Shown in pieces: positions 1-64,000 of a stretch of DNA of 64,000 bases. Location of the stretch: contig JAIQFX010000004.1 of NCBI GenBank assembly GCA_020073005.1, positions 1 through 64,000 of the forward strand. Direction: 5' to 3'. The notes under the pieces were generated by a model, which saw only the letters and a list, made by a program, of their open reading frames with translations, was not told where the DNA came from and did no database searches. Each line of letters starts with the position of its first letter. The first letter of the stretch is position 1. Made by a program: the position numbers and the translations under genes. This DNA is from Terriglobia bacterium (GTDB taxonomy: Bacteria > Acidobacteriota > Vicinamibacteria > Vicinamibacterales > CAVVIG01).

Positions 1-307
1 CGGCGAGGCGGACCTGGACGGCATCGCCGACGACCCTGGCCTCGTGCTTCGTCACGCCGACGACGGGATCCTGGACGAGGACGCCGGTCCGCACGTCGTA
101 CTGCCAGCCGTGCCACGGGCACGTGACGATGCAGCTCTTGACGGGGCCCTCGCACAGCGGACCGCCGCGATGGAGGCAGAGATTGTCGACGGCGTGGAAC
201 TCGCCGTCGACGTTGAAGAGGCCGACCCACCGATCGTCGACAATCACCTGACGCGCCCGGCCGGGCGCGATATCGGTGACGCGGACCACGGTCACGAATT
301 CACGCAC
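1..307 (-). CDS. Rieske [2Fe-2S] ferredoxin-like protein (3' end beyond window)
   Basis: Small soluble Rieske protein, probably an electron carrier or the ferredoxin component of an oxygenase. Both cluster-binding motifs are visible: CLHRGG and, about 18 residues later, CPWHGW, which supply the two Cys and two His ligands. About 102 codons are present and the frame runs off the left edge without a stop, so only the last few residues are missing for a family that is usually 100-110 aa. GTG at 307 is the chosen start; a second GTG at 295 is possible. There is no signal peptide. It lies 45 bp downstream of the rhodanese gene on the same strand, so the two may be co-transcribed. The gap holds A/T-rich tandem AAAAGT-like repeats. 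The partner enzyme is not in the window. Confidence 0.85.
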   Translation of the reverse strand, partial: MREFVTVVRVTDIAPGRARQVIVDDRWVGLFNVDGEFHAVDNLCLHRGGPLCEGPVKSCIVTCPWHGWQYDVRTGVLVQDPVVGVTKHEARVVGDAVQVRLA

Positions 308-352
308 GACTCTCGCGGCTCCGGGCTCGCCTGACTTTTGACTTTTCTGTTT

Positions 353-823
353 TCACTTTTCAGTTTTGACGATCGGATTCTTCCCGCTCACCCATTCGTT
401 CCAGCCGCCGAGCAGGGCCTTGACGGTCTTCACGCCGCGCTGTTCGAGGATGAGCGCCGCACGGGCGCTCGTGGCTTCGTCCAGTCACGCGCAGTACGTG
501 ACGACGGTCTTCTGCGTTTTCTGGAGAGACTCCGCGAACTTCTCGTACTCCATCGGCCACGCAATCAGGCCCTCGAGCGGCAGCAGCTGCGCGCCGGGAA
601 TGTGCCCCTTCGCGAACGCGTCAGGCTTGCGCGTGTCGACGATGATGACGGTCTTCGCCGCGATCAACTTCTTGAATTGCGCCTGCGTGATGCGAGCCGC
701 GCCGTCCATGCCGCGCTCCTCGCCCTTTTGAGCCAGGACCGGCGACGCGGACGTCGCCGCAAGTGCCGCCAGCGCCGTGAAAACCGCCGCGCGAAGCCCC
801 CGGCGCCAAAGTGAAGTGCGCAT
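353..823 (-). CDS. Exported rhodanese-domain protein, probable selenoprotein (UGA at 485-487 read as Sec113)
   Basis: Single-domain rhodanese (sulfurtransferase or persulfide carrier) with an N-terminal signal peptide (hydrophobic stretch about residues 10-30, then a likely ASPVLAQ cleavage region), so periplasmic. The family core is clear: VDTRKPDAFAKGHIPGA at about 62-78, then the active-site strand VVTYCA. The codon after YCA is TGA (485-487). The same frame then continues with LDEATSARAALILEQRGVK and LLGGWNEWV, the standard C-terminal half of the domain, to a TGA stop at 353-355. Related rhodaneses, as I recall them, have a YCAC-type loop here, so the UGA replaces the second cysteine of a C-x-C pair and would give Cys111-Ala-Sec113. 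A hairpin fitting a bacterial SECIS lies 14 nt further on. Full length 156 aa; termination at the UGA would leave a 112-aa protein without the second half of the fold. A nonsense mutation is the alternative. Confidence 0.8.
452..470 (-). promoter_or_regulatory. Candidate bacterial SECIS hairpin in the rhodanese mRNA
   Basis: On the minus strand GAGCGCC pairs perfectly with GGCGCTC (7 bp) around the 5-nt loop CGTGC. The loop starts 21 nt after the UGA, has G in its second position and a U in the middle. That fits the bacterial SECIS pattern as I know it: small apical loop, G among the first two loop bases, roughly 16-37 nt from the UGA. It also codes for protein (TSARAAL), as bacterial SECIS elements do. 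Confidence 0.7.
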
Positions 824-840
824 CCATCTAATATAGCCCC
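824..840. promoter_or_regulatory. Shared bidirectional -10 region giving two leaderless genes
   Basis: Only 17 bp separate two divergent start codons. On the plus strand TAATAT (829-834) is followed by six bases and then ATG at 841. On the minus strand TATATT (835-830) is followed by six bases and then ATG at 823. With the usual 7-nt spacing from -10 to +1, each transcript would begin on the A of its own ATG. No Shine-Dalgarno sequence can exist in this space, and no good -35 is seen on either side. Confidence 0.6.
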
Positions 841-2448
841 ATGCCCGGGTATTCCATCCGCGCGCGTCCGGCGCGCGGCGCCGCCGCGTCCCCGCCCGCC
901 GGAAGCGATCCGGACGTCCTCGCGGCGTTTCTCGAGGATGCCGCGCACTTCCCCGGCGGCCACGCCGCGGGCGTCGTCTTCCCGACGACGGAGGCCGGCG
1001 TCGCTCGCGCGGTGCGCGAGGCGTCCACGGTCCTGCCGATCGGCGCGCAGTCCTCGCTCACGGGCGGCGCGACGCCGATGGGCGAGATTGTGCTCAGCAC
1101 GCGACAGCTGAATCGCCGCATCGACGTCGCCGACGATTCGGTCCGCGTCGGGGCCGGCGTGACGATCGCCGAGCTCGACAGCGCGCTCGCGGACGCGGGC
1201 AAGTGCTATCCGCCGGCGCCGACGTTCACCGGCGCCTTCGTCGGCGGGACGGTCGCGACCAACGCCGCGGGCGCCGCGACGTTCAAGTACGGCACGACGC
1301 GCGACTGGGTCCGCGCGCTGACGATCGTGCTGGCCAACGGCGACGTCCTCGACGTCGAGCGCGGCCGCGTGTGCGCGAGCGACGACGGCGCGTTCGAGAT
1401 CGCGCTGTCCGATCGCGTCGCGCGCGTCGACGTACCGCGGTACGTCATGCCGCGCGTCGCGAAGCTGTCCGCCGGCTACTTCGCCGCGCCGGGCATGGAC
1501 CTGATCGATCTGTTCATCGGATCGGAAGGGACGCTCGGCGTCGTGACCGAGGTCACGCTGCGCGTGCTGCCGTCGCGGCCCGCGCTCTGCCTCGCGTTCG
1601 TGCCGTTCGCCGATCGTCACGCGGCGCTCACGTTCGTCGCGGAGCTTCGACGTGACGCACAGGACACGTGGCGGACCCGCGATCCGCAGGGGCTCGACAT
1701 CTCGGCGATCGAGCACATGGACGCGCGCTGTCTCGCGCTGCTGCGCGAGGACGGCGTCGATCGCCAGCACGGCGTGACGATTCCCGATGGAACGGCGATC
1801 GCGCTGCTCGTCACGCTCGAGCTGCCGGCTGACATGACCCAAGCGCGCGCGTTCGACGAGATCGGCCGCGCACGCGAGACCGGCGCGCCCGACACACGGC
1901 TGACTCGATTCTGCCGCGCGCTCGATCGAGCCGGCGTGCTCGATGCGGTCGAGATCGCCGTGCCCGGCGATCGCGCGCGAGCCGAGCAGCTGCTCGCGAT
2001 CCGCGAAGCCGTGCCGGCCGCGGTCAACGCGCGCGTCGGCCGGGCGAAGCACGGCGTCGACGCGCAGATCGCGAAGACCGCCGCCGACATGATCGTGCCG
2101 TTCGAGCGGCTCGACGAGCTGTTGAAGATCTACGACGACGAGTTCCGGCGCCGCGGCCTCGACGCCGCCGTCTGGGGGCACATCTCGGACGGCAACCTGC
2201 ACCCGAACGTCATCCCGCGATCGATCGCCGACGTCGAGTCCGGCAAGGACGCGATCCTCGCGTTCGGCCGTGAAGTGCGCCGTCTCGGCGGATCGCCGCT
2301 GGCCGAGCACGGCGTGGGGCGGAATGGGGTCAAGCAGCAGCTGCTGCGGGATCTGTACGGGCGCGACGGGATCGACCAGATGAGATCTGTGAAACGCGCG
2401 CTCGATCCCGAGTGTAAACTCGCGCCTGGCGTGATTTTCCCGGCTTGA
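841..2448 (+). CDS. FAD-linked oxidase of the D-lactate dehydrogenase / GlcD family
   Basis: A flavoprotein oxidising a 2-hydroxy acid such as D-lactate or glycolate; the exact substrate is not decidable here. The N-terminal FAD-binding PCMH-type domain (about 40-230) shows LPIGAQSSLTGGATPMGE and the segment from TFTGAFVGGTVATNAAGA on into KYGTTRDW, which contact the flavin. The C-terminal cap ends with HISDGNLHPNVIP and SPLAEHGVGRNG, typical of this family, and closes with LDPECKLAPGVIFP. Length 535 aa is normal for a single-chain enzyme. The start is the only ATG near the family N-terminus, preceded by a -10-like TAATAT and no ribosome-binding site, so the message is probably leaderless. 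It is divergent from the rhodanese. Confidence 0.88.
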   Translation: MPGYSIRARPARGAAASPPAGSDPDVLAAFLEDAAHFPGGHAAGVVFPTTEAGVARAVREASTVLPIGAQSSLTGGATPMGEIVLSTRQLNRRIDVADDSVRVGAGVTIAELDSALADAGKCYPPAPTFTGAFVGGTVATNAAGAATFKYGTTRDWVRALTIVLANGDVLDVERGRVCASDDGAFEIALSDRVARVDVPRYVMPRVAKLSAGYFAAPGMDLIDLFIGSEGTLGVVTEVTLRVLPSRPALCLAFVPFADRHAALTFVAELRRDAQDTWRTRDPQGLDISAIEHMDARCLALLREDGVDRQHGVTIPDGTAIALLVTLELPADMTQARAFDEIGRARETGAPDTRLTRFCRALDRAGVLDAVEIAVPGDRARAEQLLAIREAVPAAVNARVGRAKHGVDAQIAKTAADMIVPFERLDELLKIYDDEFRRRGLDAAVWGHISDGNLHPNVIPRSIADVESGKDAILAFGREVRRLGGSPLAEHGVGRNGVKQQLLRDLYGRDGIDQMRSVKRALDPECKLAPGVIFPA

Positions 2449-2538
2449 CTTTCCCGGCGACGAGATCCAAGGTCGCCTTTCCCGAAACAACGAACAGCCT
2501 GGAAGGCCCCGCCCCGCGCGGGCCTGGCGGAGCGAGCC

Positions 2539-4992
2539 ATGATGGAGCTCGGGAAATTCCAGAAGCTGAAGACGTACGACCTGGTCGTTCTCGACCCGGC
2601 CCCGAAAAAAGTCCCCGTCAGCAGACTCGAATCGACAAGAGCGGCCATCAACAAAGCTCTCAAGAAAGGCGGAGATCTCACGGTGGACCGCCTTGCCGGA
2701 CGGTACGTGGTCTGCCGGGTCGAGAAACCTGTATCGCAGACGCTGCCCGTCGACGACGAGGTCTACACGATCACGGTCACGTTGCGGTCGATCGACAAGC
2801 TCGATCCCGCCAGCGTCATTCAATTCGACCTCGACGGCAAACCCGATCAGTTTCGGCTGACGCGCGAGTTCCTTGCCGCGGACGGGCCGAACCCTCTGAT
2901 GTCGCTGGAGGCCGATGAGGACAATCTCGACGAACTGGCCATCACCAACCCACTGACGCTCTTGAAGCTGTGCAGTTGGGAATGGCTCCCGGCGCATGGT
3001 GCCCCAGGAAAGCTGCCCGTGCGAGATCGGCTGGACCTGGGCACGCAGGAGGGCATCACCAAGGAGGCCATGCGCGCCATGGTGGAATATCGCGCCTGGA
3101 TCACGCAGCGGGTGTTCGAGCAGGTCGCGGAGTCCGCCGTCGAGTACGCCAGATGCAAGCGCACGCAGTACGCCCTCGAACAGGGCCTCAGTCCGGAACA
3201 GGCCGCGACGTTCGCGGCCCAGGCGCTGCCGTGCGGCGGCGACATCCCGGGCAGCACGGAGCTGTCGTCCGACATCGACATCAACACGTTCGGCGACGGC
3301 ACCGAATTCGCCGTGCAGAACTTCAACGCCCTCTTCCGCCACATGTTCGACGGCAACGAGCCCGGCATCGTGTTCGACGTGAACATGTACGGGAAGGACT
3401 TTCTGCCGAAGTTCACGCCCAAGGAGGCCTGGACGCGAAAGCGTCTGGCGGGAGACGCCGGCGTCGAGCCCGTCCGCCAGATCCGTCCGGTCTTCGACCA
3501 CAACTTCTCCACTTCGGAGATGGAGAAACGGGACGCGCTGCGCCAGTTGATGCACGGCTTCGTCAAGCTGCGGCGCTACATGGTCGATTTCGTCGACGAC
3601 GGCCTGGGCGGCCCGCCGCGCCACATGGGAGACCGGAGCGCGGAAGAAAGCTGGAATGCCTTCTGCGACTACTTCAGGAACAACCCTGCGCGCGGACAGG
3701 ACCATCCGGTCCTCACGCTGCTGACCGAAGCCAGGAATCAACACCTGATCTGGAATGACCTGGTGCACAGGCTCGCCTCGGCGCGCAACACGGCGAAAGA
3801 GATCCACGTCGGCAATGCAGGGGCCGTTACCGGCGACGCGGCACTTGGGTACCTGCGCTCGGAACGAGACATTCTGGGCGTTGACCGGAAAAGGCTGATG
3901 GCCACGCAGAACAGCCTGTACGAACATGCGTTGCGGACGCACGTGGAGAGCGCCCGCCTCCGACTCAGTCTCCTGCAATTCAAGAAGAGCAATCCAATTT
4001 TGAACCGGGCCGGCCTCGACGACGCGATCGATGAAGCCTTCCTGCAGCTGCGCTCGGAGATTTCGAGCTCGTTGTACTTTGCCAACGAGGCGTACGTGTC
4101 CGCGGGTGGCGTGATGCAGGTCGTCGGCGGCAAACAGCAGAAATCACGCAAGGTGGGAACCGACTACGGGCAGAAACAAAGCTTTCACAACATCGCCTAT
4201 ACGGCGCACGAGCTGATGCAGTCCGCGGTCGACCAACTCGCGGACATTCACAAGGAAGCGCACCGCCATTTCCACGCCGTCCACGGCGACCTCGGCGGAA
4301 CGCTCCTGTCGACCGGCAAGTACATTCACCGGCTGTTCAACGCGCTGAAGCATCTCTACACGCTGATGAGCAGAGTGCGGATCGAGCATGCGGGCGCTCC
4401 TGGCGTCCGGCTGCCGTTCACGCAGACGTTTCCGGACAGAGTGGTTCCCAATCCCGGCGTGTGGAAGAGGATGCGACGTTTTGGCTACGGGCTCGAGGGC
4501 CTGAAAAAGGCGCCGGCCGACTGGCCGTCAGATGTCGCGCGCCAGGCGTTCGTGGCCAGGTGGCAGGACCGCGAAAAAGCGAAGGGAACGGGCCTGCTGT
4601 TCCTGCTGGCCGTCAAGTTCGGTCTGACTCAGGACCAGTTGCGGACCTGTCTCGACGCACACCGTGGCACGCCAGCCCGCACCCGCAAGCAGGACCTGGT
4701 CATTTGGCTGATCAACGAGCTGGGGATCAGCGTGACGATTGTCAGGGGGGACGACGCCGGCAGCCCGCTCATGCTTCGCGCCGCGGACGATGACCATATC
4801 GAAGAAAACTACTATCGGTTCTTTGGAACGCTCGTTCAGTGCGCGATTGAGGATTACTACGAGTACTGCGCGATCGGTGAAGACGACCTGAAGAAAAGCC
4901 TGAGCAGGAAACGGCCGCCGTACTACTGGGAGGGGCCGGCGGACGCCGAGGCCGCGTACGAAGACGATTGGTCCGAGCTCGAGGACGAATGA
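2539..4992 (+). CDS. Large protein with a nucleotidyltransferase-like motif; first gene of the giant-protein operon
   Basis: An 817-aa soluble protein of no family I can name. Residues 236-252 read PGSTELSSDIDINTFGD and residues 277-283 read IVFDVNM. Together they match the nucleotidyltransferase-fold signature: hG[GS], then a D-x-D pair (Asp245, Asp247), then a third acidic residue on a later strand (Asp280). The triad is intact, so catalysis is plausible, but donor and acceptor are unknown. The rest is mostly helical by eye; around 680-740 a short region ending RKQDLVIWLINELGI may be a helix-extended-helix module (weak). The C-terminus is very acidic. There is no signal peptide or membrane segment. 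ATG at 2539 has GGAG about 8 nt upstream. The stop overlaps the next start (ATGATG), so translation is coupled. By eye the codon use is a little less G+C-biased than its neighbours. Confidence 0.75.
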   Translation: MMELGKFQKLKTYDLVVLDPAPKKVPVSRLESTRAAINKALKKGGDLTVDRLAGRYVVCRVEKPVSQTLPVDDEVYTITVTLRSIDKLDPASVIQFDLDGKPDQFRLTREFLAADGPNPLMSLEADEDNLDELAITNPLTLLKLCSWEWLPAHGAPGKLPVRDRLDLGTQEGITKEAMRAMVEYRAWITQRVFEQVAESAVEYARCKRTQYALEQGLSPEQAATFAAQALPCGGDIPGSTELSSDIDINTFGDGTEFAVQNFNALFRHMFDGNEPGIVFDVNMYGKDFLPKFTPKEAWTRKRLAGDAGVEPVRQIRPVFDHNFSTSEMEKRDALRQLMHGFVKLRRYMVDFVDDGLGGPPRHMGDRSAEESWNAFCDYFRNNPARGQDHPVLTLLTEARNQHLIWNDLVHRLASARNTAKEIHVGNAGAVTGDAALGYLRSERDILGVDRKRLMATQNSLYEHALRTHVESARLRLSLLQFKKSNPILNRAGLDDAIDEAFLQLRSEISSSLYFANEAYVSAGGVMQVVGGKQQKSRKVGTDYGQKQSFHNIAYTAHELMQSAVDQLADIHKEAHRHFHAVHGDLGGTLLSTGKYIHRLFNALKHLYTLMSRVRIEHAGAPGVRLPFTQTFPDRVVPNPGVWKRMRRFGYGLEGLKKAPADWPSDVARQAFVARWQDREKAKGTGLLFLLAVKFGLTQDQLRTCLDAHRGTPARTRKQDLVIWLINELGISVTIVRGDDAGSPLMLRAADDDHIEENYYRFFGTLVQCAIEDYYEYCAIGEDDLKKSLSRKRPPYYWEGPADAEAAYEDDWSELEDE

Positions 4993-7900
4993 TGCCTGGC
5001 GGCAATCCCCGCCTCGGGGCGACCGATCTCGATCGAAACGTACTCGAGATCGGACTGCTCACCGGCCTCCTCAGCGATCGCGACGAAACCGGCGCGCGCC
5101 TCACCAACGAAGTCGCGCTCAACCTGGCGTGGTTCAGCGGGCCGATCGAGGAGCTGGGAAAGATCCCGTCGGAGCGGACCGATCAGCTGTTCGCGCTGCT
5201 CGAGGAAGTCTTTCCTGAAGGCGGAGGCTTCCATCTCGCCAGGAGAAAAGGCCAGGCCGACGTGCTCGGCCTCGAGCTCCGATCCGCGGCAGCCGGCGGA
5301 GTCGTCCAGCCGTCGCTCTTCCTGCCGCTGTTCGACCTCACGCACCAGACGCTGATCGTCGGCCGCAGCGGATATCCGCTCGAGCTGCGTGTCGCGGTGT
5401 CCGCGGGCGACGCGCCGCTGATCGAAACGCGCGCGCTCCGGATAGGCGAGCTCAGCCTCTCGGAGACGATCGCGTTCGACAAGGCGCCGGATCTCCCGGA
5501 CATCGTCCTGTCCGACGTCGCGTGGCATCCGTTCGGGAAGGACGATCGCGCGTCCGAGATCACGCTTCGCGAGCTCGTCGATCGCGCGTCCGGCGATCCC
5601 GCGCACTCGCTCGCGTTCCTCGTCGATCAGCTCGCGGCCGCGTTGAGCGAGCCCGGGACCGACAACGCGTCCGCCATCACCGCGCTCAGAAACATCGTCC
5701 GCGTGCTGAGCGTCGGCGACTTCGGCCTGTTCAGAGGCGTGCCGTTCTTCGCGGAGCTTGCGGGAAACGCCGCGCTCTTGAAGGAATGGCTTGCGGCGCT
5801 TCAGGCCCTCCTCGACGGCACCGACGCCGCGGCCGACGCTCCGGCAATCCAGGGATCCGGAACTGACGCCGATCCGTTTCTCCTGCGCGTGGCCGCCATC
5901 GGCGTCACCGGCAGCGTCTCCGTGACGTTTGCCCGGCAGGACACCGGCCGCCTGCTCGCCGGCGTCGCGCTCGAGTCGGATGTGTACACGCTCGCCAGCT
6001 CGATCGGCGTCCGCATGCGCGGCGTCGTCGACATGTCGAGCGCGGATCTCACCTTCACGCTGTGTCACCCAAACGCGAGCGGCACCGGGCCGCGTCCGCT
6101 GTTCCAGTACATGCCGATGCACTGGATCGAGGGCGCGCCGCAGAGCCGATTCTCGATCGGAGCGGCTCAGTTCGGTATTCGCGTGCGCCCGCAGGAAGGC
6201 GAGCCGGCAAAGTGGCTTCAGGCGTCGTTGGCGCTGGAGAACGTGGAACGGCCCGGCGATGCCGGCGCGGGCACTTACGATTACGACCTGCTGACACTCA
6301 CGCGGCGGCCGAGCGCCGGCGGAGCGACAGCAGACGCGAAGGACGCCGTCGCGAAACTGCTCGCGGATCTTGCGAGCGCGCTGCCGGCCGTGTATCAGGC
6401 GAGTCAACCGGCGGAAGACACTCCGATGCCCGAAGTCATCGGCGCCACCTTCGATCGCTCCGCGTACCGACACCTGATCGACGCGACGAGAGGCCTTACC
6501 GGCGCGCAGACGGAAGGGATCGACGGCGTCGTTCAGTCGATCACGGGGCTCGCCGCATGGCTCGCCGCCGGCGATCTGCAGAATCGATCCTTCCAGTGGC
6601 TGAAGGCCCGGGTGCAGGACGGTGGGATCTTCGGCGCCACCGGCAGGCTGCTGGCGCTGTTCAATTCCGCGTTCACGGCCGAGGAGACACGGCTCCTCTT
6701 CCAGCCGACGATTGGATTGTCGGTTTCGGTCGGAAAGAGCGGAGACTCGGGGCTCGAGTTCCGCGTCGAGCCGCGTGTCGACGCCGGAGCCGTCGGACTC
6801 TCGCTGGGCGCGGGCGTCGTTGTCGATGTCTCCGGCGGATCGCTCCCGAGTTTCCGGTTCAACGCCAGCACCGGGCTCACGGACGAAGCGATTCGTCCGC
6901 TGCTGAACGCCGGCGTCGACCTCCGCCCGCAGCTCGATCTCGCGCTTGCGCTTGCGCTGAACGCGTCTCCAGCGGCGTCCGTGACGTTCTACCCGATTGG
7001 CGATCGCGCGTTCGCGGCGGCGCTCCTGCCGCAACCGCGACTCACGTATCAGTCGAGCGGAGTCGACGCCGTCTCATGGCTGCTCCGCCTCGCGCCGCGC
7101 GTGCTGCTGCCGCTCGTCGAGATGGGCGTGCTCAATCGCGCGGACGTGAAGGAGGCGCTCGAGCATCCTGTCCTCGATTTCTCGCTGGCGAAGCTGCTGA
7201 CGCGCCTGGAGCTGCTCCGGCAGCCGGACGGCGTGTACCGCCTCGGAGACTGGTCGAAGTTCGCCGACCTGAGCGCCGCGAAATTCCTCGGCGCGATCGT
7301 GGACTCGCTGCAAGCCGACGAGCAGCAGGCGCAAACCGACGGCGTGCACTTCGTGGCGCTGAAGAACGCCGCGGGTACTGCGACTGACTATGGGATCCGT
7401 ATCCGGCTGACGAATCTGCCGCTCGGCGGCAAAGACAGCGGCCGCACGCTGCAGGCCGGCCAATGGCTCAGCGAGGAAACCGACGACCGCAACTGGCTGA
7501 TCGCGAGCGGCGGGCCGGCAGGAAAACAGCCGGGCGCGGAATTGATCCTGTGTCGCAAGCAAGACGGATCGCTCAGTTTCGACGCGGCCCGGATCGATCT
7601 CACCAGCGTCGGTCTTGATTTCGAGGGCAAGGCGCTTCCCAGCGGACGGAAACCGCTGTTCGACGTCAACGGCTACACGCTGCGAAAGCTGAAGTCACGG
7701 CTCTATGTGTCCGTCAGCGGCGGCGGCGCGCAATTCGGCGGCGCGATCGAGCTGAACGACATGTCGATGCCGCTCGGGCCGAAGGCGGGCGGCGAATCAG
7801 GCAGCGAAAATCCCGTCGCCGCCAACCTCCTCGCCTCGGGCCCGGACGAAGGCGGCCGGAACGAGCCCGTCAATCCCGCGTTCTCCGCTCTCGTCGCGTA

Positions 7901-10184
7901 CCGCGATGGGTTCTACGGCAAAGTGTTCGTCTCCAACGGCACGCCGTCGGCCGACGGCAAGGTCTGGCTGCCGATTGGCCGATCGTTCGGCCCGCTGCGC
8001 TGCCGGCAGATCGGTCTTGGTTTCAAGGACGGCGCGACGCTCGAGGTCGGCTACGACGGAAGCGTGTCGCTCGCCGCGCTCGCGATCGATCTCGAGCGTC
8101 TGACCATCGGCATTCCGCTGAGGGATCCCGGACACTTCGACGAGTACGAGCTGGGGCTCGGCGGGCTCAACGTTTCCGTCGCGACGAGCGCCATTCAGGT
8201 CAGCGGCGGTCTCTCGAGAATCGACGTCGAAGGCGGCGCGCCGCGGTACGACGGGATGGCGCTGATCAAGGCGCAGGACCTGACGATCACCGGCTTCGGA
8301 TCGTACGCGATGGCCGACGGCGCGCCGTCGCTGTTCGTCTTTGCGGTCCTGCACAAAGATCTCGGCGGCCCGGCGTTCTTCCACGTCACCGGCGTGGCGG
8401 CGGGATTCGGATTCAACCGCGCGCTGCGGCTGCCGCCGGTCGAAGAAGTTCAGGCGTTCCCGCTGGTGCGCGCGGCGCTCGACGAGCACTACCTCCAGAG
8501 CACGCCCGACGCGCTCTCGACAGCGTTGTCCGTGCTGCGCGACTACATTCCGCCGTCGCGCGGCGACTGCTGGCTCGCGATCGGCGTGCGCTTCAGCTCG
8601 TTCGAGATGATCCAGTCGTTCGCGCTGCTGTCGGTCTCGTTCGGCCACGAGACGGAGATCGGCCTGCTCGGCATGTCGACGATGAGCGTGCCAAAGGGCG
8701 CGGAGCCGGGCAAGGCGGTGGCGTACGCGGAGCTGGCGTTGAGAGCCGTCATCAGACCCTCGGAAGGATTGATCGCGGTCGAGGGGCGGCTCACCGACAA
8801 GTCGTACATCTTTTCAAGCGACTGCCGGCTGACCGGAGGATTCGCGTTCTTCAGCTGGTTCTCCGGCCCGCACGCGGGCGACTTCGTCGTCACGATCGGC
8901 GGCTATCACCCGCGATTCATCGCGCCCTCGCACTATCCCACCGTCCCGCGCCTCGGGATCAACTGGCGGGTCAACGGCGATCTGAGCATCACGGGAGAGA
9001 TGTACTACGCGCTCACGCCGTCGTGCCTGATGGCGGGCGGACGGCTCTGCGCGGTCTATCAGTCGGGCCCCATCCAGGCGTGGTTCACGGCGTACGCGGA
9101 CTTCCTCCTGAACTGGCAGCCGTTCTACTACCAGGTCGAGATCGGGATCCTGATCGGCGTCGCCTGCAGCGTGAGGATCAACCTTCTCTTCTGCAGCTTC
9201 ACGCTCTCGATCCGGGTCGAGATCGGCGTCGACCTCCGCCTCTGGGGCCCGCCGTTCGCGGGCGAGATCTACGTCAACCTCTCGGTGATCTCGTTCACCA
9301 TCCGTTTCGGCGCGGGCCGATCGACCCCGAAGCCGCTCGCACCCGGCGAGTTCATCGGCGCGTGTCTGCCGCCGCGCGCCGGCGGCGGCCTGCTTCGCGC
9401 CGGATCGGACGACGCGTCAGCGGCCGACGTCATTTCTATCCGCATCGCGGGGGGACTCATCCGCGAACAGCACATCGATGATGGCGGCGTCACTCGCATC
9501 GTTCGCATGGTGAACGCGCACGAACTGGCGTTGACCGCGCAGTCGATCGTTCCTTCCACGAGCTTCGCGGGATTGAAGCCGGATCGCATCGTCGACACGA
9601 CGCGCTTCGGCATCAAGCCGATGGGCCAGACGAGCCTCACGTCGACGCTGACCGTGTCGCTGTTCAAGGACGGCAAGGAGGTGACGCCGACGCGCCAGTC
9701 GGGCGAGCCTCGCCTTCGCACGTTGGCGGTGACCTCGGGCGTTCCGGAAGCGCTGTGGGGAAAGAGCGGCGCCGCCGGCACGGTCGCGCTGCCTGGCGCG
9801 CCCGAGGCGAAGACGATTCCGGCGACGGTGGGCGTTCGCATCGTCTGCGCGCCGCCGGTTCCCGCGCACGCGCTTGCGCCGATCCCGCTCGAGAAGTTGA
9901 AGTACGACGATCTGCCGTCGAAGCCGGTCTCCTGGAGACGACTGATGGAGCCGCGCGCGATCGACGCGCACGGCAGCCGGACGATCGCGAACACGATCTG
10001 GGGCAACGCCGAGGTCGATGCGAGGCGTCGCGCCATTCTCGACGTCGTGGCGCGCGTGTCGCCGTTCGAGCTCAATCAACCTCGCCTCGAACATCTCAGC
10101 GCGTCGTCCGACTACTTTCAGGCCGACCCTGCGTTCGCCCTCGTCGAGTCGTACGGAACGCCGCAGGAGAGCGCGCGCGCATGA
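4989..10184 (+). CDS. Giant DUF6603-like protein
   Basis: A 1731-aa protein. Residues about 1030-1450 resemble the uncharacterised DUF6603 region as I recall it: GDFVVTIGGYHPRF, PSHYPTVPRLGINWRV, YYALTPSCLMAGGRL, AWFTAYADFLLNWQPF and LRLWGPPFAGEIYVNL. This segment alternates hydrophobic and polar residues, as in long beta structure, rather than forming membrane helices. The first 1000 residues are also beta-rich with many Gly/Ser turns and no catalytic motif I recognise. There is no signal peptide. The start is ATG 4989, overlapping the upstream stop, with GAGG a few bases before it; an in-frame ATG 8 codons upstream lies inside the previous gene. The stop overlaps the next start (ATGA). Function unknown. 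Confidence 0.8.
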   Translation: MMPGGNPRLGATDLDRNVLEIGLLTGLLSDRDETGARLTNEVALNLAWFSGPIEELGKIPSERTDQLFALLEEVFPEGGGFHLARRKGQADVLGLELRSAAAGGVVQPSLFLPLFDLTHQTLIVGRSGYPLELRVAVSAGDAPLIETRALRIGELSLSETIAFDKAPDLPDIVLSDVAWHPFGKDDRASEITLRELVDRASGDPAHSLAFLVDQLAAALSEPGTDNASAITALRNIVRVLSVGDFGLFRGVPFFAELAGNAALLKEWLAALQALLDGTDAAADAPAIQGSGTDADPFLLRVAAIGVTGSVSVTFARQDTGRLLAGVALESDVYTLASSIGVRMRGVVDMSSADLTFTLCHPNASGTGPRPLFQYMPMHWIEGAPQSRFSIGAAQFGIRVRPQEGEPAKWLQASLALENVERPGDAGAGTYDYDLLTLTRRPSAGGATADAKDAVAKLLADLASALPAVYQASQPAEDTPMPEVIGATFDRSAYRHLIDATRGLTGAQTEGIDGVVQSITGLAAWLAAGDLQNRSFQWLKARVQDGGIFGATGRLLALFNSAFTAEETRLLFQPTIGLSVSVGKSGDSGLEFRVEPRVDAGAVGLSLGAGVVVDVSGGSLPSFRFNASTGLTDEAIRPLLNAGVDLRPQLDLALALALNASPAASVTFYPIGDRAFAAALLPQPRLTYQSSGVDAVSWLLRLAPRVLLPLVEMGVLNRADVKEALEHPVLDFSLAKLLTRLELLRQPDGVYRLGDWSKFADLSAAKFLGAIVDSLQADEQQAQTDGVHFVALKNAAGTATDYGIRIRLTNLPLGGKDSGRTLQAGQWLSEETDDRNWLIASGGPAGKQPGAELILCRKQDGSLSFDAARIDLTSVGLDFEGKALPSGRKPLFDVNGYTLRKLKSRLYVSVSGGGAQFGGAIELNDMSMPLGPKAGGESGSENPVAANLLASGPDEGGRNEPVNPAFSALVAYRDGFYGKVFVSNGTPSADGKVWLPIGRSFGPLRCRQIGLGFKDGATLEVGYDGSVSLAALAIDLERLTIGIPLRDPGHFDEYELGLGGLNVSVATSAIQVSGGLSRIDVEGGAPRYDGMALIKAQDLTITGFGSYAMADGAPSLFVFAVLHKDLGGPAFFHVTGVAAGFGFNRALRLPPVEEVQAFPLVRAALDEHYLQSTPDALSTALSVLRDYIPPSRGDCWLAIGVRFSSFEMIQSFALLSVSFGHETEIGLLGMSTMSVPKGAEPGKAVAYAELALRAVIRPSEGLIAVEGRLTDKSYIFSSDCRLTGGFAFFSWFSGPHAGDFVVTIGGYHPRFIAPSHYPTVPRLGINWRVNGDLSITGEMYYALTPSCLMAGGRLCAVYQSGPIQAWFTAYADFLLNWQPFYYQVEIGILIGVACSVRINLLFCSFTLSIRVEIGVDLRLWGPPFAGEIYVNLSVISFTIRFGAGRSTPKPLAPGEFIGACLPPRAGGGLLRAGSDDASAADVISIRIAGGLIREQHIDDGGVTRIVRMVNAHELALTAQSIVPSTSFAGLKPDRIVDTTRFGIKPMGQTSLTSTLTVSLFKDGKEVTPTRQSGEPRLRTLAVTSGVPEALWGKSGAAGTVALPGAPEAKTIPATVGVRIVCAPPVPAHALAPIPLEKLKYDDLPSKPVSWRRLMEPRAIDAHGSRTIANTIWGNAEVDARRRAILDVVARVSPFELNQPRLEHLSASSDYFQADPAFALVESYGTPQESARA

Positions 10185-12349
10185 GCCTGAAGCCTGGAGA
10201 GATCCAGTTTCACCAGTGGTGCGAGCCGCCGCTCACGGCCGGCGACTACTCGCTCGGCGTCACGCAGGCAGTCGCGCAACTCGGGAAGACGTTCGACGGC
10301 ACGCTCGAGTTCTCGGTGGCCGGGCCGCGATTCTCGCTGAACCCGTCGGACATCTACAGCGTGTACCCGCCGAAGGGCCACCACGGATCGTTCGCGAATT
10401 CACTTCCGCACGTCGTCTTCACGCGCCGCACGCTCCCGTGGGAACGAAACGTGGTGCCCGATGCGCCGTCGGGCGCGGAACGGCCGTGGATGGCGCTGCT
10501 GTTGTTCACCGACAGCGATCCGGTTCCGGAGATCAAACAGCGAACGGTCAGGGAGCTGACGAGCCCGCCGCCGGCCGATGGCGCCGTGGGCCCGAAGATC
10601 GCGCGCCTGGCCGCGTACGAATCCTGGACCGAACCGTGCAATGTCATCGACGTTCCCACCGCCACGTTCCGCGCAATCGCCCCTCGCCTCGACGACCTCA
10701 AGTATCTGGCTCACGTTCGCGAGGTCGAGACGGATCACAAGGAGACGATGTCGTTTCTGGCGGACGGCTGGTTCTCAATCGTCATGGGCAACCGGTTCCC
10801 GAAGCCGGAACAGGCGGGCGCGGATCAAGCGAAGGCGGTCGAGAACACCGTGTTCCTCGTGTCGCTCGAAGGGATGCAGGACTACCTGCCCGGCGGCGCC
10901 GCGGTGACCGTGCCGAACGTGCGTCTCGCGGTGCTGGCGAGCTGGAGCTTTCATTGCTACGCCGCGTACAACTTCAAGAGCCTGATGCAGAGCCTGAACG
11001 TCGGCACCTTCAATCTGCCGGCGCCGCAGAAAAATCCCGCGCTGAGCGGAGAGGAGCAGCGTGCCGCGCAGTACGTCGCGGGCGCGTTCACGCGCGGCTA
11101 CGTGGCGCTGAATCACCGCACGCGACAGGGCGAACCGACGGTGTCGTGGTGCCGCGGACCGCTGACGCCGGTACAGATCGAGGCGCAGGCGCGCTACCCG
11201 TTCCAGCCGGTGCCCGACGGCCTGTTGCGGTACGACTACAACACGGGCGTGATGGACGTGAGCTACGCGGCCGCGTCTCAGCTCGGACGGCTGCTGGCGC
11301 TGCAGGATCGATCGTTCGCCCGCGCCTTGTGCGCCTGGCGAAGCACGATTCAGCGCATGCTGCGGCGGTCCGCTCCCGAGGAAGCGGTCGTGCGAGCGCT
11401 GAACAGCGCGACCACTGAAGAGACGATCGAAGGCGCGCTCGACGGCGCGCTCGAGGTCGAGGCGCGCCGAAGCGCCGGGACGATCGATGCGATCGTGGCG
11501 CCGGACGATCGCTGTCCGCCGCTCGCCGTCCGTCAGTGGCTGGCGCGGCTCATCCTGCTCTACCGCGTGCCCTTCATCAATCTCGTTCCGCACGAGGGAC
11601 TGCTGCCCGGCGAGTCGATGCGGTTCTTCCGCATCGATCCCGGCTGGATCAAGTGTCTGCTCGAGGGCGCCTGCAGCGTCGGACGCAACAGCACCGAGCA
11701 GCAGGCCGTCGACGAGTTCCTCGGCAACAGGTTTCTCGATTTCCTTGGCGACGCCGTCTCGGGCATCCGCCGCCGCCGCGCCGTCGAGGACGATCCCGCG
11801 GCGCCAGTCGCGCCACTACGGAAGGTCAACTGGCCGCTCGAAGGCTTCCTTCTTCGGTCGTCCCTGGTGGAAGGGTGGCAGGGACTCGAGATGCGCGCGT
11901 GGCAGACGTGGGACGCGGCGCGGAACGACGGAACGCCGGTGGACCCGCTGCGGATCGACCGCGTGGCCCCCGACATCATGCTCTGCATCTTCGACGGTCC
12001 TGTCGTGCGGATCGAAGTCCGCCAGCCACCCGAGGGGATGCACTTCGGCGCGGCCACGCGTGAGACTGGTTACTACAAAAGAAATCTGAGACGGTTGATC
12101 TCGCCGGCCCAGGCCGTGGATCAACTGGATCCGGCGCGAGAGATTTCCATCCCGCTCCGCGAACCGCGGGCGCGCGTTGTCGACGTGGCCAGCCTCGCGA
12201 AGCAGATCGAGCAGACGCTGAAGAGCCCCGGCGTCCTCGCCATGACTCCGGCTGAGGCCTTCACGTCGGCGGAATTCGGTCTGGAGATGACCGAGAGTCC
12301 CGGCCGAGTCGTGATCTTCACGACGCAAACCGTCGAGGCGACGTCATGA
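10181..12349 (+). CDS. Unrecognised 722-aa protein of the giant-protein operon
   Basis: I do not recognise this family. Conserved-looking blocks are WFSIVMGNRFPKP (about 200-212), NTVFLVSLEGMQDYLPGG (about 225-242) and LLYRVPFINLVPHEGLLPG (about 463-481), followed by SMRFFRIDPGWIKCLL. It has no signal peptide, no transmembrane helix and no known catalytic signature. It is coupled on both sides by 4-bp ATGA overlaps (start 10181, stop 12349), so it is made in step with the DUF6603-like protein and the 1333-aa protein and may form a complex with them. Confidence 0.8.
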   Translation: MSLKPGEIQFHQWCEPPLTAGDYSLGVTQAVAQLGKTFDGTLEFSVAGPRFSLNPSDIYSVYPPKGHHGSFANSLPHVVFTRRTLPWERNVVPDAPSGAERPWMALLLFTDSDPVPEIKQRTVRELTSPPPADGAVGPKIARLAAYESWTEPCNVIDVPTATFRAIAPRLDDLKYLAHVREVETDHKETMSFLADGWFSIVMGNRFPKPEQAGADQAKAVENTVFLVSLEGMQDYLPGGAAVTVPNVRLAVLASWSFHCYAAYNFKSLMQSLNVGTFNLPAPQKNPALSGEEQRAAQYVAGAFTRGYVALNHRTRQGEPTVSWCRGPLTPVQIEAQARYPFQPVPDGLLRYDYNTGVMDVSYAAASQLGRLLALQDRSFARALCAWRSTIQRMLRRSAPEEAVVRALNSATTEETIEGALDGALEVEARRSAGTIDAIVAPDDRCPPLAVRQWLARLILLYRVPFINLVPHEGLLPGESMRFFRIDPGWIKCLLEGACSVGRNSTEQQAVDEFLGNRFLDFLGDAVSGIRRRRAVEDDPAAPVAPLRKVNWPLEGFLLRSSLVEGWQGLEMRAWQTWDAARNDGTPVDPLRIDRVAPDIMLCIFDGPVVRIEVRQPPEGMHFGAATRETGYYKRNLRRLISPAQAVDQLDPAREISIPLREPRARVVDVASLAKQIEQTLKSPGVLAMTPAEAFTSAEFGLEMTESPGRVVIFTTQTVEATS

Positions 12350-15300
12350 GTCCGGCGTCTCCGGATCCGACGTACCTGCTGGTGCCGATGCACGTTGATG
12401 CGTTGGTAATCGGACAACCTCCGCGTCTCTTCAAGTGGGCCAGTTTCGCTCCGCACTTTTCCGAGCTGCAGGACAGCTACGCGACCGGCTTCGACGTGCG
12501 GCTGAACCAGATGTTACGGAAGGCCGCGACCACAGCGCTGAAGCAGGGCATCCATCTGCATTTCAAACTCCCCGCCGCGTTGACGCACGGAGCCGGGAGC
12601 GGTGATCTGCAATTTCCGCGGATACCGAACCGCTGGCTGGTGCAGCGGTACGACTCGGACATCGGCCGGCTGTCCAAAGCCTGGATCGTGCGCAGCGACA
12701 CGACCGCCGACGCCGGCAGCGATGCCGTGCCGCTTCCCGTCTTTCCCTCGTCGCCATCCAAGTACGACGCGCCGCTCAGCCTGCGGCCGACCGGTGTGTG
12801 CAGTGTGATTTTCGACGGCGGCCGGCTTCTCTCGCCGATGAGCCTGGACGACACGTCGTCGGAGTTGGAGCTGACCGCGGTCACCGGCGGCGACGCCGGA
12901 TTCAGCGCGCACTACGCCGCCTGCCGCAGCATGCTCGGTCTGTACGACAACATGACCGGTGTGTCGTCAGGGGTGAGACTCTCGTACCTGGTGACCGGAT
13001 GGTATTCGTCGCCGGACGATGACCCGTGGCATCAACTGGCCGCCAACCTGAAGGCGGCGCCGACTTCGGCGGATGCGACCGCGCGGCTCGAGCAGTGGCT
13101 GAACGAACATCGGTGTGCGAGGGCGTTCGACACTCTGAATGACCTTCCGTCCGGCATGCTGTGCCACGGGCTCGTCGCGGGCGTTCCATGGGACGCGACG
13201 TGCGACTACTCCACGGCGAAGCCGTTCACAAGGGATCATCCCCTGTTCGGCGCGTTCAACGTGCCTCCGTTCGAGTTCTTCACCGATTCGACGCGGTACT
13301 CCGTCGACATCGGCAACAGCTCCGCCGAGGCCGTCGCGTCATTGATCGCCGGCGCCTCGCATCACCAGGATCTGCTCGAAGACGTGCTGACCGGCATTCA
13401 GACCGGCCTGATGTCCGCCGGCGCGAACTCGGGATCCGCGGGCATCGACGTCGCGCAGATCGACGAGGAGGTGCATCGGCGCGGCTTTGCGAGCGTCGCG
13501 GGCGGAATCGCGTGGGCGCTCCGGCCGTCGGAGCCGGCGATGCAGGGAACGCCGGAGCAGCGGCCGCGCCCGCTGCCGCGTCATCTGCAGGATCTGCTCG
13601 ACGATCTGAACGCGCGCCAGATCGCATGCAACCGGCACGCGCGCCTGCAGGCCGACTATCGGCGCGAGCTGCACGCGCTCTGGTACCGGTGGACGAGCGC
13701 ATTAATAGAGGATGGGCCCGCCGATCTGCTGAGGGAGAACCTCGATGGATTGCGCGCGTTCCTCGCGAACTTCGATCGCCTTCCCGACGTCGCCGGCGCG
13801 CGAGAAAAGCGCGATGCGGCCAGGCAGGCGCTGCTCGACGCGCTCGCGCAGGAAGCGGCCGAGGACGCACAGGAGTACAGCCTCGAGGAGTCGGCCGCCG
13901 CGCCGTTCTATCTGCCGGCCGATCCCGTGTTCGTGATGTCGGGTCCCGCGATGAAACCGGCCGGCACCCAGACGCAGGACGGCGCCGTTCCGTGCAGGGT
14001 GACGGGCGAAGAAATCGCCGGCTACACGTACGACGAGCCCAATGGCGCCGTCGGTATTCAAGTGACCGCGGCGGCCTGCATGGACGGGCGCGTCCAAAAG
14101 GATTATCTGGACGCGATCCCGGCCGAGGCGCGGCGGCTGCTCGGCGAGGCGCTCGTGCTGGACGACGTCAACAGGCTGGACCCGGCGAAAAGGCGGCTTG
14201 CGAAGGAGCATCCGTTCGGCGGCGGCATCAAACCCGACGACATCAGCAGATTCCGCTGGGAACACAATCCGTGGAGGCCGCTGTATCTCGCGTGGGAAGT
14301 CGAATGGCGTTCCGACTACGACGTCACCGGGCTCCCGGACAATCTGATCGCCGAGCGGTGGACGTTTGGTGATGAAGCTGTCGCCGAGGCGCAGGCGTAC
14401 ACGACGAGAACCGATCTCACGCTCCGTCCCGATGCGCGCGCGTCATCGGCCGACAGCTCCACCAGGTACTGCGGATTCTCGCTGCTGCAGCCGGTCGCGG
14501 ATCGAAACGGAGACGACACGCAGGCACCGGCGACGGTGACGATGCTGATCGCGAAGACGCTGAGCGATCGCCTCCAGAATCGCGACCGCCCCATGCTGGC
14601 GCACACGGCCGGCGGCTTCCACGACGCGCTGATCATGCGCCGGGTCGGCGATCAATTGCCGCCGCTCGACTACCGGCGGTACGCCGCCGATCGAGCGCTC
14701 TTCCTCGACCGGATCGCGGACGATCTGGGATCGGCGTCCGTGTTCGACAGCTCGCCGGCGAGCGACACGCCGTTCCTTCCGCTTCGCTCCGGCGCGATGA
14801 CCGTGCGCCGGCTCTGGATCGTCGACGCGTTCGGCCAGACGATCTGGCTGGACCCTGCGCCGGCGGCCGGCCATGCGGTGCGGATAGCGGCCGGTCCGCC
14901 CGACGGCGACGGCTACGTCCCGCTTCGTCCCCGGTTCTCGCAGCCCATGCGCCTCGCGTTCGCCGCCGCGGCGGCCGGCAATCCCGAGAGCGTGGCGCCG
15001 CCGTCGAGCCCCGTGTGCGGATGGATCGTGCCGAATCATCTCGAACAGAGCCTCACGCTGTACGCGGCCAACGGCGCGCCGGCCGGCGTGCTGCAACGGC
15101 GCTTCCGGCCGACGATCGGCGGCGGGCAGCCGGCGTTCTACTGGGTGGACGTTCCAGGACCGCCGACTCATGTCAGCGCCGGCCCGTCGCCGGAATCGAC
15201 GATTGAGAACAGCCATCTGCGCGACTTCGCCCGGTTCGTGCTTTCGCTCGACGCCGATCAGGGCGCCGCGTTCGCGCGGCTGATCGACGAGGCGATCAGC

Positions 15301-16347
15301 GCAACCGAGCGGCGCGTGCCCGAAGAAGATCCAGGCGTCTCGGTGCTCGTCGGCCGTCCGCTCGCGCTCATTCGAGCCACGCTCAGACTCGAAGCGCCCG
15401 GACTTTACGCGCTCGATCAGCAGGCGAGCTGGCAGGCGCGCGACCGGATCGCGGAGCGGCTGACCGCCGGTTTCGATGGCGTCGTCTCATCGGAGACGAG
15501 CGACCTTCTGAAGACGGGAGGCGCCGAGCGCGTGCGCTGTCCGGTCCGTCTCGGCGATCGACGGACGGCGAACGACGGTCTCATCGGGTGCTTCGTTGGA
15601 GATCCGGCCGCGGGGCCGCGGCCGTTTCTCGCGAGCTGGGGGTTCGACGTCGGCAACGTTCGCTACCCGGACGTTCTCGAGACACAGGATCAAGCGTCGT
15701 CGGGTCCGGCGCTCGCGGTCGACGGCGTCACTCCGCTCGCCGTCACGCTCTTCATGGATCCGCAGGCGCGCGTGTACGCCACGACCGGCGTGCTGCCGCG
15801 CGCGTTCCTCGAGCTGCGCGCGGCCGAATCGGCCGGCGCGAAGCAGGCGCGGGACGTGTTCTTCCAGACCGCGCCGGTGCTCGGCACCCCCGCCGCGCCG
15901 CAGGTGCCGACGCCGTCGGACGATTACGGCGAGTGGTCGTGGGCCTACAGGCCCGACGTCACGCTGTGGGCGGAGGACCCGGCGGTCGTCTCGGCCACGA
16001 ATCGCGCCGGGTTGTCGGTTCCGTATCCCGCGATCTCGGAAGGCTGGCTCAAGCTGAAGATCGCGTCCGTGCGGATTCTCAGTCTGTGGATCAAGAACGG
16101 CGTTGCGAAGCCGAAGAAGGACGCCGACATCTGGCTGGCGTGGTCGGTGTACGGCGCCGACGCGCTTCGACTGGACAAACTGCTCGACGGCGGCGGCAGG
16201 ATGCTCATGCGGGAATGGAGCGATGCGCCGCTCGGCCGCGAGATCAAGATGAGCGTCGATCGGAAGACGACCTTCGAGCTGACGGCCACCGACCGGAGCG
16301 GGAACGCCGATCGCAAACAGATCACGATAGAGATTGACGAAGCATGA
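12346..16347 (+). CDS. Unrecognised 1333-aa protein of the giant-protein operon
   Basis: A very large soluble protein without a family I can name. The N-terminus (YLLVPMHVDALVIG; HLHFKLPAALTHG; RIPNRWLVQRYDSD) begins directly in a folded domain, with no export signal. A helical, charged stretch (about 400-520) separates two beta-rich halves. The last 45 residues (REIKMSVDRKTTFELTATDR and following) look like an Ig-like strand pair of the type that ends many modular proteins. It is joined to its neighbours by ATGA overlaps at both ends (12346 and 16344-16347), so it belongs to the same operon. No enzyme motif was found. Confidence 0.8.
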   Translation: MSPASPDPTYLLVPMHVDALVIGQPPRLFKWASFAPHFSELQDSYATGFDVRLNQMLRKAATTALKQGIHLHFKLPAALTHGAGSGDLQFPRIPNRWLVQRYDSDIGRLSKAWIVRSDTTADAGSDAVPLPVFPSSPSKYDAPLSLRPTGVCSVIFDGGRLLSPMSLDDTSSELELTAVTGGDAGFSAHYAACRSMLGLYDNMTGVSSGVRLSYLVTGWYSSPDDDPWHQLAANLKAAPTSADATARLEQWLNEHRCARAFDTLNDLPSGMLCHGLVAGVPWDATCDYSTAKPFTRDHPLFGAFNVPPFEFFTDSTRYSVDIGNSSAEAVASLIAGASHHQDLLEDVLTGIQTGLMSAGANSGSAGIDVAQIDEEVHRRGFASVAGGIAWALRPSEPAMQGTPEQRPRPLPRHLQDLLDDLNARQIACNRHARLQADYRRELHALWYRWTSALIEDGPADLLRENLDGLRAFLANFDRLPDVAGAREKRDAARQALLDALAQEAAEDAQEYSLEESAAAPFYLPADPVFVMSGPAMKPAGTQTQDGAVPCRVTGEEIAGYTYDEPNGAVGIQVTAAACMDGRVQKDYLDAIPAEARRLLGEALVLDDVNRLDPAKRRLAKEHPFGGGIKPDDISRFRWEHNPWRPLYLAWEVEWRSDYDVTGLPDNLIAERWTFGDEAVAEAQAYTTRTDLTLRPDARASSADSSTRYCGFSLLQPVADRNGDDTQAPATVTMLIAKTLSDRLQNRDRPMLAHTAGGFHDALIMRRVGDQLPPLDYRRYAADRALFLDRIADDLGSASVFDSSPASDTPFLPLRSGAMTVRRLWIVDAFGQTIWLDPAPAAGHAVRIAAGPPDGDGYVPLRPRFSQPMRLAFAAAAAGNPESVAPPSSPVCGWIVPNHLEQSLTLYAANGAPAGVLQRRFRPTIGGGQPAFYWVDVPGPPTHVSAGPSPESTIENSHLRDFARFVLSLDADQGAAFARLIDEAISATERRVPEEDPGVSVLVGRPLALIRATLRLEAPGLYALDQQASWQARDRIAERLTAGFDGVVSSETSDLLKTGGAERVRCPVRLGDRRTANDGLIGCFVGDPAAGPRPFLASWGFDVGNVRYPDVLETQDQASSGPALAVDGVTPLAVTLFMDPQARVYATTGVLPRAFLELRAAESAGAKQARDVFFQTAPVLGTPAAPQVPTPSDDYGEWSWAYRPDVTLWAEDPAVVSATNRAGLSVPYPAISEGWLKLKIASVRILSLWIKNGVAKPKKDADIWLAWSVYGADALRLDKLLDGGGRMLMREWSDAPLGREIKMSVDRKTTFELTATDRSGNADRKQITIEIDEA

Positions 16348-18077
16348 TCAGCCAGGACCTCACCCTCGTCACCGTCACCAACGACGTCATCGCGAGCCGC
16401 GCGGCGGGAAACACGGTCGCCTTCCAGATCACCAACAAGGCGCGGAGCGCCTGGGCGGGACTCCTGGTACGCGTCTCGATCCCCTGCGGATCGCCGGGCC
16501 GCCGCGGACCGTTCCTGATGGCGAGCGACGGCGAACCGGTCACGGTGCGCTGCCAGATGTCGTCCGGCGGCGCCGCCGTCGATCTGAAGCCGGTCTCGAG
16601 CAAGGACCGCGACCAATGCGCCTGGGCCATCGGCAACCCGGTGAAGCTCGATCCCGGGGCCGGCTTCACACTGACGATCGCCGACTTCAGCGCGTCGACC
16701 TGCGATGAAACCGGCGCGTCGATCCGCCTCGTCATCAGCGTCAAGGGCCAGGCGGACGTGTACGACGTATTGATCGGCGTCCGCCCAGGCAAAGGCGGCA
16801 CGCCGATGATCCAGGACTTCGGCGCGTCACCGGACTATGTGCTGCACGCGGGCGGCGAGACCGTCACGCTCTCCTGCTTCGTCACGGGAGCGACGAAAGC
16901 GATCCTGTACAAGAACAACGTCAGGCTCGACGAGCAGACACCGAACGGCACGGATCCGATCGCGTTCGAGGACCGCCCGTCGATCACGTCCGTGTACAAG
17001 CTGGAAGCCCGCGCCAATGACGTCTCGGCCTGGGCGCAGCAGACCGTTCACGTCGCCCAGCCGGGCTGGAACCGGCAGGCGCTGGAGCAGGGGTATCCGA
17101 CGCTGCTGGCAAGCGCAGGCGGAGATCGGTTGTTCGGGATCTTCGTCGACGCCGCGACGCAGTCAGCCGGGCTCTGGTCGTCGCCGACCGGCTTTTCCGA
17201 TTGGCAGCCTGAAGGGCCGGGCGACCCGGCCGGTGGCGACGGTGCGTTCCCTCAGGAGATGAGCCACAGCCCGGGCGTCTTCTTCGACAACAGGTTGTGG
17301 CTGATCGGCGGCAGTTCCGTCGATCCCGCGATGCCGTCGAACAAAGTGTCTTGCTGGGAAAGCACCGACGGTCGAAGCGGGAGAGCGTGGGTCGAGTACC
17401 CGGAGCCTCCGCAGGATTTCACCGCGCGCATGGGGCACGCGTGCGTCGTCTTCCGAGGCGAGATCTGGGTGCTTGGCGGCTATACCGGAACGGACGGCGG
17501 CGCCGTCGCGCTGAACGATGCGTGGAGCTATCAGCCGTCGAAGGGATGGACGAAACGAGGCAAGGCCGCCTGGTCGGCGCGGTGCCTGTTTGCGGCGGCG
17601 GTGACCGCTGCGGGCGCGATCCCTGGCCGCGGCGAGACGTTGTGGATCTACGGCGGGTTCGAAAGTCCGGGGATCCTCACGCCGAAGGAAGGGCTCTGGT
17701 CGACACAGGACGGCGTCACGTGGAAGGAAGAGACGAACTTCGAGCTGCGCCCCGACCCCGGCGTCCCTCGCGGCGCCACGCTTCTATTCAACACGCTCGA
17801 CGATCATCTGCTGCTGGCGGGTTCTTTTCTCGTGAGCGAAACGAAACCCGGATCAGCAGGAACGCAGGTGGGCGCAGGCAGGCTATCATCCCATGTCTTC
17901 ACGCTGCATCCGGATCGATTCGTCTGGGAAGACAGTCCCGTGAGCTGGGGATGGGAGCTGTTCGGCGGCAATCCGTTCCTGATGCGATCGCTCGTCTTCA
18001 ACGGATTTCTGTTCTTCTGGTCCATCTACAGGGACATCGACGACCCGCCGAAGTTGAACATCTTCATTCCGTCCTGA
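16344..18077 (+). CDS. Kelch/galactose-oxidase-like propeller protein with Ig-like linker
   Basis: 577 aa. Residues 1-150 are an unrecognised beta domain. Residues about 155-238 (VTLSCFVTGATKAILYKNN to TSVYKLEARA) read as an Ig/PKD-like module. From about 240 to the end there are Kelch-type blades: DNRLWLIGGSSVD, GEIWVLGGYTGTDGG and ETLWIYGGFESPG, each with the GG and following aromatic residues of a four-stranded blade. The propeller probably has a binding role. There is no signal peptide. It is the last gene coupled by an ATGA overlap; the next gene starts 21 bp downstream with its own strong ribosome-binding site. Confidence 0.78.
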   Translation: MISQDLTLVTVTNDVIASRAAGNTVAFQITNKARSAWAGLLVRVSIPCGSPGRRGPFLMASDGEPVTVRCQMSSGGAAVDLKPVSSKDRDQCAWAIGNPVKLDPGAGFTLTIADFSASTCDETGASIRLVISVKGQADVYDVLIGVRPGKGGTPMIQDFGASPDYVLHAGGETVTLSCFVTGATKAILYKNNVRLDEQTPNGTDPIAFEDRPSITSVYKLEARANDVSAWAQQTVHVAQPGWNRQALEQGYPTLLASAGGDRLFGIFVDAATQSAGLWSSPTGFSDWQPEGPGDPAGGDGAFPQEMSHSPGVFFDNRLWLIGGSSVDPAMPSNKVSCWESTDGRSGRAWVEYPEPPQDFTARMGHACVVFRGEIWVLGGYTGTDGGAVALNDAWSYQPSKGWTKRGKAAWSARCLFAAAVTAAGAIPGRGETLWIYGGFESPGILTPKEGLWSTQDGVTWKEETNFELRPDPGVPRGATLLFNTLDDHLLLAGSFLVSETKPGSAGTQVGAGRLSSHVFTLHPDRFVWEDSPVSWGWELFGGNPFLMRSLVFNGFLFFWSIYRDIDDPPKLNIFIPS

Positions 18078-18098
18078 CCGTGTTGTGAGGAGGGCTCA

Positions 18099-20234
18099 AT
18101 GATCAGGTCGCTGGCCCGCTGTCTGTTGCTGGTCATGGTCGTCGCGCCCGCGGCGCGGGCCCAGGACGCGCGCGAGCAACGCATCGTGACGCTGATGCCC
18201 GACTACGCCGAAAACTGGATCGCGGGACAGAACGCGGCGGGCAATCCCCAGACGCTGAGAGTCTCGAACCAGGTCGGCGGCACGCCGGCGGCATCCGCGT
18301 ACCTCCGCTTTCCTGCCGACGCGCTGCCGGACGACGCGAAGATCGTGTCGGCGCGGCTTCGGCTCGTCCGCAGCGGAGACCAGCCCCAGAATCCGGAGCT
18401 CGTGATGCGGGTCGCGTCGATCGCCTGCACCGGCGCGCCGCCATGCAACCCTCGCGACTACCAGCTCGCGGCGCTGAACACCGGCGGGCCGGCGGTCCGC
18501 CTCACATCGGCCGCGGTCGACCTTCGCCGTTTTCCTCAACGTGCGGTGGACGTCTCGACCTGGACTCCTCCAGATCCGAATCCAGGTCTGGTTCGCCGGG
18601 CGCCGGACGGCAGAAAGTACATCGCGCTACTTCTGGTTCCGGAGGACAGCGGCAGCGGGCGCATCTACTACTGGGCACAGCCCGGGAATGCGTCGGCCGA
18701 TCCCTCCAGAATTCCCCGGCTGATCGTGACCTACTCGATCGCGTCCGCGGCGCCCGCGCTCACGGGCGTGCAGACGGACGGCACGGCGAACGTCCGCAGC
18801 GCCCGCGCGTTCCTGCCGCCGGCGACGCTTCCGCGCGCGCCCGCGTATCTGCCGCGCGACGTCGATGGCGAGAACCTGACGCACGCACCGGCCTCCTACA
18901 ACGGCCTGCTCTATCTCGTTCAGGCGCGCAGTCAGGGAGAACGGTATCTCGACGCCTTGACGCCGCTCGGCGCCATCGTGTGGTCCGTGAAGCTGCCGGC
19001 CGATCTGCAGGGGGGCACGTTCGTCGTCGCGAACAACTCCGGCCGGCTGGCGATCGTCGGCAAGAGCGTCGTGCTTGTTACGCAGTTGAACGCGGCCGAC
19101 GCGACGAGGCCGCCCGCCATTCCGGCACCGGCGCCGCCGGATGTCGCGAAGCTGTTGAACAACCCATCCGCGGTGATGGCTGGTCCTGACGGCAGTCTGT
19201 ACGTCGTCAACGAGCTGAGCCTCTTCGCGCTCAACCCGGACCTTCGGCTGATGTGGCGCGCCGGCGGCGGCGCCTCCGACAAGGCGCGACTGACGTTGAG
19301 CCCTGACGGCCGGTTTCTCTACGCGACCGAGATCCGGGACGACAAGGCGGCGCTCCTCGCGATCAACGCGCAGACGGGGCGAACGGTGGAATCCGCGTTT
19401 CCGTCGGCGACGCGGGCGTTTCACGCGCCGGTCGTCGTGAGGCATCCAGGCGGCGCCGACTACGTCTTCGTCGGCGCCAACACGGCGAATACCGGCGTCC
19501 TCCGCTGCGTGATGAACGACTCGACGCTTCAGAGGCCGGCTGTGGACGAGACCGGTGATACCACTGCCAGACTGCGACCGTGCAGCGGATGGACGGACGT
19601 GACAGGCCTCGTCGGCCAGCCGATGCTCGAGTCGACAATTCCGGCGCCGAATCAGGATCTGTCGGGCAAGAAGCTCTTTGCGGTCGTCGGCACGAAGCTG
19701 ATGGCGATTCAGCCGCAGAGCGGCGCGACGCTGAACACGTGGAACCTGCCCGATCTGCCCGCGGCTACTCTGCACCTGTGGTCGGGCGGCAGCCCGGTGA
19801 TCGATGCGGACGACAATCTTCTGTTCTGGGAGAACGGGCGGCTCTACGGATTGTCCACCCGCGGGCCGTCGAACACGGTGTTCTCGACGCCGGTCTCAGG
19901 ACTGCCGGCCGACGTCCAGCTGTCATTCGGCCCGGGCGGCGCGCTGTATGCCAGCGGCGTGAGCGACTACAAGGTGCGCGCCCTGGTGCCTCGATATCAA
20001 CTGCCGCTCGCCGGCACCGGATCGGAGATCTCGAGCCCGACGAACGTCCAGATCGACGGCGCCTCCGGCGACAAGAAATGGGTGGTCACGGCTGAAGGTG
20101 CCGTCATCGTCGGCGCCGATTTCACCGTTGGTCCTGGCGCCGCGCTGTCCGTCACGTCGCGCGGCGTCGCTTTCCGGCCGGGCTTTTCAGTCAAGCAGGG
20201 CGCAACGCTCACGATCACGTCGAAGGGGCAGTGA
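18099..20234 (+). CDS. Secreted protein: DNRLRE-like domain plus PQQ-like beta-propeller
   Basis: 711 aa with a clear Sec signal peptide (MIRSLARCLLLVMVVAPAAR, cleavage near ARAQ). Residues about 25-215 resemble a DNRLRE/CBM96-type carbohydrate-binding-like domain (DYAENWIAGQ; ASAYLRFPADALPDDAKIVS; PRLIVTYS). Residues about 260-640 are a quinoprotein-like propeller (GLLYLVQARSQGERYLDAL; DGSLYVVNELSLFALNPDLR). The last 40 residues repeat a VxPGxxLxVTSxG strand pattern like a stacked coat-hanger tail. AGGAGGG lies 7 nt upstream of ATG 18099. It follows the giant-protein operon by 21 bp and could be its exported component. It converges on the fibre-like gene with 6 bp between stops. Confidence 0.8.
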   Translation: MIRSLARCLLLVMVVAPAARAQDAREQRIVTLMPDYAENWIAGQNAAGNPQTLRVSNQVGGTPAASAYLRFPADALPDDAKIVSARLRLVRSGDQPQNPELVMRVASIACTGAPPCNPRDYQLAALNTGGPAVRLTSAAVDLRRFPQRAVDVSTWTPPDPNPGLVRRAPDGRKYIALLLVPEDSGSGRIYYWAQPGNASADPSRIPRLIVTYSIASAAPALTGVQTDGTANVRSARAFLPPATLPRAPAYLPRDVDGENLTHAPASYNGLLYLVQARSQGERYLDALTPLGAIVWSVKLPADLQGGTFVVANNSGRLAIVGKSVVLVTQLNAADATRPPAIPAPAPPDVAKLLNNPSAVMAGPDGSLYVVNELSLFALNPDLRLMWRAGGGASDKARLTLSPDGRFLYATEIRDDKAALLAINAQTGRTVESAFPSATRAFHAPVVVRHPGGADYVFVGANTANTGVLRCVMNDSTLQRPAVDETGDTTARLRPCSGWTDVTGLVGQPMLESTIPAPNQDLSGKKLFAVVGTKLMAIQPQSGATLNTWNLPDLPAATLHLWSGGSPVIDADDNLLFWENGRLYGLSTRGPSNTVFSTPVSGLPADVQLSFGPGGALYASGVSDYKVRALVPRYQLPLAGTGSEISSPTNVQIDGASGDKKWVVTAEGAVIVGADFTVGPGAALSVTSRGVAFRPGFSVKQGATLTITSKGQ

Positions 20235-20240
20235 CGGCCA

Positions 20241-21425
20241 TCAGTCGATGAGCGTCAGCTCGCACGTGCGCGACGCACCCCCGTAGCCGTTCCAGACCAG
20301 CAGCTGCATGCCTCGCGCCGTGTCACTGTTGCCGGCGCTCGTATAGATCCCATCTGTGAAGAAACAGGTGTTATAGGCGTTGCCGGCATGCTCGACGCTG
20401 TTGTTGCCGTCGACGCCGGAGATCTGGCTTGGATACGACGTTCTCCAGCGGCCGTTACTCGGCGAGTAATAGAACAGGAAACTGATCGATGCGGTTTCGG
20501 TTTGATCGTTACTCTGCCAGCGCGTCATGCCCAGCCGGACCTCACAGCCGTCCGCGTCCCCGCACAGCTCGTCCAGCGTGCCCTGTGGAATCGTCTGCGT
20601 CCTTCCCGCGTACGCCCCCGCGGTCAACGACAGGTGATACCGCGGAGAAATGGCATACGTGGTTTCCGCGCCGTTGTCGCGTTTGTAGCGGGCCACGGAA
20701 TTCAGCGCGCCTCTCACGTTGAGAGGGCCGTTGACGTTGACGGGACTGTTTCCCCTGGGGCTCAGGTTCAATTCCTGTTCGCCGTTGGCTCCCGTCGCGT
20801 AGATCGTGTTGTAGCCGAAGCCGATGCCCTGCGTGCCGTTGCTGTGCCGAAACTCCACGCCCCTGGCAGGTTCGAAGTCGCCTGTGACGTACAAACCCAT
20901 CACCGACGGCGGGTGGACGTCGGTCCGATTCCCCTGCTGAATATCCAGGTTGGAGACGGGGTTCGTCGTCCCGATGCCAATCTTGCCGCCCCGCTGCACG
21001 ACCATCGCCGGCGATGCGCCGGCCCCTGCCGTGCCGAGCAGGATACTGGCGTTGGCGCTGCTCTGCTCCACGTAGTTGCAGCCGGCGTCGCTGCACATCT
21101 CGATCACCGGGTTGGCGCCCGTCCTTCGCAGCGACACCGCCGGGTTGACGCCGCTGCGATTCCCGACGTCGACGTTCAGCATCGCGGTCGGTTTCGTCGT
21201 GCCGATGCCGACGCGGCCCTGTGGATCGACGAACAAGGCGTCGACGCCGCCTTGCCCATAGAGCATGGCGCCGGTGAGCGTGAGCACCGCCAGCGCCGTC
21301 ACGCCCAGTATCAGACCGCTCGAGAAACCCCGGCGGTACGTGCGATCGGACTGCGCGGCGTCTCTCGCCTGCCTGGCTTCCAGGTCCTGAAGTCTTCTGT
21401 GGAGATCTGCCAACCCTGGTTCCAT
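20241..21425 (-). CDS. Membrane-anchored tail-fibre-like protein with VGIGTT repeats
   Basis: 394 aa. Residues 1-25 form a short coiled coil (LADLHRRLQDLEARQ), followed by one transmembrane helix (about 34-56) with N-in topology, so most of the protein is extracytoplasmic. The ectodomain carries the repeat GRVGIGTTKPTAMLNV and KIGIGTTNPVSNLDI, a signature of trimeric phage tail fibres and bacterial surface fibres. The C-terminal 150 residues contain four cysteines (CGDADGC, CFF, RTC) that could form disulfides. ATG 21425 is preceded by GAGGAGGG. The gene stands alone and converges on the secreted propeller gene. It could be an adhesin; phage origin is possible but no other phage gene is present. 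Confidence 0.75.
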   Translation of the reverse strand: MEPGLADLHRRLQDLEARQARDAAQSDRTYRRGFSSGLILGVTALAVLTLTGAMLYGQGGVDALFVDPQGRVGIGTTKPTAMLNVDVGNRSGVNPAVSLRRTGANPVIEMCSDAGCNYVEQSSANASILLGTAGAGASPAMVVQRGGKIGIGTTNPVSNLDIQQGNRTDVHPPSVMGLYVTGDFEPARGVEFRHSNGTQGIGFGYNTIYATGANGEQELNLSPRGNSPVNVNGPLNVRGALNSVARYKRDNGAETTYAISPRYHLSLTAGAYAGRTQTIPQGTLDELCGDADGCEVRLGMTRWQSNDQTETASISFLFYYSPSNGRWRTSYPSQISGVDGNNSVEHAGNAYNTCFFTDGIYTSAGNSDTARGMQLLVWNGYGGASRTCELTLID

Positions 21426-21533
21426 CGACCCTCCTCACCGCTGGGTGCGGTTGACGTTGTGGGTCCCGACGATATGACAATCCCGTGGTCGTGTCGACAC
21501 AACTATCGCCGTCGTTTCACACTTTGAGTGCTA

Positions 21534-21545
21534 TATATAAAGGTT
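21534..21545 (+). promoter_or_regulatory. -10 element of a leaderless message
   Basis: TATATA (21534-21539) is followed by exactly six bases and then ATG 21546; an overlapping frame gives an extended TGnTATATA (21529-21537). A +1 seven bases after the -10 would fall at or next to the ATG. AAGG just before the ATG is too close to act as a normal ribosome-binding site. Confidence 0.5.
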
Positions 21546-21926
21546 ATGCGTCGCGCGCTTCTGGTCCTGGTCGTCGCGCTGGCCGTCGTGCCGGTGGCCA
21601 ACGACGCCTGTTGCGATCTCGATCAGCCGGTCGCGCCGCCGCAGACCGCATCCGCCGATCCGTCCTGCCCGCTGCACGCGCACAACGGATCGGACGCGAC
21701 GACGCCGCGACCGCAACCGAAGTCGCCCATTCGCTGCACGCACGATCTGTCCATCGATCGCGCGGGGCTCGTGAAGACCATCGTCGCGCCCGCTCCGGAT
21801 CTCACGCTCGCGATCGTCGCCGCACCCGCGACGGATCTCGTTTCGATCTTCGACACCCTCTCGCCGGCCACACCGCGGCACGCGCCTCCGCGTCGCACCT
21901 CCCGTTCTGACGTTCTTCGCATCTGA
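21546..21926 (+). CDS. Small exported cysteine/histidine-containing protein
   Basis: 126 aa with a signal peptide (MRRALLVLVVALAVVPVAND) and, after it, ACCDLDQP and SCPLHAHN, a cluster of Cys and His that could bind metal or form disulfides. The second half is proline-rich with no recognisable domain. GTG at 21528 would add six residues, but it overlaps the -10 element, so ATG 21546 is preferred. It lies upstream of, and co-directional with, the outer-membrane protein gene at 22038, separated by palindromic repeats. A link to metal handling is inference only. Confidence 0.6.
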   Translation: MRRALLVLVVALAVVPVANDACCDLDQPVAPPQTASADPSCPLHAHNGSDATTPRPQPKSPIRCTHDLSIDRAGLVKTIVAPAPDLTLAIVAAPATDLVSIFDTLSPATPRHAPPRRTSRSDVLRI

Positions 21927-21937
21927 GCTGAACCGTG

Positions 21938-22023
21938 TCGCAGCGCAGGCCTTTCAGGCCTGCAATCTGTAGCGCAGGCCTTCAGGCCTGCAGCGTGCAG
22001 CAGCCCTGAAGGGCTGCGCTACG
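21938..22023. repeat. Cluster of REP-like palindromes (GCAGGCCTTCAGGCCTGC type)
   Basis: Three adjacent palindromes: GCAGGCCTTTCAGGCCTGC, GCAGGCCTTCAGGCCTGC and GCAGCCCTGAAGGGCTGC, each preceded or followed by GCGC or GTAGCGC. They fill the 111-bp gap between two co-directional genes. A matching copy lies in frame inside actB (38947-38964), and a related GCGAGCCTTTCAGGCGAGC type occurs at 23289 and 28108, so this is a dispersed family in the genome. Confidence 0.8.
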
Positions 22024-22037
22024 GGAGATCGTTTCAG

Positions 22038-23276
22038 ATGCGCACTGGTGTTTTCGTGTTCTGTGTCTGCGTACTGAGCGTCCTCGCGCCCGCCGTCGCG
22101 CGCGCGCAGGACGATCCACGGCCCGCCGATCGCGACGCGGCCGATCACGCGTCGTCGCCGTGGATGCTGATGTCGGACGGCGTGCTCTTCGCGACCTTCA
22201 ATCATCAGGGCGGGCCGCGCGGCGGCGACGAGCTCAAGTCGACGAACTGGTGGATGGGGATGGCCAGCCGCAACGCCGGTCCCGGCCGGCTGACGCTGAC
22301 CGGCATGATCAGCCTCGATCCGGCGACGGCCACGTCGCGCGGCTATCGCGAGCTCTTTCAGGTCGGCGAGGCATATCAGGGCCAGCCGCTCGTCGACTGG
22401 CAGCATCCGCACGATCTGCTGATGCAGGCGGCGGTCGTCTGGCGCGTGCCGATCGGAACCGAGTCGCACGTCACGATCGCGGGCGCGCCCGTCGGCGAAC
22501 CGGCGCTCGGACCGATCGCGTTCATGCACCGGCCGTCGGCGGCGGAGAATCCGGCGGCGCCGCTCGCGCACCACACGCTGGATTCCACGCACATCGCGAT
22601 GGGCGTGCTGACGACGGCGGTCGAGCGCGGGCCGGTGACGATCGAGGGATCGATCTTTCACGGCGGCGAGCCGGACGACAACCGCTGGAACCTGATGGAT
22701 CCCGGCGCGCTGGACTCGTGGTCGGCGCGGATATGGTACCAGCCGTCATCGGAGTGGCAGCTGCAGGTGTCGCACGGGTTTCTCAAGAAGCCGGAGGCGC
22801 TCGAAGCCGGCGACGTGCGACGAACGACGGCGTCGGTCGACTGGCTCCGATCGTCTGGCGACGACTTCACGGCCGCGACCGTCGCCGTCGGCCGCAACGA
22901 CAAGGAGCACGGCGCGTTCCACGCGTTCCTCGCCGAGCTCACGTCGCACCGCGGCGCGACGTCAATCTACGGGCGGCTCGAATCCGTCGACACGGAGACG
23001 GCGCTGCTCCAGAACCCGCTGACGGCAGACGCGGGCCTCGACCTGCCGCCGAGCCTGGTCACGGCGCTCACGGTCGGCGCCGTGCGCGACGTCACGCGAT
23101 GGCGCGGCTTCGAGATCGGCGCCGGCGCGGACGTCACGCTCTACGCGGTGCCGGACGCGCTGCGCGCGTCGCACGGCGATCATCCGGCATCTGTTCACGT
23201 GTTTCTGCGCGTGCGCCCGCCCGCGGGGCACATGGGGCGGATGTGGAACATGCGGATGGCGAAGCCGGTCATGTAG
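22038..23276 (+). CDS. Predicted outer-membrane beta-barrel protein
   Basis: 412 aa. A signal peptide ([20 protein letters not shown], cleavage near ARAQ) is followed by [18 protein letters not shown] and [20 protein letters not shown], a set of Trp/His/Met-rich motifs I associate with uncharacterised proteobacterial and acidobacterial outer-membrane proteins often found near copper or heavy-metal genes. Alternating amphipathic strands continue to the end, which closes in a Met-rich tail ([16 protein letters not shown]). Mature length about 390 suits a 14-18-stranded barrel. It follows the small Cys/His exported protein and may share its transcript. A copper-related role is plausible, not shown. 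Confidence 0.7.
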
Positions 23277-23288
23277 CACGGCCCGAAG

Positions 23289-23320
23289 TTGCAGCGCGAG
23301 CCTTTCAGGCGAGCGTGGCG
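23289..23320. repeat. REP-like palindrome (GCGAGCCTTTCAGGCGAGC type)
   Basis: The core GCGAGCCTTTCAGGCGAGC forms an almost perfect palindrome between two convergent genes. On the minus strand the TGA inside it (GCCTGAAAGGC) is the stop codon of the membrane protein at 23305, so the repeat defines that protein's C-terminus. Confidence 0.75.
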
Positions 23321-23883
23321 GCAATGCCTGCGAGCGCGAGGCCCGCAATCAGCAGCCACAGCGCGACGTCGAGGCCGGTGATGCCCTTCCGGCGCGTCAG
23401 GTCGTCGGTGATCGCGAGCACCTCCAGCGGATCGCTGAGCGTCGTGTGCACCAGGAGCGCCGACGCAAACGACGCGAGCTGCAGCAGCATGCTGCTGCCG
23501 AACAGCAGACGCGTGGCGAGGCTGTCGCTGTTCAGCCAGACGATCGCGATGACGGTGCCAATCCAGCTCGCGAGCGCGCAGCCCGCGAGCAGGCGCAGCC
23601 GGCTCGCCTCGCGATCGGCGGCGCGGGTCAGCAGCTCGACGCGCAGCGCGCGCTCGGCCCGCTGTCGATCGGCCTCGGCCTTCTCGCGCAGCATCTGCAT
23701 CCTGCGCGCGTCGCGCTCGAACACTTCACGCAGCCCGGCCGCCAGGACGGCCGCGAGCCCTGTATCGTGGTGAGCTTGGGCGCCGCTCTCTTCCGGTTCC
23801 TCATCCGCGCGCGCGACCCGGCCCTGCGCCAGATTCGTGACGCCGAGTACGATGTCGAGGAGACGAAGCCAGGGAATGGGCAT
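23305..23883 (-). CDS. Uncharacterised membrane protein with cytoplasmic coiled region
   Basis: 192 aa, no family recognised. Residues about 45-90 are a charged, Arg/Glu-rich helix ([20 protein letters not shown]), likely a coiled coil. Three hydrophobic helices follow (about 100-118, 122-145 and 172-190), so it is an inner-membrane protein with a cytoplasmic N-terminal part. The stop is supplied by a palindromic repeat. It is divergent from the malic enzyme gene with 156 bp between starts; that gap shows no clear operator. Confidence 0.6.
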
Positions 23884-24039
23884 CGGCTGATTATCCGCCG
23901 GGAATCCGGCACAGACACTGCCGCGAGCCCGGCGCGGCGCGAAAAACCTGTGGGATTTCGCGTGGTGCGGGGTTTGCGGACAGGTTCACGGCGTTGTCAT
24001 TGCAAGAATGGGGCACACACGAGTCCTGGAGACCAGAAC

Positions 24040-26352
24040 ATGCTGCTGCGCGACGAAGACATTTTCGAGTATCACGAGAAACCGCGGCCCGGAAAGCTCG
24101 AGGTCGTCACGACCAAACCCTGCCTCACGCAGCGCGATCTGTCGATGGCGTACTCGCCCGGCGTCGCGCGGCCGTGTCTGGCCATCGAGCAGGATCCGGA
24201 GGCCGCGTTTCGCTTCACCGGCAAAGGCAATCTCGTCGCCGTGATCTCGAACGGCACGGCCGTCCTCGGCCTCGGCAACATCGGCGCGCTCGCGGCGAAG
24301 CCCGTGATGGAAGGCAAGGCGACGCTCTTCAAGCGCTTCGCCGACATCGACGTCTTCGATCTCGAGGTGAACGCCACCGATCCGGACGACGTGATCCGCG
24401 TCGTCAAGGCGCTCGAGCCGACCTTCGGCGGCATCAACCTCGAAGACATCCGCGCCCCCGAGTGCTTCCACATCGAGGAGGCGCTGCGCAAGACGATGTC
24501 GATTCCGGTGTTTCATGACGATCAGCACGGCACTGCGATCATTTCGTCGGCCGCGCTGCTCAACGCGCTCGAGATCGTCGGCAAGCGGCTCGAGGACGTG
24601 CGCGTCGTCTTCAGCGGCGCCGGCGCGGCGGGCATCGCCTGCGCCAACATGTACGTCGCGATGGGGGTGAAGCGCGAGCACGTGCTGTTCGTGGACACGG
24701 TCGGCGTCATCTATCAGGGCCGCACCGAGAAGATGAACGAGTACAAGGCCAGGTTCGCGGCTGACACCGATCGGCGGACGCTGGCGGACGCCCTGCGCGG
24801 CGCCGACGTCTTCGTCGGCGTCTCGGCCGCGAACATCGTCTCGGCCGATATGCTCAAGTCGATGGCCGCGCGGCCGATCGTTTTCGCGATGGCGAATCCG
24901 GATCCGGAAATCTCGTACGAGCTGGCGACGGCGACGCGGCCCGACGTCATCATGTGCACCGGACGCGCCGACTATCCCAACATGGTGAACAACGTGCTCG
25001 GCTTCCCGTTCATCTTCCGCGGCGCGCTCGACGTCCGCGCGCGGACGATCAACGACGAGATGAAGCTGGCCGCGGCGAAGGCGCTCGCCGCGCTCGCGAA
25101 GGAAGACGTGCCGGAGTCGGTGCTGAAAGCGTATGGACTGCAATCGTTGCGCTTCGGTCCCGACTACCTGATTCCCAAGCCGTTCGATCCGCGCGTTCTG
25201 CTCTGGGTGGCGCCGGCCGTCGCACAGGCCGCGATGGACTCGGGCGTCGCGCGTCGGCCGATCGCCGATCTCGAGAAGTACCGCGATTCGCTCGAGCGGA
25301 TCAGCGGACGATCGGGCGAGATCGTGCGGCTCGTCGTCCACAAGGCGCAGACGGCGCCGCTGCACAAGATCGTCTATCCCGAGGGCGAGCACGAGCTCAT
25401 CCTGCGCGCCGCGCGCAGCGTCTGCGATGAGCGCATCGCGCGGCCGGTCCTCGTCGGGCGGCCCGGCGTCATCGCGCAGAAGGCGGAGGCGCTCGGCATC
25501 GACATCGCGGACTTCGAAATGCTGGACATCACGGCGCCGCCGCGCGCCGAGGCGTACGCCGAGTCGCTGTACCGGCTGCGCGCGCGCAAGGGGATGAAGC
25601 CGAGCCTCGCGCTCAGCCTCATGCGCGACCCGACGCACTACGCGCTGATGATGGTCCGCGAAGGCGACGCCGCGGGCTTCGTCGGCGGATTCGAGGGGGC
25701 GTATCCGGAAACGATCCGGCCGGCGCTGCAGATCGTGGGCTTGCGAGACGGCGTCTCGCGCGTGTCCGCTGCGGAGCTTCTCGTGCTGAAGGATCGGCTG
25801 TTCTTCTTCGCCGACACGATGGTGAACATCGAGCCGACCGCGGAGGAGCTGGCCGAAATCGCGTGCCTGACCGCCGACACCGCGCGCTTCTTCGATGTCA
25901 CGCCGCGGATCGCGATGCTCGCGTTCTCGAGCTTCGGATCGGTCCGGCATCCGCTCAGCGCGACCGTCGCGCGGGCCGTCGAACTCGTTCGAAGAGCGCG
26001 GCCCGATCTCGTGATCGACGGCGAGATGCATCTCGAGCCGGCGGTCGTGAAAGAGATCGCCGCCGAGAACTATCCGCACTCGCGGATTCAGGGCGACGCC
26101 AACGTCCTCATCTTCCCGGACCTGGCGTCCGGCAACATCGGTTACAAGCTGGTGCAGCGGCTCGCGCGCGCCGAGAGCATCGGGCCGATCCTGATGGGCA
26201 TGCGGCAGCCCGTGAACGTGCTGCAGCACGGCGTCACGGTGGCCGAGATCGTCACGGCGACCGCGATCACGGCCGTCGCGGCGGATCGGATCGACGGGCC
26301 TACTGCCGCGACTTCAGCCAGCGGTCGCGGAACGCGCGCTGCGCGGGGGTGA
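24040..26352 (+). CDS. maeB: NADP-dependent malic enzyme with C-terminal phosphotransacetylase-like domain
   Basis: Oxidative decarboxylation of malate to pyruvate, supplying NADPH and linking the TCA cycle to gluconeogenesis. Residues about 15-150 are the malic N-terminal domain ([56 protein letters not shown]). Residues about 160-395 are the NAD(P)-binding domain ([19 protein letters not shown]). Residues about 430-765 are the PTA-like domain ([33 protein letters not shown]), typical of the MaeB class at about 760 aa; here it is 770 aa. ATG 24040 is chosen because the family N-terminus starts there and GGAG lies about 10 nt upstream. The last 18 codons overlap the 3' end of the convergent M61 peptidase gene by 53 bp and look non-homologous. 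Confidence 0.93.
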
Positions 26353-28255
26353 GCGCGCCGGCGTCGACGACCTCGACGTGCGGGTCTTCACCGAGCGTGA
26401 TCGTCTTCGTCTGCGCGACGCCGGTGCGGTCGGCGAACACGATCGGACTCGTGTCGCCCGGCTTGTGGCGCTGCAGGACCCTCGCGACGTCCGCGTCGCC
26501 GCCGATTCGCTGTCCATCCAGTTGCTGCAGCTCATCGTCTTGATCGAGGCCGGCTGCGTACGCCGGCCACGTCGGCGCGACGAGGGTTGACACGCGCGCG
26601 CCGACGTTGCGGGCTTCCAGCCGCACGTCGCCGAGCCACGCGCGGCCCGCGTTCCGCTTGCGCACGGTGAAGCCGGCGCGCGCGAGCAGCGTCGCGTAGT
26701 CGGCGACGTCGTGCCCCTGGATGTAGCGCGAGAAGAAGTCGTGCGCGAACGCGCGGTCGCCGCTGACGTCGGCGAGCGTCGCTTCGGCGTCCGCGATCGT
26801 GTACGGATGATCGACGTAGCCCTCGCGCGTGCCGCCGGGCTTGCCGAACTTCGTCCACATCGCGCGCATGAAGTCGTCGAGCGACAGGCGGCTGTTGGTC
26901 TTGTCCCGCAGCGACAGGTCCATCGCGAGCGCGATCGCGCCGCCGAACGGGTAGTACGAGATGACGGTGTTCGACCAGTTCGTGCGATCGACCGTACGGC
27001 CGCCGTCGATGAACGGCGCCATTCGGCTCATCTCCTCCGCCGACCGCACGAGACGTCCCGGAGCCGAGACGCTCTCTATCAACCCGCTGAACGTGCGCAT
27101 CGTCGACGTCAGATCGACGAGCTCGGTTCGAGCCAGCGCGAGCGGGCCGTAGTACTGCGTGAAGCCTTCCGCCAGCCACAGCTCACCCGAGAGGTTCGCG
27201 CGATCGAAATCGAACGGCTCGAGTCCCCGCGGCCGGATGCGCTCGACGTTCCAGCAGTGAAAGAACTCGTGCGCGACCGTGTCGAGCAGGCGCCCGCGTC
27301 CGGACGCAATCGATCCGTTGGCGCTGATGACGGTGCTGTTGCGGTGCTCCATGCCGTCGCCGCTCGCGTACGGCAGGTAATCGGCGAGGAACGTGTAGTA
27401 GCCCGGCTCGTAGTTCGGATACTCGCCGTAGACGGCGCCTTCCTCGCGAACGATCTTCTCGACGTCCTGCGCGTAGCTGTCCAGCTCGGCGTCGGTGCCG
27501 AGGTGATGCACGGTGAAGCGGAACGCTTTCGAGCCGACCGAGAACCGGCGGATGCCGAGCACGCCCATTTCGGCCGGGCTGTCCATCAGGTATTGAAGGT
27601 TCGGCGCGCTGAACGTGAAGCTCGGAGGAATCGGGACGTTGTTGAGAATCGGAAAGCCTTCGCCGTGCAGCTGCGTCGCGACGAGCCACCGGCGGCCCAT
27701 CCCGGCCGGCTGATCGAACGTGATCGTGATCGGCCGCTCGTCGAGGCCGTGCGCCCACATGATCGCGGCCGGCATGTTGATGTGCGCGTGCGTCGTGTCG
27801 ACGGCGAGATACGTGCCGTCGACGCGATCGCCGTACACCTTGTACTTGACCGTCGCGCTGCCGCCGTGGCCGCTCGCGTTCCAGCCGTCCGGATCCGGCC
27901 TCGTCGTCTCGATCTCCCGCCCGTTCGCCGCCGTGACGTGGACGTCGTAGACGTTCTTCGCGAAGTCGTGCAGCGAGTAGCGGCCCGGCGACGACCGGCT
28001 CATCCGCAGCTCGAGCGTGCCCGATCCGATGTCCGGGAACGTGGCCTCGACCTGCATCCAGTGATGCTGCGGTTCCGGAAACGAGAAGTGATAGGCGATC
28101 GGACGAACGCTCGCCTGAAAGGCTCGCGCTACAACTTCGGCTCGCGCTACAACTTCCGCTCGCGCTACGACTTCCCGATGTAGGGCGAGCCTTTCAGGCG
28201 AGCCGACGAGCACGAGCGCGAGTACAAAGAGTGTGCGTTTCACGTGGGCGATCAT
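26300..28255 (-). CDS. M61 family (glycyl aminopeptidase-type) metallopeptidase with PDZ domain
   Basis: 651 aa exported zinc peptidase. A signal-like hydrophobic start ([13 protein letters not shown]) is followed by an inserted repeat-coded stretch containing three EVVARA units. The M61 N-terminal beta domain then begins at about residue 52 ([20 protein letters not shown]). The zinc site is HEFFHCWN (His329, Glu330, His333), with [14 protein letters not shown] following. A C-terminal PDZ-like domain ([20 protein letters not shown]) is typical of the family. The ATG at 28255 overlaps the agmatinase stop as ATGA, so translation is coupled; GTG 28243 is an alternative. The 3' end overlaps maeB by 53 bp. 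Confidence 0.88.
28108..28204. repeat. Inverted REP-like elements flanking an 18-bp tandem repeat, inside the M61 peptidase gene
   Basis: GCTCGCCTGAAAGGCTCGCGC (28109-28129) and GGCGAGCCTTTCAGGCGAGCC (28184-28204) are inverted copies of one palindrome. Between them the 18-bp unit GCTCGCGCTACAACTTCG repeats three times with two or three changes. Everything is in frame with the peptidase: the unit codes for EVVARA on the minus strand. It lies between the signal peptide and the mature enzyme. Confidence 0.85.
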
Positions 28256-29181
28256 ACCGCCATCGCGCACAGCAGTTCGAACAGGAGATTCGCGGCGAGC
28301 ACCGATGTGATCTGGCCGGGACCATCGTAGAGCGGCGAGACTTCGACGACGTCGGCGCCGATCAGCTTCAGCCCGGCGAGACCGCGAACGAGCCGCTGCG
28401 CGTCGTGACTCGTCAGCCCGCCGACTTCCGGCGTGCCGGTTCCCGGCGCAAACGAGGGATCGACCGCGTCGATGTCGAACGTCACGTACGCCGGACCTGT
28501 CGCGACGCGGCGGATCTGCTCGACCACCGCGGCGATTCCACGATCCTTCACCTGATCGATGTCGATCATCGTGATGCCGTGCTCGCGATGGAAATCGAAA
28601 TCGCTCTCGCCGTACATCGGTCCGCGGATGCCGACCTGGATGAAGCGCGTGCCGTCGACGATGCCCTCTTCGATCGCGCGGCGGAAGGGCGTGCCGTGAA
28701 AGTACTTGCCGCCGAAGTACTCGTCCCACGTGTCGATGTGCGCGTCGAACTGGACGACCGCGACCGGGCCATGGCGTCGAGCCAATGCGCGCAGGACGGG
28801 CAGCGTGATCGAGTGATCGCCGCCGACCACGAGCGGCCGCGCGCCCGCGTCGGCGATCGCGCCGATGCCGGCCTCGACCGCGTCGTAACACTTCTCGATG
28901 CTGACCGGCGGCGCGTCGATGTCGCCGACGTCGGCGACGTTCAGCCGCTCGAACGGCGCGACCTTTTGAAAATAGTTGTAGCTGCGGATCAGCGAGGACT
29001 GCGCGCGAATTTCGCGCGGGCCCATCCGCGCGCCGGGCCGGTACGACGTGCCGCCGTCGAACGGCACGCCGACGATCGCGACGTCGAGGCCGCGCGGATC
29101 GGTGACGTGCGGCAGCCGCATGAACGTCGCGGGTTGGGCGAAGCGCGGCGACTGAAAGGACGGACGAGGCTGGTGGGTCAC
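28252..29181 (-). CDS. Agmatinase/guanidinobutyrase-family ureohydrolase
   Basis: 309-aa Mn-dependent ureohydrolase that splits a guanidino compound into urea and an amine. Metal ligands are all present: GGDHS (His123), DAHID (Asp146, His148, Asp150) and FDIDAVDPSFAPGTGTPE. The segment TWDEYFGGKYFHGTPF after the second motif is typical of agmatinase and guanidinobutyrase rather than arginase; the exact substrate is not decidable. The start is GTG 29181, six bases after a -10-like TAGAAT on the minus strand, so probably leaderless. It is coupled by ATGA overlap to the downstream M61 peptidase and divergent from an amino-acid permease, which suggests a small nitrogen-acquisition unit. Confidence 0.88.
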   Translation of the reverse strand: MTHQPRPSFQSPRFAQPATFMRLPHVTDPRGLDVAIVGVPFDGGTSYRPGARMGPREIRAQSSLIRSYNYFQKVAPFERLNVADVGDIDAPPVSIEKCYDAVEAGIGAIADAGARPLVVGGDHSITLPVLRALARRHGPVAVVQFDAHIDTWDEYFGGKYFHGTPFRRAIEEGIVDGTRFIQVGIRGPMYGESDFDFHREHGITMIDIDQVKDRGIAAVVEQIRRVATGPAYVTFDIDAVDPSFAPGTGTPEVGGLTSHDAQRLVRGLAGLKLIGADVVEVSPLYDGPGQITSVLAANLLFELLCAMAV

Positions 29182-29221
29182 GCCGCGATTCTAATGGCCA
29201 ATGGCATATAGTCAGCGGCGC
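29182..29221. promoter_or_regulatory. Divergent promoter region, leaderless or nearly so on both sides
   Basis: Minus strand: TAGAAT (29193-29188), six bases, then GTG 29181. Plus strand: TATAGT (29207-29212), nine bases, then ATG 29222. Only 40 bp separate the starts and neither gene has a Shine-Dalgarno sequence. Confidence 0.5.
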
Positions 29222-30601
29222 ATGAAACAGCAGTCCCTGCACCATGGCCTCAGCACGATCGAGTACTTCACGTTCGGCTTCGGCACGATGATCGGCGTCG
29301 GCTGGCTCGTCCTGATGGACGACTGGCTGTCGCGCGGCGGGCCCGCGGGCGGCATGCTCGGCTTTCTCGTCGGCGGACTGCTGCTCTTTCCGATCGCGCA
29401 CACGTACGGCCGCCTCGTGACGAAGATCCAGGACGCGGGCGCCGAGATCGCGTACACCGAAGGCGTCTTCCCGCCCTTCACGAGCTTCGCGGCCGGCTGG
29501 ACGATGATCCTCTCCTACGCGATCGTGTGTCCGTGGGAAGCGGTCGCGACGGGCAATCTGCTCGCGCGCGTCTTTCCGGCGCTGAACAGCTATCAGCTCT
29601 ACGTGATCGGCGCCAGCCCGATCTACGCGCCGCGGCTCGGCGTCGGGCTCGCGCTCACCGCGCTGATCGCCGTCGTGAACTTTCGCGGGATTCGGCTGAG
29701 CGGCGTCTTCCAGGACGTCATGACGTTCGGGCTGATCGCCATCTTCGCCGTGTTCACGCTGCTCGGGTTCACGCGCGGATCGGCCGCCAACATGCAGCCG
29801 CTGTTCGCGGCGGCGAACGGTCCGTTTCTTTCGATCTTTCTCGTCCTGCAGATCGTGCCCTACTTCATGACAGGCTTCGAATCCGTCGCGAAAGGATCCG
29901 AGGAAGCGAAGACGGGTTTCGAGACACGGCGCTTCACGACCGCGATCTACGCCGCCCTCGTCGCCGGCTTCGTCTTCTACGTGCTGATCATCGCCGTCGT
30001 CACCTACGTGTACCCGTGGCGGGAAATCGTCTCGGGACATGTCCGGACGGAGGTCGCCTTCGAGCGGACGTTCGGGTCGCACGCCATCGCGCAGTGGATT
30101 CTCTTCGCCGCGTTTCTGTCGCTGCTGAAGATCTTCAACGGCAACTTCGTCGCGTCGACGCGGATGCTGTACGCGATCGGCCGGCGCAACCTCGTGCACC
30201 CGTCGCTCGGGCGCGTGCACGCCGACTTCGGGACGCCGGTCGTCGCCATCGGACTCATGGCCGTGCTCACGGTCGCGGCCGCGATGTTCGGCGACGCGAT
30301 TCTCGTCCCGATCACCGAAGTCGGATCGCTGGCGGTCGGCGTCGGCTGGCTGTCGGCGTGTCTCGCGTACCTGGCGCGCCGGACGCGTGACGGCCACGCG
30401 CACGAGTCCTCATACATGGCGTGGCTCGGCGCCGCCGTCAGCGTGGCGATCATTCTGATGAAGATCGTGCCCGGCGTGCCCGGAAGCTTTACGAGCAACG
30501 AGTGGATCGCGTTCGCGGGCTGGGGGGCGCTTGGAGTGGTGTTCTGGGTAGTACGAACGCCTGCGGGCCACGAAGACACGAAGGACACGAAGAAGAGGTA
30601 G
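29222..30601 (+). CDS. APC-superfamily amino acid permease
   Basis: 459-aa inner-membrane transporter with about 12 transmembrane helices. The N-terminal FGFGTMIGVGWLVLMDDWLS matches the glycine-rich first helix of APC amino-acid/amine transporters, and PYFMTGFESVAKGSEEAK matches the conserved helix 6-7 region. Substrate unknown; the divergent ureohydrolase suggests an amine or amino acid. ATG 29222 is chosen over an upstream in-frame ATG at 29201 because it fits the family start and the -10 element. The last ten residues (GHEDTKDTKKR) are encoded by a CACGAAGACACGAAGGACAC repeat (about 30568-30598) of a type found elsewhere in this window, so the C-terminus has been replaced or extended by a repeat. 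Confidence 0.88.
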   Translation: MKQQSLHHGLSTIEYFTFGFGTMIGVGWLVLMDDWLSRGGPAGGMLGFLVGGLLLFPIAHTYGRLVTKIQDAGAEIAYTEGVFPPFTSFAAGWTMILSYAIVCPWEAVATGNLLARVFPALNSYQLYVIGASPIYAPRLGVGLALTALIAVVNFRGIRLSGVFQDVMTFGLIAIFAVFTLLGFTRGSAANMQPLFAAANGPFLSIFLVLQIVPYFMTGFESVAKGSEEAKTGFETRRFTTAIYAALVAGFVFYVLIIAVVTYVYPWREIVSGHVRTEVAFERTFGSHAIAQWILFAAFLSLLKIFNGNFVASTRMLYAIGRRNLVHPSLGRVHADFGTPVVAIGLMAVLTVAAAMFGDAILVPITEVGSLAVGVGWLSACLAYLARRTRDGHAHESSYMAWLGAAVSVAIILMKIVPGVPGSFTSNEWIAFAGWGALGVVFWVVRTPAGHEDTKDTKKR

Positions 30602-30631
30602 CCAGGAAGAAGAGGATCACGCTCGACGGGA

Positions 30632-31285
30632 TCAGATGCCGCGAAGAGCCTCATCGATGAAGGCCGGCTCCGGCAGCGCGCCCATGATCTCGATCTGATC
30701 GTTCACGACGGTCTTCGGCACGCCGCTCACCTGATACTTCCGCGCGAGATCCGGATACTCGGTCGCTTCGACGGCGTAAGCCGTGACGTGCGGACTGGCG
30801 AAGGCCATTTCATGCGCGAGGCTGACCGCCCGCGGACAGTGCGGTCACGTCGGGGTCGTGAACACCTGCATCGTCACCGGCTTGTCGACGGACGCGAGGC
30901 GCGCGCGGCTTTCCGGCGACAGCATCGATTCGCCGCCGCCGGCGAGCAGAACGGCCCGCACGAGCGAGACGAACTCGTAGCCCGACGGCGCGCCGAGGAA
31001 CCGGATTCTGGAGTCGCGCCGCTCCCCTTCCTCTTCGTAGTCGACGGCGATTGCCGGCACGCGATCGATGCCGTACTGCGCCGCCTTGTCCGGCTCGAGG
31101 ACGAAATTCACTTCCTCGATCGTGATCTTGTCGGAGAGCTGCGGCAGCTCGTCGAGAATCTGGCGCGTCTGCGGACAGGTGTCGCAGCCGAGCGCCTGCG
31201 TGAAAAACAGCAGCCGCACAGGGCGGGTCATCTCGGAAAAGGCGTCGCGGAGTTTCTGTTGATCGGCGGGCGCGATGAGGGCCAT
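30632..31285 (-). CDS. Two-domain glutaredoxin-like protein disulfide oxidoreductase, probable selenoprotein (UGA at 30845-30847 read as Sec147)
   Basis: 217 aa, two thioredoxin folds in tandem as in PDO-type enzymes (about 220-230 aa). Domain 1 has LGCDTCPQT (Cys34, Cys37). In domain 2 the family motif TPTCPHC appears as TPT-UGA-PHC: the codon for the nucleophilic cysteine is TGA (30845-30847) and Cys150 follows. The frame continues with RAVSLAHEMAFASPHVTAYA, the cis-proline motif VSGVPKTVVN and the usual final helix to a TGA stop at 30632-30634. A SECIS-like hairpin begins nine nt after the UGA. Termination at the UGA would remove the whole second active site. The start ATG 31285 gives the family N-terminus, but I see no clear ribosome-binding site and a GGTGGCTG repeat sits just upstream. 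It is probably in an operon with the zinc-ribbon gene and converges on the permease gene. Confidence 0.85.
30815..30835 (-). promoter_or_regulatory. Candidate bacterial SECIS hairpin in the disulfide oxidoreductase mRNA
   Basis: On the minus strand GGGC pairs with GCCU (one G-U) under the loop GGUCA, and after one bulged C the stem continues with CGC/GCG, about seven pairs in all. The loop starts 17 nt after the UGA and opens with GGU, as in known bacterial SECIS loops. A competing pairing near the UGA (GACCGC with GCGGTC) exists, so folding should be computed. Confidence 0.55.
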
Positions 31286-31316
31286 GTGGACTGGTGGCTG
31301 GTGGCTGCCTGACAGA

Positions 31317-31802
31317 TTACTTGAAAAGGTCGTCGAACGCGCGACGCGCGCTGTTCGACGCGCTCGACGCCTCGCCGGGGCTGTCGGACTTGGCCGCGGT
31401 GGGCGATCCGGTCTGCCGCTCGACGGTCGTGCGCGGCGTGAACATCGTGCACGCGTTGCGCTCGTCCTTCGGCGCGACGCGCGCCTGCAGCTGCGCGCTC
31501 TGCGCGCACTCCCAGCGCTCGCTCGTGTCGAAGGACCCGCACTGGATGCAGCTGTGCAGATCGACGCCGCACTTCGCGCAGCTGTCGAGCTTCCCAACCG
31601 AAAGCGACAACAGATTGCCGCAGCGCGCGCAGCGGAACACTTCGTGCGCCGCCATCAGGTTCGGCGTCTTCGGGCCGCGCTCGTCCTGCAGCACGCGCCC
31701 CGGCGCGCGCTCCTTGGGCGGCGCGGGCTTCTTTTCGCCCTTCGGACGCCGATCGCGGTCGTCGTCTTGATAGCCGCGTTGTCTGTACTTGCGGTCTGAC
31801 AT
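31317..31802 (-). CDS. Zinc-ribbon protein
   Basis: 161 aa. The first 45 residues are a charged, Arg/Lys/Pro-rich tail. Residues about 56-98 carry paired cysteines, CARCG, CAKCG and CIQCG, spaced as in double zinc ribbons, with a further Cys at about 103. The C-terminal half is low in order and ends in DDLFK. No enzyme motif. It is probably a small nucleic-acid- or protein-binding factor. It precedes the selenoprotein candidate on the same strand by 31 bp, so they may share a transcript. Confidence 0.65.
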   Translation of the reverse strand: MSDRKYRQRGYQDDDRDRRPKGEKKPAPPKERAPGRVLQDERGPKTPNLMAAHEVFRCARCGNLLSLSVGKLDSCAKCGVDLHSCIQCGSFDTSERWECAQSAQLQARVAPKDERNACTMFTPRTTVERQTGSPTAAKSDSPGEASSASNSARRAFDDLFK

Positions 31803-31807
31803 CGTCG

Positions 31808-31890
31808 GGTTCAGGGTTCCGGGTTCAGGGTTCCGGGTTCAAGGTTCAGCGTTCTTGGTTCTAAGTTCTCAGTTCTTAGTTCTCAGTTCC
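31808..31890. repeat. Degenerate minisatellite (GGTTCAGGGTTCCG, then AGTTCTCAGTTCTT)
   Basis: Two blended tandem arrays fill the gap between the zinc-ribbon start and the hydrolase stop. The second array runs into the hydrolase coding region: its final codons (GTEN stop) are read from the repeat on the minus strand. Confidence 0.85.
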
Positions 31891-32970
31891 TGCAGGCTCA
31901 AGGCTCTTCATGAAGTCCTGCAGGTACCTCCCCCAGACTAACGGCAGCGAGTGCGTGCCGTGGCCGCGCGTCTGGTCGCTCGTCGGGATCAGGATGTACT
32001 TGCCGTGCTTCACGCGCGGCATGAGCTTCTCCATCAACCCCAGCTCCGGCGGATTCACCACGTCGTCGGCTGAGTTGACCGCGAGCAAGTGCGTCGTGAT
32101 CTTCTCGAGGTTCGGCGACGGATCGTACTCGCGCGACGCGTTGAACTGATACAGCATGTCGTTCGCGTCGGTCGCCGCCACGCGCGCCTTGACCTGATCC
32201 TCATACCATTTGTCCGCGGCGTCGCGCGTCGGGCCGGACTTGTGCCAGCCGATCGGGCTGCTCGTCATCATCATCAGAAGATTGATGGCGCCGACCAGGC
32301 CCTGGTGCGGCTGTTCCTTGTACTCGCCGTTCATCCACGCCGGATCCTTCGTGATGCTGTCCATGATCATCGTGCGCATCACGCGATTGCGGCCGGCGAT
32401 CTGTGTCGGCACGCTCGCGAGCGGCACCAGACCGTCCGCGAAGTCCGGATACATCTCGCCCCAGACCCAGCAGTGCATCGCGCCCATCGACGTTCCCATG
32501 ACCAGCCGGAGATGATTCACCTTCAGGTGCTCGGTCAGCAGCAGATGCTGCGACCGGACCATGTCGTCGTACGTGTACTTCGGGAAGCGCGCGTGCAGGC
32601 CGTCGCTCGGCTTCGTCGATTTTCCGTGGCCGATGCCGTCGGGCAGGATGATGAAGTAGCGCGTCGCGTCGAGAATCTGGCCCGCGCCGAAAAGCTCGCC
32701 GCCGTACGTACGCGACAGAAATCCGGCGCCGGTCCCGCCGGTGCCGTGAAGAATCAACACCGCGTTGCGGACGACGCCCGACGCGTCGCGCTGCGGCGTG
32801 CCGATCGTGCGGTAGTGCAGCGTCAGGGACGGCAGCGTCTCGCCCGTGCCGAACTTGAAGTCTCGGACAACGAAATCGCCTTCGGTCGGCGCGGGGAAAT
32901 CCGCCGCACGGGCCGGCATGGCCAGCGCAAGCAGCGTCGCCGCGGTCGTCACCAGTGTTCTGAACCTCAT
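31876..32970 (-). CDS. Secreted alpha/beta hydrolase of the homoserine O-acetyltransferase-like family
   Basis: 364 aa. A signal peptide (MRFRTLVTTAATLLALAMPA, cleavage near ARA) precedes an alpha/beta hydrolase fold that aligns by eye with MetX-type proteins: LHYRTIGTPQ, AVLILHGTGGTG, the nucleophile elbow VMGTSMGAMHCW (GTSMG), and a late Asp (NSADDVV) and His (GHGTHSLP) for the triad. Because it is exported it is unlikely to make O-acetylhomoserine; an esterase or acyltransferase acting outside the cytoplasm is more likely. ATG 32970 has AAGGAG nine nt upstream, which excludes the much longer upstream open frame. It is divergent from the S9 peptidase pair with 88 bp between the starts. Confidence 0.85.
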   Translation of the reverse strand: MRFRTLVTTAATLLALAMPARAADFPAPTEGDFVVRDFKFGTGETLPSLTLHYRTIGTPQRDASGVVRNAVLILHGTGGTGAGFLSRTYGGELFGAGQILDATRYFIILPDGIGHGKSTKPSDGLHARFPKYTYDDMVRSQHLLLTEHLKVNHLRLVMGTSMGAMHCWVWGEMYPDFADGLVPLASVPTQIAGRNRVMRTMIMDSITKDPAWMNGEYKEQPHQGLVGAINLLMMMTSSPIGWHKSGPTRDAADKWYEDQVKARVAATDANDMLYQFNASREYDPSPNLEKITTHLLAVNSADDVVNPPELGLMEKLMPRVKHGKYILIPTSDQTRGHGTHSLPLVWGRYLQDFMKSLEPAGTEN

Positions 32971-33058
32971 CCGGCGTTCTCCTTCCGTGCAACCAGACAG
33001 GGTAATATCGTCCCCAATTCGCCGGAATTGCAAGCGGAACAAGATTTTAGAGATTCCT

Positions 33059-35113
33059 ATGGCCAGATCGCCCAGCCGCCTCGCCGCGACGGCCGCCGTC
33101 TTCCTGATCGCTTCGGCGGCAGGCGTGCGGACCCAGTCGCCCCGGCCGATGGGCATCGTCGATCTGCTGAGCCTCCCGCGCCTTGCGGACGTGCAGCTGT
33201 CGCCGGACGGCCGCGACGTCCTGTTCACGCGAAGCGACGCGGACTGGAAGAGCGGGCGCCGCACCACGCACGTCTGGCGGGCGCGCACGTCGGGTGACGG
33301 CACCACACCGATTCAACTGACCAACGGCGGCGACGGCGAGAGCGGGCCGCGCTGGTCGCCCGACGGCAACACGATCGCGTTCACGGCCAGGCGCAACGAC
33401 GACGAGTTCGCGCAAGCGTACCTGTTGTCGACCGACGGCGGCGAAGCGCGCCGCTTGACGACGCACGCGAGCGCCGTGTCCGACCTCTCGTGGGCGCCGG
33501 ACGGATCGTCGCTGTACTTCCGCGCCGCCGATCCGAAGACGGCCGAGGAAAAAACGCGCGAGAAGATCAAAGACGATGTCTACGCGTACGACGAGAACTA
33601 CAAGCAGGTGCACCTGTGGACCATCGGCGTCGAGAGCGCGACCGAAACGCGCGTGACCGGCGGCGGCTTCTCCGTCACCAGTTACGCGCTGTCCGCGGAC
33701 GGAACGAAGGTCGCGTATCACCGGGCGCCCACGCCGCTCCTCGGATCGGGCGACGAGAGCGAGGTGTGGATCGCGAACGCCGGCGGCTCGGGCGCGATCG
33801 CGCTGACGAAGAACACGGTCGAGGAACGGGGCGCGCGAATTTCGCCGGATGGCGCGCAGGTGCTCTTCATCGCCGGCGCGAACGCGAAATTCGAAACGTA
33901 TTACGACGGCCGGCTCTTCGTCGTGCCGGCGGGCGGCGGCGCGGCACGGGCGCTCGTCGGCGAGAGCGACGCGCCGTACGACGTCGACCGCGCGATCTGG
34001 TCGAAGGACGGCCGGTCGATCTATTTCCTGGCCAACCTCGGCGTCCACGAAGAAGTCTTCGTCGTCTCCGCGTCGGGCGGCACGCCGCGGCAGCTCACCG
34101 ACGGCAGGCACAACATCCGCGACTGGTCGGCGTCAGACGGCGATCGTCTCGCGCTGCTGGTCAGCGATGCGACGAACGGCGGCGACGTGTGGACGCTCGA
34201 GACGGGCGCTGACCGCCTCCGGGGTGGGGGCCCCGGATTAAACAAAGTCACGCACGTGCTCGATCTCGTCGCGCGCGATTTCAGGTTGGGCCGCGAGGAC
34301 GTGCTGCAGTGGAAAGGCGCGGACGGCACGCTCGTCGAAGGCCTCGTCACGTACCCGGTCGACTACCAGCCGGGCCGGCGGTATCCGCTCGCGGTGATGA
34401 CGCACGGCGGACCGCAGGAGTCCGACAAGTACAGCATCGGGTCGATGTCGTACGAGACGCAGGTCCTCGCGGGCAAAGGCTATGTCTGCCTGCAGCCGAA
34501 TTATCGCGGCAGCACGGGATACGGCGACGCGTTCCTGCGCGACATGGTCGGCCACTATTTTCAGAACGCGCACCTCGACGTGATGGCGGGCGTCGACGAG
34601 CTCGTCCGCCGCGGCATCGCCGACCCGGAGAAGATGGTCAAGATGGGCTGGAGCGCCGGCGGCCACATGACGAACAAGATCATCACGTTCACAAACCGCT
34701 TCAAGGCCGCTTCGTCCGGCGCCGGGGCCGCGCAGTGGGTGTCGATGTACGCGCAGAGCGACATCCGGTCGTACCGCACGCCGTGGTTCGGCGGCACGCC
34801 GTGGCAGAAGAACGCGCCGATCGACGCGTACTGGAACAACTCGCCGATCAAGGACGTGGCGAACGTGAAGACGCCGACGATCTTCTTCGTCGGCGAAAAA
34901 GATCCGCGCGTGCCGATGCCGCAATCGGTCGAGATGTTCCGCGCGCTGAAGAGCAACGGCGTGCCCACGCATCTCTACGTCGCGCCGCGCGAGCCGCACA
35001 CGTGGGCGGAGCTGCCGCACCAGCTCCTGAAGCTGAACGCTGAAATTGGCTGGTTCGAAGAGTTCGCGACCCTGCGGCCGTACACGTGGGAAAAAGCGCC
35101 AGGGGGCAGATGA
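33059..35113 (+). CDS. Secreted S9 family prolyl oligopeptidase-like serine peptidase (copy 1)
   Basis: 684 aa. The N-terminal signal peptide (SRLAATAAVFLIASAAGV) is followed by a propeller of PD40-type repeats (VQLSPDGRDVLFTR; WSPDGNTIAFTARR) to about residue 420, then the S9 catalytic domain. The nucleophile lies in GWSAGGHMTNK (usual family motif GxSxGG). DPRVPMPQS carries the catalytic Asp region, and REPHTW the His. It probably degrades short peptides in the periplasm. The ATG at 33059 fits the signal peptide. Its stop overlaps the start of the next, paralogous gene (ATGA). Confidence 0.9.
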   Translation: MARSPSRLAATAAVFLIASAAGVRTQSPRPMGIVDLLSLPRLADVQLSPDGRDVLFTRSDADWKSGRRTTHVWRARTSGDGTTPIQLTNGGDGESGPRWSPDGNTIAFTARRNDDEFAQAYLLSTDGGEARRLTTHASAVSDLSWAPDGSSLYFRAADPKTAEEKTREKIKDDVYAYDENYKQVHLWTIGVESATETRVTGGGFSVTSYALSADGTKVAYHRAPTPLLGSGDESEVWIANAGGSGAIALTKNTVEERGARISPDGAQVLFIAGANAKFETYYDGRLFVVPAGGGAARALVGESDAPYDVDRAIWSKDGRSIYFLANLGVHEEVFVVSASGGTPRQLTDGRHNIRDWSASDGDRLALLVSDATNGGDVWTLETGADRLRGGGPGLNKVTHVLDLVARDFRLGREDVLQWKGADGTLVEGLVTYPVDYQPGRRYPLAVMTHGGPQESDKYSIGSMSYETQVLAGKGYVCLQPNYRGSTGYGDAFLRDMVGHYFQNAHLDVMAGVDELVRRGIADPEKMVKMGWSAGGHMTNKIITFTNRFKAASSGAGAAQWVSMYAQSDIRSYRTPWFGGTPWQKNAPIDAYWNNSPIKDVANVKTPTIFFVGEKDPRVPMPQSVEMFRALKSNGVPTHLYVAPREPHTWAELPHQLLKLNAEIGWFEEFATLRPYTWEKAPGGR

Positions 35114-37143
35114 GGCGGCTGGGGTCGGCGGTGTTGCTCGCGGCGATCGCCGCGATTGCGCTGCGGCCCTCGACGCACGCGCAGACCCGCCGGCCGCTGA
35201 CGCTCGTCGATCTCGCGGAGCTCCCGCGCGTTCTCGATCCACAGCTCTCGCCTGACGGCCGCACGCTCGTCTACACCCAGAGCCGCACCGACTGGAAGAC
35301 GGGCCGCCTCGTCTTCCACCTTTGGCGGCAGACCGTCGGCGGAGGACCGCCGATCCAACTCACGTTCAGCGAGAACGGGGAGTATCCGGGATTCACGCGC
35401 TGGTCGCCGGACGGCTCACGGCTGGCCTTCGTGCGCGACAACCAGATCTTCCTGATGCCGGCCGATGGCGGCGAAGCGCATCAGCTCACGCGTCACGGCA
35501 CGCCGGTGGGCCTGCCGTCATGGGCGCCCGATGGCAACGCCGTCTACTTCCTCGCGCCCGACGCGCCCACATCCGAAGAGCGCGAACGCGCGCGCGCGCG
35601 CGACGACGTGTACCTCTACGACGAAACGTACCGGCACCGGCACGTATGGAAGGTCGTCGTCTCGACGGGCGCCGAGATTCAGATCACGCAGGGCGAAGCG
35701 TCGGAGCTCGGGTATCACCTGTCCGCCGACGGCAAGCGTCTCGCGATCCACCGATCGACGACGTCGCTCGTCGGTGACGCGTACCGGAGCGAGATCTGGC
35801 TGATGGACGCCGACGGGAAGAATCCGCGCGTCCTGACGCACAACAACTTCGAAGAAACCGGCGCCGAAGTGTCGCCCGACGGCACGCAGGTGCTGTTTCT
35901 CGCCGAGGCGAACGACAGGCTCGAACCGTACGCGAACTCGAATCTGTTTCTCGTGCCGGTGGCCGGCGGCGGCCTGCCGCACGCGGCCGTGCCGGACTTC
36001 AAGTACGCGATCGACGCGGCGACGTGGGCGCCCGACGGCAAATCGATCTACGCCGTCGTCAACATGGGCGTGCACGAGGAAGTGTTTCAGATCGACGTCG
36101 CGTCGCACTCGGCGAAGCAGCTGACCGACGGCAAGCACTACATTCCGGCGACGGGAAGCGGGTGGAGCTTCGCGCCGCGCGCGGGCCTGATGGCGATGCA
36201 GCTCGACGAACCGACGCGGTACGGCGACGTCTGGACGATGCCCATGTCGTCTACAGGGGGCGGCGCGCCGACGCGAATCACCGGCGTGTACGACGCGCTC
36301 GAGCGCGACTTCGCGCTGCCGCGCCAGGAGCGCGTCGAGTGGAAGAGCGCCGACCGCACGGCGATCGAAGGGCTGCTCGTCTATCCACTCGACTACCGCG
36401 AAGGCACGCGCTACCCGCTCGTCGTGCAGCTGCACGGCGGGCCGACGGAAAGCGACAAGTACGGATTCGGATCCGGTCTGCTGTCGAACTACGTCCCTGT
36501 GCTCGCGGCGCGCGGCTACGCGATCCTGCGGCCGAACTATCGCGGCAGCGCGGGATACGGCAACGCGTTCTACCGCGACATCATCGGCGGGCGGTACTTC
36601 AAGAACATGACCGACGACGTCATGACTGGCGTGGACGCGCTGGTCAAGCAGGGCCTCGCGGATCCCGATCGGCTCGCGCTGAGCGGCTGGAGCGCCGGCG
36701 GTCATCTCGCGAACAAGCTGATCACGATGACGGATCGCTTCAAGGCGGCGTCCTCGGGCGCGGGCGTCGCGAACTGGCTGTCGATGTACGGCCAGACGGA
36801 CACGCGCGCGAACCGCACGATCTGGTTCGGCGGGACGCCGTGGCAGAAGAACGCGCCGATCGCGGCCTACTGGAACAACTCGCCGATCAAGGACGTCGCG
36901 AACGCGCGGACGCCGACGCTCTTCTTCGTCGGCGAAAACGATCCGCGCGTGCCGATGCCGCAGTCGATCGAGATGTATCGCGCGCTGAAGAGCCTCGACG
37001 TGCCCACGCATCTCTACGCGGCGCCGCGCGAGAGCCATCAGTGGCTGGAGATCCGGCACCTGCTGTTCAAGGCCAACGCGGAGCTCGAGTGGTTCGAGAA
37101 GTACGTGCGCGGCCGGACGTACGCCTGGGAGCAGGCACCGTAA
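35110..37143 (+). CDS. Secreted S9 family prolyl oligopeptidase-like serine peptidase (copy 2)
   Basis: 677 aa, a tandem paralogue of the preceding gene and co-linear along its whole length: signal peptide (LGSAVLLAAIAAIALRP), PD40 propeller (DPQLSPDGRTLVYTQSR; WSPDGSRLAFVRDN), then the catalytic domain with GWSAGGHLANK, DPRVPMPQS and RESHQW. The blocks around GGTPWQKNAPI and YWNNSPIKDVAN are identical in both copies, so the duplication is recent or kept similar by selection. Translation is coupled by the ATGA overlap at 35110-35113. It is the last gene before the respiratory operon. Confidence 0.9.
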   Translation: MRRLGSAVLLAAIAAIALRPSTHAQTRRPLTLVDLAELPRVLDPQLSPDGRTLVYTQSRTDWKTGRLVFHLWRQTVGGGPPIQLTFSENGEYPGFTRWSPDGSRLAFVRDNQIFLMPADGGEAHQLTRHGTPVGLPSWAPDGNAVYFLAPDAPTSEERERARARDDVYLYDETYRHRHVWKVVVSTGAEIQITQGEASELGYHLSADGKRLAIHRSTTSLVGDAYRSEIWLMDADGKNPRVLTHNNFEETGAEVSPDGTQVLFLAEANDRLEPYANSNLFLVPVAGGGLPHAAVPDFKYAIDAATWAPDGKSIYAVVNMGVHEEVFQIDVASHSAKQLTDGKHYIPATGSGWSFAPRAGLMAMQLDEPTRYGDVWTMPMSSTGGGAPTRITGVYDALERDFALPRQERVEWKSADRTAIEGLLVYPLDYREGTRYPLVVQLHGGPTESDKYGFGSGLLSNYVPVLAARGYAILRPNYRGSAGYGNAFYRDIIGGRYFKNMTDDVMTGVDALVKQGLADPDRLALSGWSAGGHLANKLITMTDRFKAASSGAGVANWLSMYGQTDTRANRTIWFGGTPWQKNAPIAAYWNNSPIKDVANARTPTLFFVGENDPRVPMPQSIEMYRALKSLDVPTHLYAAPRESHQWLEIRHLLFKANAELEWFEKYVRGRTYAWEQAP

Positions 37144-37178
37144 GAAATCTCGTCTTTCTGGCGTGATTCCTTAGTGTT

Positions 37179-37208
37179 TTGACAATTACGTGAAACGTTT
37201 CACATAAT
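37179..37208 (+). promoter_or_regulatory. Sigma70-type promoter with a LacI-family-like operator for the act-cox operon
   Basis: TTGACA (37179-37184), an 18-bp spacer and CATAAT (37203-37208) form the best promoter in the window. The spacer contains the perfect palindrome GTGAAACGTTTCAC (37190-37203), whose TGAAACGTTTCA core with central CG is characteristic of LacI-family operators. A bound repressor would block RNA polymerase directly. The leader to actA at 37308 is about 94 nt. No LacI-type gene is in the window. Confidence 0.75.
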
Positions 37209-37307
37209 AGGGCCTCGGGTTCACCGCCGCGAAAGGGAGTAAGCTCCGCTTCACACCCTCCGTCTGGCGCTCGTCTCGGATTAGTCGGCTCGATTTCGTA
37301 CGACTCG

Positions 37308-37958
37308 ATGTCGCAGATCTTCCATCGCAGCACCAACACGATCGCTCGGGTGAGCATCTTCGGCGCCGTGTTCTTCGTCGCGGGTCTCCTCGGCCTGCTC
37401 GCGTCCATCAATCGATCGCCGTGGGTCACGACGGCGCGCGACGCGAAAGCGCAGCCGATCCAGTTCAGCCACGAGCGGCACGTGGCCGGCAACGGCATCG
37501 ACTGCCGCTACTGCCATACCTCGGTCGAGGATTCCGCTTTCGCCGGCATCCCGCCGACGAAGACGTGCATGAACTGCCACTCGCAGATCTTCGCGAACAG
37601 TCCGTTCCTGGAGCCGGTGCGCGCGAGCTTCCGCTCGGGCACCTCGATCGAGTGGACGCGCGTGCACGACCTGCCGGACTTCGTCTACTTCAACCACAGC
37701 ATCCACGTCCGCAAGGGCGTCGGCTGCACGACGTGCCACGGCCAGGTCGATCGCATGCCGCTGATGTGGCAGGAGCAGTCGCTGCAGATGGAATGGTGCC
37801 TCGACTGCCATCGCAATCCCGAGCAGTACGTGCGCCCGCGCAGCGCCGTGTTCCGCGTGGACTACGAGCCGCCGCCGAATCAACTTGAGCTGGGCCGGCG
37901 ACTCGTCGCCGAGTACCAGATTCAGAAACTCACGAGCTGTTCGACGTGTCATCGATGA
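37308..37958 (+). CDS. actA: Alternative complex III pentaheme cytochrome subunit ActA
   Basis: 216 aa. One N-terminal transmembrane helix (about 15-34) anchors a periplasmic multiheme domain. Five CxxCH heme sites are present: CRYCH (66), CMNCH (87), CTTCH (140), CLDCH (164) and CSTCH (211), plus the extra His ligands FSHERH and FNHSIHV. This matches ActA of alternative complex III, which takes part in electron transfer from quinol to the soluble or CoxB-linked cytochrome c. It is the first gene of the operon and overlaps actB by 4 bp. Confidence 0.93.
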   Translation: MSQIFHRSTNTIARVSIFGAVFFVAGLLGLLASINRSPWVTTARDAKAQPIQFSHERHVAGNGIDCRYCHTSVEDSAFAGIPPTKTCMNCHSQIFANSPFLEPVRASFRSGTSIEWTRVHDLPDFVYFNHSIHVRKGVGCTTCHGQVDRMPLMWQEQSLQMEWCLDCHRNPEQYVRPRSAVFRVDYEPPPNQLELGRRLVAEYQIQKLTSCSTCHR

Positions 37959-40900
37959 AACCTGACTTCCCTGCCAGCCATGGCGGCGAGGCGCGGCGTG
38001 GCCGCGACGGCTGGTGGAGAACTCTCGACGAACAGGCCGACGATCCGCAATTCGTCGAGCGGCTCTACAACGAGTTCCCGTCCGAGATCGAAGCGATCAC
38101 CGATCCCGTCGCGCGGCGCACGTTCCTCAAGCTGATGGGCGCGTCGCTCGCGCTCGCCGGCGTCACCGCGTGCACGCGCCAGCCGGCGGAAAAGATCGTC
38201 CCCTACGTTCGACAGCCCGAAGAGTTGATTCCGGGCAAGCCGCTCTTCTACGCGACGTCCATGCCCCTCGGCGGCGTCGCGACCGGACTTCTGGTCGAGA
38301 GCCACGAGGGGCGGCCGACGAAAATCGAAGGCAATCCCCTGCATCCGGGCAGCCTCGGCGCGACCGACGTCTTCGCGCAGGCCGCGATTCTCGGCCTCTA
38401 CGATCCCGATCGCTCGCAGACGCTGACCAACCTCGGCGAGATTCGGCCGTGGTCCGCGTTCCTCGGCGCGATTCGCGCGGCGCTGACCGCGCAGCAGCCG
38501 CTGACGGGCGCGGGCCTGCGGATCCTGACCGAGTCGGTGAACTCGCCGACACTCTCCGCGCAGATCCGCGGCGTGCTGTCGCACTATCCGTCAGCGAAGT
38601 GGCATCAGTGGGATCCGGTCAGCCGCGACAACGCGCGCGCCGGTGCGCATCTCGCCTTCAGCGAGTACGTCGACGCGCAGTACCGTGTCGAACAGGCCGA
38701 CGTCATCCTCGCACTCGACGCGGATTTCCTCGGCAGCGGATTCGGCGGTCTGCGGTACGCGCGCGATTTCTCCGCGCGACGGCGGCCCGAGCAGGCGGAC
38801 CGCATGAACCGCCTCTACGCGATCGAGTCGATGCCGACGTCGACCGGCGCGCGCGCCGACCATCGGCTGCCGCTGAAGCCGAGCGAGATTGAAAGCGCGG
38901 CCCGCCAGATCGCCGCCGCGGTCGGGGCGGGCGCTGGAGCGGCAGCGCAGGCCTTCAGGCCTGCCGTCGCCCAATGGATCAACGCCGTCGCGAAAGATCT
39001 CCAGGCGCACCGCGGCCGCAGTCTCGTGATCGCGGGCGACGGCCTGCCCGCCGCGGTCCACGCGCTCGCGCACGCGATGAATGCGGCGCTCGGAAACGCC
39101 GGCAGGACCGTCGTGTATACGCAATCGGTCGAAGCGGAACCCGTTGCTCAGCTCGACTCCCTGCGCGATCTCGTCGCCGACATGACCGCGGGCACAGTCG
39201 ACCTGCTCGTCATCGTCGGCGGCAACCCGGTCTACACGGCGCCGGCCGATCTGCAGTTCGCGGCAGCGCTGGACAAAGTCCAGCTCAAGGTCCATCTGAG
39301 TCTCTACGACGATGAGACATCGGAACGGTGTCAGTGGCAGATTCCGGAAGCGCACTTCCTGGAATCGTGGAGCGACGCGCGCGCGTACGACGGAACCGCC
39401 TCGATCATTCAGCCGCTGATCGCGCCGCTCTACGGCGGCAAGTCCGCGCACGAACTGATCGCGGCGATGAGCGATCGCCCGGAGCGCTCGGCGTACGACA
39501 TCGTGCGCGAGCAGTGGTCAGCCAACGTGGGGTCAGGCTTGAACCGGACGCCACAGGACTTCGAAGCCTCGTGGCGACGGTGGCTGCACGACGGCGTCAT
39601 CCCGAACACCGCGTTCGCGCCGAAGGCCGTGACGCTTCAGTCGTCAGCCACCAGCCACCAGCCACCAGCCACCACAGGGATCGAGATTTCTTTCCGGACC
39701 GATCCCTGCGTACTGGACGGCCGGTTCGCCAACAACGGCTGGCTGCAGGAGCTGCCGAAGCCGATCACGCGGCTGACCTGGGACAACGCGATCCTCGTCA
39801 GCCCCGCGACCGCGGGCACGCTGCGCGCCGAGGGCGCGCCGGCGTTCGAAGGCGGCGAGCACGGACAGATCGTCAGCCAGGTCGTCGAGCTGAAGTACCG
39901 CGGACGATCCGTGCGCGGCGCGGTCTTCCCGGTCGTGGGTCATCCAGACGGCTGCGCGACCGTGCATCTCGGCTACGGCCGCGCGCGCGCCGGCCACGTC
40001 GGCACCGGCGCCGGCTTCAACGCCAACATTATTAGAACGTCTGACGCGCTCGCCTTCGGCGCGGGCGCCGAGATCGTCACGACCGCCGGGAAGACGTCGC
40101 TCGCCTGCACGCAGTATCACCATCTGATGGAAGGCCGCGGGATGGTGCGCGCGGTGACCCGCGACGAGTTCGTCCGCGATCCGAAGTCGGTGCATGAAGG
40201 CGACGAGACTCCGCCGAAGATCATCACGCTCTACCCCGAAGTGAAATACGAAGGCTACAAGTGGGGCATGGCGATCGACGTCAACGCCTGCATCGGCTGC
40301 AACGCGTGCGTCGTCGGCTGCCAGGCCGAGAACAACATTCCGGTCATCGGAAAGGAACAGGTTCTGCGCGGCCGCGAGATGCACTGGCTGCGCGTGGACA
40401 CCTACTATCGCGGGCCCGCGGAACATCCCGAGACCTACTTCCAGCCGGTGCCGTGCATGCAGTGCGAGAACGCGCCGTGCGAAGTCGTCTGCCCCGTCGG
40501 CGCGACCGTGCACAGCAGCGAAGGCCTCAACGACATGGTGTACAACCGCTGTGTCGGCACGCGCTACTGCTCGAACAACTGCCCGTACAAGGTCCGCCGC
40601 TTCAACTTCCTTCTCTATCAGGACTGGAACACGCCGAGCCTGAAGCTCGCGCGCAATCCCGACGTCAGCATCCGCAGCCGCGGCGTGATGGAGAAGTGCA
40701 CGTACTGCGTGCAGCGGATCAACGCGGCCAAAATCGATTCGGAAAAAGAAGATCGTCCAGTCCGCGACGGCGAGATCAAGACCGCGTGCCAGCAGGTCTG
40801 CCCCGCCGACGCGATCGTCTTCGGCAACCTGAACGATCCGAACAGCCGCGTGGCGCTGCTGCAGGCTGAAGTGCGGAACTACTCGCTGCTCGGCGAGCTG

Positions 40901-40966
40901 AACACGCGTCCGCGGACGACGTATCTCGCCGCGGTGCGGAACGTGAATCCGGAGCTGGGAGAGTAG
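37955..40966 (+). CDS. actB: Alternative complex III molybdopterin-like/iron-sulfur subunit ActB
   Basis: 1003 aa fused subunit. Near the N-terminus [20 protein letters not shown] is a Tat-like signal region. Residues about 75-740 resemble a molybdopterin oxidoreductase large subunit, which in this complex has lost the cofactor. Residues about 765-980 are a four-cluster ferredoxin domain: [41 protein letters not shown], and CTYC with [10 protein letters not shown] 37955 overlaps the actA stop (ATGA); GTG 37946 is possible. Two repeats lie in frame: the palindrome at 38947-38964 (coding AQAFRPA) and an AGCCACC array at 39645-39674 (coding [12 protein letters not shown]). Confidence 0.92.
38943..38967. 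repeat. REP-like palindrome in frame inside actB
   Basis: GCAGGCCTTCAGGCCTGC (38947-38964) is identical to one of the palindromes at 21972-21991. It is read as AQAFRPA between two segments of the molybdopterin-like domain, in an Ala/Gly-rich stretch that looks like a surface loop. Confidence 0.8.
39645..39674. repeat. AGCCACC tandem repeat in frame inside actB
   Basis: Four to five copies of AGCCACC/AGCCACCAC give the low-complexity [12 protein letters not shown]. The reverse complement (GGTGGCTG) occurs just upstream of the disulfide oxidoreductase start at about 31289-31308. Confidence 0.8.
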
Positions 40967-40968
40967 AC

Positions 40969-42333
<1,365 letters not shown>

Positions 42334-42873
42334 ATGGCGACGTCTCCAGCCGTCTACGGCGTGCTCGCGGAGTTCGAGGATCCGACCTCGCTGGTCTCCG
42401 CCGCGCATCAGGCTCACGAGGCCGGCTACCGCCGAATGGACGCGTACTCGCCGTTCCCGATCGAGGAGCTGCACGAAGCGATCGGCGCGCACCACACGCG
42501 GCTGCCGTTGATCGTCTTGATCGGCGGCCTGTGCGGCTGCATCGGCGGCTTCGCGCTGCAGTACTGGGCGTCGACGATCGCGTATCCGATCAACGTCGCA
42601 GGCAAGCCGCTGAACAGCTGGCCGGCGTTCATTCCGGTCACCTTCGAGTGCACGATCCTCGTCGCCGCGCTGTCGGCCGTCCTCGGCATGCTGGCGCTGA
42701 ACGGCCTGCCGATGCCGTATCACCCGGTGTTCAACGTGCCGCGCTTCGCGCTGGCGAGCCGGAACCGGTTCTTCCTGTGCATCGAGGCGAAGGATCCGCA
42801 GTTCGATCTCGAGAGCACACGGAGATTTCTGGAGACGCTGAATCCGCGCGAAGTGACGACCGTGGCGGACTGA
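42334..42873 (+). CDS. actD: Alternative complex III subunit ActD (DUF3341)
   Basis: 179 aa. A soluble N-terminal domain (YGVLAEFEDPTSLVSAAHQA; YRRMDAYSPFPIEELHEA) is followed by two transmembrane helices (about 60-80 and 100-125) and a short C-terminal domain (FFLCIEAKDPQFD). This is the DUF3341 layout of ActD. Its ATG directly abuts the actC stop. Its role in the complex is structural; no cofactor site is visible. Confidence 0.92.
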   Translation: MATSPAVYGVLAEFEDPTSLVSAAHQAHEAGYRRMDAYSPFPIEELHEAIGAHHTRLPLIVLIGGLCGCIGGFALQYWASTIAYPINVAGKPLNSWPAFIPVTFECTILVAALSAVLGMLALNGLPMPYHPVFNVPRFALASRNRFFLCIEAKDPQFDLESTRRFLETLNPREVTTVAD

Positions 42874-42897
42874 AGGACTGTAGTACTGACGAAGAAG

Positions 42898-43048
42898 AAG
42901 TCGCCACAGAGACACGGAGACACAGAGAAACACGATGCGAAGTGCGGCGCCGCGGCGATCACAGTTCAGTCCGGATCACCTCCGAGTCTCGGTGTCTCCG
43001 TGGCCAATCTCGCTCTGCGTCCTCAGTGTCCTCGGTGTCCTCGCGGGA
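42898..43048. repeat. Inverted pair of ACACGGAGACAC-type repeats at the start of actE
   Basis: The left arm (CACAGAGACACGGAGACACA, about 42905-42924) lies just before the actE start, and the right arm (GTCTCGGTGTCTCCGTGGCC and further GTGTCCTC units, about 42986-43045) lies inside it. Transcribed together they could form a long imperfect hairpin over the start codon. The right arm codes for most of the signal peptide. Confidence 0.75.
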
Positions 43049-43564
43049 TCAGCGTGCCGCCAGGACATGCACGATCAGCCGAAGTACATCCCGCTGCGCG
43101 AGTCCGCGTTCTTCAGCGACGCACGATCGGCGCGCCCGGTCGTCCCCGGAACCGTCGCCCGCGGACAGCTGCATGACGACGCGCTGCTCTACACGGGCAA
43201 GACGAACGGCGCCGACGCGACCGTCTTTCCGTTCCGCGTGGACGCGCCGGTTCTCGCGCGCGGCCGCGAGCGCTTCGACATCCATTGCGCGCCGTGCCAC
43301 GGACGGACCGGGCAGGGCGACGGCATGATCGTCCGCCGCGGCTACCGCCGGCCGCCGTCGTTCCACCAGGACCGGCTGCGCGACGTCGCCGTCGGCCATT
43401 TCTTCGACGTCATCACGAACGGCTTCGGCGCGATGCCCGACTACGCCGCGCAGATCAAAGCCGAGGATCGCTGGGCGATCGTCGCGTACGTGCGCGCGCT
43501 GCAGCTGAGCGAGCACGCGACGCTCGCCGACGTGCCGGCGGCCGAGCGCGGGAAGATCCAGTAA
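42935..43564 (+). CDS. actE: Alternative complex III monoheme cytochrome c subunit ActE
   Basis: 209 aa. The heme site is DIHCAPCHG at about residue 113, with a distal Met probably in GFGAMPDYA. It carries electrons from the complex to the oxidase on the periplasmic side. The N-terminus is unusual: SPWPISLCVLSVLGVLAGSAC is a lipoprotein-like signal ending at Cys41 (GSAC, an imperfect lipobox) and is encoded by the right arm of an inverted repeat. ATG 42935 lies next to the left arm; GTG 42992 would give a shorter, more normal signal peptide and is a real alternative. Confidence 0.88.
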   Translation: MRSAAPRRSQFSPDHLRVSVSPWPISLCVLSVLGVLAGSACRQDMHDQPKYIPLRESAFFSDARSARPVVPGTVARGQLHDDALLYTGKTNGADATVFPFRVDAPVLARGRERFDIHCAPCHGRTGQGDGMIVRRGYRRPPSFHQDRLRDVAVGHFFDVITNGFGAMPDYAAQIKAEDRWAIVAYVRALQLSEHATLADVPAAERGKIQ

Positions 43565-44781
43565 TGGTGCTGACGAACACCGCCGACGTCGCGATTCCCG
43601 AGCTGGCCGGCTATCAGCGCCGGCTGCTGATCGCCGGCGCGGCGGGGATGATCGTGTCGCTCGCCGGGCTTTTCATGGAGCCGACGCAGTTCCTGCAGTC
43701 GTACTTGATGGCGTACATGCTGTGGCTCGGCGTCACGCTCGGCTGCCTCGCCCTCGGCATGGTCCACCAGCTCTCCGGCGGCGGCTGGGGCGTCGTCATT
43801 CGCCGGCCGATCGGCGCCGCGACGCGCGTGCTGCCGGTCATGACGATGCTCTTCCTGCCGATCGCGTTCGGCATGTTCCGTCTCTACAGCTGGACGAACC
43901 TGGATCTGGTCGCGCACGACGAGGCGCTGCAGCACAAGCACCTGTACCTGAACACGCCGTTCTTCCTCGTGCGCGCGGCGATCTACTTCCTGGTCTGGAA
44001 CACGCTGACCTACTTCCTGAATGCGTGGTCGCTCGAACAGGACACGAACCCCGATCCGCAGTTCGCGCGCCGGATGCAGAAACTGAGCGCCGTGGGCCTG
44101 CTCGGCTACGGCCTGACGATCACCTTCGCGTCGTTCGACTGGCTGATGTCGCTCGAGCCGCACTGGTTCTCGACGATCTACGGCGTGCTGATCATGGGCG
44201 GCCAGGGCCTCTCGGCGCTCGCGGTCCTCATCGTCGTGCTCGTCTGGCTGAGCCGCCGCCCGCCGCTCGACAGGATCATCGTCGCCGCGCATTTCCACGA
44301 TCTCGGCAACCTGATGCTCGCCTTCATCATGCTGTGGGCGTACTTCTCGTTCTCGCAGTACCTGATCATCTGGTCGGGCAACCTGCCGGCGGAGATCGCG
44401 TGGTACCTGCATCGCCTGCAGACCGGCTGGCGCGCGGTCGGCATCACGCTGATCCTCTTTCACTTCGTCGTGCCGTTCCTTCTGCTCCTGTCGCGCACGA
44501 TGAAGCGCGAGGCGCGGACGATCGTCATCGTCGCCGGCGGAATCCTCGTCGCGCGGCTCGTCGATTTGTTCTGGCTGATCGCGCCGGAGTTCCATCAGAC
44601 CGGCGTCAGCGTGAGCTGGCTCGACGTCGTGCTCCCCGTCTCGCTCGGCGCGATCTGGCTCGGCTGCTTCATCTGGCAGCTGCGCGGCCGCGCGATTCTA
44701 CCCGTGCACGACCCCGGCTTCGACGAGGCGCTCGGACGAATTATCGAGAAGGCCAAGGAGCGGCCGGCGGCGGCGCACTGA
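43564..44781 (+). CDS. actF: Alternative complex III membrane subunit ActF
   Basis: 405-aa membrane protein with about 10 transmembrane helices, related to ActC but more divergent. Recognisable blocks are GMVHQLSGGGWGVVIRRP, SFDWLMSLEPHWFSTIYGV, AHFHDLGNLMLAFIMLWAYF and SQYLIIWSGNLPAEI. The start ATG 43564 overlaps the actE stop (TAATG). It completes the actABCDEF set. Confidence 0.92.
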   Translation: MVLTNTADVAIPELAGYQRRLLIAGAAGMIVSLAGLFMEPTQFLQSYLMAYMLWLGVTLGCLALGMVHQLSGGGWGVVIRRPIGAATRVLPVMTMLFLPIAFGMFRLYSWTNLDLVAHDEALQHKHLYLNTPFFLVRAAIYFLVWNTLTYFLNAWSLEQDTNPDPQFARRMQKLSAVGLLGYGLTITFASFDWLMSLEPHWFSTIYGVLIMGGQGLSALAVLIVVLVWLSRRPPLDRIIVAAHFHDLGNLMLAFIMLWAYFSFSQYLIIWSGNLPAEIAWYLHRLQTGWRAVGITLILFHFVVPFLLLLSRTMKREARTIVIVAGGILVARLVDLFWLIAPEFHQTGVSVSWLDVVLPVSLGAIWLGCFIWQLRGRAILPVHDPGFDEALGRIIEKAKERPAAAH

Positions 44782-44788
44782 AGGCGAT

Positions 44789-45163
44789 ATGACGGTTCAT
44801 CACGAAGAGAGCGACATCAACCTGCGCGGCGTCCTGGGCTTCGGCCTTGGGCTGTTCGTCGTGGCGGTCGTCGTGCACCTCGTCATCTGGGGGATGTTCT
44901 CGTACTTCAACGCGCGCGAGGCGAGGCACGTCGAGCCCGAGTACCCGCTGGCGATCACGCAGGCCGCGAAGACGCCGCCGGAGCCGAGACTCCAGGTCAA
45001 CCCGCGCCAGGACCTGCGCGATCTGCGCGACCAGGAAGATCGGATCCTCGGATCGTACGGCTGGGCCGACAAGAACGCCGGCACCGTGCGCATTCCGATC
45101 GATGAAGCGATCCGGTTGACCTTGCAACGCGGCCTGCCAGCGCGCCAAGAGAACGGACGATGA
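44789..45163 (+). CDS. Small membrane protein of the act-cox operon
   Basis: 124 aa. One transmembrane helix (about 14-36), a short periplasmic domain (EPRLQVNPRQDLRDLRDQED) and a C-terminal stretch that fits proteins encoded between actF and sco in similar operons. No cofactor motif. Probably an assembly or accessory subunit. It starts 7 bp after actF and overlaps the sco start by 4 bp. Confidence 0.8.
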   Translation: MTVHHEESDINLRGVLGFGLGLFVVAVVVHLVIWGMFSYFNAREARHVEPEYPLAITQAAKTPPEPRLQVNPRQDLRDLRDQEDRILGSYGWADKNAGTVRIPIDEAIRLTLQRGLPARQENGR

Positions 45164-46164
45164 CGAAGATGGAACCACGGAGGACACGGGGGACACGGAG
45201 GAAGAGTGTGATCGGGTACCAATTTGCTTCTCTCTCCGTGCCCTCCGTGTCCTCCGTGGTTACCTTCTTTGTGGCGGCGTTTTTCGTGGCATCGCCGGCC
45301 TTCGCACAAATGACAGGCGCGCCGAACGCCGGCTACCGCCAGGCGCCGGGGACGCCGGCGTCGACGATGCCCGCGCCGCTGCGCGAGATCGGTTTCGATC
45401 AGAACCTCGATCAGCTCATACCGCTCGACGTGCCGTTCCGCGACGAAGCCGGACGCGCGGTGCGGATCGGCGACTACTTCGGGAAGAAGCCGGTCGTGCT
45501 CGTCTTCGCGTACTACGACTGCCCGATGCTCTGCACGCTGGTCATCAACGGCTTGTCGAGCGCGCTGAACGTGCTGTCGATGGATCCCGGGAAGGATTTC
45601 GAGATCGTCACCGTCAGCTTCGATCCGCGCGACACGCCGGCGACGGCGACAGCGAAGAAAGCGTTCTACCTCGAGCGCTACCGGCGCGCGGGCGCGGCGG
45701 AGGGCTGGCACTTCCTCAGCGGCGATCAGGCGTCCATCGATCGGCTGACGAAAGCCGCCGGCTTCCGCTACGTGTGGGACGAGGAGACGAAGCAGTTCGC
45801 GCATCCGACCGGCATCATCGTGCTCACGCCCGAGGGCCGGCTCGCGCGCTATCTCTTCGGCATCGAGTACGGTCCGCGCGATCTGCGTTTCGCGCTCATC
45901 GAAGCGTCCGCCGGCCGCATCGGCACGCCCGTCGATCAGATTCTTCTCTACTGCTATCACTACGATCCGATGACCGGCCGCTACGGTCTCGTGATCATGC
46001 GCGCGATGCGCGTCGCCGGCGCGGCGACCGTCCTGCTGCTCGGCGGCTTCGTGCTCGTGATGCTGCGCCGCGACAAGCGCACCCAGCACGCAGCACCCAG
46101 CACCCGGCACCCGGCACCCGGTTCGGCACCCAGCACCCAGCACCCAGCACCAGGCACCCGTTAA
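45160..46164 (+). CDS. sco: SCO1/SenC-type copper chaperone for cytochrome c oxidase
   Basis: 334 aa. A thioredoxin-like domain (about 85-255) holds the copper ligands CPMLC (Cys121, Cys125) and the distal His215 in FAHPTG. It delivers copper to the CuA site of CoxB encoded just downstream. Unlike minimal SCO proteins it has a C-terminal transmembrane helix (about 288-306) after the domain. The N-terminal signal is encoded by an inverted repeat, and the last 27 residues (TQHAAPSTRHPAPGS and similar) come from a CACCCAGCA minisatellite at 46079-46160. ATG 45160 overlaps the preceding stop (ATGA). Confidence 0.9.
   Translation: MTKMEPRRTRGTRRKSVIGYQFASLSVPSVSSVVTFFVAAFFVASPAFAQMTGAPNAGYRQAPGTPASTMPAPLREIGFDQNLDQLIPLDVPFRDEAGRAVRIGDYFGKKPVVLVFAYYDCPMLCTLVINGLSSALNVLSMDPGKDFEIVTVSFDPRDTPATATAKKAFYLERYRRAGAAEGWHFLSGDQASIDRLTKAAGFRYVWDEETKQFAHPTGIIVLTPEGRLARYLFGIEYGPRDLRFALIEASAGRIGTPVDQILLYCYHYDPMTGRYGLVIMRAMRVAGAATVLLLGGFVLVMLRRDKRTQHAAPSTRHPAPGSAPSTQHPAPGTR
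45171..45264. repeat. Inverted pair of CCACGGAGGACACGG repeats inside the sco N-terminus
   Basis: The left arm (about 45171-45206: GGAACCACGGAGGACACGG and a second unit) and the right arm (about 45230-45264) are near-perfect reverse complements around a 23-bp centre. Both are read through in frame: the left gives EPRRTRGTRRK, the right gives SLSVPSVSSVV at the start of the signal/anchor helix. Confidence 0.8.
46079..46160. repeat. CACCCAGCA/CACCCGG minisatellite at the sco 3' end
   Basis: About nine degenerate units, in frame, forming the low-complexity C-terminus of Sco after its last transmembrane helix. Confidence 0.85.
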
Positions 46165-46166
46165 TC

Positions 46167-47159
46167 ATGTGGACCGGAACGCCCTTATTCCCCGAACAAG
46201 CCTCGACCATGGCCGGTCGAGTCGACGCGCTGTACTTCTTTCTGATCGCGATCTCCGTCTTCTTCTCGCTTCTGATCGCGGGCCTGATCGTGTTCTACGC
46301 GGTGCGGTACCGCCGCCGCGATCCGGCGGGCGTCGGCGCCGCCGCGCATGGCGGCATGGCGCTCGAAATCGCGTGGTCGGTCATTCCCTTCCTCATCACG
46401 ATGGTGATCTTCGTCTGGAGCGCGAGCGTCTACATGGCCATCTCGCGGCCGCCCGACGAAACGATCAACGTCTACGTCGTCGGCAAGCAGTGGATGTGGA
46501 AGTTCCAGCATCTCGACGGCCAGCGCGAGATCAACGAGCTGCACGTGCCGGTCGGCCGTCCCGTGAAGCTGATCATGACGTCCGAGGACGTCATCCACGA
46601 CGTCTTCGTCCCCGCGTTCCGCGTGAAAGCGGACGTCATTCCCGGCCGCTACACGAATCTCTGGTTCCAGCCGACGAAGCCCGGCCGCTATCACCTCTTT
46701 TGCGCCGAGTACTGTGGCACGCGCCACTCGGGCATGACGGGCGAAGTGATCGTCATGGAGCCGAACGACTACCAGACGTGGCTGAGCGGCGGCGCGCCGG
46801 AAGGATCGCTCGCCACCACCGGCGCGAAGCTGTTCTCCGACCTCGCGTGCAACACGTGCCACCGGCCCGACGCGCAGGGACGCGGGCCCGTGCTCGAAGG
46901 CCTGTTCGGCAAGACAGTGTCGCTCCAGAGCGGCGAGACGGTGACGGTCGACGAAGCGTACGTGCGCGAATCGATCCTGACGCCGGCCGCGAAGATCACG
47001 CGCGGCTTTCAGCCGATCATGCCGACATTTCAGGGGATCGTCTCGGAGGAACAGCTGCTTGCGCTCGTCGAGTACGTGAAATCGCTGCAGTCGCTGCCCG
47101 TGACGGAGGGGACGGGAGTCGGCGAGCCAACAACCCGACTCCCGTCCCCTCCCAAATAG
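46167..47159 (+). CDS. coxB: Cytochrome c oxidase subunit II with fused cytochrome c domain (caa3 type)
   Basis: 330 aa. Two transmembrane helices (about 22-44 and 66-90) are followed by the cupredoxin domain with the complete CuA site: His144, Cys179, Glu181, Cys183, His187, Met190 ([12 protein letters not shown]). A C-terminal cytochrome c domain with CNTCH (Cys228-His232) and distal Met in QPIMPTF defines the caa3 subtype, so electrons can arrive directly from alternative complex III. The last 20 codons form a perfect 18-bp inverted repeat, giving a low-complexity tail ([16 protein letters not shown]). Confidence 0.94.
47105..47152 (+). other. Perfect 18-bp inverted repeat between coxB and coxA
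   Basis: GGAGGGGACGGGAGTCGG (47105-47122) and its exact reverse complement (47135-47152) with a 12-nt loop. It lies in the last codons of coxB and 11 bp before the coxA ATG. There is no U-run, so it is not a classical terminator; it could be an mRNA processing or stabilising hairpin, or simply an inserted repeat. Confidence 0.8.
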
Positions 47160-47163
47160 ATTC

Positions 47164-48780
47164 ATGACCACCGCTCTTGTCCCGGCCCGCCACTACCTGA
47201 ACGACGGCTACGGCATCAAGTCGTGGCTGCTGACGCGCGACCACAAGCGCATCGCGCTGCTGTACCTGGCGGGCGTGACGTTCTTCTTCTTCATCGGCGG
47301 CGCGTTCGCCGTCCTCATCCGCCTCGAGCTCGCGACGCCGGTCGGCGATCTCGTGTCCGACGAGACCTACAACAAGCTCTTCACCATGCACGGCGTGATG
47401 ATGGTGTTCTTCTTCCTCATCCCCGCCATCCCGTCCGTGCTCGGGAACTTCCTCATCCCGATCATGATCGGCGCGAAGGATCTCGCGTTCCCCAAGCTGA
47501 ACCTCGCGAGCTGGTACATCTACATGCTCGGCGCCGCGTTCACGACCTACGCGATCGTGACCGGCGGCCTCGACACCGGCTGGACCTTCTACACGCCGTT
47601 CAGCACGGTCGCGTCCACGAGCGCCGTGATCCCGGCCGCGCTCGGCATCTTCATCACCGGCTTCTCGTCGATCCTCACGGGCCTGAACTTCATCGTCACG
47701 ATTCACCAGATGCGCGCGCCCGGGATGACGTGGTTCCGCCTGCCGCTCTTCATCTGGTCGCACTACGCGACCAGCTTGATCATGGTGCTCGGCACGCCGG
47801 TCCTCGCAATCACGATCCTGCTCGTCGCGGCGGAGCGGCTCTTCCACTTCGGCTTCTTCGATCCCGCAGTCGGCGGCGACCCGGTGCTGTTTCAGCATCT
47901 CTTCTGGTTCTACTCGCACCCGGCGGTCTACATCATGATCCTGCCGGCGATGGGCGTCATCAGCGAGCTCGTCGCCGCGTTCTGCAGGAAGCCCGTCTAC
48001 GGGTATCCGTTCGTCGCGTTCGCGAGCCTCGCGATCGCCGTGCTCGGCTTCCTCGTCTGGGCGCACCACATGTTCGTCGCCGGCATTTCCGTCTATGCGG
48101 CGATGATCTTCTCGATCCTCAGCTTCCTCGTCGCGATTCCGTCCGCGGTGAAAGTCTTCAACTGGACCGCGACCATGTACAAAGGCTCGGTGTCGTGGCA
48201 GACGCCGATGCTCTACGCGATCGGCTTCATCGGGCTGTTCACGATCGGCGGGCTGACCGGCTTGTTCCTCGCGGCCGTCGGACTGGACATTCACGTCACC
48301 GACACGTACTTCATCGTCGCGCACTTCCACTACATCATGGTCGGCGGCACGATCATGGCGTATCTCGGCGGCCTGCATTACTGGTGGCCGAAGATCAGCG
48401 GCCGCCTCTACAACGAGTGGCTCGCGAAGTTCAGCGCGCTCGTCATCTTCATCGGCTTCAACCTGACGTTCTTCCCGCAGTTCATCCTCGGCTATCTCGG
48501 GATGCCGCGCCGCTATCACGCGTACCCGCCGGAGTTCCAGGTGCTGAACGTCCTGTCGTCGGCCGGCGCGTCGATCCTCGGCGTCGGGTACCTGCTGCCC
48601 ATGGCGTATCTGATGTGGTCGCTGCGCTACGGCCGGCTCGCGAGCGACAACCCGTGGGGCGCGGTGGGCCTCGAGTGGAACACGACGTCGCCGCCGCCGA
48701 CGGAGAATTTCGCCGAACCGCCGGAAGTCACCTGGGAGGCGTACGACTACGGATCGCCGGTGGTGGAGGAACATGTCTGA
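47164..48780 (+). CDS. coxA: Cytochrome c oxidase subunit I (A2-type heme-copper oxidase)
   Basis: 538 aa, 12 transmembrane helices, holding heme a and the heme a3-CuB site where O2 is reduced and protons pumped. Low-spin heme His in [10 protein letters not shown]; CuB ligands in FYSHPAVYI (His and the cross-linked Tyr) and AHHMFVAG; heme a3 and a His in [11 protein letters not shown]. The sequence YSHPAVY lacks the Glu of the A1 type (HPEVY) and has the YS motif of the A2 subfamily. ATG 47164; the 3' end overlaps coxC by 8 bp. Confidence 0.95.
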
Positions 48781-49429
48781 TGTCCACGCGCATCCGGCGC
48801 TCGCGCATCACTTCGACAGCCTCGAGGAACAGAAAGAGGCCGCGACGCTCGGGATGTGGGTGTTCCTCGTCACCGAAGTGCTGTTCTTCGGCGGGCTCTT
48901 CGCGACCTACGCGATCTACCGCACGTGGTATCCGGACGCGTTCGCCGCGGCGAGCCACGAGCTCGACGTCACGCTCGGCACGATCAACACGGCCGTGCTG
49001 ATCACGAGCTCATTGACGATGGCGCTCGCGGTGCACGCGGCGCAACTGGGCCAGCGCGCGAAGATCATGGTGTTCCTGGCGCTCACGATGGCGCTCGGCG
49101 GCGTGTTCCTCGGCATCAAGAGCGTCGAGTACTACCACAAGTTCGCCGAGCACCTGATTCCGGGACCGGGCTTCCAGTTCGAGAAGGAGCACATCCGCCA
49201 CGCGCAGATCTTCTTCTCGCTGTATTTCGTGATGACGGGGCTGCACGCGCTCCACATGATCATCGGATTCGGGATCATGCTCGTGATGCTCTGGTGGACG
49301 TGGCGCGGCACGATCACGGCCGAGTACTACAGCCCGATCGAAATCAGCGGGCTGTACTGGCACTTCGTCGACATCGTGTGGATCTTCCTGTTCCCGCTTC
49401 TCTATCTGATCGGGCGGCATGCACACTAA
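48773..49429 (+). CDS. coxC: Cytochrome c oxidase subunit III
   Basis: 218 aa with five to six transmembrane helices. Family blocks: [52 protein letters not shown] and [21 protein letters not shown] structural subunit that stabilises subunit I. The start overlaps coxA by 8 bp and the end overlaps the next gene by 11 bp. Confidence 0.94.
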
Positions 49430-49715
49430 TCACATCGTTCCCCCGCGCGTCTACTACGCGATCTTCGGGATCCTGATGCTCTGCACGTACCTCACCGTGC
49501 AGATCGCCTTCTTCGATCTCGGGCCGCTGAACGTCGTCGCCGCGCTCACCATCGCGGTGTTCAAAGCGACGCTCGTCGTCCTCTTCTTCATGCACGTGAA
49601 GTACAGCACGAAGCTGACGTGGGCCGTCGTCCTCGGCAGCGTCTTCTGGCTCGGGATCCTGCTCGCGCTGACGATGAGCGACTACCTGACGAGAGTGTGG
49701 CGCACGTACGGATAA
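49419..49715 (+). CDS. coxD: caa3-type cytochrome c oxidase subunit IV
   Basis: 98 aa with three transmembrane helices, the layout of the prokaryotic COX4 family ([14 protein letters not shown]-like start; [27 protein letters not shown]). It is the last gene of the act-cox operon and overlaps coxC by 11 bp. No terminator with a T-run follows; a pentamer-type repeat does. Confidence 0.88.
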
Positions 49716-49716
49716 G

Positions 49717-49767
49717 CTCGTCCCTACCCGCCCCACCTGCCTCACCCGCCCTACCCGCCCCAACTCG
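49717..49767. repeat. CCCACCTGCCTCACCCGCC tandem repeat
   Basis: About five degenerate 9-11-bp units of CTACCCGCC/CTCACCCGCC between the oxidase operon and katG. I see no coding role. The rest of the 118-bp gap should contain the katG promoter, but I cannot identify a convincing -10. Confidence 0.75.
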
Positions 49768-49794
49768 ACATGTTGACGGTCGAACTTCATCTGA

Positions 49795-51990
<2,196 letters not shown>

Positions 51991-52088
51991 TCCCAAGGTC
52001 CACGTCGAGCGCTTCAGTTCCAGCGCGGTCTGAAGATTTTCATGCGCAAAGTGCAGCGCGGAGTTCTGGCATACTGAGCGCCACTCCA

Positions 52089-54035
52089 GTGCCGGACCCT
52101 CGACCCGCGGCTGACGAGACGATCGCGCTCCTCACGGCGACGTTGGAAGCCGTGCACGACGGTGTGCTCGTCGTCGACACGGACGGCCGGGTCATCTTTC
52201 ACAACGAACAGTACCTGCGGATGTTCGGGTTCACGGCCGAGCAGCTGGAGCGCGGCGGCGCCGACGGCATCATCGCGGTGCTGACTCCGCAGATCGAGAA
52301 CGTGGCGGAGCTCCGGGAGACGTCGCGCGCGCTGCGCGGCGACCCCGCGCTCAAGGTGCTGGACGTCGTGCGCTTCGTCGACGGCCGCGTGTTCGAGCGG
52401 TACGTCGCGCCGCACCGCATCGGCGACAAGATCGTCGGCCGCGTCGCCAGTTTTCGCGACATCGGCCCGGCGGTGCGCGCCGCCGACGCGGTCGAGCGGC
52501 ACCGCGCCTACCTGGAGCAGGCGCAGGCGGTGGCGCACGTCGGCAGCTGGGTGGCCGAGCTCGACGGCTCCGGCCGGCTCGGCTGGTCGCTCGAGACGCA
52601 TCGCATCTTCGGCGTGCCGCTCGGCCAGTTCGAGGGCACGAGCGAGGCCTTCTTCGCGCTGGTCCACGACAACGACCGCGACACCGTGCGCGCGGCGAGC
52701 GCCGCGGCGGTCGACGAAGGCCGGCCGTACGAGATCGAGCATCGCATCGTGCGCGCCGACGGGACGGTCCGCTGGGTCCACGAGCAGGCCGACATCATCC
52801 GCGACGCGAAGGGCCGGCCGGTGCGGATGATCGGCGTCGTGCAGGACATCACCGAGCGCCGCGATCTCGAGGATCAGTTCCGCCAGGCCCAGAAGATGGA
52901 GGCGATCGGCCGGCTGGCGGGCGGCATCGCGCACGATCTCAACAACGCGCTGACCGCCATCGCCGGCTACGCGGAGCTCGCGCTCAGCGAGCTCTCCGTC
53001 AATCATCAGGCGCGCAGGGACGTCGAGGAGATCAAGCGCGGCGCCGAGCGCGCCGCGTCGGTGACCGCGCAGCTGCTCGCGTTCAGCCGCAAGCAGCTGA
53101 TCGCGCCGCGCCTCTTCGACTTGAACGACACGGTGAGCGGGCTCGCGCGCCTGCTGTCGCGCCTGCTGGGCGCGGACGTCGAAGTCCGCACGACGCTCGC
53201 GGCCGCGCTGCCGTCGATCGTCGGCGACCCCGGCCAGGTCGAGCAGGCGATCATCAACCTCGCCGTCAACGCGCGCGACGCGATGCCGCGCGGCGGACGG
53301 CTCGAGCTGACGACGTCGATCGACGAGGTCGACGAGGCGTTCGCGCGCGCGCACGTGCCCATGCCGCCGGGCCGCTACGTCGCCCTGCGCGTGACCGACA
53401 CCGGCCACGGCATGTCGCGCGAGACGCAGGCGCGCATCTTCGAGCCCTTCTTCACGACGAAAGACGTCGGCAAGGGCACCGGGCTCGGACTCTCGATGGT
53501 GTACGGCACGCTGAAACAGATCGGCGGCTTCGTTTTCGTCGACAGCGCGATCAACCAGGGGACGACGTTCCGGCTGTACTTTCCGCCCGCGGCCGTGCAG
53601 CCGTCCGCGCGGGCGGAAGCGGACGAGCCCAAGGTCGCCGTGCCGGCGCGATCGCATCGCGGTCCCGAGACCGTGATGGTCGTGGAGGACGAAACGGCCG
53701 TCAGGAATTTCGTGGCGTCCGCGCTGCGCAACGAAGGGTATCAGCTGCTGCTGGCCGCGTCAGCCGAGGAAGCCGCGCGCGTCCTGCGCGCGCACGAGGG
53801 CCCGATCGATCTGCTGCTGACCGACGCGATCATGCCGGGCAAGAGCGGCATCGAGCTCGCCAGCACGATGCTCGCGGAGCGGCCCGGCCTGCCCGTCATC
53901 ATCATGTCGGGCTACACGAAAGAGTCGCTCAACGTCAGAGGACTCGCGGAGCCGGTCAACCTGCTGCGAAAACCGTTCTCGCCGACCGAGCTGCGCCGCC
54001 GGATCCGCTCGGCGCTTAAGCGCGCCGCCTCGTAG
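52089..54035 (+). CDS. Hybrid sensor histidine kinase (PAS-PAS-HisKA-HATPase-receiver)
   Basis: 648 aa, soluble, without transmembrane helices. PAS 1 at about 10-125 ([20 protein letters not shown]); PAS 2 with PAC motif at about 145-257 ([33 protein letters not shown]); HisKA with [20 protein letters not shown] (phospho-His282); ATPase domain with the N box [11 protein letters not shown] and G boxes DTGHGMS and [13 protein letters not shown]; receiver at about 520-645 with [10 protein letters not shown] (phospho-Asp579). The start is a GTG at 52089, chosen because the frame enters the PAS domain there; the coding evidence fades further upstream inside katG. No output regulator is adjacent. 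Closeness to katG suggests, but does not show, a redox-stress role. Confidence 0.88.
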
Positions 54036-54043
54036 CCTACAGA

Positions 54044-54667
54044 TCATCGCAGCGGTTTCAACCCCGGCGCCGCGCCGGGCGGCAGCGGCGTGCGCGCCGT
54101 ATTCAGCACCATCGCCAGCATCGTGTAGTACCCCGTGAGGCCGAGCGTGTCGATGACGCCCTGCTCGCCGAGCGCCGCGACCGCGCGCGCGTACGTGGGG
54201 TCGCTCACGCTCTGTGTCCGCGCCAGCTCGTCGCAAAGCGTGTAGACGACCTCCTCGTCGGCCGCCATCCTCTCCGGCCGCCGCCCGTCGGCGATCGCCT
54301 CGACGATCTCCGCGCGCAGGCCGCCCTGCAGCGCGAGCGCTCGATGCGCGTTCCACTCGTACTGCTGCGTCCACCGGCGAGCCGTCAGCAGGATCACGAA
54401 CTCGCTGAGCCGCGGCGGCAGCGCGCTCTTGTAACGCAGGTAATCGCCCATCGCGCGCGCGCGGCTCATCACCTCCGGACTGCGCAGCAGCGGCACGAAC
54501 GGACCCGAGATGTCCACCGATCGCGCAGCCTTGAACTCGGCCACGGCCCGCGTCTGCGCGTCGGTCATCTTGTCCGCGGGAATCGGCGGCATGCGATCCT
54601 GCGCGTCCGCCCGTCTCGCCGTTCCGGCCATCGTGAGCACCCCCATCGCCAGCAGCATCCAGCGCAT
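54044..54667 (-). CDS. Exported carboxymuconolactone decarboxylase/AhpD-like protein
   Basis: 207 aa. A signal peptide (MRWMLLAMGVLTMAGTARRA, cleavage near ADA) precedes the all-helical AhpD-like domain. The region LPPRLSEFVILLTARRW and QQYEWNAHRALALQGGL matches carboxymuconolactone decarboxylase family proteins; the CxxC of true AhpD is missing, so peroxidase-partner activity is unlikely. Secretion is common for this subgroup in Acidobacteria as far as I know. ATG 54667 is preceded by GGAGGG. It converges on the hybrid kinase with 8 bp between stops. Confidence 0.82.
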   Translation of the reverse strand: MRWMLLAMGVLTMAGTARRADAQDRMPPIPADKMTDAQTRAVAEFKAARSVDISGPFVPLLRSPEVMSRARAMGDYLRYKSALPPRLSEFVILLTARRWTQQYEWNAHRALALQGGLRAEIVEAIADGRRPERMAADEEVVYTLCDELARTQSVSDPTYARAVAALGEQGVIDTLGLTGYYTMLAMVLNTARTPLPPGAAPGLKPLR

Positions 54668-54702
54668 CGGTCCCTCCGGGTTTGCCGACATCCTCGCACA
54701 GT

Positions 54703-54714
54703 TGATAATGACGC
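54703..54714 (+). promoter_or_regulatory. -10-like element of a probable leaderless message
   Basis: TGATAA/GATAAT (54703-54709) ends five or six bases before the GTG start at 54715. No Shine-Dalgarno sequence lies between. Confidence 0.4.
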
Positions 54715-57525
54715 GTGCCTCGCCTGCGCCGCCTGTCACCATTTCTCGTCAACCTCGCCATCGCCTCGGCCTGTCGCCTGCTCGTGCCGACCACGCTCGC
54801 CGAAGGCGGCGAGCGCTATCTGTACTACGTGATGAGCTGGTTCTTCCCGTTCAAGAGCTGCCCCACGTTCCAGTGTTTCAGATTCGCGCCGCCGCTCCTG
54901 GCGTCGTTTCTCCCGCTGCAGGTCGTCGATGCCTTCATCGTCACCGGATTCGTGTGCCAGGTGATGGCGGGCACGTTGATGTGGCACCTCGCTGAACGCC
55001 TGGGCGGCTCACGACGCGTGGCCGGTCTGACGACGGCCGTGTTCTGGACGTGCTGGGGACCGCTGCCGGCCTTTCACGATCCCATGTTGATCGCGGATCC
55101 GGTGCAGGCCCTGTGGGTGATGGCCGGACTGTTTCTCCTGATCGAGCGCCGGTATGCCGCGGCGCTGCCGGTGGTCATCGTGGGCGCCGGCGTGAAAGAA
55201 AGCGTGGTGCTCGTGCCGCTCGTCTACGCCGCGTACCTGCTCCTTTCGGGCGAGTCTCTTCGCGGACGCCTCTTGTGGATCGGCGGACTCATCGTCACGC
55301 CGTTTCTGACCTGGGCGCTCGCGCGCCGAGGTCTGATCGGCGCATTCGATTACCTGTCCGGTCCAGCGCCGACCGCGGGACCGATCGTTCCCAACAAGGG
55401 GTTGGCGGTGCTGTGGCCGACGATCGGCTACTGGTTCAGTCAGCTCGGCTTCTGGCCGCGCAACGCCGTCATTGCGGCGCTGTACGTGTTCACGGCCTTC
55501 GGCGCCGGCTGGATCTTCGGCGCGCTCGGCCTGGCGGCGGCGAACCGGCGTCAGCGCGCGATCGCCGCGGCCGCCGCGCCCGCGATGCTGTTCCTGTGCA
55601 TGTACCAGGAGCCGCACCGTGCCATCCCGTCGTTTCCGTTCGCGATGGCGATTCCCGCGGCGGTGTACCTCGCGCCGCTGCCCGCGCCGCTGGTGGCCGC
55701 CGTGCTGATCGTCAGCGCCGCGTTCACGCTCCGCATGAGCGCCGCCGTCTCGTGGTTGCCGCGCATGCCAATCCTGCTGGCCTCGCTCCTCGCGCTCACA
55801 GCCGTCAGCGTGTGGTGGCGATGGCGCGACGCGCGATTCCCGCGCGGCGATCGCGCGACACCGGCCGCGCCGGAATCGGCCGGCGGCTGGTGGACCGCGA
55901 CGGCCGTGGTCGCGGCGGCCGTGCTGCTCATCGGAGTGATGGGCCGCGACGTGGTCGTCGCGCGGAGCGCGACGCCATCGGCGCTCGCGCCGCCGCCGTC
56001 CGGCATCATCGCCGTCGACGCTGCAGGGGCGCCGGGACTCGCGGTGGCGCCGGACGAGACGCGCATCGTCTTCACGGGCAGCCGCGGCGACTCGAACGCC
56101 AGACAGCTGTGGCTGAGCGCGATCGGATCGACGACATCCGAGCCGATCGCCGGAACCGAGGGCGCGACGGCGCCGTTCTGGTCGCCCGATGGACGCGCCG
56201 TCGGATTTTTCGCCGGCGGACAGTTGAAGCGCCTCGACCTGGCGTCAGGAGCGGTTCGCGTTCTTGCCGGCGCGGCCGAGTCCTACGGCGGCACATGGGC
56301 GCCGCGCGGAATCATTCTCTTCGCGGACGGATTGGAAGCGCGCATCCGGCAGATTCCGGATACCGGCGGGGCCGTGACGGTCGCCGTCGCCGTGGATCCC
56401 GCGCAGCCGCGCGTGTCACATCGGTGGCCGCAGATTCTCCCGGACGGCGAACATTTCCTGTTCACCGAAACCGGCCCCGCGTCGGGCGAAGGCGCGATGC
56501 AATTGGGCACGCTCGGATCGCCGCGCAGCCGTCAGCTTCTGAAAGAGGCGTACGGCGCCATCTACGCCCGGCCCGGCTTCGTGCTCTTCGCGCGCGAAGG
56601 CTCCGTCCGCCTGCAGCCGTTCGATCTTCGGCGGCTGTCGATCTTTCCGACCGATTGGCCGACGTCGCTGCCGATCGCGGTGTCGCCGGCGTTCAGTCGA
56701 GCCATGATGGCCGCCACCAGTCACGCGATCGCGTTCGTCACACGGGATTCGGCCGCGGCCTCGTCTCCCGTCGCTGCGCGCGCGCGGTGGTACGACCGCG
56801 CGGGACGTCCGCTCGACGATCCCGCGGATCCCGATCGTGTCGGGCGCGTGGCGTCGCCGGACGGCACGCAGGTCGCGGTGGTCCTTCGGCCGAACGACGG
56901 CGACCCGTGGGAGATCCGGGTGAAGCCGGCCGGCGCCGGCGCGGCACGCACGATTGCCGCGGCGCTGACCGTTGCGGCATCGGTCACCAGTTGGTCGCCT
57001 GACGGCCGCTTCGTCGCGTACCACAAGGCGTACGGCCCGGACTTGGGCGTATGGGCCGCTGCGGCGAACGGGACCGGGACGATCGTTCAGCTGTTCCGCG
57101 GCGCCGAGCAACCACTGCACGCGCAGTTCTCACCCGACGGCCGCTGGATCGCGTACAGCGCCGTCGCGTCGGGACGCCGCAACGTGTACGTCGAGCCCTT
57201 CCCGTCCACGAGCCAGAGGTGGATGGTATCCCCGGATGGCGGCGAACAGCCGCGCTGGCGTCCTGACGGCGGCGAGATCATCTACATCGTCAACGACCGG
57301 TTCTTCATGGCCGTCGGCCTCCGCACGCAGAATGGGTTTCAGGCGGAGGGGTCGCGTCGCCTGTTCGACGTCCGCGTGCCTCGCACGCTCGAGGCGCGCT
57401 TTCAGTACGACATTTCTCCAGACGGGCGCCGCTTCATCATCAACGCGGTCACGGATCCGGAGCCGTCCGCGCGCGTCGCCGTCATCACGAACTGGACGCG
57501 CGCGATGAACCTCGGTTTCCGCTGA
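54715..57525 (+). CDS. Polytopic membrane domain fused to a PD40/TolB-type propeller (copy 1)
   Basis: 936 aa. Residues 1 to about 420 hold about 11 transmembrane helices with short loops (FPFKSCPTFQCFRF; LIADPVQALWVMAGLFLLIE; VIVGAGVKESVVLVPLVYAA), a pattern like glycosyltransferase-C-type or DUF-type polytopic proteins but with no family I can name. Residues about 440-930 are a propeller with SPDGR repeats (FWSPDGRAVGFFAGG; FSPDGRWIAYSA; ISPDGRRFIINAV) and the PEPSARVAVITNWTRAM ending, the same propeller that acidobacterial Ser/Thr kinases often carry at their C-terminus. Here the kinase is replaced by a membrane domain. GTG start. Confidence 0.8.
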   Translation: MPRLRRLSPFLVNLAIASACRLLVPTTLAEGGERYLYYVMSWFFPFKSCPTFQCFRFAPPLLASFLPLQVVDAFIVTGFVCQVMAGTLMWHLAERLGGSRRVAGLTTAVFWTCWGPLPAFHDPMLIADPVQALWVMAGLFLLIERRYAAALPVVIVGAGVKESVVLVPLVYAAYLLLSGESLRGRLLWIGGLIVTPFLTWALARRGLIGAFDYLSGPAPTAGPIVPNKGLAVLWPTIGYWFSQLGFWPRNAVIAALYVFTAFGAGWIFGALGLAAANRRQRAIAAAAAPAMLFLCMYQEPHRAIPSFPFAMAIPAAVYLAPLPAPLVAAVLIVSAAFTLRMSAAVSWLPRMPILLASLLALTAVSVWWRWRDARFPRGDRATPAAPESAGGWWTATAVVAAAVLLIGVMGRDVVVARSATPSALAPPPSGIIAVDAAGAPGLAVAPDETRIVFTGSRGDSNARQLWLSAIGSTTSEPIAGTEGATAPFWSPDGRAVGFFAGGQLKRLDLASGAVRVLAGAAESYGGTWAPRGIILFADGLEARIRQIPDTGGAVTVAVAVDPAQPRVSHRWPQILPDGEHFLFTETGPASGEGAMQLGTLGSPRSRQLLKEAYGAIYARPGFVLFAREGSVRLQPFDLRRLSIFPTDWPTSLPIAVSPAFSRAMMAATSHAIAFVTRDSAAASSPVAARARWYDRAGRPLDDPADPDRVGRVASPDGTQVAVVLRPNDGDPWEIRVKPAGAGAARTIAAALTVAASVTSWSPDGRFVAYHKAYGPDLGVWAAAANGTGTIVQLFRGAEQPLHAQFSPDGRWIAYSAVASGRRNVYVEPFPSTSQRWMVSPDGGEQPRWRPDGGEIIYIVNDRFFMAVGLRTQNGFQAEGSRRLFDVRVPRTLEARFQYDISPDGRRFIINAVTDPEPSARVAVITNWTRAMNLGFR

Positions 57526-57537
57526 TAGACTGACCGC
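57526..57537 (+). promoter_or_regulatory. -10-like element of a probable leaderless message
   Basis: TAGACT (57526-57531), six bases, then GTG 57538. It sits directly after the stop codon of copy 1, so copy 2 may have its own transcript. Confidence 0.45.
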
Positions 57538-60327
57538 GTGCCGCGTCTGCGCCGACGCGTGACACCGTTTCTCGTCAATCTCGCCATCGCCGCCGTGTTT
57601 CGCGCGGCGCTGCCGACGACCCTCGCCGAAGGCGGGGAACGGTACCTCTACTACATGATGAGCCTGTTCTTTCCGTACGTCGGCTGCCCGGACTTTCAGT
57701 ACTTCCGATTTCTTCCGCCGCTCCTGACGTCGGTGTTGCCGCTCGAGGTTCTGGACGCGTTTCTCGTGACGGGCTTTCTGTGTCAGGTGCTCGCCGGCAC
57801 GCTGCTCTGGCACGTCGCCGAGCGGCTGCACGCGTCACGACGCGTCGCGTTTCTCACGGTCTGCTGGTACTGGGCCGTGTGGGGTCCGCTCCCGACGCTG
57901 CGGGATCCGCTGCTCATCGCCGATCCCGTGCAGGCGCTCTGGCTGATCGCCTCGCTGCTGCTGCTGCTCGACGGCCGCTATCTGCTCGCGCTGCCCGTGC
58001 TGGTGTCGGGCGCCGGCGTCAAGGAAAGCGTGCTGACCGTGCCGGTCATCTACGGGGCGTATCTCATCCTGTCGGGCGAAGACATCCGCAGGAGGATTCC
58101 GTGGCTGGCGGCGCTGATTGCGGCGCCGATCGCGTCGTGGGTCATCGTCCGGCGGGTGCTCATGACGGTGTTCCAGTACGCGTCGCCTGGCGACGCCGGC
58201 TACCTCTCGCATCCTTATCTTTTTGGCTTGTGGCTCAGGATGCTCGGCCCGTTCCCGCGCAACTTCGTCTACGCCGCCCTTTACATCTTCGCGGGATTCG
58301 GCGCGGCCTGGATTTTCGGCGCCGTCGGTCTCTGGCGGGGCGATCGCCGCATGCGCGCGCTGAGCGCGGCCACCGCTCCCGCGATGGCGTTCCTCGCCCT
58401 CTACCAGGAGCCGCATCGCGCGGTCGCCGCCTTTCCGTGGGCGATCCTTATTCCGGCGGCCGCGTACCTCGAGTCGCTGCCGTTGCCGCTTCTGGCGGCC
58501 GTGCTCGTCGTGAACGCGGCGTTCACGATCCGGATGAGCGCCACGGTCGCGTGGCTGCCAAGCGCCAGCGTGCTCCTGGCGATCCTGATCCTCCTCGTCG
58601 CCGGCTGTCTCTACCTGAAGCGCACGTCCGGCGGCCGGGAACGGACCGCGGCCGGCTCTCCGGCGACGGCCGTCCGCTCCGGTTGGTACACCGCCCTCAT
58701 CCCCGTGGCTCTGGCCGTGCTGATGCTGGCCGTCGTCGGCTATCGCTTCGCAATGACGCGGAGCGTTCGCGAAACCATGCTCGCGTCGCCGGACTCGGGC
58801 GCCATCACGGCCGACGACAGCGGAACGCCGGGCCTGGTCCTCTCACCGGACGACACGCGCATCGTCTTCACCGGACGGGGCGGCGGCGTCGGCGCCAGGC
58901 GGCTGTGGACCAGCGCGATCGGATCGACGACATCCGAGCCGATCGCCGGAACCGAGGGCGCGACGGCGCCGTTCTGGTCGCCCGATGGACGCGCCGTCGG
59001 ATTTTTCGCCGGCGGACAGTTGAAGCGCCTCGATGTCGCTTCGCGCGAGGTGCGCTTTCTCGCCGACGCGCCGGAGTCGCACGGCGGCACGTGGTCGACG
59101 CGAAGAACGGTTCTCTTCGCCGCGGGATCTGAGACGCCCATCCGGCGGGTCGCCGAATCCGGGGGCCCGGTCACGGCCGCCACCGCGCTCGATCGTTCGC
59201 AGCCGCACTCGTCGCATCGGTGGCCGCAGATGCTCCCCGATGGCGAACACTTTCTGTTCACGGAGGTCGGCCCCGCGCTCGGAGAAGGCGCGGTGCGATT
59301 GGGCGCGATCGGATCGCCGGAGAGCCGCCTGTTGCTGAAGGACGCCTACGGCGCGTTCTACGTGACACCCGGCCTCGTGTTCTTCGCGCGGGAGAACGCC
59401 GTCCGTGTGCAGCCGTTCGACGTGCGGCGGCTGTCGATATTCCCGACCGACAGGCCGACGTCGCTGCCGATCGGGGTGTCGCCGGCGTTCAGCCGCGCCG
59501 CGGCGACCGCGACCGCGCGCACGATCGCGTTCGCGCGACCGGATGCCCCTCGACAGAACGCCGCCGAGCCGGCGCGCGCGCGCTGGTTCGATCGCGCGGG
59601 CGGTCCGATCGATCGCGTGGCCGATCCCGACGCGATCGGCCGCGTGGAATCGCCCGACGGCAGACAGATCGCGGTCACCGTGCGGCCGATCGACACAGGG
59701 CCGTTCGAGATTCATGCGCAGCCCGCCGCCGGTGGCGGCGCGGGCCGCACCATCGTCACGAATCTGCAAGCCGCGAGCACGGCGACGAGCTGGTCGCCCG
59801 ACGGCCGCGTGGTGCTGTACCAGACGATCTACGGAGAGATCGGCGTGTGGGCCGCGCCAATCGATGGCGGCGCGCCGGTGCGATTGTTTCGGGACGCCCT
59901 GCGCGCGGCGCAGGCGCAGTTCTCGCCCGACGGCCGATGGATCGCCTACAGCGCGGTCGACGAGCGGCGCGGTGGCGTGCGCACGGTGTACGTCGAGCCG
60001 TACCCGCCGACCGGCGATCGATGGATCGTGTCGCCTGACGGCGGCGGGCAGCCGCGCTGGCGCGCCGACGGACGCGAGATCGTCTTCGTCGTCGAGAACC
60101 GATTTCTTCTGGCCGCCGCCGTCGACACGCGGAATGGCTTCCACGTGGACGGCCCGCGGCGTCTCTTCGAAACGCGGGTGGCGCGTGCCGTCGACGAGCG
60201 GTATCAGTACGCGATGACCCCGGACGGCCAGCGCTTCCTCGTCAACACCGTCACGAGTCCGGAGCCAACGGCCCGCGTCACCGTGATGACGAACTGGATG
60301 CGGGCGCTGAAACTCACGGACCAGTAG
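57538..60327 (+). CDS. Polytopic membrane domain fused to a PD40/TolB-type propeller (copy 2)
   Basis: 929 aa, tandem paralogue of the preceding gene, co-linear from the N-terminus (PFLVNLAIAAVFRAALPTTL) to the last helix-like segment (NWMRALKLTDQ). The two proteins differ at many positions, but a 122-bp block is identical at the nucleotide level (56116-56237 and 58912-59033), including third codon positions. This points to gene conversion. Transmembrane helices occupy about 1-420 and propeller blades with SPDGR motifs follow. GTG start, 12 bp after the stop of copy 1. Confidence 0.8.
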   Translation: MPRLRRRVTPFLVNLAIAAVFRAALPTTLAEGGERYLYYMMSLFFPYVGCPDFQYFRFLPPLLTSVLPLEVLDAFLVTGFLCQVLAGTLLWHVAERLHASRRVAFLTVCWYWAVWGPLPTLRDPLLIADPVQALWLIASLLLLLDGRYLLALPVLVSGAGVKESVLTVPVIYGAYLILSGEDIRRRIPWLAALIAAPIASWVIVRRVLMTVFQYASPGDAGYLSHPYLFGLWLRMLGPFPRNFVYAALYIFAGFGAAWIFGAVGLWRGDRRMRALSAATAPAMAFLALYQEPHRAVAAFPWAILIPAAAYLESLPLPLLAAVLVVNAAFTIRMSATVAWLPSASVLLAILILLVAGCLYLKRTSGGRERTAAGSPATAVRSGWYTALIPVALAVLMLAVVGYRFAMTRSVRETMLASPDSGAITADDSGTPGLVLSPDDTRIVFTGRGGGVGARRLWTSAIGSTTSEPIAGTEGATAPFWSPDGRAVGFFAGGQLKRLDVASREVRFLADAPESHGGTWSTRRTVLFAAGSETPIRRVAESGGPVTAATALDRSQPHSSHRWPQMLPDGEHFLFTEVGPALGEGAVRLGAIGSPESRLLLKDAYGAFYVTPGLVFFARENAVRVQPFDVRRLSIFPTDRPTSLPIGVSPAFSRAAATATARTIAFARPDAPRQNAAEPARARWFDRAGGPIDRVADPDAIGRVESPDGRQIAVTVRPIDTGPFEIHAQPAAGGGAGRTIVTNLQAASTATSWSPDGRVVLYQTIYGEIGVWAAPIDGGAPVRLFRDALRAAQAQFSPDGRWIAYSAVDERRGGVRTVYVEPYPPTGDRWIVSPDGGGQPRWRADGREIVFVVENRFLLAAAVDTRNGFHVDGPRRLFETRVARAVDERYQYAMTPDGQRFLVNTVTSPEPTARVTVMTNWMRALKLTDQ

Positions 60328-60376
60328 ACGCCCGTGGTTGACGCGCCTCGAAGCCGCGGACTACTGTGAACCGTCG

Positions 60377-61384
60377 ATGAAACTCGCGTTGATCGGCTTT
60401 GGGTACTGGGGACCGAACTACGCCCGCGTGCTCCACGATCTGCCCGGCGTCGAGCTGACGGCCGTCTGCGATCGCCGCGACGATCGCCTCGCGCAGCTGC
60501 GCCAGCGCTACCCCGCCGTCGACGCCGTCGCGTCGGTCGCCGACGTGCTCGCCCGGCCCGACATCGAGGCCGTCGTCGTGGCCACGCCGGCGTCCACGCA
60601 CAGCGACATCGTCCGCGTCGCGCTTGAAAGCGGCCGCCACGTCCTGGTCGAGAAACCGATGGCGCTCGACGGGGCCACCTGCGACGCGCTGGCCGATCTG
60701 GCGGATTCGATGAAGTGCGTGCTCATGATCGGCTACACGTTTCTGTACAACGCCGGCGTCAGGAAGATGAAGGAGTGCATGGCGCCCGAGGCGTTCGGCC
60801 AGGCGTACTACCTGCACGCCACACGCACGAACCTCGGACCGATCCGCCAGGACGTGAGCGCCATCTGGGATCTCGCGCCGCACGACGTGGCGATCTTCAA
60901 CTACCTGCTCGGCGAGCAGCCGCTCTGGGCCTCGGCGATCGGCACGCGCGTGCTGAAGAACGATCGCGAGGACATCGCGTTCGCGACGCTCGGCTATAAG
61001 AACGATGTCGTCGGCAACATCCACGTCAGCTGGGCGGATCCCAACAAGGTGCGCGAGGTGGTGGCCGTCGGCAGCCGCCGGCGCGTCGTCTTCAACGATC
61101 TCAACGACGTCGAGCGCGTGCGCGTCTTCGAGCGCGGGGTGGCCGCGACCGACGCGATCGCCGATTCGTTCGGCGAGTTCAAGCTGCTCGTCCGCGACGG
61201 CGACATCATCAGCCCGAAGATCGAGCCGAGCGAGCCGCTCAAGACGCAGTGCCTGGCGTTCGTCGAGGCCATTGCCGCCGGCACGACGCCGCTGGCGAGC
61301 GGGCGGTTCGGCGGCGGCGTGATACGAGCGCTGGCCGCGATCGAGAAGTCGGTGCGGAATCGCGGCGCGGCCGTCGACGTCTGA
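60377..61384 (+). CDS. Gfo/Idh/MocA-family sugar dehydrogenase (WlbA-like)
   Basis: 335-aa NAD(P)-dependent oxidoreductase. The N-terminal Rossmann motif is IGFGYWGPNYARV; the catalytic region has VEKPMAL (Lys93) and DLAPHDVAIFNYLLG (His). This subgroup oxidises the 3-hydroxyl of UDP-sugars such as UDP-GlcNAc or its uronate; exact substrate inferred from context. ATG 60377 gives the standard N-terminus; a -10-like TACTGT lies nine bases upstream. First of four closely spaced genes (gaps of 13, 3 and 5 bp) that together fit biosynthesis of a 3-acetamido sugar. Confidence 0.88.
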   Translation: MKLALIGFGYWGPNYARVLHDLPGVELTAVCDRRDDRLAQLRQRYPAVDAVASVADVLARPDIEAVVVATPASTHSDIVRVALESGRHVLVEKPMALDGATCDALADLADSMKCVLMIGYTFLYNAGVRKMKECMAPEAFGQAYYLHATRTNLGPIRQDVSAIWDLAPHDVAIFNYLLGEQPLWASAIGTRVLKNDREDIAFATLGYKNDVVGNIHVSWADPNKVREVVAVGSRRRVVFNDLNDVERVRVFERGVAATDAIADSFGEFKLLVRDGDIISPKIEPSEPLKTQCLAFVEAIAAGTTPLASGRFGGGVIRALAAIEKSVRNRGAAVDV

Positions 61385-61397
61385 AGTGTGAAGGCTG

Positions 61398-62090
61398 ATG
61401 TCTGACAACGTACAGCTTGGGCCGGACTGCGTGATCGATCCCGGCGTCCTGCTCGGCTATCCGCCGGGCCGGCCGGGAACGTTCGGGCCGGCGCGCCTCG
61501 GCCGCGCCGCGCGCGTCCGCGCGGGCACGATCATCTACGCCGGCGTCGACATCGGCGAGGATTTCGAGACGGGCCACCACGCGATCGTCCGTGAAGAGAA
61601 CACAATCGGCAGCCACTGCACGCTGTGGAACAACTCGACGATCGACTACGGCTGCGTGATCGGCGATCGCGTGCGAATCCACTGCAACATCTATATCGCG
61701 CAGTACACGACCATCGAAGACGACGTCTTTCTCGCGCCCGGCGTCTCGATTGCGAACGACCCGCATCCGATCTGCACCAAGTGCATGCAGGGACCGACGA
61801 TCAAGCGCGGCGCGCGCATCGGCGTCAACGCGACGCTGCTTCCCCTGATCACGATCGGCGAGAACGCGCTCGTCGGCGCCGGCAGCGTCGTGACGAAGGA
61901 CGTGCCGCCCGGCATGGTCGTCGCCGGAAGCCCGGCGCGCATTCTCGGTCCCGTCGGCAAGGTCGAGTGCCCGTTCGGCATCGTCATTCCGTACGACGAG
62001 CACGGCCTCGACGTGCGGCGCCGGCCCGAGTGGACGACCGTCGCTCCCCTCCCGCGGCCCGTCACCCTTCCGCCGAAGACGCGGCGGTAG
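61398..62090 (+). CDS. Left-handed beta-helix N-acetyltransferase (WlbB/QdtC-like)
   Basis: 230 aa. Hexapeptide repeats run from about residue 30 to 175 (IYAGVDIGEDFETGHHAIVR; ITIGENALVGAGSVVTKDVP), ending in the typical GMVVAGSPARILG. Acetyl-CoA-dependent acetylation of an amino sugar is the expected reaction, following the dehydrogenase and aminotransferase steps encoded on either side. A CxxC-like pair (CTKCMQGP) occurs near the cofactor region. Start ATG 61398, 13 bp after the dehydrogenase. Confidence 0.88.
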   Translation: MSDNVQLGPDCVIDPGVLLGYPPGRPGTFGPARLGRAARVRAGTIIYAGVDIGEDFETGHHAIVREENTIGSHCTLWNNSTIDYGCVIGDRVRIHCNIYIAQYTTIEDDVFLAPGVSIANDPHPICTKCMQGPTIKRGARIGVNATLLPLITIGENALVGAGSVVTKDVPPGMVVAGSPARILGPVGKVECPFGIVIPYDEHGLDVRRRPEWTTVAPLPRPVTLPPKTRR

Positions 62091-62093
62091 CGG

Positions 62094-62810
62094 ATGCGCG
62101 TTCTGGCCGCCACGTTCGCCTACAACGAAGGCGACAAGATCCGCCGCACGCTGGCGCGCCATCCGAGCCCGCGCGCGTACGACCTGCTCGTCTTCGACGA
62201 TGGGTCGACGGATCATGCGCTGGACGGTATCGAGACGAGCGTGCCTGGCGTGATCGTCCTGCGGAACGAGACCAACCGCGGCATCGGCTCCGCGATGAAG
62301 GCGGTCTTTCAATACGCGATCGACAAGCGGTACGACGTCCTCGTCATCCAGGCGGGCAACGACAAGGACGATCCGCTCGAGGTTCCGAGACTGCTCGCGC
62401 CGATCGCGGAAGGCCGGGCTGATTTCGTGCAGGGCTCGCGGTACCTGAGCGGCGGCGGCTTCGGCAACATGCCGGCGTACCGGATGTTCGCAACGCGCGT
62501 CGTCCATCCGCTGGTCGTGTCGCTCGCGGCGCGCAAGCGCGTGACCGAGAGCACGAACGGCTTCCGCGCGTTCAAGGTCGAGATCCTCCGCGACCCGCGG
62601 ATCGACTGGCGCCAGCCGTGGCTGGACCGCTACGAGCTCGAGCCGTACCTGCTCTTGAAAGCGATCAGGCTCGGGTACCGGCACTGCGAAGTCCCGGTCA
62701 CCAAGATCTATCCGAAGCACGAACTGGGCTACACGAAGATGCGTCCGTTCGTCGACTGGTGGAGCATTCTCAAACCTGTCATCTATCTCGGGCTCGGTCT
62801 GAGAAAATAG
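62094..62810 (+). CDS. Family 2 glycosyltransferase (dolichyl-phosphate mannosyltransferase-like)
   Basis: 238 aa, soluble GT-A fold. The N-terminus is ATFAYNEGDKIRRTL, then VFDDGSTDHAL with the nucleotide-binding Asp residues, and later DFVQGSRYLSGGG and STNGFRAFKVEIL. It lacks the C-terminal membrane helices of some homologues. It may transfer the sugar made by the neighbouring enzymes to a lipid or polymer carrier. Start ATG 62094, 3 bp after the acetyltransferase stop. Confidence 0.88.
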   Translation: MRVLAATFAYNEGDKIRRTLARHPSPRAYDLLVFDDGSTDHALDGIETSVPGVIVLRNETNRGIGSAMKAVFQYAIDKRYDVLVIQAGNDKDDPLEVPRLLAPIAEGRADFVQGSRYLSGGGFGNMPAYRMFATRVVHPLVVSLAARKRVTESTNGFRAFKVEILRDPRIDWRQPWLDRYELEPYLLLKAIRLGYRHCEVPVTKIYPKHELGYTKMRPFVDWWSILKPVIYLGLGLRK

Positions 62811-62815
62811 AGGGA

Positions 62816-63925
62816 ATGGCCACTCTCACGAAAGTTCCGTTCGTCGATCTCAAGGCGCAACGCGACTCAATCAAGGCCGAGGTCGACGCGGCGGTCCTGA
62901 AAGTCTTCGACAAAGGCGACTTCATCCTCGGCGCGGCCGTCGAGAAGTTCGAGGCCGACTACGCCGCGTACATCGGCGCGAGGCACGCCATCGGCGTCGG
63001 CACCGGACTCGCCGCCATCGAGATCGCGCTGCGCGCGTACGGCGTCGGGCCCGGCGACGAAGTGATCACGGCCGCGAACACGTTCATCGCCACCGTGCTC
63101 GCGATCACCGCCGTCGGCGCGACGCCGGTCTTCGTCGACATGGACCGCGAGCGCTACACGATCGATCCGGCCGCGATCCCGGCCGCGATCACGTCGAAGA
63201 CGCGCGCGATCGTGCCGGTGCATCTCTACGGCCAGTCCGTCGATCTCGACGGCGTCCTCGCGTCCGCCCGCCGCCACAACCTCCTCGTCATCGAGGACGC
63301 CGCGCAGGCCCACGGCGCGAAGTACAAAGGCGCGCGCGTCGGCACGTTCGGACACGCCGCGGCGTACAGCTTCTATCCCGCGAAGAATCTCGGCGCGTAC
63401 GGCGACGGCGGGATGATCACGACCAACGACGATCAGGCCGCCGCGAAGATGCGGCTCCTCGGCAACTACGGCCAGCGCGTGAAGTACTACCACTCGATCG
63501 CCGGCACCAACTCGCGGCTGGACACCGCGCAGGCGGCCGTCCTCGGCGTGAAGCTGCCGCATCTGGACGGCTGGAACGCCGCGCGCCGCCGTCACGCCGC
63601 CGGGTACACCGCGCGGCTGACGAACATCGTCCACGCACCGATCCCCGCGGCCGACGCGGAGCACGTCTTTCATCTCTACGTGATCGAAACCGATCGCCGC
63701 GACGCCATGCGCGACGCGCTGAAGGCGCGCGGCGTCGACACCGGCATCCACTATCCGGTGCCGGCGCACCTGCAGGAATGCGTCGCGTATCTCGGCTGCA
63801 CGCCCGGCCAGTTCCCCGTCACCGAAGCCGCGGCCGGCCGGATTCTGTCGCTGCCGATGTATGCAGAGCTGAGCGACGCGCAGATCGACCATGTGTGCGA
63901 CGCCGTCGCGGATGCGCTAAAGTGA
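62816..63925 (+). CDS. DegT/DnrJ/EryC1-family PLP-dependent sugar aminotransferase
   Basis: 369 aa. PLP-binding Lys190 is in SFYPAKNLGAYGDGGM; Asp161 and Gln164 of IEDAAQAHGA contact the cofactor. It transfers an amino group to a keto-sugar nucleotide, the step between the dehydrogenase and the acetyltransferase of this operon. GAGGGA precedes ATG 62816, and the N-terminal VPFVDLKAQRDSIKAEVD fits the family start. Complete in the window; a palindromic repeat follows. Confidence 0.92.
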   Translation: MATLTKVPFVDLKAQRDSIKAEVDAAVLKVFDKGDFILGAAVEKFEADYAAYIGARHAIGVGTGLAAIEIALRAYGVGPGDEVITAANTFIATVLAITAVGATPVFVDMDRERYTIDPAAIPAAITSKTRAIVPVHLYGQSVDLDGVLASARRHNLLVIEDAAQAHGAKYKGARVGTFGHAAAYSFYPAKNLGAYGDGGMITTNDDQAAAKMRLLGNYGQRVKYYHSIAGTNSRLDTAQAAVLGVKLPHLDGWNAARRRHAAGYTARLTNIVHAPIPAADAEHVFHLYVIETDRRDAMRDALKARGVDTGIHYPVPAHLQECVAYLGCTPGQFPVTEAAAGRILSLPMYAELSDAQIDHVCDAVADALK

Positions 63926-63929
63926 CGCG

Positions 63930-63995
63930 GTCCGCCTGAAGGCGGACGCCACGTACCTGGCCGTGCGCATTCGTGGCGTCCGGCTTCAGGCGGAC
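63930..63995. repeat. Long palindromic repeat (GTCCGCCTGAAGGCGGACGC type)
   Basis: Two 24-bp arms (63930-63953 and 63972-63995) are reverse complements with a single mismatch, around an 18-bp centre. Each arm contains a smaller palindrome (CCGCCTGAAGGCGG). It starts 4 bp after the aminotransferase stop and could act as an RNA hairpin, or be a REP-type element paired head to head. Confidence 0.85.
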
Positions 63996-64000
63996 TACGA

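What the first reader, a model, noticed from the sequence alone, without database searches (positions are those of the whole stretch)
353..823. Rhodanese with an in-frame UGA at a Cys position and a SECIS-like hairpin: probable selenoprotein
Seen: one TGA interrupts an otherwise complete exported rhodanese frame at residue 113, directly after YCA; the family C-terminal half follows in the same frame with no other change; a perfect 7-bp hairpin with loop CGUGC begins 14 nt after the UGA (452-470). Known: some rhodaneses have a YCAC-type loop here, and bacterial SECIS elements lie just 3' of the UGA with a G early in a small loop. Inferred: UGA encodes Sec, giving a Cys-Ala-Sec redox pair beside the catalytic cysteine, an arrangement that may be undescribed for this family.
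Basis: partly seen in the sequence, partly recalled or inferred. Interest (0 to 1): 0.9.

Follow-up and report, generated by a model that had tools for sequence, protein, structure and literature searches.

The report
Selenocysteine rhodanese of the CxU kind
The apparent stop codon in this exported rhodanese gene of an Acidobacteria-type genome almost certainly codes for selenocysteine; the protein kind (rhodanese with a Cys-x-Sec pair) is already catalogued, so this is a well-supported new branch of a known family rather than a new kind of protein.

Summary
On the minus strand, window 356-823 encodes a complete 156-residue rhodanese interrupted only by a UGA (485-487) at residue 113, in the motif YCA-U. 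The reading as selenocysteine is strongly supported. The genome holds SelA, SelB, SelD (itself with an in-frame TGA) and tRNA-Sec. Fourteen homologues in the same order carry a TGA at the same codon. Codons 3' of the TGA are under purifying selection. The hairpin is a conserved bacterial SECIS: in 37 TGA homologues the four inner pairs form in 37/37, loop position 2 is G in 37/37, and one pair changes C-G to U-A. Cys homologues lack it. The claim that the Cys-x-Sec arrangement may be undescribed is not supported: 'rhodanese-like form 3, CxU' is listed in reviews, and NCBIfam NF041203 is 'rhodanese_LYCAU, rhodanese-related (seleno)protein'. The window protein scores 73 bits against that model's cut-off of 115, so it is a diverged branch with the same motif. 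Apparently new: its spread in the phylum, linkage to a divergent GlcD-type FAD oxidase gene, and relatives fused to DedA or Na/H-exchanger domains. The biochemical function is unproven.

The parts
356..823 (-). Rhodanese selenoprotein ORF, 156 residues with Sec113; terminal stop TGA at 353-355
   Evidence: TGA at the homologous codon in 14 relatives of the order
485..487 (-). In-frame TGA read as selenocysteine (residue 113, motif Y-C111-A-U113)
   Evidence: TGA in 15/15 members at the codon where Cys homologues have TGT/TGC
452..470 (-). Bacterial SECIS apical stem-loop GAGCGCC CGUGC GGCGCUC, 14 nt after the UGA
   Evidence: inner four pairs 37/37, loop position 2 G in 37/37, position 3 U or G; codons 6, 7, 9, 10 after the TGA are identical at DNA level in 15 members of the order
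491..493 (-). Cys111 codon (TGC), at the catalytic-Cys position of the rhodanese loop
   Evidence: invariant in alignment A1; strand E106-110 then loop then helix 117-128 in the model
731..823 (-). Putative signal peptide (MRTSLWRRGLRAAVFTALAALAATSASPVLA)
   Evidence: sequence inspection only; low model confidence there
824..840 (.). 17-bp interval between two head-to-head start codons; it holds TATATT shortly before the rhodanese ATG
   Evidence: TATATT or TATAGT at this place in all seven members of the window's family compared
841..2448 (+). Divergent GlcD-type FAD-linked oxidase gene, conserved neighbour
2..307 (-). Rieske-type ferredoxin, same strand, downstream of the rhodanese (open at the contig edge)
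   Evidence: also found beside the homologue in L020, not in the other flanks searched

Best explanation
The gene encodes a probably exported single-domain rhodanese in which UGA 485-487 is translated as selenocysteine. The mRNA hairpin at 452-470 is the SECIS that recruits SelB with Sec-tRNA(Sec). Shown by computation: the reading frame, the conserved UGA and SECIS, the machinery genes and purifying selection. Inferred: the product carries Cys111-Ala-Sec113 in the rhodanese active-site loop, which is two residues longer than in ordinary CxxGxRS rhodaneses. Sec113 and Cys111 would form a reversible selenenylsulfide, so that the enzyme handles a persulfide or disulfide substrate by a redox or sulfur-transfer cycle. 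Which of the two residues attacks first, and the substrate, are not known. The confidence given is for selenocysteine insertion; for the selenenylsulfide mechanism it is about 0.5.
For: SelA 453 bits; SelB with its winged-helix domain in a 645-residue ORF; tRNA-Sec 60.4 bits, above the gathering score, and called by ARAGORN with anticodon TCA; SelD 349 bits, itself with one in-frame TGA in ACAGUASK. Fourteen relatives in the order have a TGA at the same codon. SECIS conserved with G at loop position 2 in 37/37 and a paired C-G to U-A change; a model of it finds only this site strongly in the genome, E 1.6e-14 against 0.16 for the next, though the window's own sequence is in the model. The Cys homologues have TGT/TGC at that codon and no such hairpin. 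dN/dS within the genus beyond the SECIS is 0.07-0.08. Reading through gives a confident rhodanese fold (pLDDT about 93-98 in the domain).
Against: No protein or selenium data. One TGA-bearing relative, G011 (81% complete, 920 contigs), shows only a weak SelA-like match, probably missing sequence. The hairpin is not unusual in folding energy alone. The redox mechanism rests on motif analogy only.
Confidence: 0.96

Rival explanations
1. The TGA is a real stop and the gene is a pseudogene or yields a truncated 112-residue protein.
For: Standard code gives a 112-residue ORF.
Against: Same TGA in 14 relatives of the order with no other disablement in the complete ones; purifying selection after the TGA; synonymous positions of the hairpin frozen. 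The fragment L034 alone also has a TAG, near the very end of its frame, where it may simply be the terminal stop.
Confidence: 0.01
2. UGA is read as another residue (Trp or Cys) by a recoded or suppressor tRNA.
For: The frame stays open through the UGA.
Against: Complete Sec machinery and a SECIS exist; homologues carry Cys, not Trp, there; TGA is the terminal stop of this same gene.
Confidence: 0.01
3. Sec is inserted, but the protein works as a classical sulfurtransferase through Cys111, and Sec113 only protects or resolves it rather than forming the main redox pair.
For: Cys111 occupies the catalytic-Cys position after strand 106-110; some homologues keep Cys-x-Cys.
Against: Sec is kept widely in the family although changes between Sec and Cys occur (at least 8 on a tree of 47 rows), which suggests a catalytic advantage of Sec; not decisive.
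Confidence: 0.35

Closest known systems
NF041203 rhodanese_LYCAU, 'rhodanese-related (seleno)protein' (listed in PMC13188914 as rhodanese-like form 3, CxU)
   Same: Single rhodanese domain, Cys-x-Sec in the active-site loop; best NCBIfam match of the window protein and of nearly all relatives scanned.
   Different: Window protein scores 73 bits against a curated cut-off of 115; the other relatives scanned score 43-100; only one of 297 genomes of the phylum has a member over the cut-off.
NF045694 TsoB, rhodanese/DsbD fusion selenoprotein
   Same: Contains a rhodanese domain with Sec (PMC13188914); 36-bit match.
   Different: Fused to DsbD-like part, two Sec with UxxxxU, much longer; cut-off 805 bits not met.
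BH2092 of Bacillus halodurans (PDB 3nhv) and other single-domain rhodaneses
   Same: Rhodanese fold; Foldseek E 2.7e-7; loop of the same length in the profile alignment, YCWGPAC.
   Different: No Sec and no Cys-x-Cys.

Membership tests
Rhodanese domain (PF00581) | Profile match above gathering score | tested here: met
   64.8 bits against 22.2
Rhodanese domain (PF00581) | Cys at start of the active-site loop after the strand | tested here: met
   Cys111 invariant, after strand 106-110
Bacterial selenoprotein gene | In-frame UGA aligned with Cys in homologues | tested here: met
Bacterial selenoprotein gene | SECIS stem-loop shortly 3' of UGA with conserved G then U/G in a small apical loop | tested here: met
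Bacterial selenoprotein gene | SelA, SelB, SelD and tRNA-Sec in the genome | tested here: met
Bacterial selenoprotein gene | Selenium in the purified protein | not testable with these tools
   needs 75Se labelling or mass spectrometry
NF041203 rhodanese_LYCAU | Cys-x-Sec/Cys motif in the rhodanese loop | tested here: met
   YCAU
NF041203 rhodanese_LYCAU | Score above the equivalog cut-off of 115 bits | tested here: not met
   73 bits: same kind, not a strict member of this equivalog

The most novel reading that the evidence does not exclude
Acidobacteria have expanded the CxU rhodanese into a modular, phylum-wide set of selenoproteins: free, probably exported forms that work with a divergently transcribed GlcD-type FAD oxidase (the window's form), and membrane forms fused to DedA (VTT) or Na/H-exchanger domains, so that selenocysteine takes part in envelope sulfur or redox chemistry in many of these bacteria.
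Probability: 0.45. Interest if true: 0.5.

Novelty: new member of a known kind. Interest (0 to 1): 0.33.

Why it matters
Standard annotation would cut this protein at residue 112 and miss its active-site partner. The data show that Sec-containing CxU rhodaneses are common in the phylum of this genome, reach beyond the curated model, and have a recurrent genomic partner and membrane fusions that make their function testable.

Tried and rejected
Folding energy of the hairpin against shuffles gave no signal. Rfam gave no match to any SECIS family. A covariance model of the SECIS found no second convincing site in the genome; its next hit, C18:34187, lies in a frame with several stops and is taken as chance. 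The model did not find the TGA of SelD either, so it is specific to this family and is no test for other selenoproteins. The rhodanese-like paralogue in the same genome (C41:90876-91196) has VVVYDSDPNE in place of the motif and no TGA, so it is no Cys replacement of this protein. The idea that Sec forms track SelA presence and Cys forms its absence was not borne out: two genomes with the Cys form (G040, G050) also have SelA. A full-text search for the motif LYCAU gave only unrelated words, and a 2025 paper on selenoprotein neighbourhoods is not held. A first pass of the homologue extraction chose the wrong strand for several loci and was redone.

Full report
Observation. The minus strand of window 353-823 reads as a 156-residue rhodanese with one internal TGA (485-487, residue 113) and a terminal TGA (353-355). 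Pfam Rhodanese covers residues 46-145 at 64.8 bits. The hairpin GAGCGCC-CGUGC-GGCGCUC sits at 452-470, 14 nt after the UGA. Folding energy alone does not distinguish it from shuffles, so conservation was the test.

Machinery. The window's genome (5.86 Mb, 100% complete, 4.6% contamination) contains SelA (453 bits), SelB (winged-helix domain over cut-off and a 645-residue ORF with the GTPase start VVVGTAGHIDHGKS), tRNA-Sec (60.4 bits, the only copy over the gathering score; ARAGORN tRNA-SeC, TCA) and SelD (349 bits). SelD itself has an in-frame TGA in ACAGUASK, independent evidence that the genome decodes UGA as Sec. A relative of the same genus appears to be an Acidobacteria groundwater MAG (JACPZW010000027.1, L053, 85% identity), so the organism is taken to be an acidobacterium. 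SelA matches occur in 51 of 60 relatives searched, some of them weak and possibly paralogues.

Relatives. In 60 relatives the protein search found 14 strong homologues outside the window's genome with an in-frame TGA. Read in register, all 15 including the window have TGA at the same codon after YCA or YCS. The fragment L034 also has a TAG near its end. Cys replaces Sec in L029, L030 and L036. Within the genus dN/dS is 0.07-0.08 in the stretch beyond the SECIS, similar to or lower than upstream of the TGA, so the part after the TGA is translated.

SECIS. In the 15 order-level members codons 6, 7, 9 and 10 after the TGA (AGC GCC ... GCG GCG) are identical at DNA level, while other conserved residues nearby vary at synonymous sites. 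Over 37 TGA homologues, made up of those 15, 21 from a phylum-wide search with NF041203 and the DedA fusion L039, the four inner pairs form in all, loop position 2 is G in all, position 3 is U (27) or G (10), and the pair at columns 21-33 changes from C-G to U-A in two. Covariation is modest because the core is nearly invariant; 2 of 500 shuffles reached the observed covariation score. Cys homologues show no such element. On a 47-row tree at least 8 Sec/Cys changes are needed; that tree has many weak branches.

Structure. AlphaFold2 with the 17-row alignment gave a confident rhodanese fold (mean pLDDT 85, about 93-98 in the domain), with solved rhodaneses as nearest folds. Cys111 follows strand 106-110. 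In profile alignments the loop that carries Sec113 has two more residues than rhodaneses such as 3tp9 and the same length as BH2092. The distance between the sulfur and selenium positions was not measured.

Neighbourhood. A GlcD-type FAD oxidase gene lies beside the rhodanese and is transcribed away from it in L020-L026 and, as a partial match, L027. It also neighbours the Cys form L036. It was not found in the longer flanks of L028, L033 and L035. In the window the two starts are 17 bp apart, with TATATT shortly before the rhodanese ATG; this is kept in the seven family members compared, which suggests a leaderless mRNA or shared promoter (inference). A Rieske protein follows in the window and in L020 only.

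Known or new. Reviews list a CxU rhodanese among prokaryotic selenoproteins (PMC9312934; PMC13188914), and NCBIfam has NF041203 rhodanese_LYCAU. The window protein's best match is that model, at 73 bits against a cut-off of 115. It is therefore a diverged branch of a known kind, not a new arrangement. What I did not find described in the papers I could search is its spread in this phylum, the GlcD linkage and the membrane fusions; those searches cover open-licence papers only.

Noticed in passing
L039:907-1833 (+), L085:802-1848 (+), L092:892-1881 (+), L076:1394-2419 (-): CxU rhodanese selenoproteins fused behind a DedA/VTT membrane domain, with in-frame TGA and SECIS; no paper holding DedA, rhodanese and selenoprotein together was found.
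   Followed up: partly
L073:142-1842 (+): CxU rhodanese with in-frame TGA and SECIS fused behind a Na/H-exchanger membrane domain.
   Followed up: partly
L054:1024-1446 (+): Rhodanese of a Deltaproteobacteria MAG with in-frame TGA in YCWSKTU, a different Sec position.
   Followed up: no
window 824-840: Head-to-head starts only 17 bp apart, with a conserved TATATT/TATAGT shortly before the rhodanese ATG in the family: possible leaderless mRNA or shared divergent promoter.
   Followed up: partly
L049 (G000:C133:33644-34573): SelD of this genome is itself a probable selenoprotein, TGA in ACAGUASK.
   Followed up: partly
G022:C128:151-459, C262:56688-57002, C197:13327-13635, C222:77964-78317: One genome of the same family has several further rhodanese paralogues, each with one in-frame TGA.
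   Followed up: no
window 2539-4992 (+): 817-residue ORF without Pfam or NCBIfam match, overlapping the start of a 1738-residue ORF at 4968-10184.
   Followed up: no

Follow-up and report, generated by a model that had tools for sequence, protein, structure and literature searches.

A very probable selenocysteine-containing two-domain disulfide oxidoreductase and its conserved neighbour gene in an Acidobacteriota genome

Gene, reading frame and product

We analyzed a 64,000-nucleotide stretch of contig JAIQFX010000004.1 (hereafter the window) from a Terriglobia bacterium of the Acidobacteriota, in which a sequence-only reading had placed a probable selenoprotein of the PDO-like disulfide oxidoreductase type at positions 30632-31285. 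These coordinates and the description were right; the strand, which had been left unstated, is the minus strand. The locus contains the following features:

31317..31802, minus strand: Cys-rich zinc-ribbon-like gene (161 aa), 31 nt upstream of the PDO gene on the same strand; a conserved neighbour
30632..31285, minus strand: predicted Sec-type two-domain PDO coding sequence, ATG at 31285, stop TGA at 30634-30632, 217 aa (from translation with TGA as U, TIGR02187 and 1a8l)
31175..31186, minus strand: N-terminal-domain CxxC, Cys34-Asp-Thr-Cys37 (LGC-DT-CP; from translation, kept in most homologues)
30845..30847, minus strand: in-frame UGA, predicted Sec147, which opens the UxxC of the C-terminal domain (TPT-U-PHC; from translation and the UGA or Cys codon in homologues)
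30836..30838, minus strand: predicted resolving Cys150 of the UxxC (from translation, kept in all homologues reaching the position)
30815..30834, minus strand: bacterial SECIS-type hairpin CGCGGGC-GGUCA-GCCUCGCG, loop at 30827-30823, in agreement with the published bSECIS model

Translation of the minus strand from 31285 to 30632 with TGA read as Sec gave MALIAPADQQ...GCDTCPQ...FTTPTUPHCPRAVSLAHEMAF...YQVSGVPKTVV...RGI, and the only internal TGA in this frame was codon 147. The proposal that the TGA at 30845-30847 replaces the first Cys of the second-domain motif was confirmed by the translation together with an alignment of Cys homologues. Cys34 and Cys37, said to be retained in the N-terminal domain, were both present, and the read-through frame contained VSGVPKT and the rest of the thioredoxin fold after the UGA, as had been described.

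On the TIGR02187 model (PDO_seleno_TRX), which has a cut-off of 185 bits, the protein scored 260 bits, residues 7-214 aligning to positions 3-207 of the 209-position profile, and Pfam Thioredoxin_3 matched two stretches of it. The PDO of P. furiosus (1a8l) matched residues 1-215 with an E-value of 1.8e-38, and in the alignment U147 faced the leading Cys of TPTCPYCP in 1a8l, which is the first Cys of the Pyrococcus C-terminal CPYC. Judged from its sequence, the protein has one CxxC-type site per thioredoxin fold, CDTC at 34-37 and UPHC at 147-150. The gene product is very probably a real selenoprotein, an enzyme of two domains that handles disulfides and has Sec in its principal active site. 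Gene prediction programs usually end such genes at the UGA, so the PDO is easily missed in Acidobacteriota.

UGA, cysteine and Sec machinery among homologues

When 396 genomes from the phylum were searched, 98 had a match, although the weakest matches were only other thioredoxin-like proteins. Many of the matches in these 98 genomes had exactly one internal TGA and others had none, and the closest protein relatives were found in Acidobacteria MAGs. We then read the codon at the UGA position in 59 distinct homologues from Acidobacteriota genomes and MAGs: it was TGA in 39, TGC or TGT in 20 and any other codon in none, these being phylogenetically non-independent counts. Cys thus aligned to the UGA, as the sequence-only reading had expected of Cys-containing homologues, and the second Cys of the U/CxxC was conserved wherever a homologue reached it. 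On a quick tree in which many forks were weakly supported, the Sec/Cys label required 10 parsimony changes, whereas shuffled labels required 17; counting only well-supported branches left a minimum of 3, indicating that Sec and Cys states switch repeatedly. The dN/dS after the UGA was 0.065-0.325 relative to ten relatives and was similar to that of the part before it.

The N-terminal CxxC was lost in two lineage groups, one with SxSG (FGSESG-type) and one with DPES (LADPES-type), which include Sec and Cys forms (L039, L042-L046, L048, L050, L073, L075, L077 and L080) and in which the C-terminal UxxC or CxxC was kept. Loss of the N-terminal but not of the C-terminal site fits the C-terminal site as the putatively essential one. 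In one genome (G391) we noted two PDO genes (L048 and L083), both with a UGA, and one of them reads TPN-U-PHC instead of TPT-U-PHC.

Another way to read the UGA is as a functional stop, by which regulated truncation would give a 146-residue first-domain product, with the full-length protein as a minor form made under selenium. The N-terminal domain and its CxxC would be whole in such a product, and decoding of UGA as Sec in bacteria generally competes with termination. However, Sec lineages that lack the N-terminal CxxC (FGSESG, L043-L046) would then be left with no redox site, and constraint after the UGA is strong; we consider this reading very improbable.

Sec insertion at codon 147 calls attention to the decoding machinery, which the sequence-only reading had proposed to look for. 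The source genome (5.86 Mb in 179 contigs) was found to encode all of tRNA-Sec, SelA, SelB and SelD, so that the absence of SelB and tRNA-Sec, named in the sequence-only reading as a ground for rejecting it, does not apply. The tRNA-Sec scored 60.4 bits relative to an Rfam gathering score of 47 and was confirmed by ARAGORN (anticodon TCA), and profile searches gave 347.6 bits for SelB, 541 bits for SelA and 349 bits for SelD. Across the phylum, SelB was over the cut-off in 30 of 30 Sec-form genomes but in only 5 of 19 Cys-form genomes (Fisher p 1.7e-8), and SelA in 29 of 30 versus 7 of 19 (Fisher p 5.9e-6), where both tests rest on species counts and not on independent events. The Sec-form genome with SelB and no SelA over the cut-off was G341; this is possibly due to an assembly gap or to a different Sec synthesis route.

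The SelD gene of the source genome has a single in-frame TGA of its own, within ACAGUASKLA (L018, about 1493-1560), so that the Sec-making enzyme would itself depend on Sec decoding. Such a codon is frequent in SelD genes. A 2006 survey places SelD among the selenoproteins (PMC1794560).

SECIS-type hairpin downstream of the UGA

A hairpin with the loop GGUCA, reported in the sequence-only reading to start 17 nt after the UGA, is present, but it is the loop that starts at 17 nt while the stem starts at 10 nt. The stem consists of 7 bp, and its 3' arm, GCC(U)CGCG, contains one bulged U; the hairpin folded alone had -11.7 kcal/mol. The bSECIS of E. coli fdhF has a loop that opens with GGUC and lies about as far from its UGA; it carries a bulged U on the 5' arm, whereas that of the PDO hairpin is on the 3' arm. 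In the bSECIS model, the loop has 3-9 nt with a G at its first or second position and the stem has 4-16 bp, with a UGA-loop spacing of 16-37 nt and an MFE of at most -7.5 kcal/mol (PMC13188914). The RNA folding that had been suggested as a check found a SECIS-like hairpin in agreement with this model at every point.

To place this hairpin among the homologues, we counted model-conforming hairpins with a loop within 21 nt of the codon, and these occurred in 37 of 39 Sec forms, in 6 of 20 Cys forms and at 29 of 300 random window positions. Relative to synonymous recodings of the same eight residues, for which the codon usage of this window was applied to all homologues, the folding had a mean z of -1.61 in Sec forms and -0.31 in Cys forms (Mann-Whitney p 3.5e-5). 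For the PDO gene alone, 6.6% of the synonymous recodings folded as well. When long flanks were included, the MFE structure differed from the hairpin and was no more stable than shuffles (z 0.18), and Rfam contained no matching family. Because of the 6.6% of recodings and the unremarkable flanked fold, the hairpin is singly weak evidence and the weight lies on the comparison of Sec and Cys forms. Taken together, the exchange of UGA and Cys at the exact codon in 59 distinct homologues and a hairpin that tracks the UGA make the comparative evidence strong.

The same observations bear on whether the UGA is a sequencing error, or a nonsense mutation that has turned a Cys-type PDO into a pseudogene. 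The assembly is fragmented into 179 contigs and a single base change converts TGC or TGT to TGA. However, 39 distinct homologues, some with only about 39% identity, carry the same UGA in many separately made assemblies, which already refutes this reading and agrees with the earlier argument that an error was unlikely. Purifying selection persists past the UGA, and the Sec machinery is present and co-distributed. The exchange of UGA and Cys, the co-distribution of the hairpin and SelB, and the purifying selection after the UGA rule out both error and pseudogene, to which we assign next to no probability. Decoding of the UGA as Cys or Trp, by a suppressor tRNA or a changed code, is vanishingly improbable and was rejected on conservation, selection and machinery: the exchange at this position is only with Cys, so that the protein alignment would be equally compatible with insertion of Cys, but UGA is the normal stop of the same gene (30634-30632), the genome has tRNA-Sec, SelA, SelB and SelD, and the hairpin tracks the UGA.

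Predicted mechanism, known family and neighbouring genes

We hold it almost certain that the gene encodes a PDO with two thioredoxin folds in which Sec takes the place of the nucleophilic Cys in the C-terminal CxxC, the more important of the two sites, the UGA being decoded via SelB and the hairpin. The frame, the exchange of UGA and Cys, the hairpin, the complete Sec machinery and the purifying selection after the UGA come from sequence, while the role of Sec147 as nucleophile and the enzyme's electron donor and substrates are taken from the family. In this PDO, which is probably located in the cytosol, Sec would be supplied as Sec-tRNA-Sec made by SelA and SelD. SelB, which the hairpin closely following the UGA would recruit, would bring the Sec-tRNA-Sec to the ribosome, where the UGA would be decoded as Sec and not as a stop. 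By homology, Sec147 would act as the nucleophile and Cys150 as the resolving thiol in thiol-disulfide exchange, while Cys34/Cys37 in the first domain would form another redox centre. From what is known of the family, an enzyme of the thioredoxin-reductase type would recharge the PDO, and peroxiredoxins would be among the substrates that it reduces. Mutagenesis of the S. solfataricus PDO found the C-terminal site to be fundamental for thiol-transferase activity, and that enzyme is reduced by NADPH and thioredoxin reductase and has peroxiredoxins as clients (PMC7465337). By analogy, we infer a disulfide oxidoreductase activity with NADPH/thioredoxin reductase as the donor for the PDO described here.

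The Sec-PDO is a new member of a selenoprotein family that is already listed. TIGR02187 PDO_seleno_TRX, earlier GlrX_arch, is recorded as 'Homolog of AhpF N-terminal domain (Grx-like domain protein)' with UxxC and the example ABB15282.1 (PMC13188914, PMC9312934). In passages of the 2006 survey, the 'homolog of AhpF, amino-terminal domain' appears with two Sec sequences, from Carboxydothermus and Symbiobacterium, and three selenoprotein families are counted in Acidobacteriota, with no names given there (PMC1794560); the text of the 2022 and 2026 reviews does not include Acidobacteria (PMC13188914, PMC9312934). The present protein shares with the listed members the family model (260 bits), the UxxC type and a Sec-decoding bacterial host, but it comes from Acidobacteriota, is common in the phylum and has the zinc-ribbon-like neighbour gene. 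The PDOs of P. furiosus (1a8l) and S. solfataricus likewise have two thioredoxin folds with a CxxC-type site in each; these are Cys-only enzymes of hyperthermophilic archaea, whereas the present protein has Sec at the first position of its C-terminal site. Relative to the open-licence literature, what appears to be new is mainly the breadth of the Sec form in Acidobacteriota, the repeated switching between Sec and Cys and the zinc-ribbon-like neighbour. Since this switching occurs within one phylum and the hairpin and SelB travel with Sec, the homologues offer a useful natural set of comparisons for learning what a PDO gains from Sec; in other respects the Sec-PDO confirms known biology.

The zinc-ribbon-like gene is probably co-transcribed with the PDO gene. 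It adjoins the PDO in all close relatives and in many other genomes from the order, in Sec and Cys forms alike, and is sometimes opposite to it in orientation (L023, L031); it was not detected beside more distant PDO homologues. Its product has conserved ends, MSDRKYRQRGYQDD and SARRAFDDLFK, and no Pfam or NCBIfam family matched it over the cut-off. A functional link between the two genes is plausible. It is an unlikely idea that they work as a redox pair dedicated to each other, where the Sec-PDO would set the redox and zinc state of its Cys-rich partner or the partner would anchor the PDO; we found no description of such a circuit in the open-licence literature.

The window was also scanned for in-frame UGA codons with loose filters, and this search identified the PDO and a rhodanese-domain protein, both of which are overlooked when strict composition and length filters are used. 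The latter lies at 353-823 on the minus strand with its UGA at 485-487 in the motif YCA-U-LDEATS, and a SECIS-like hairpin (-13.9 kcal/mol) has its loop 21 nt after the UGA. Its best NCBIfam match was NF041203 (rhodanese_LYCAU), with 72.9 bits, below the cut-off of 115. From these features it is a probable further selenoprotein of the window, and this YCAU-motif rhodanese (823-353, minus strand) is probably the other UGA-containing protein to which the sequence-only reading had alluded.
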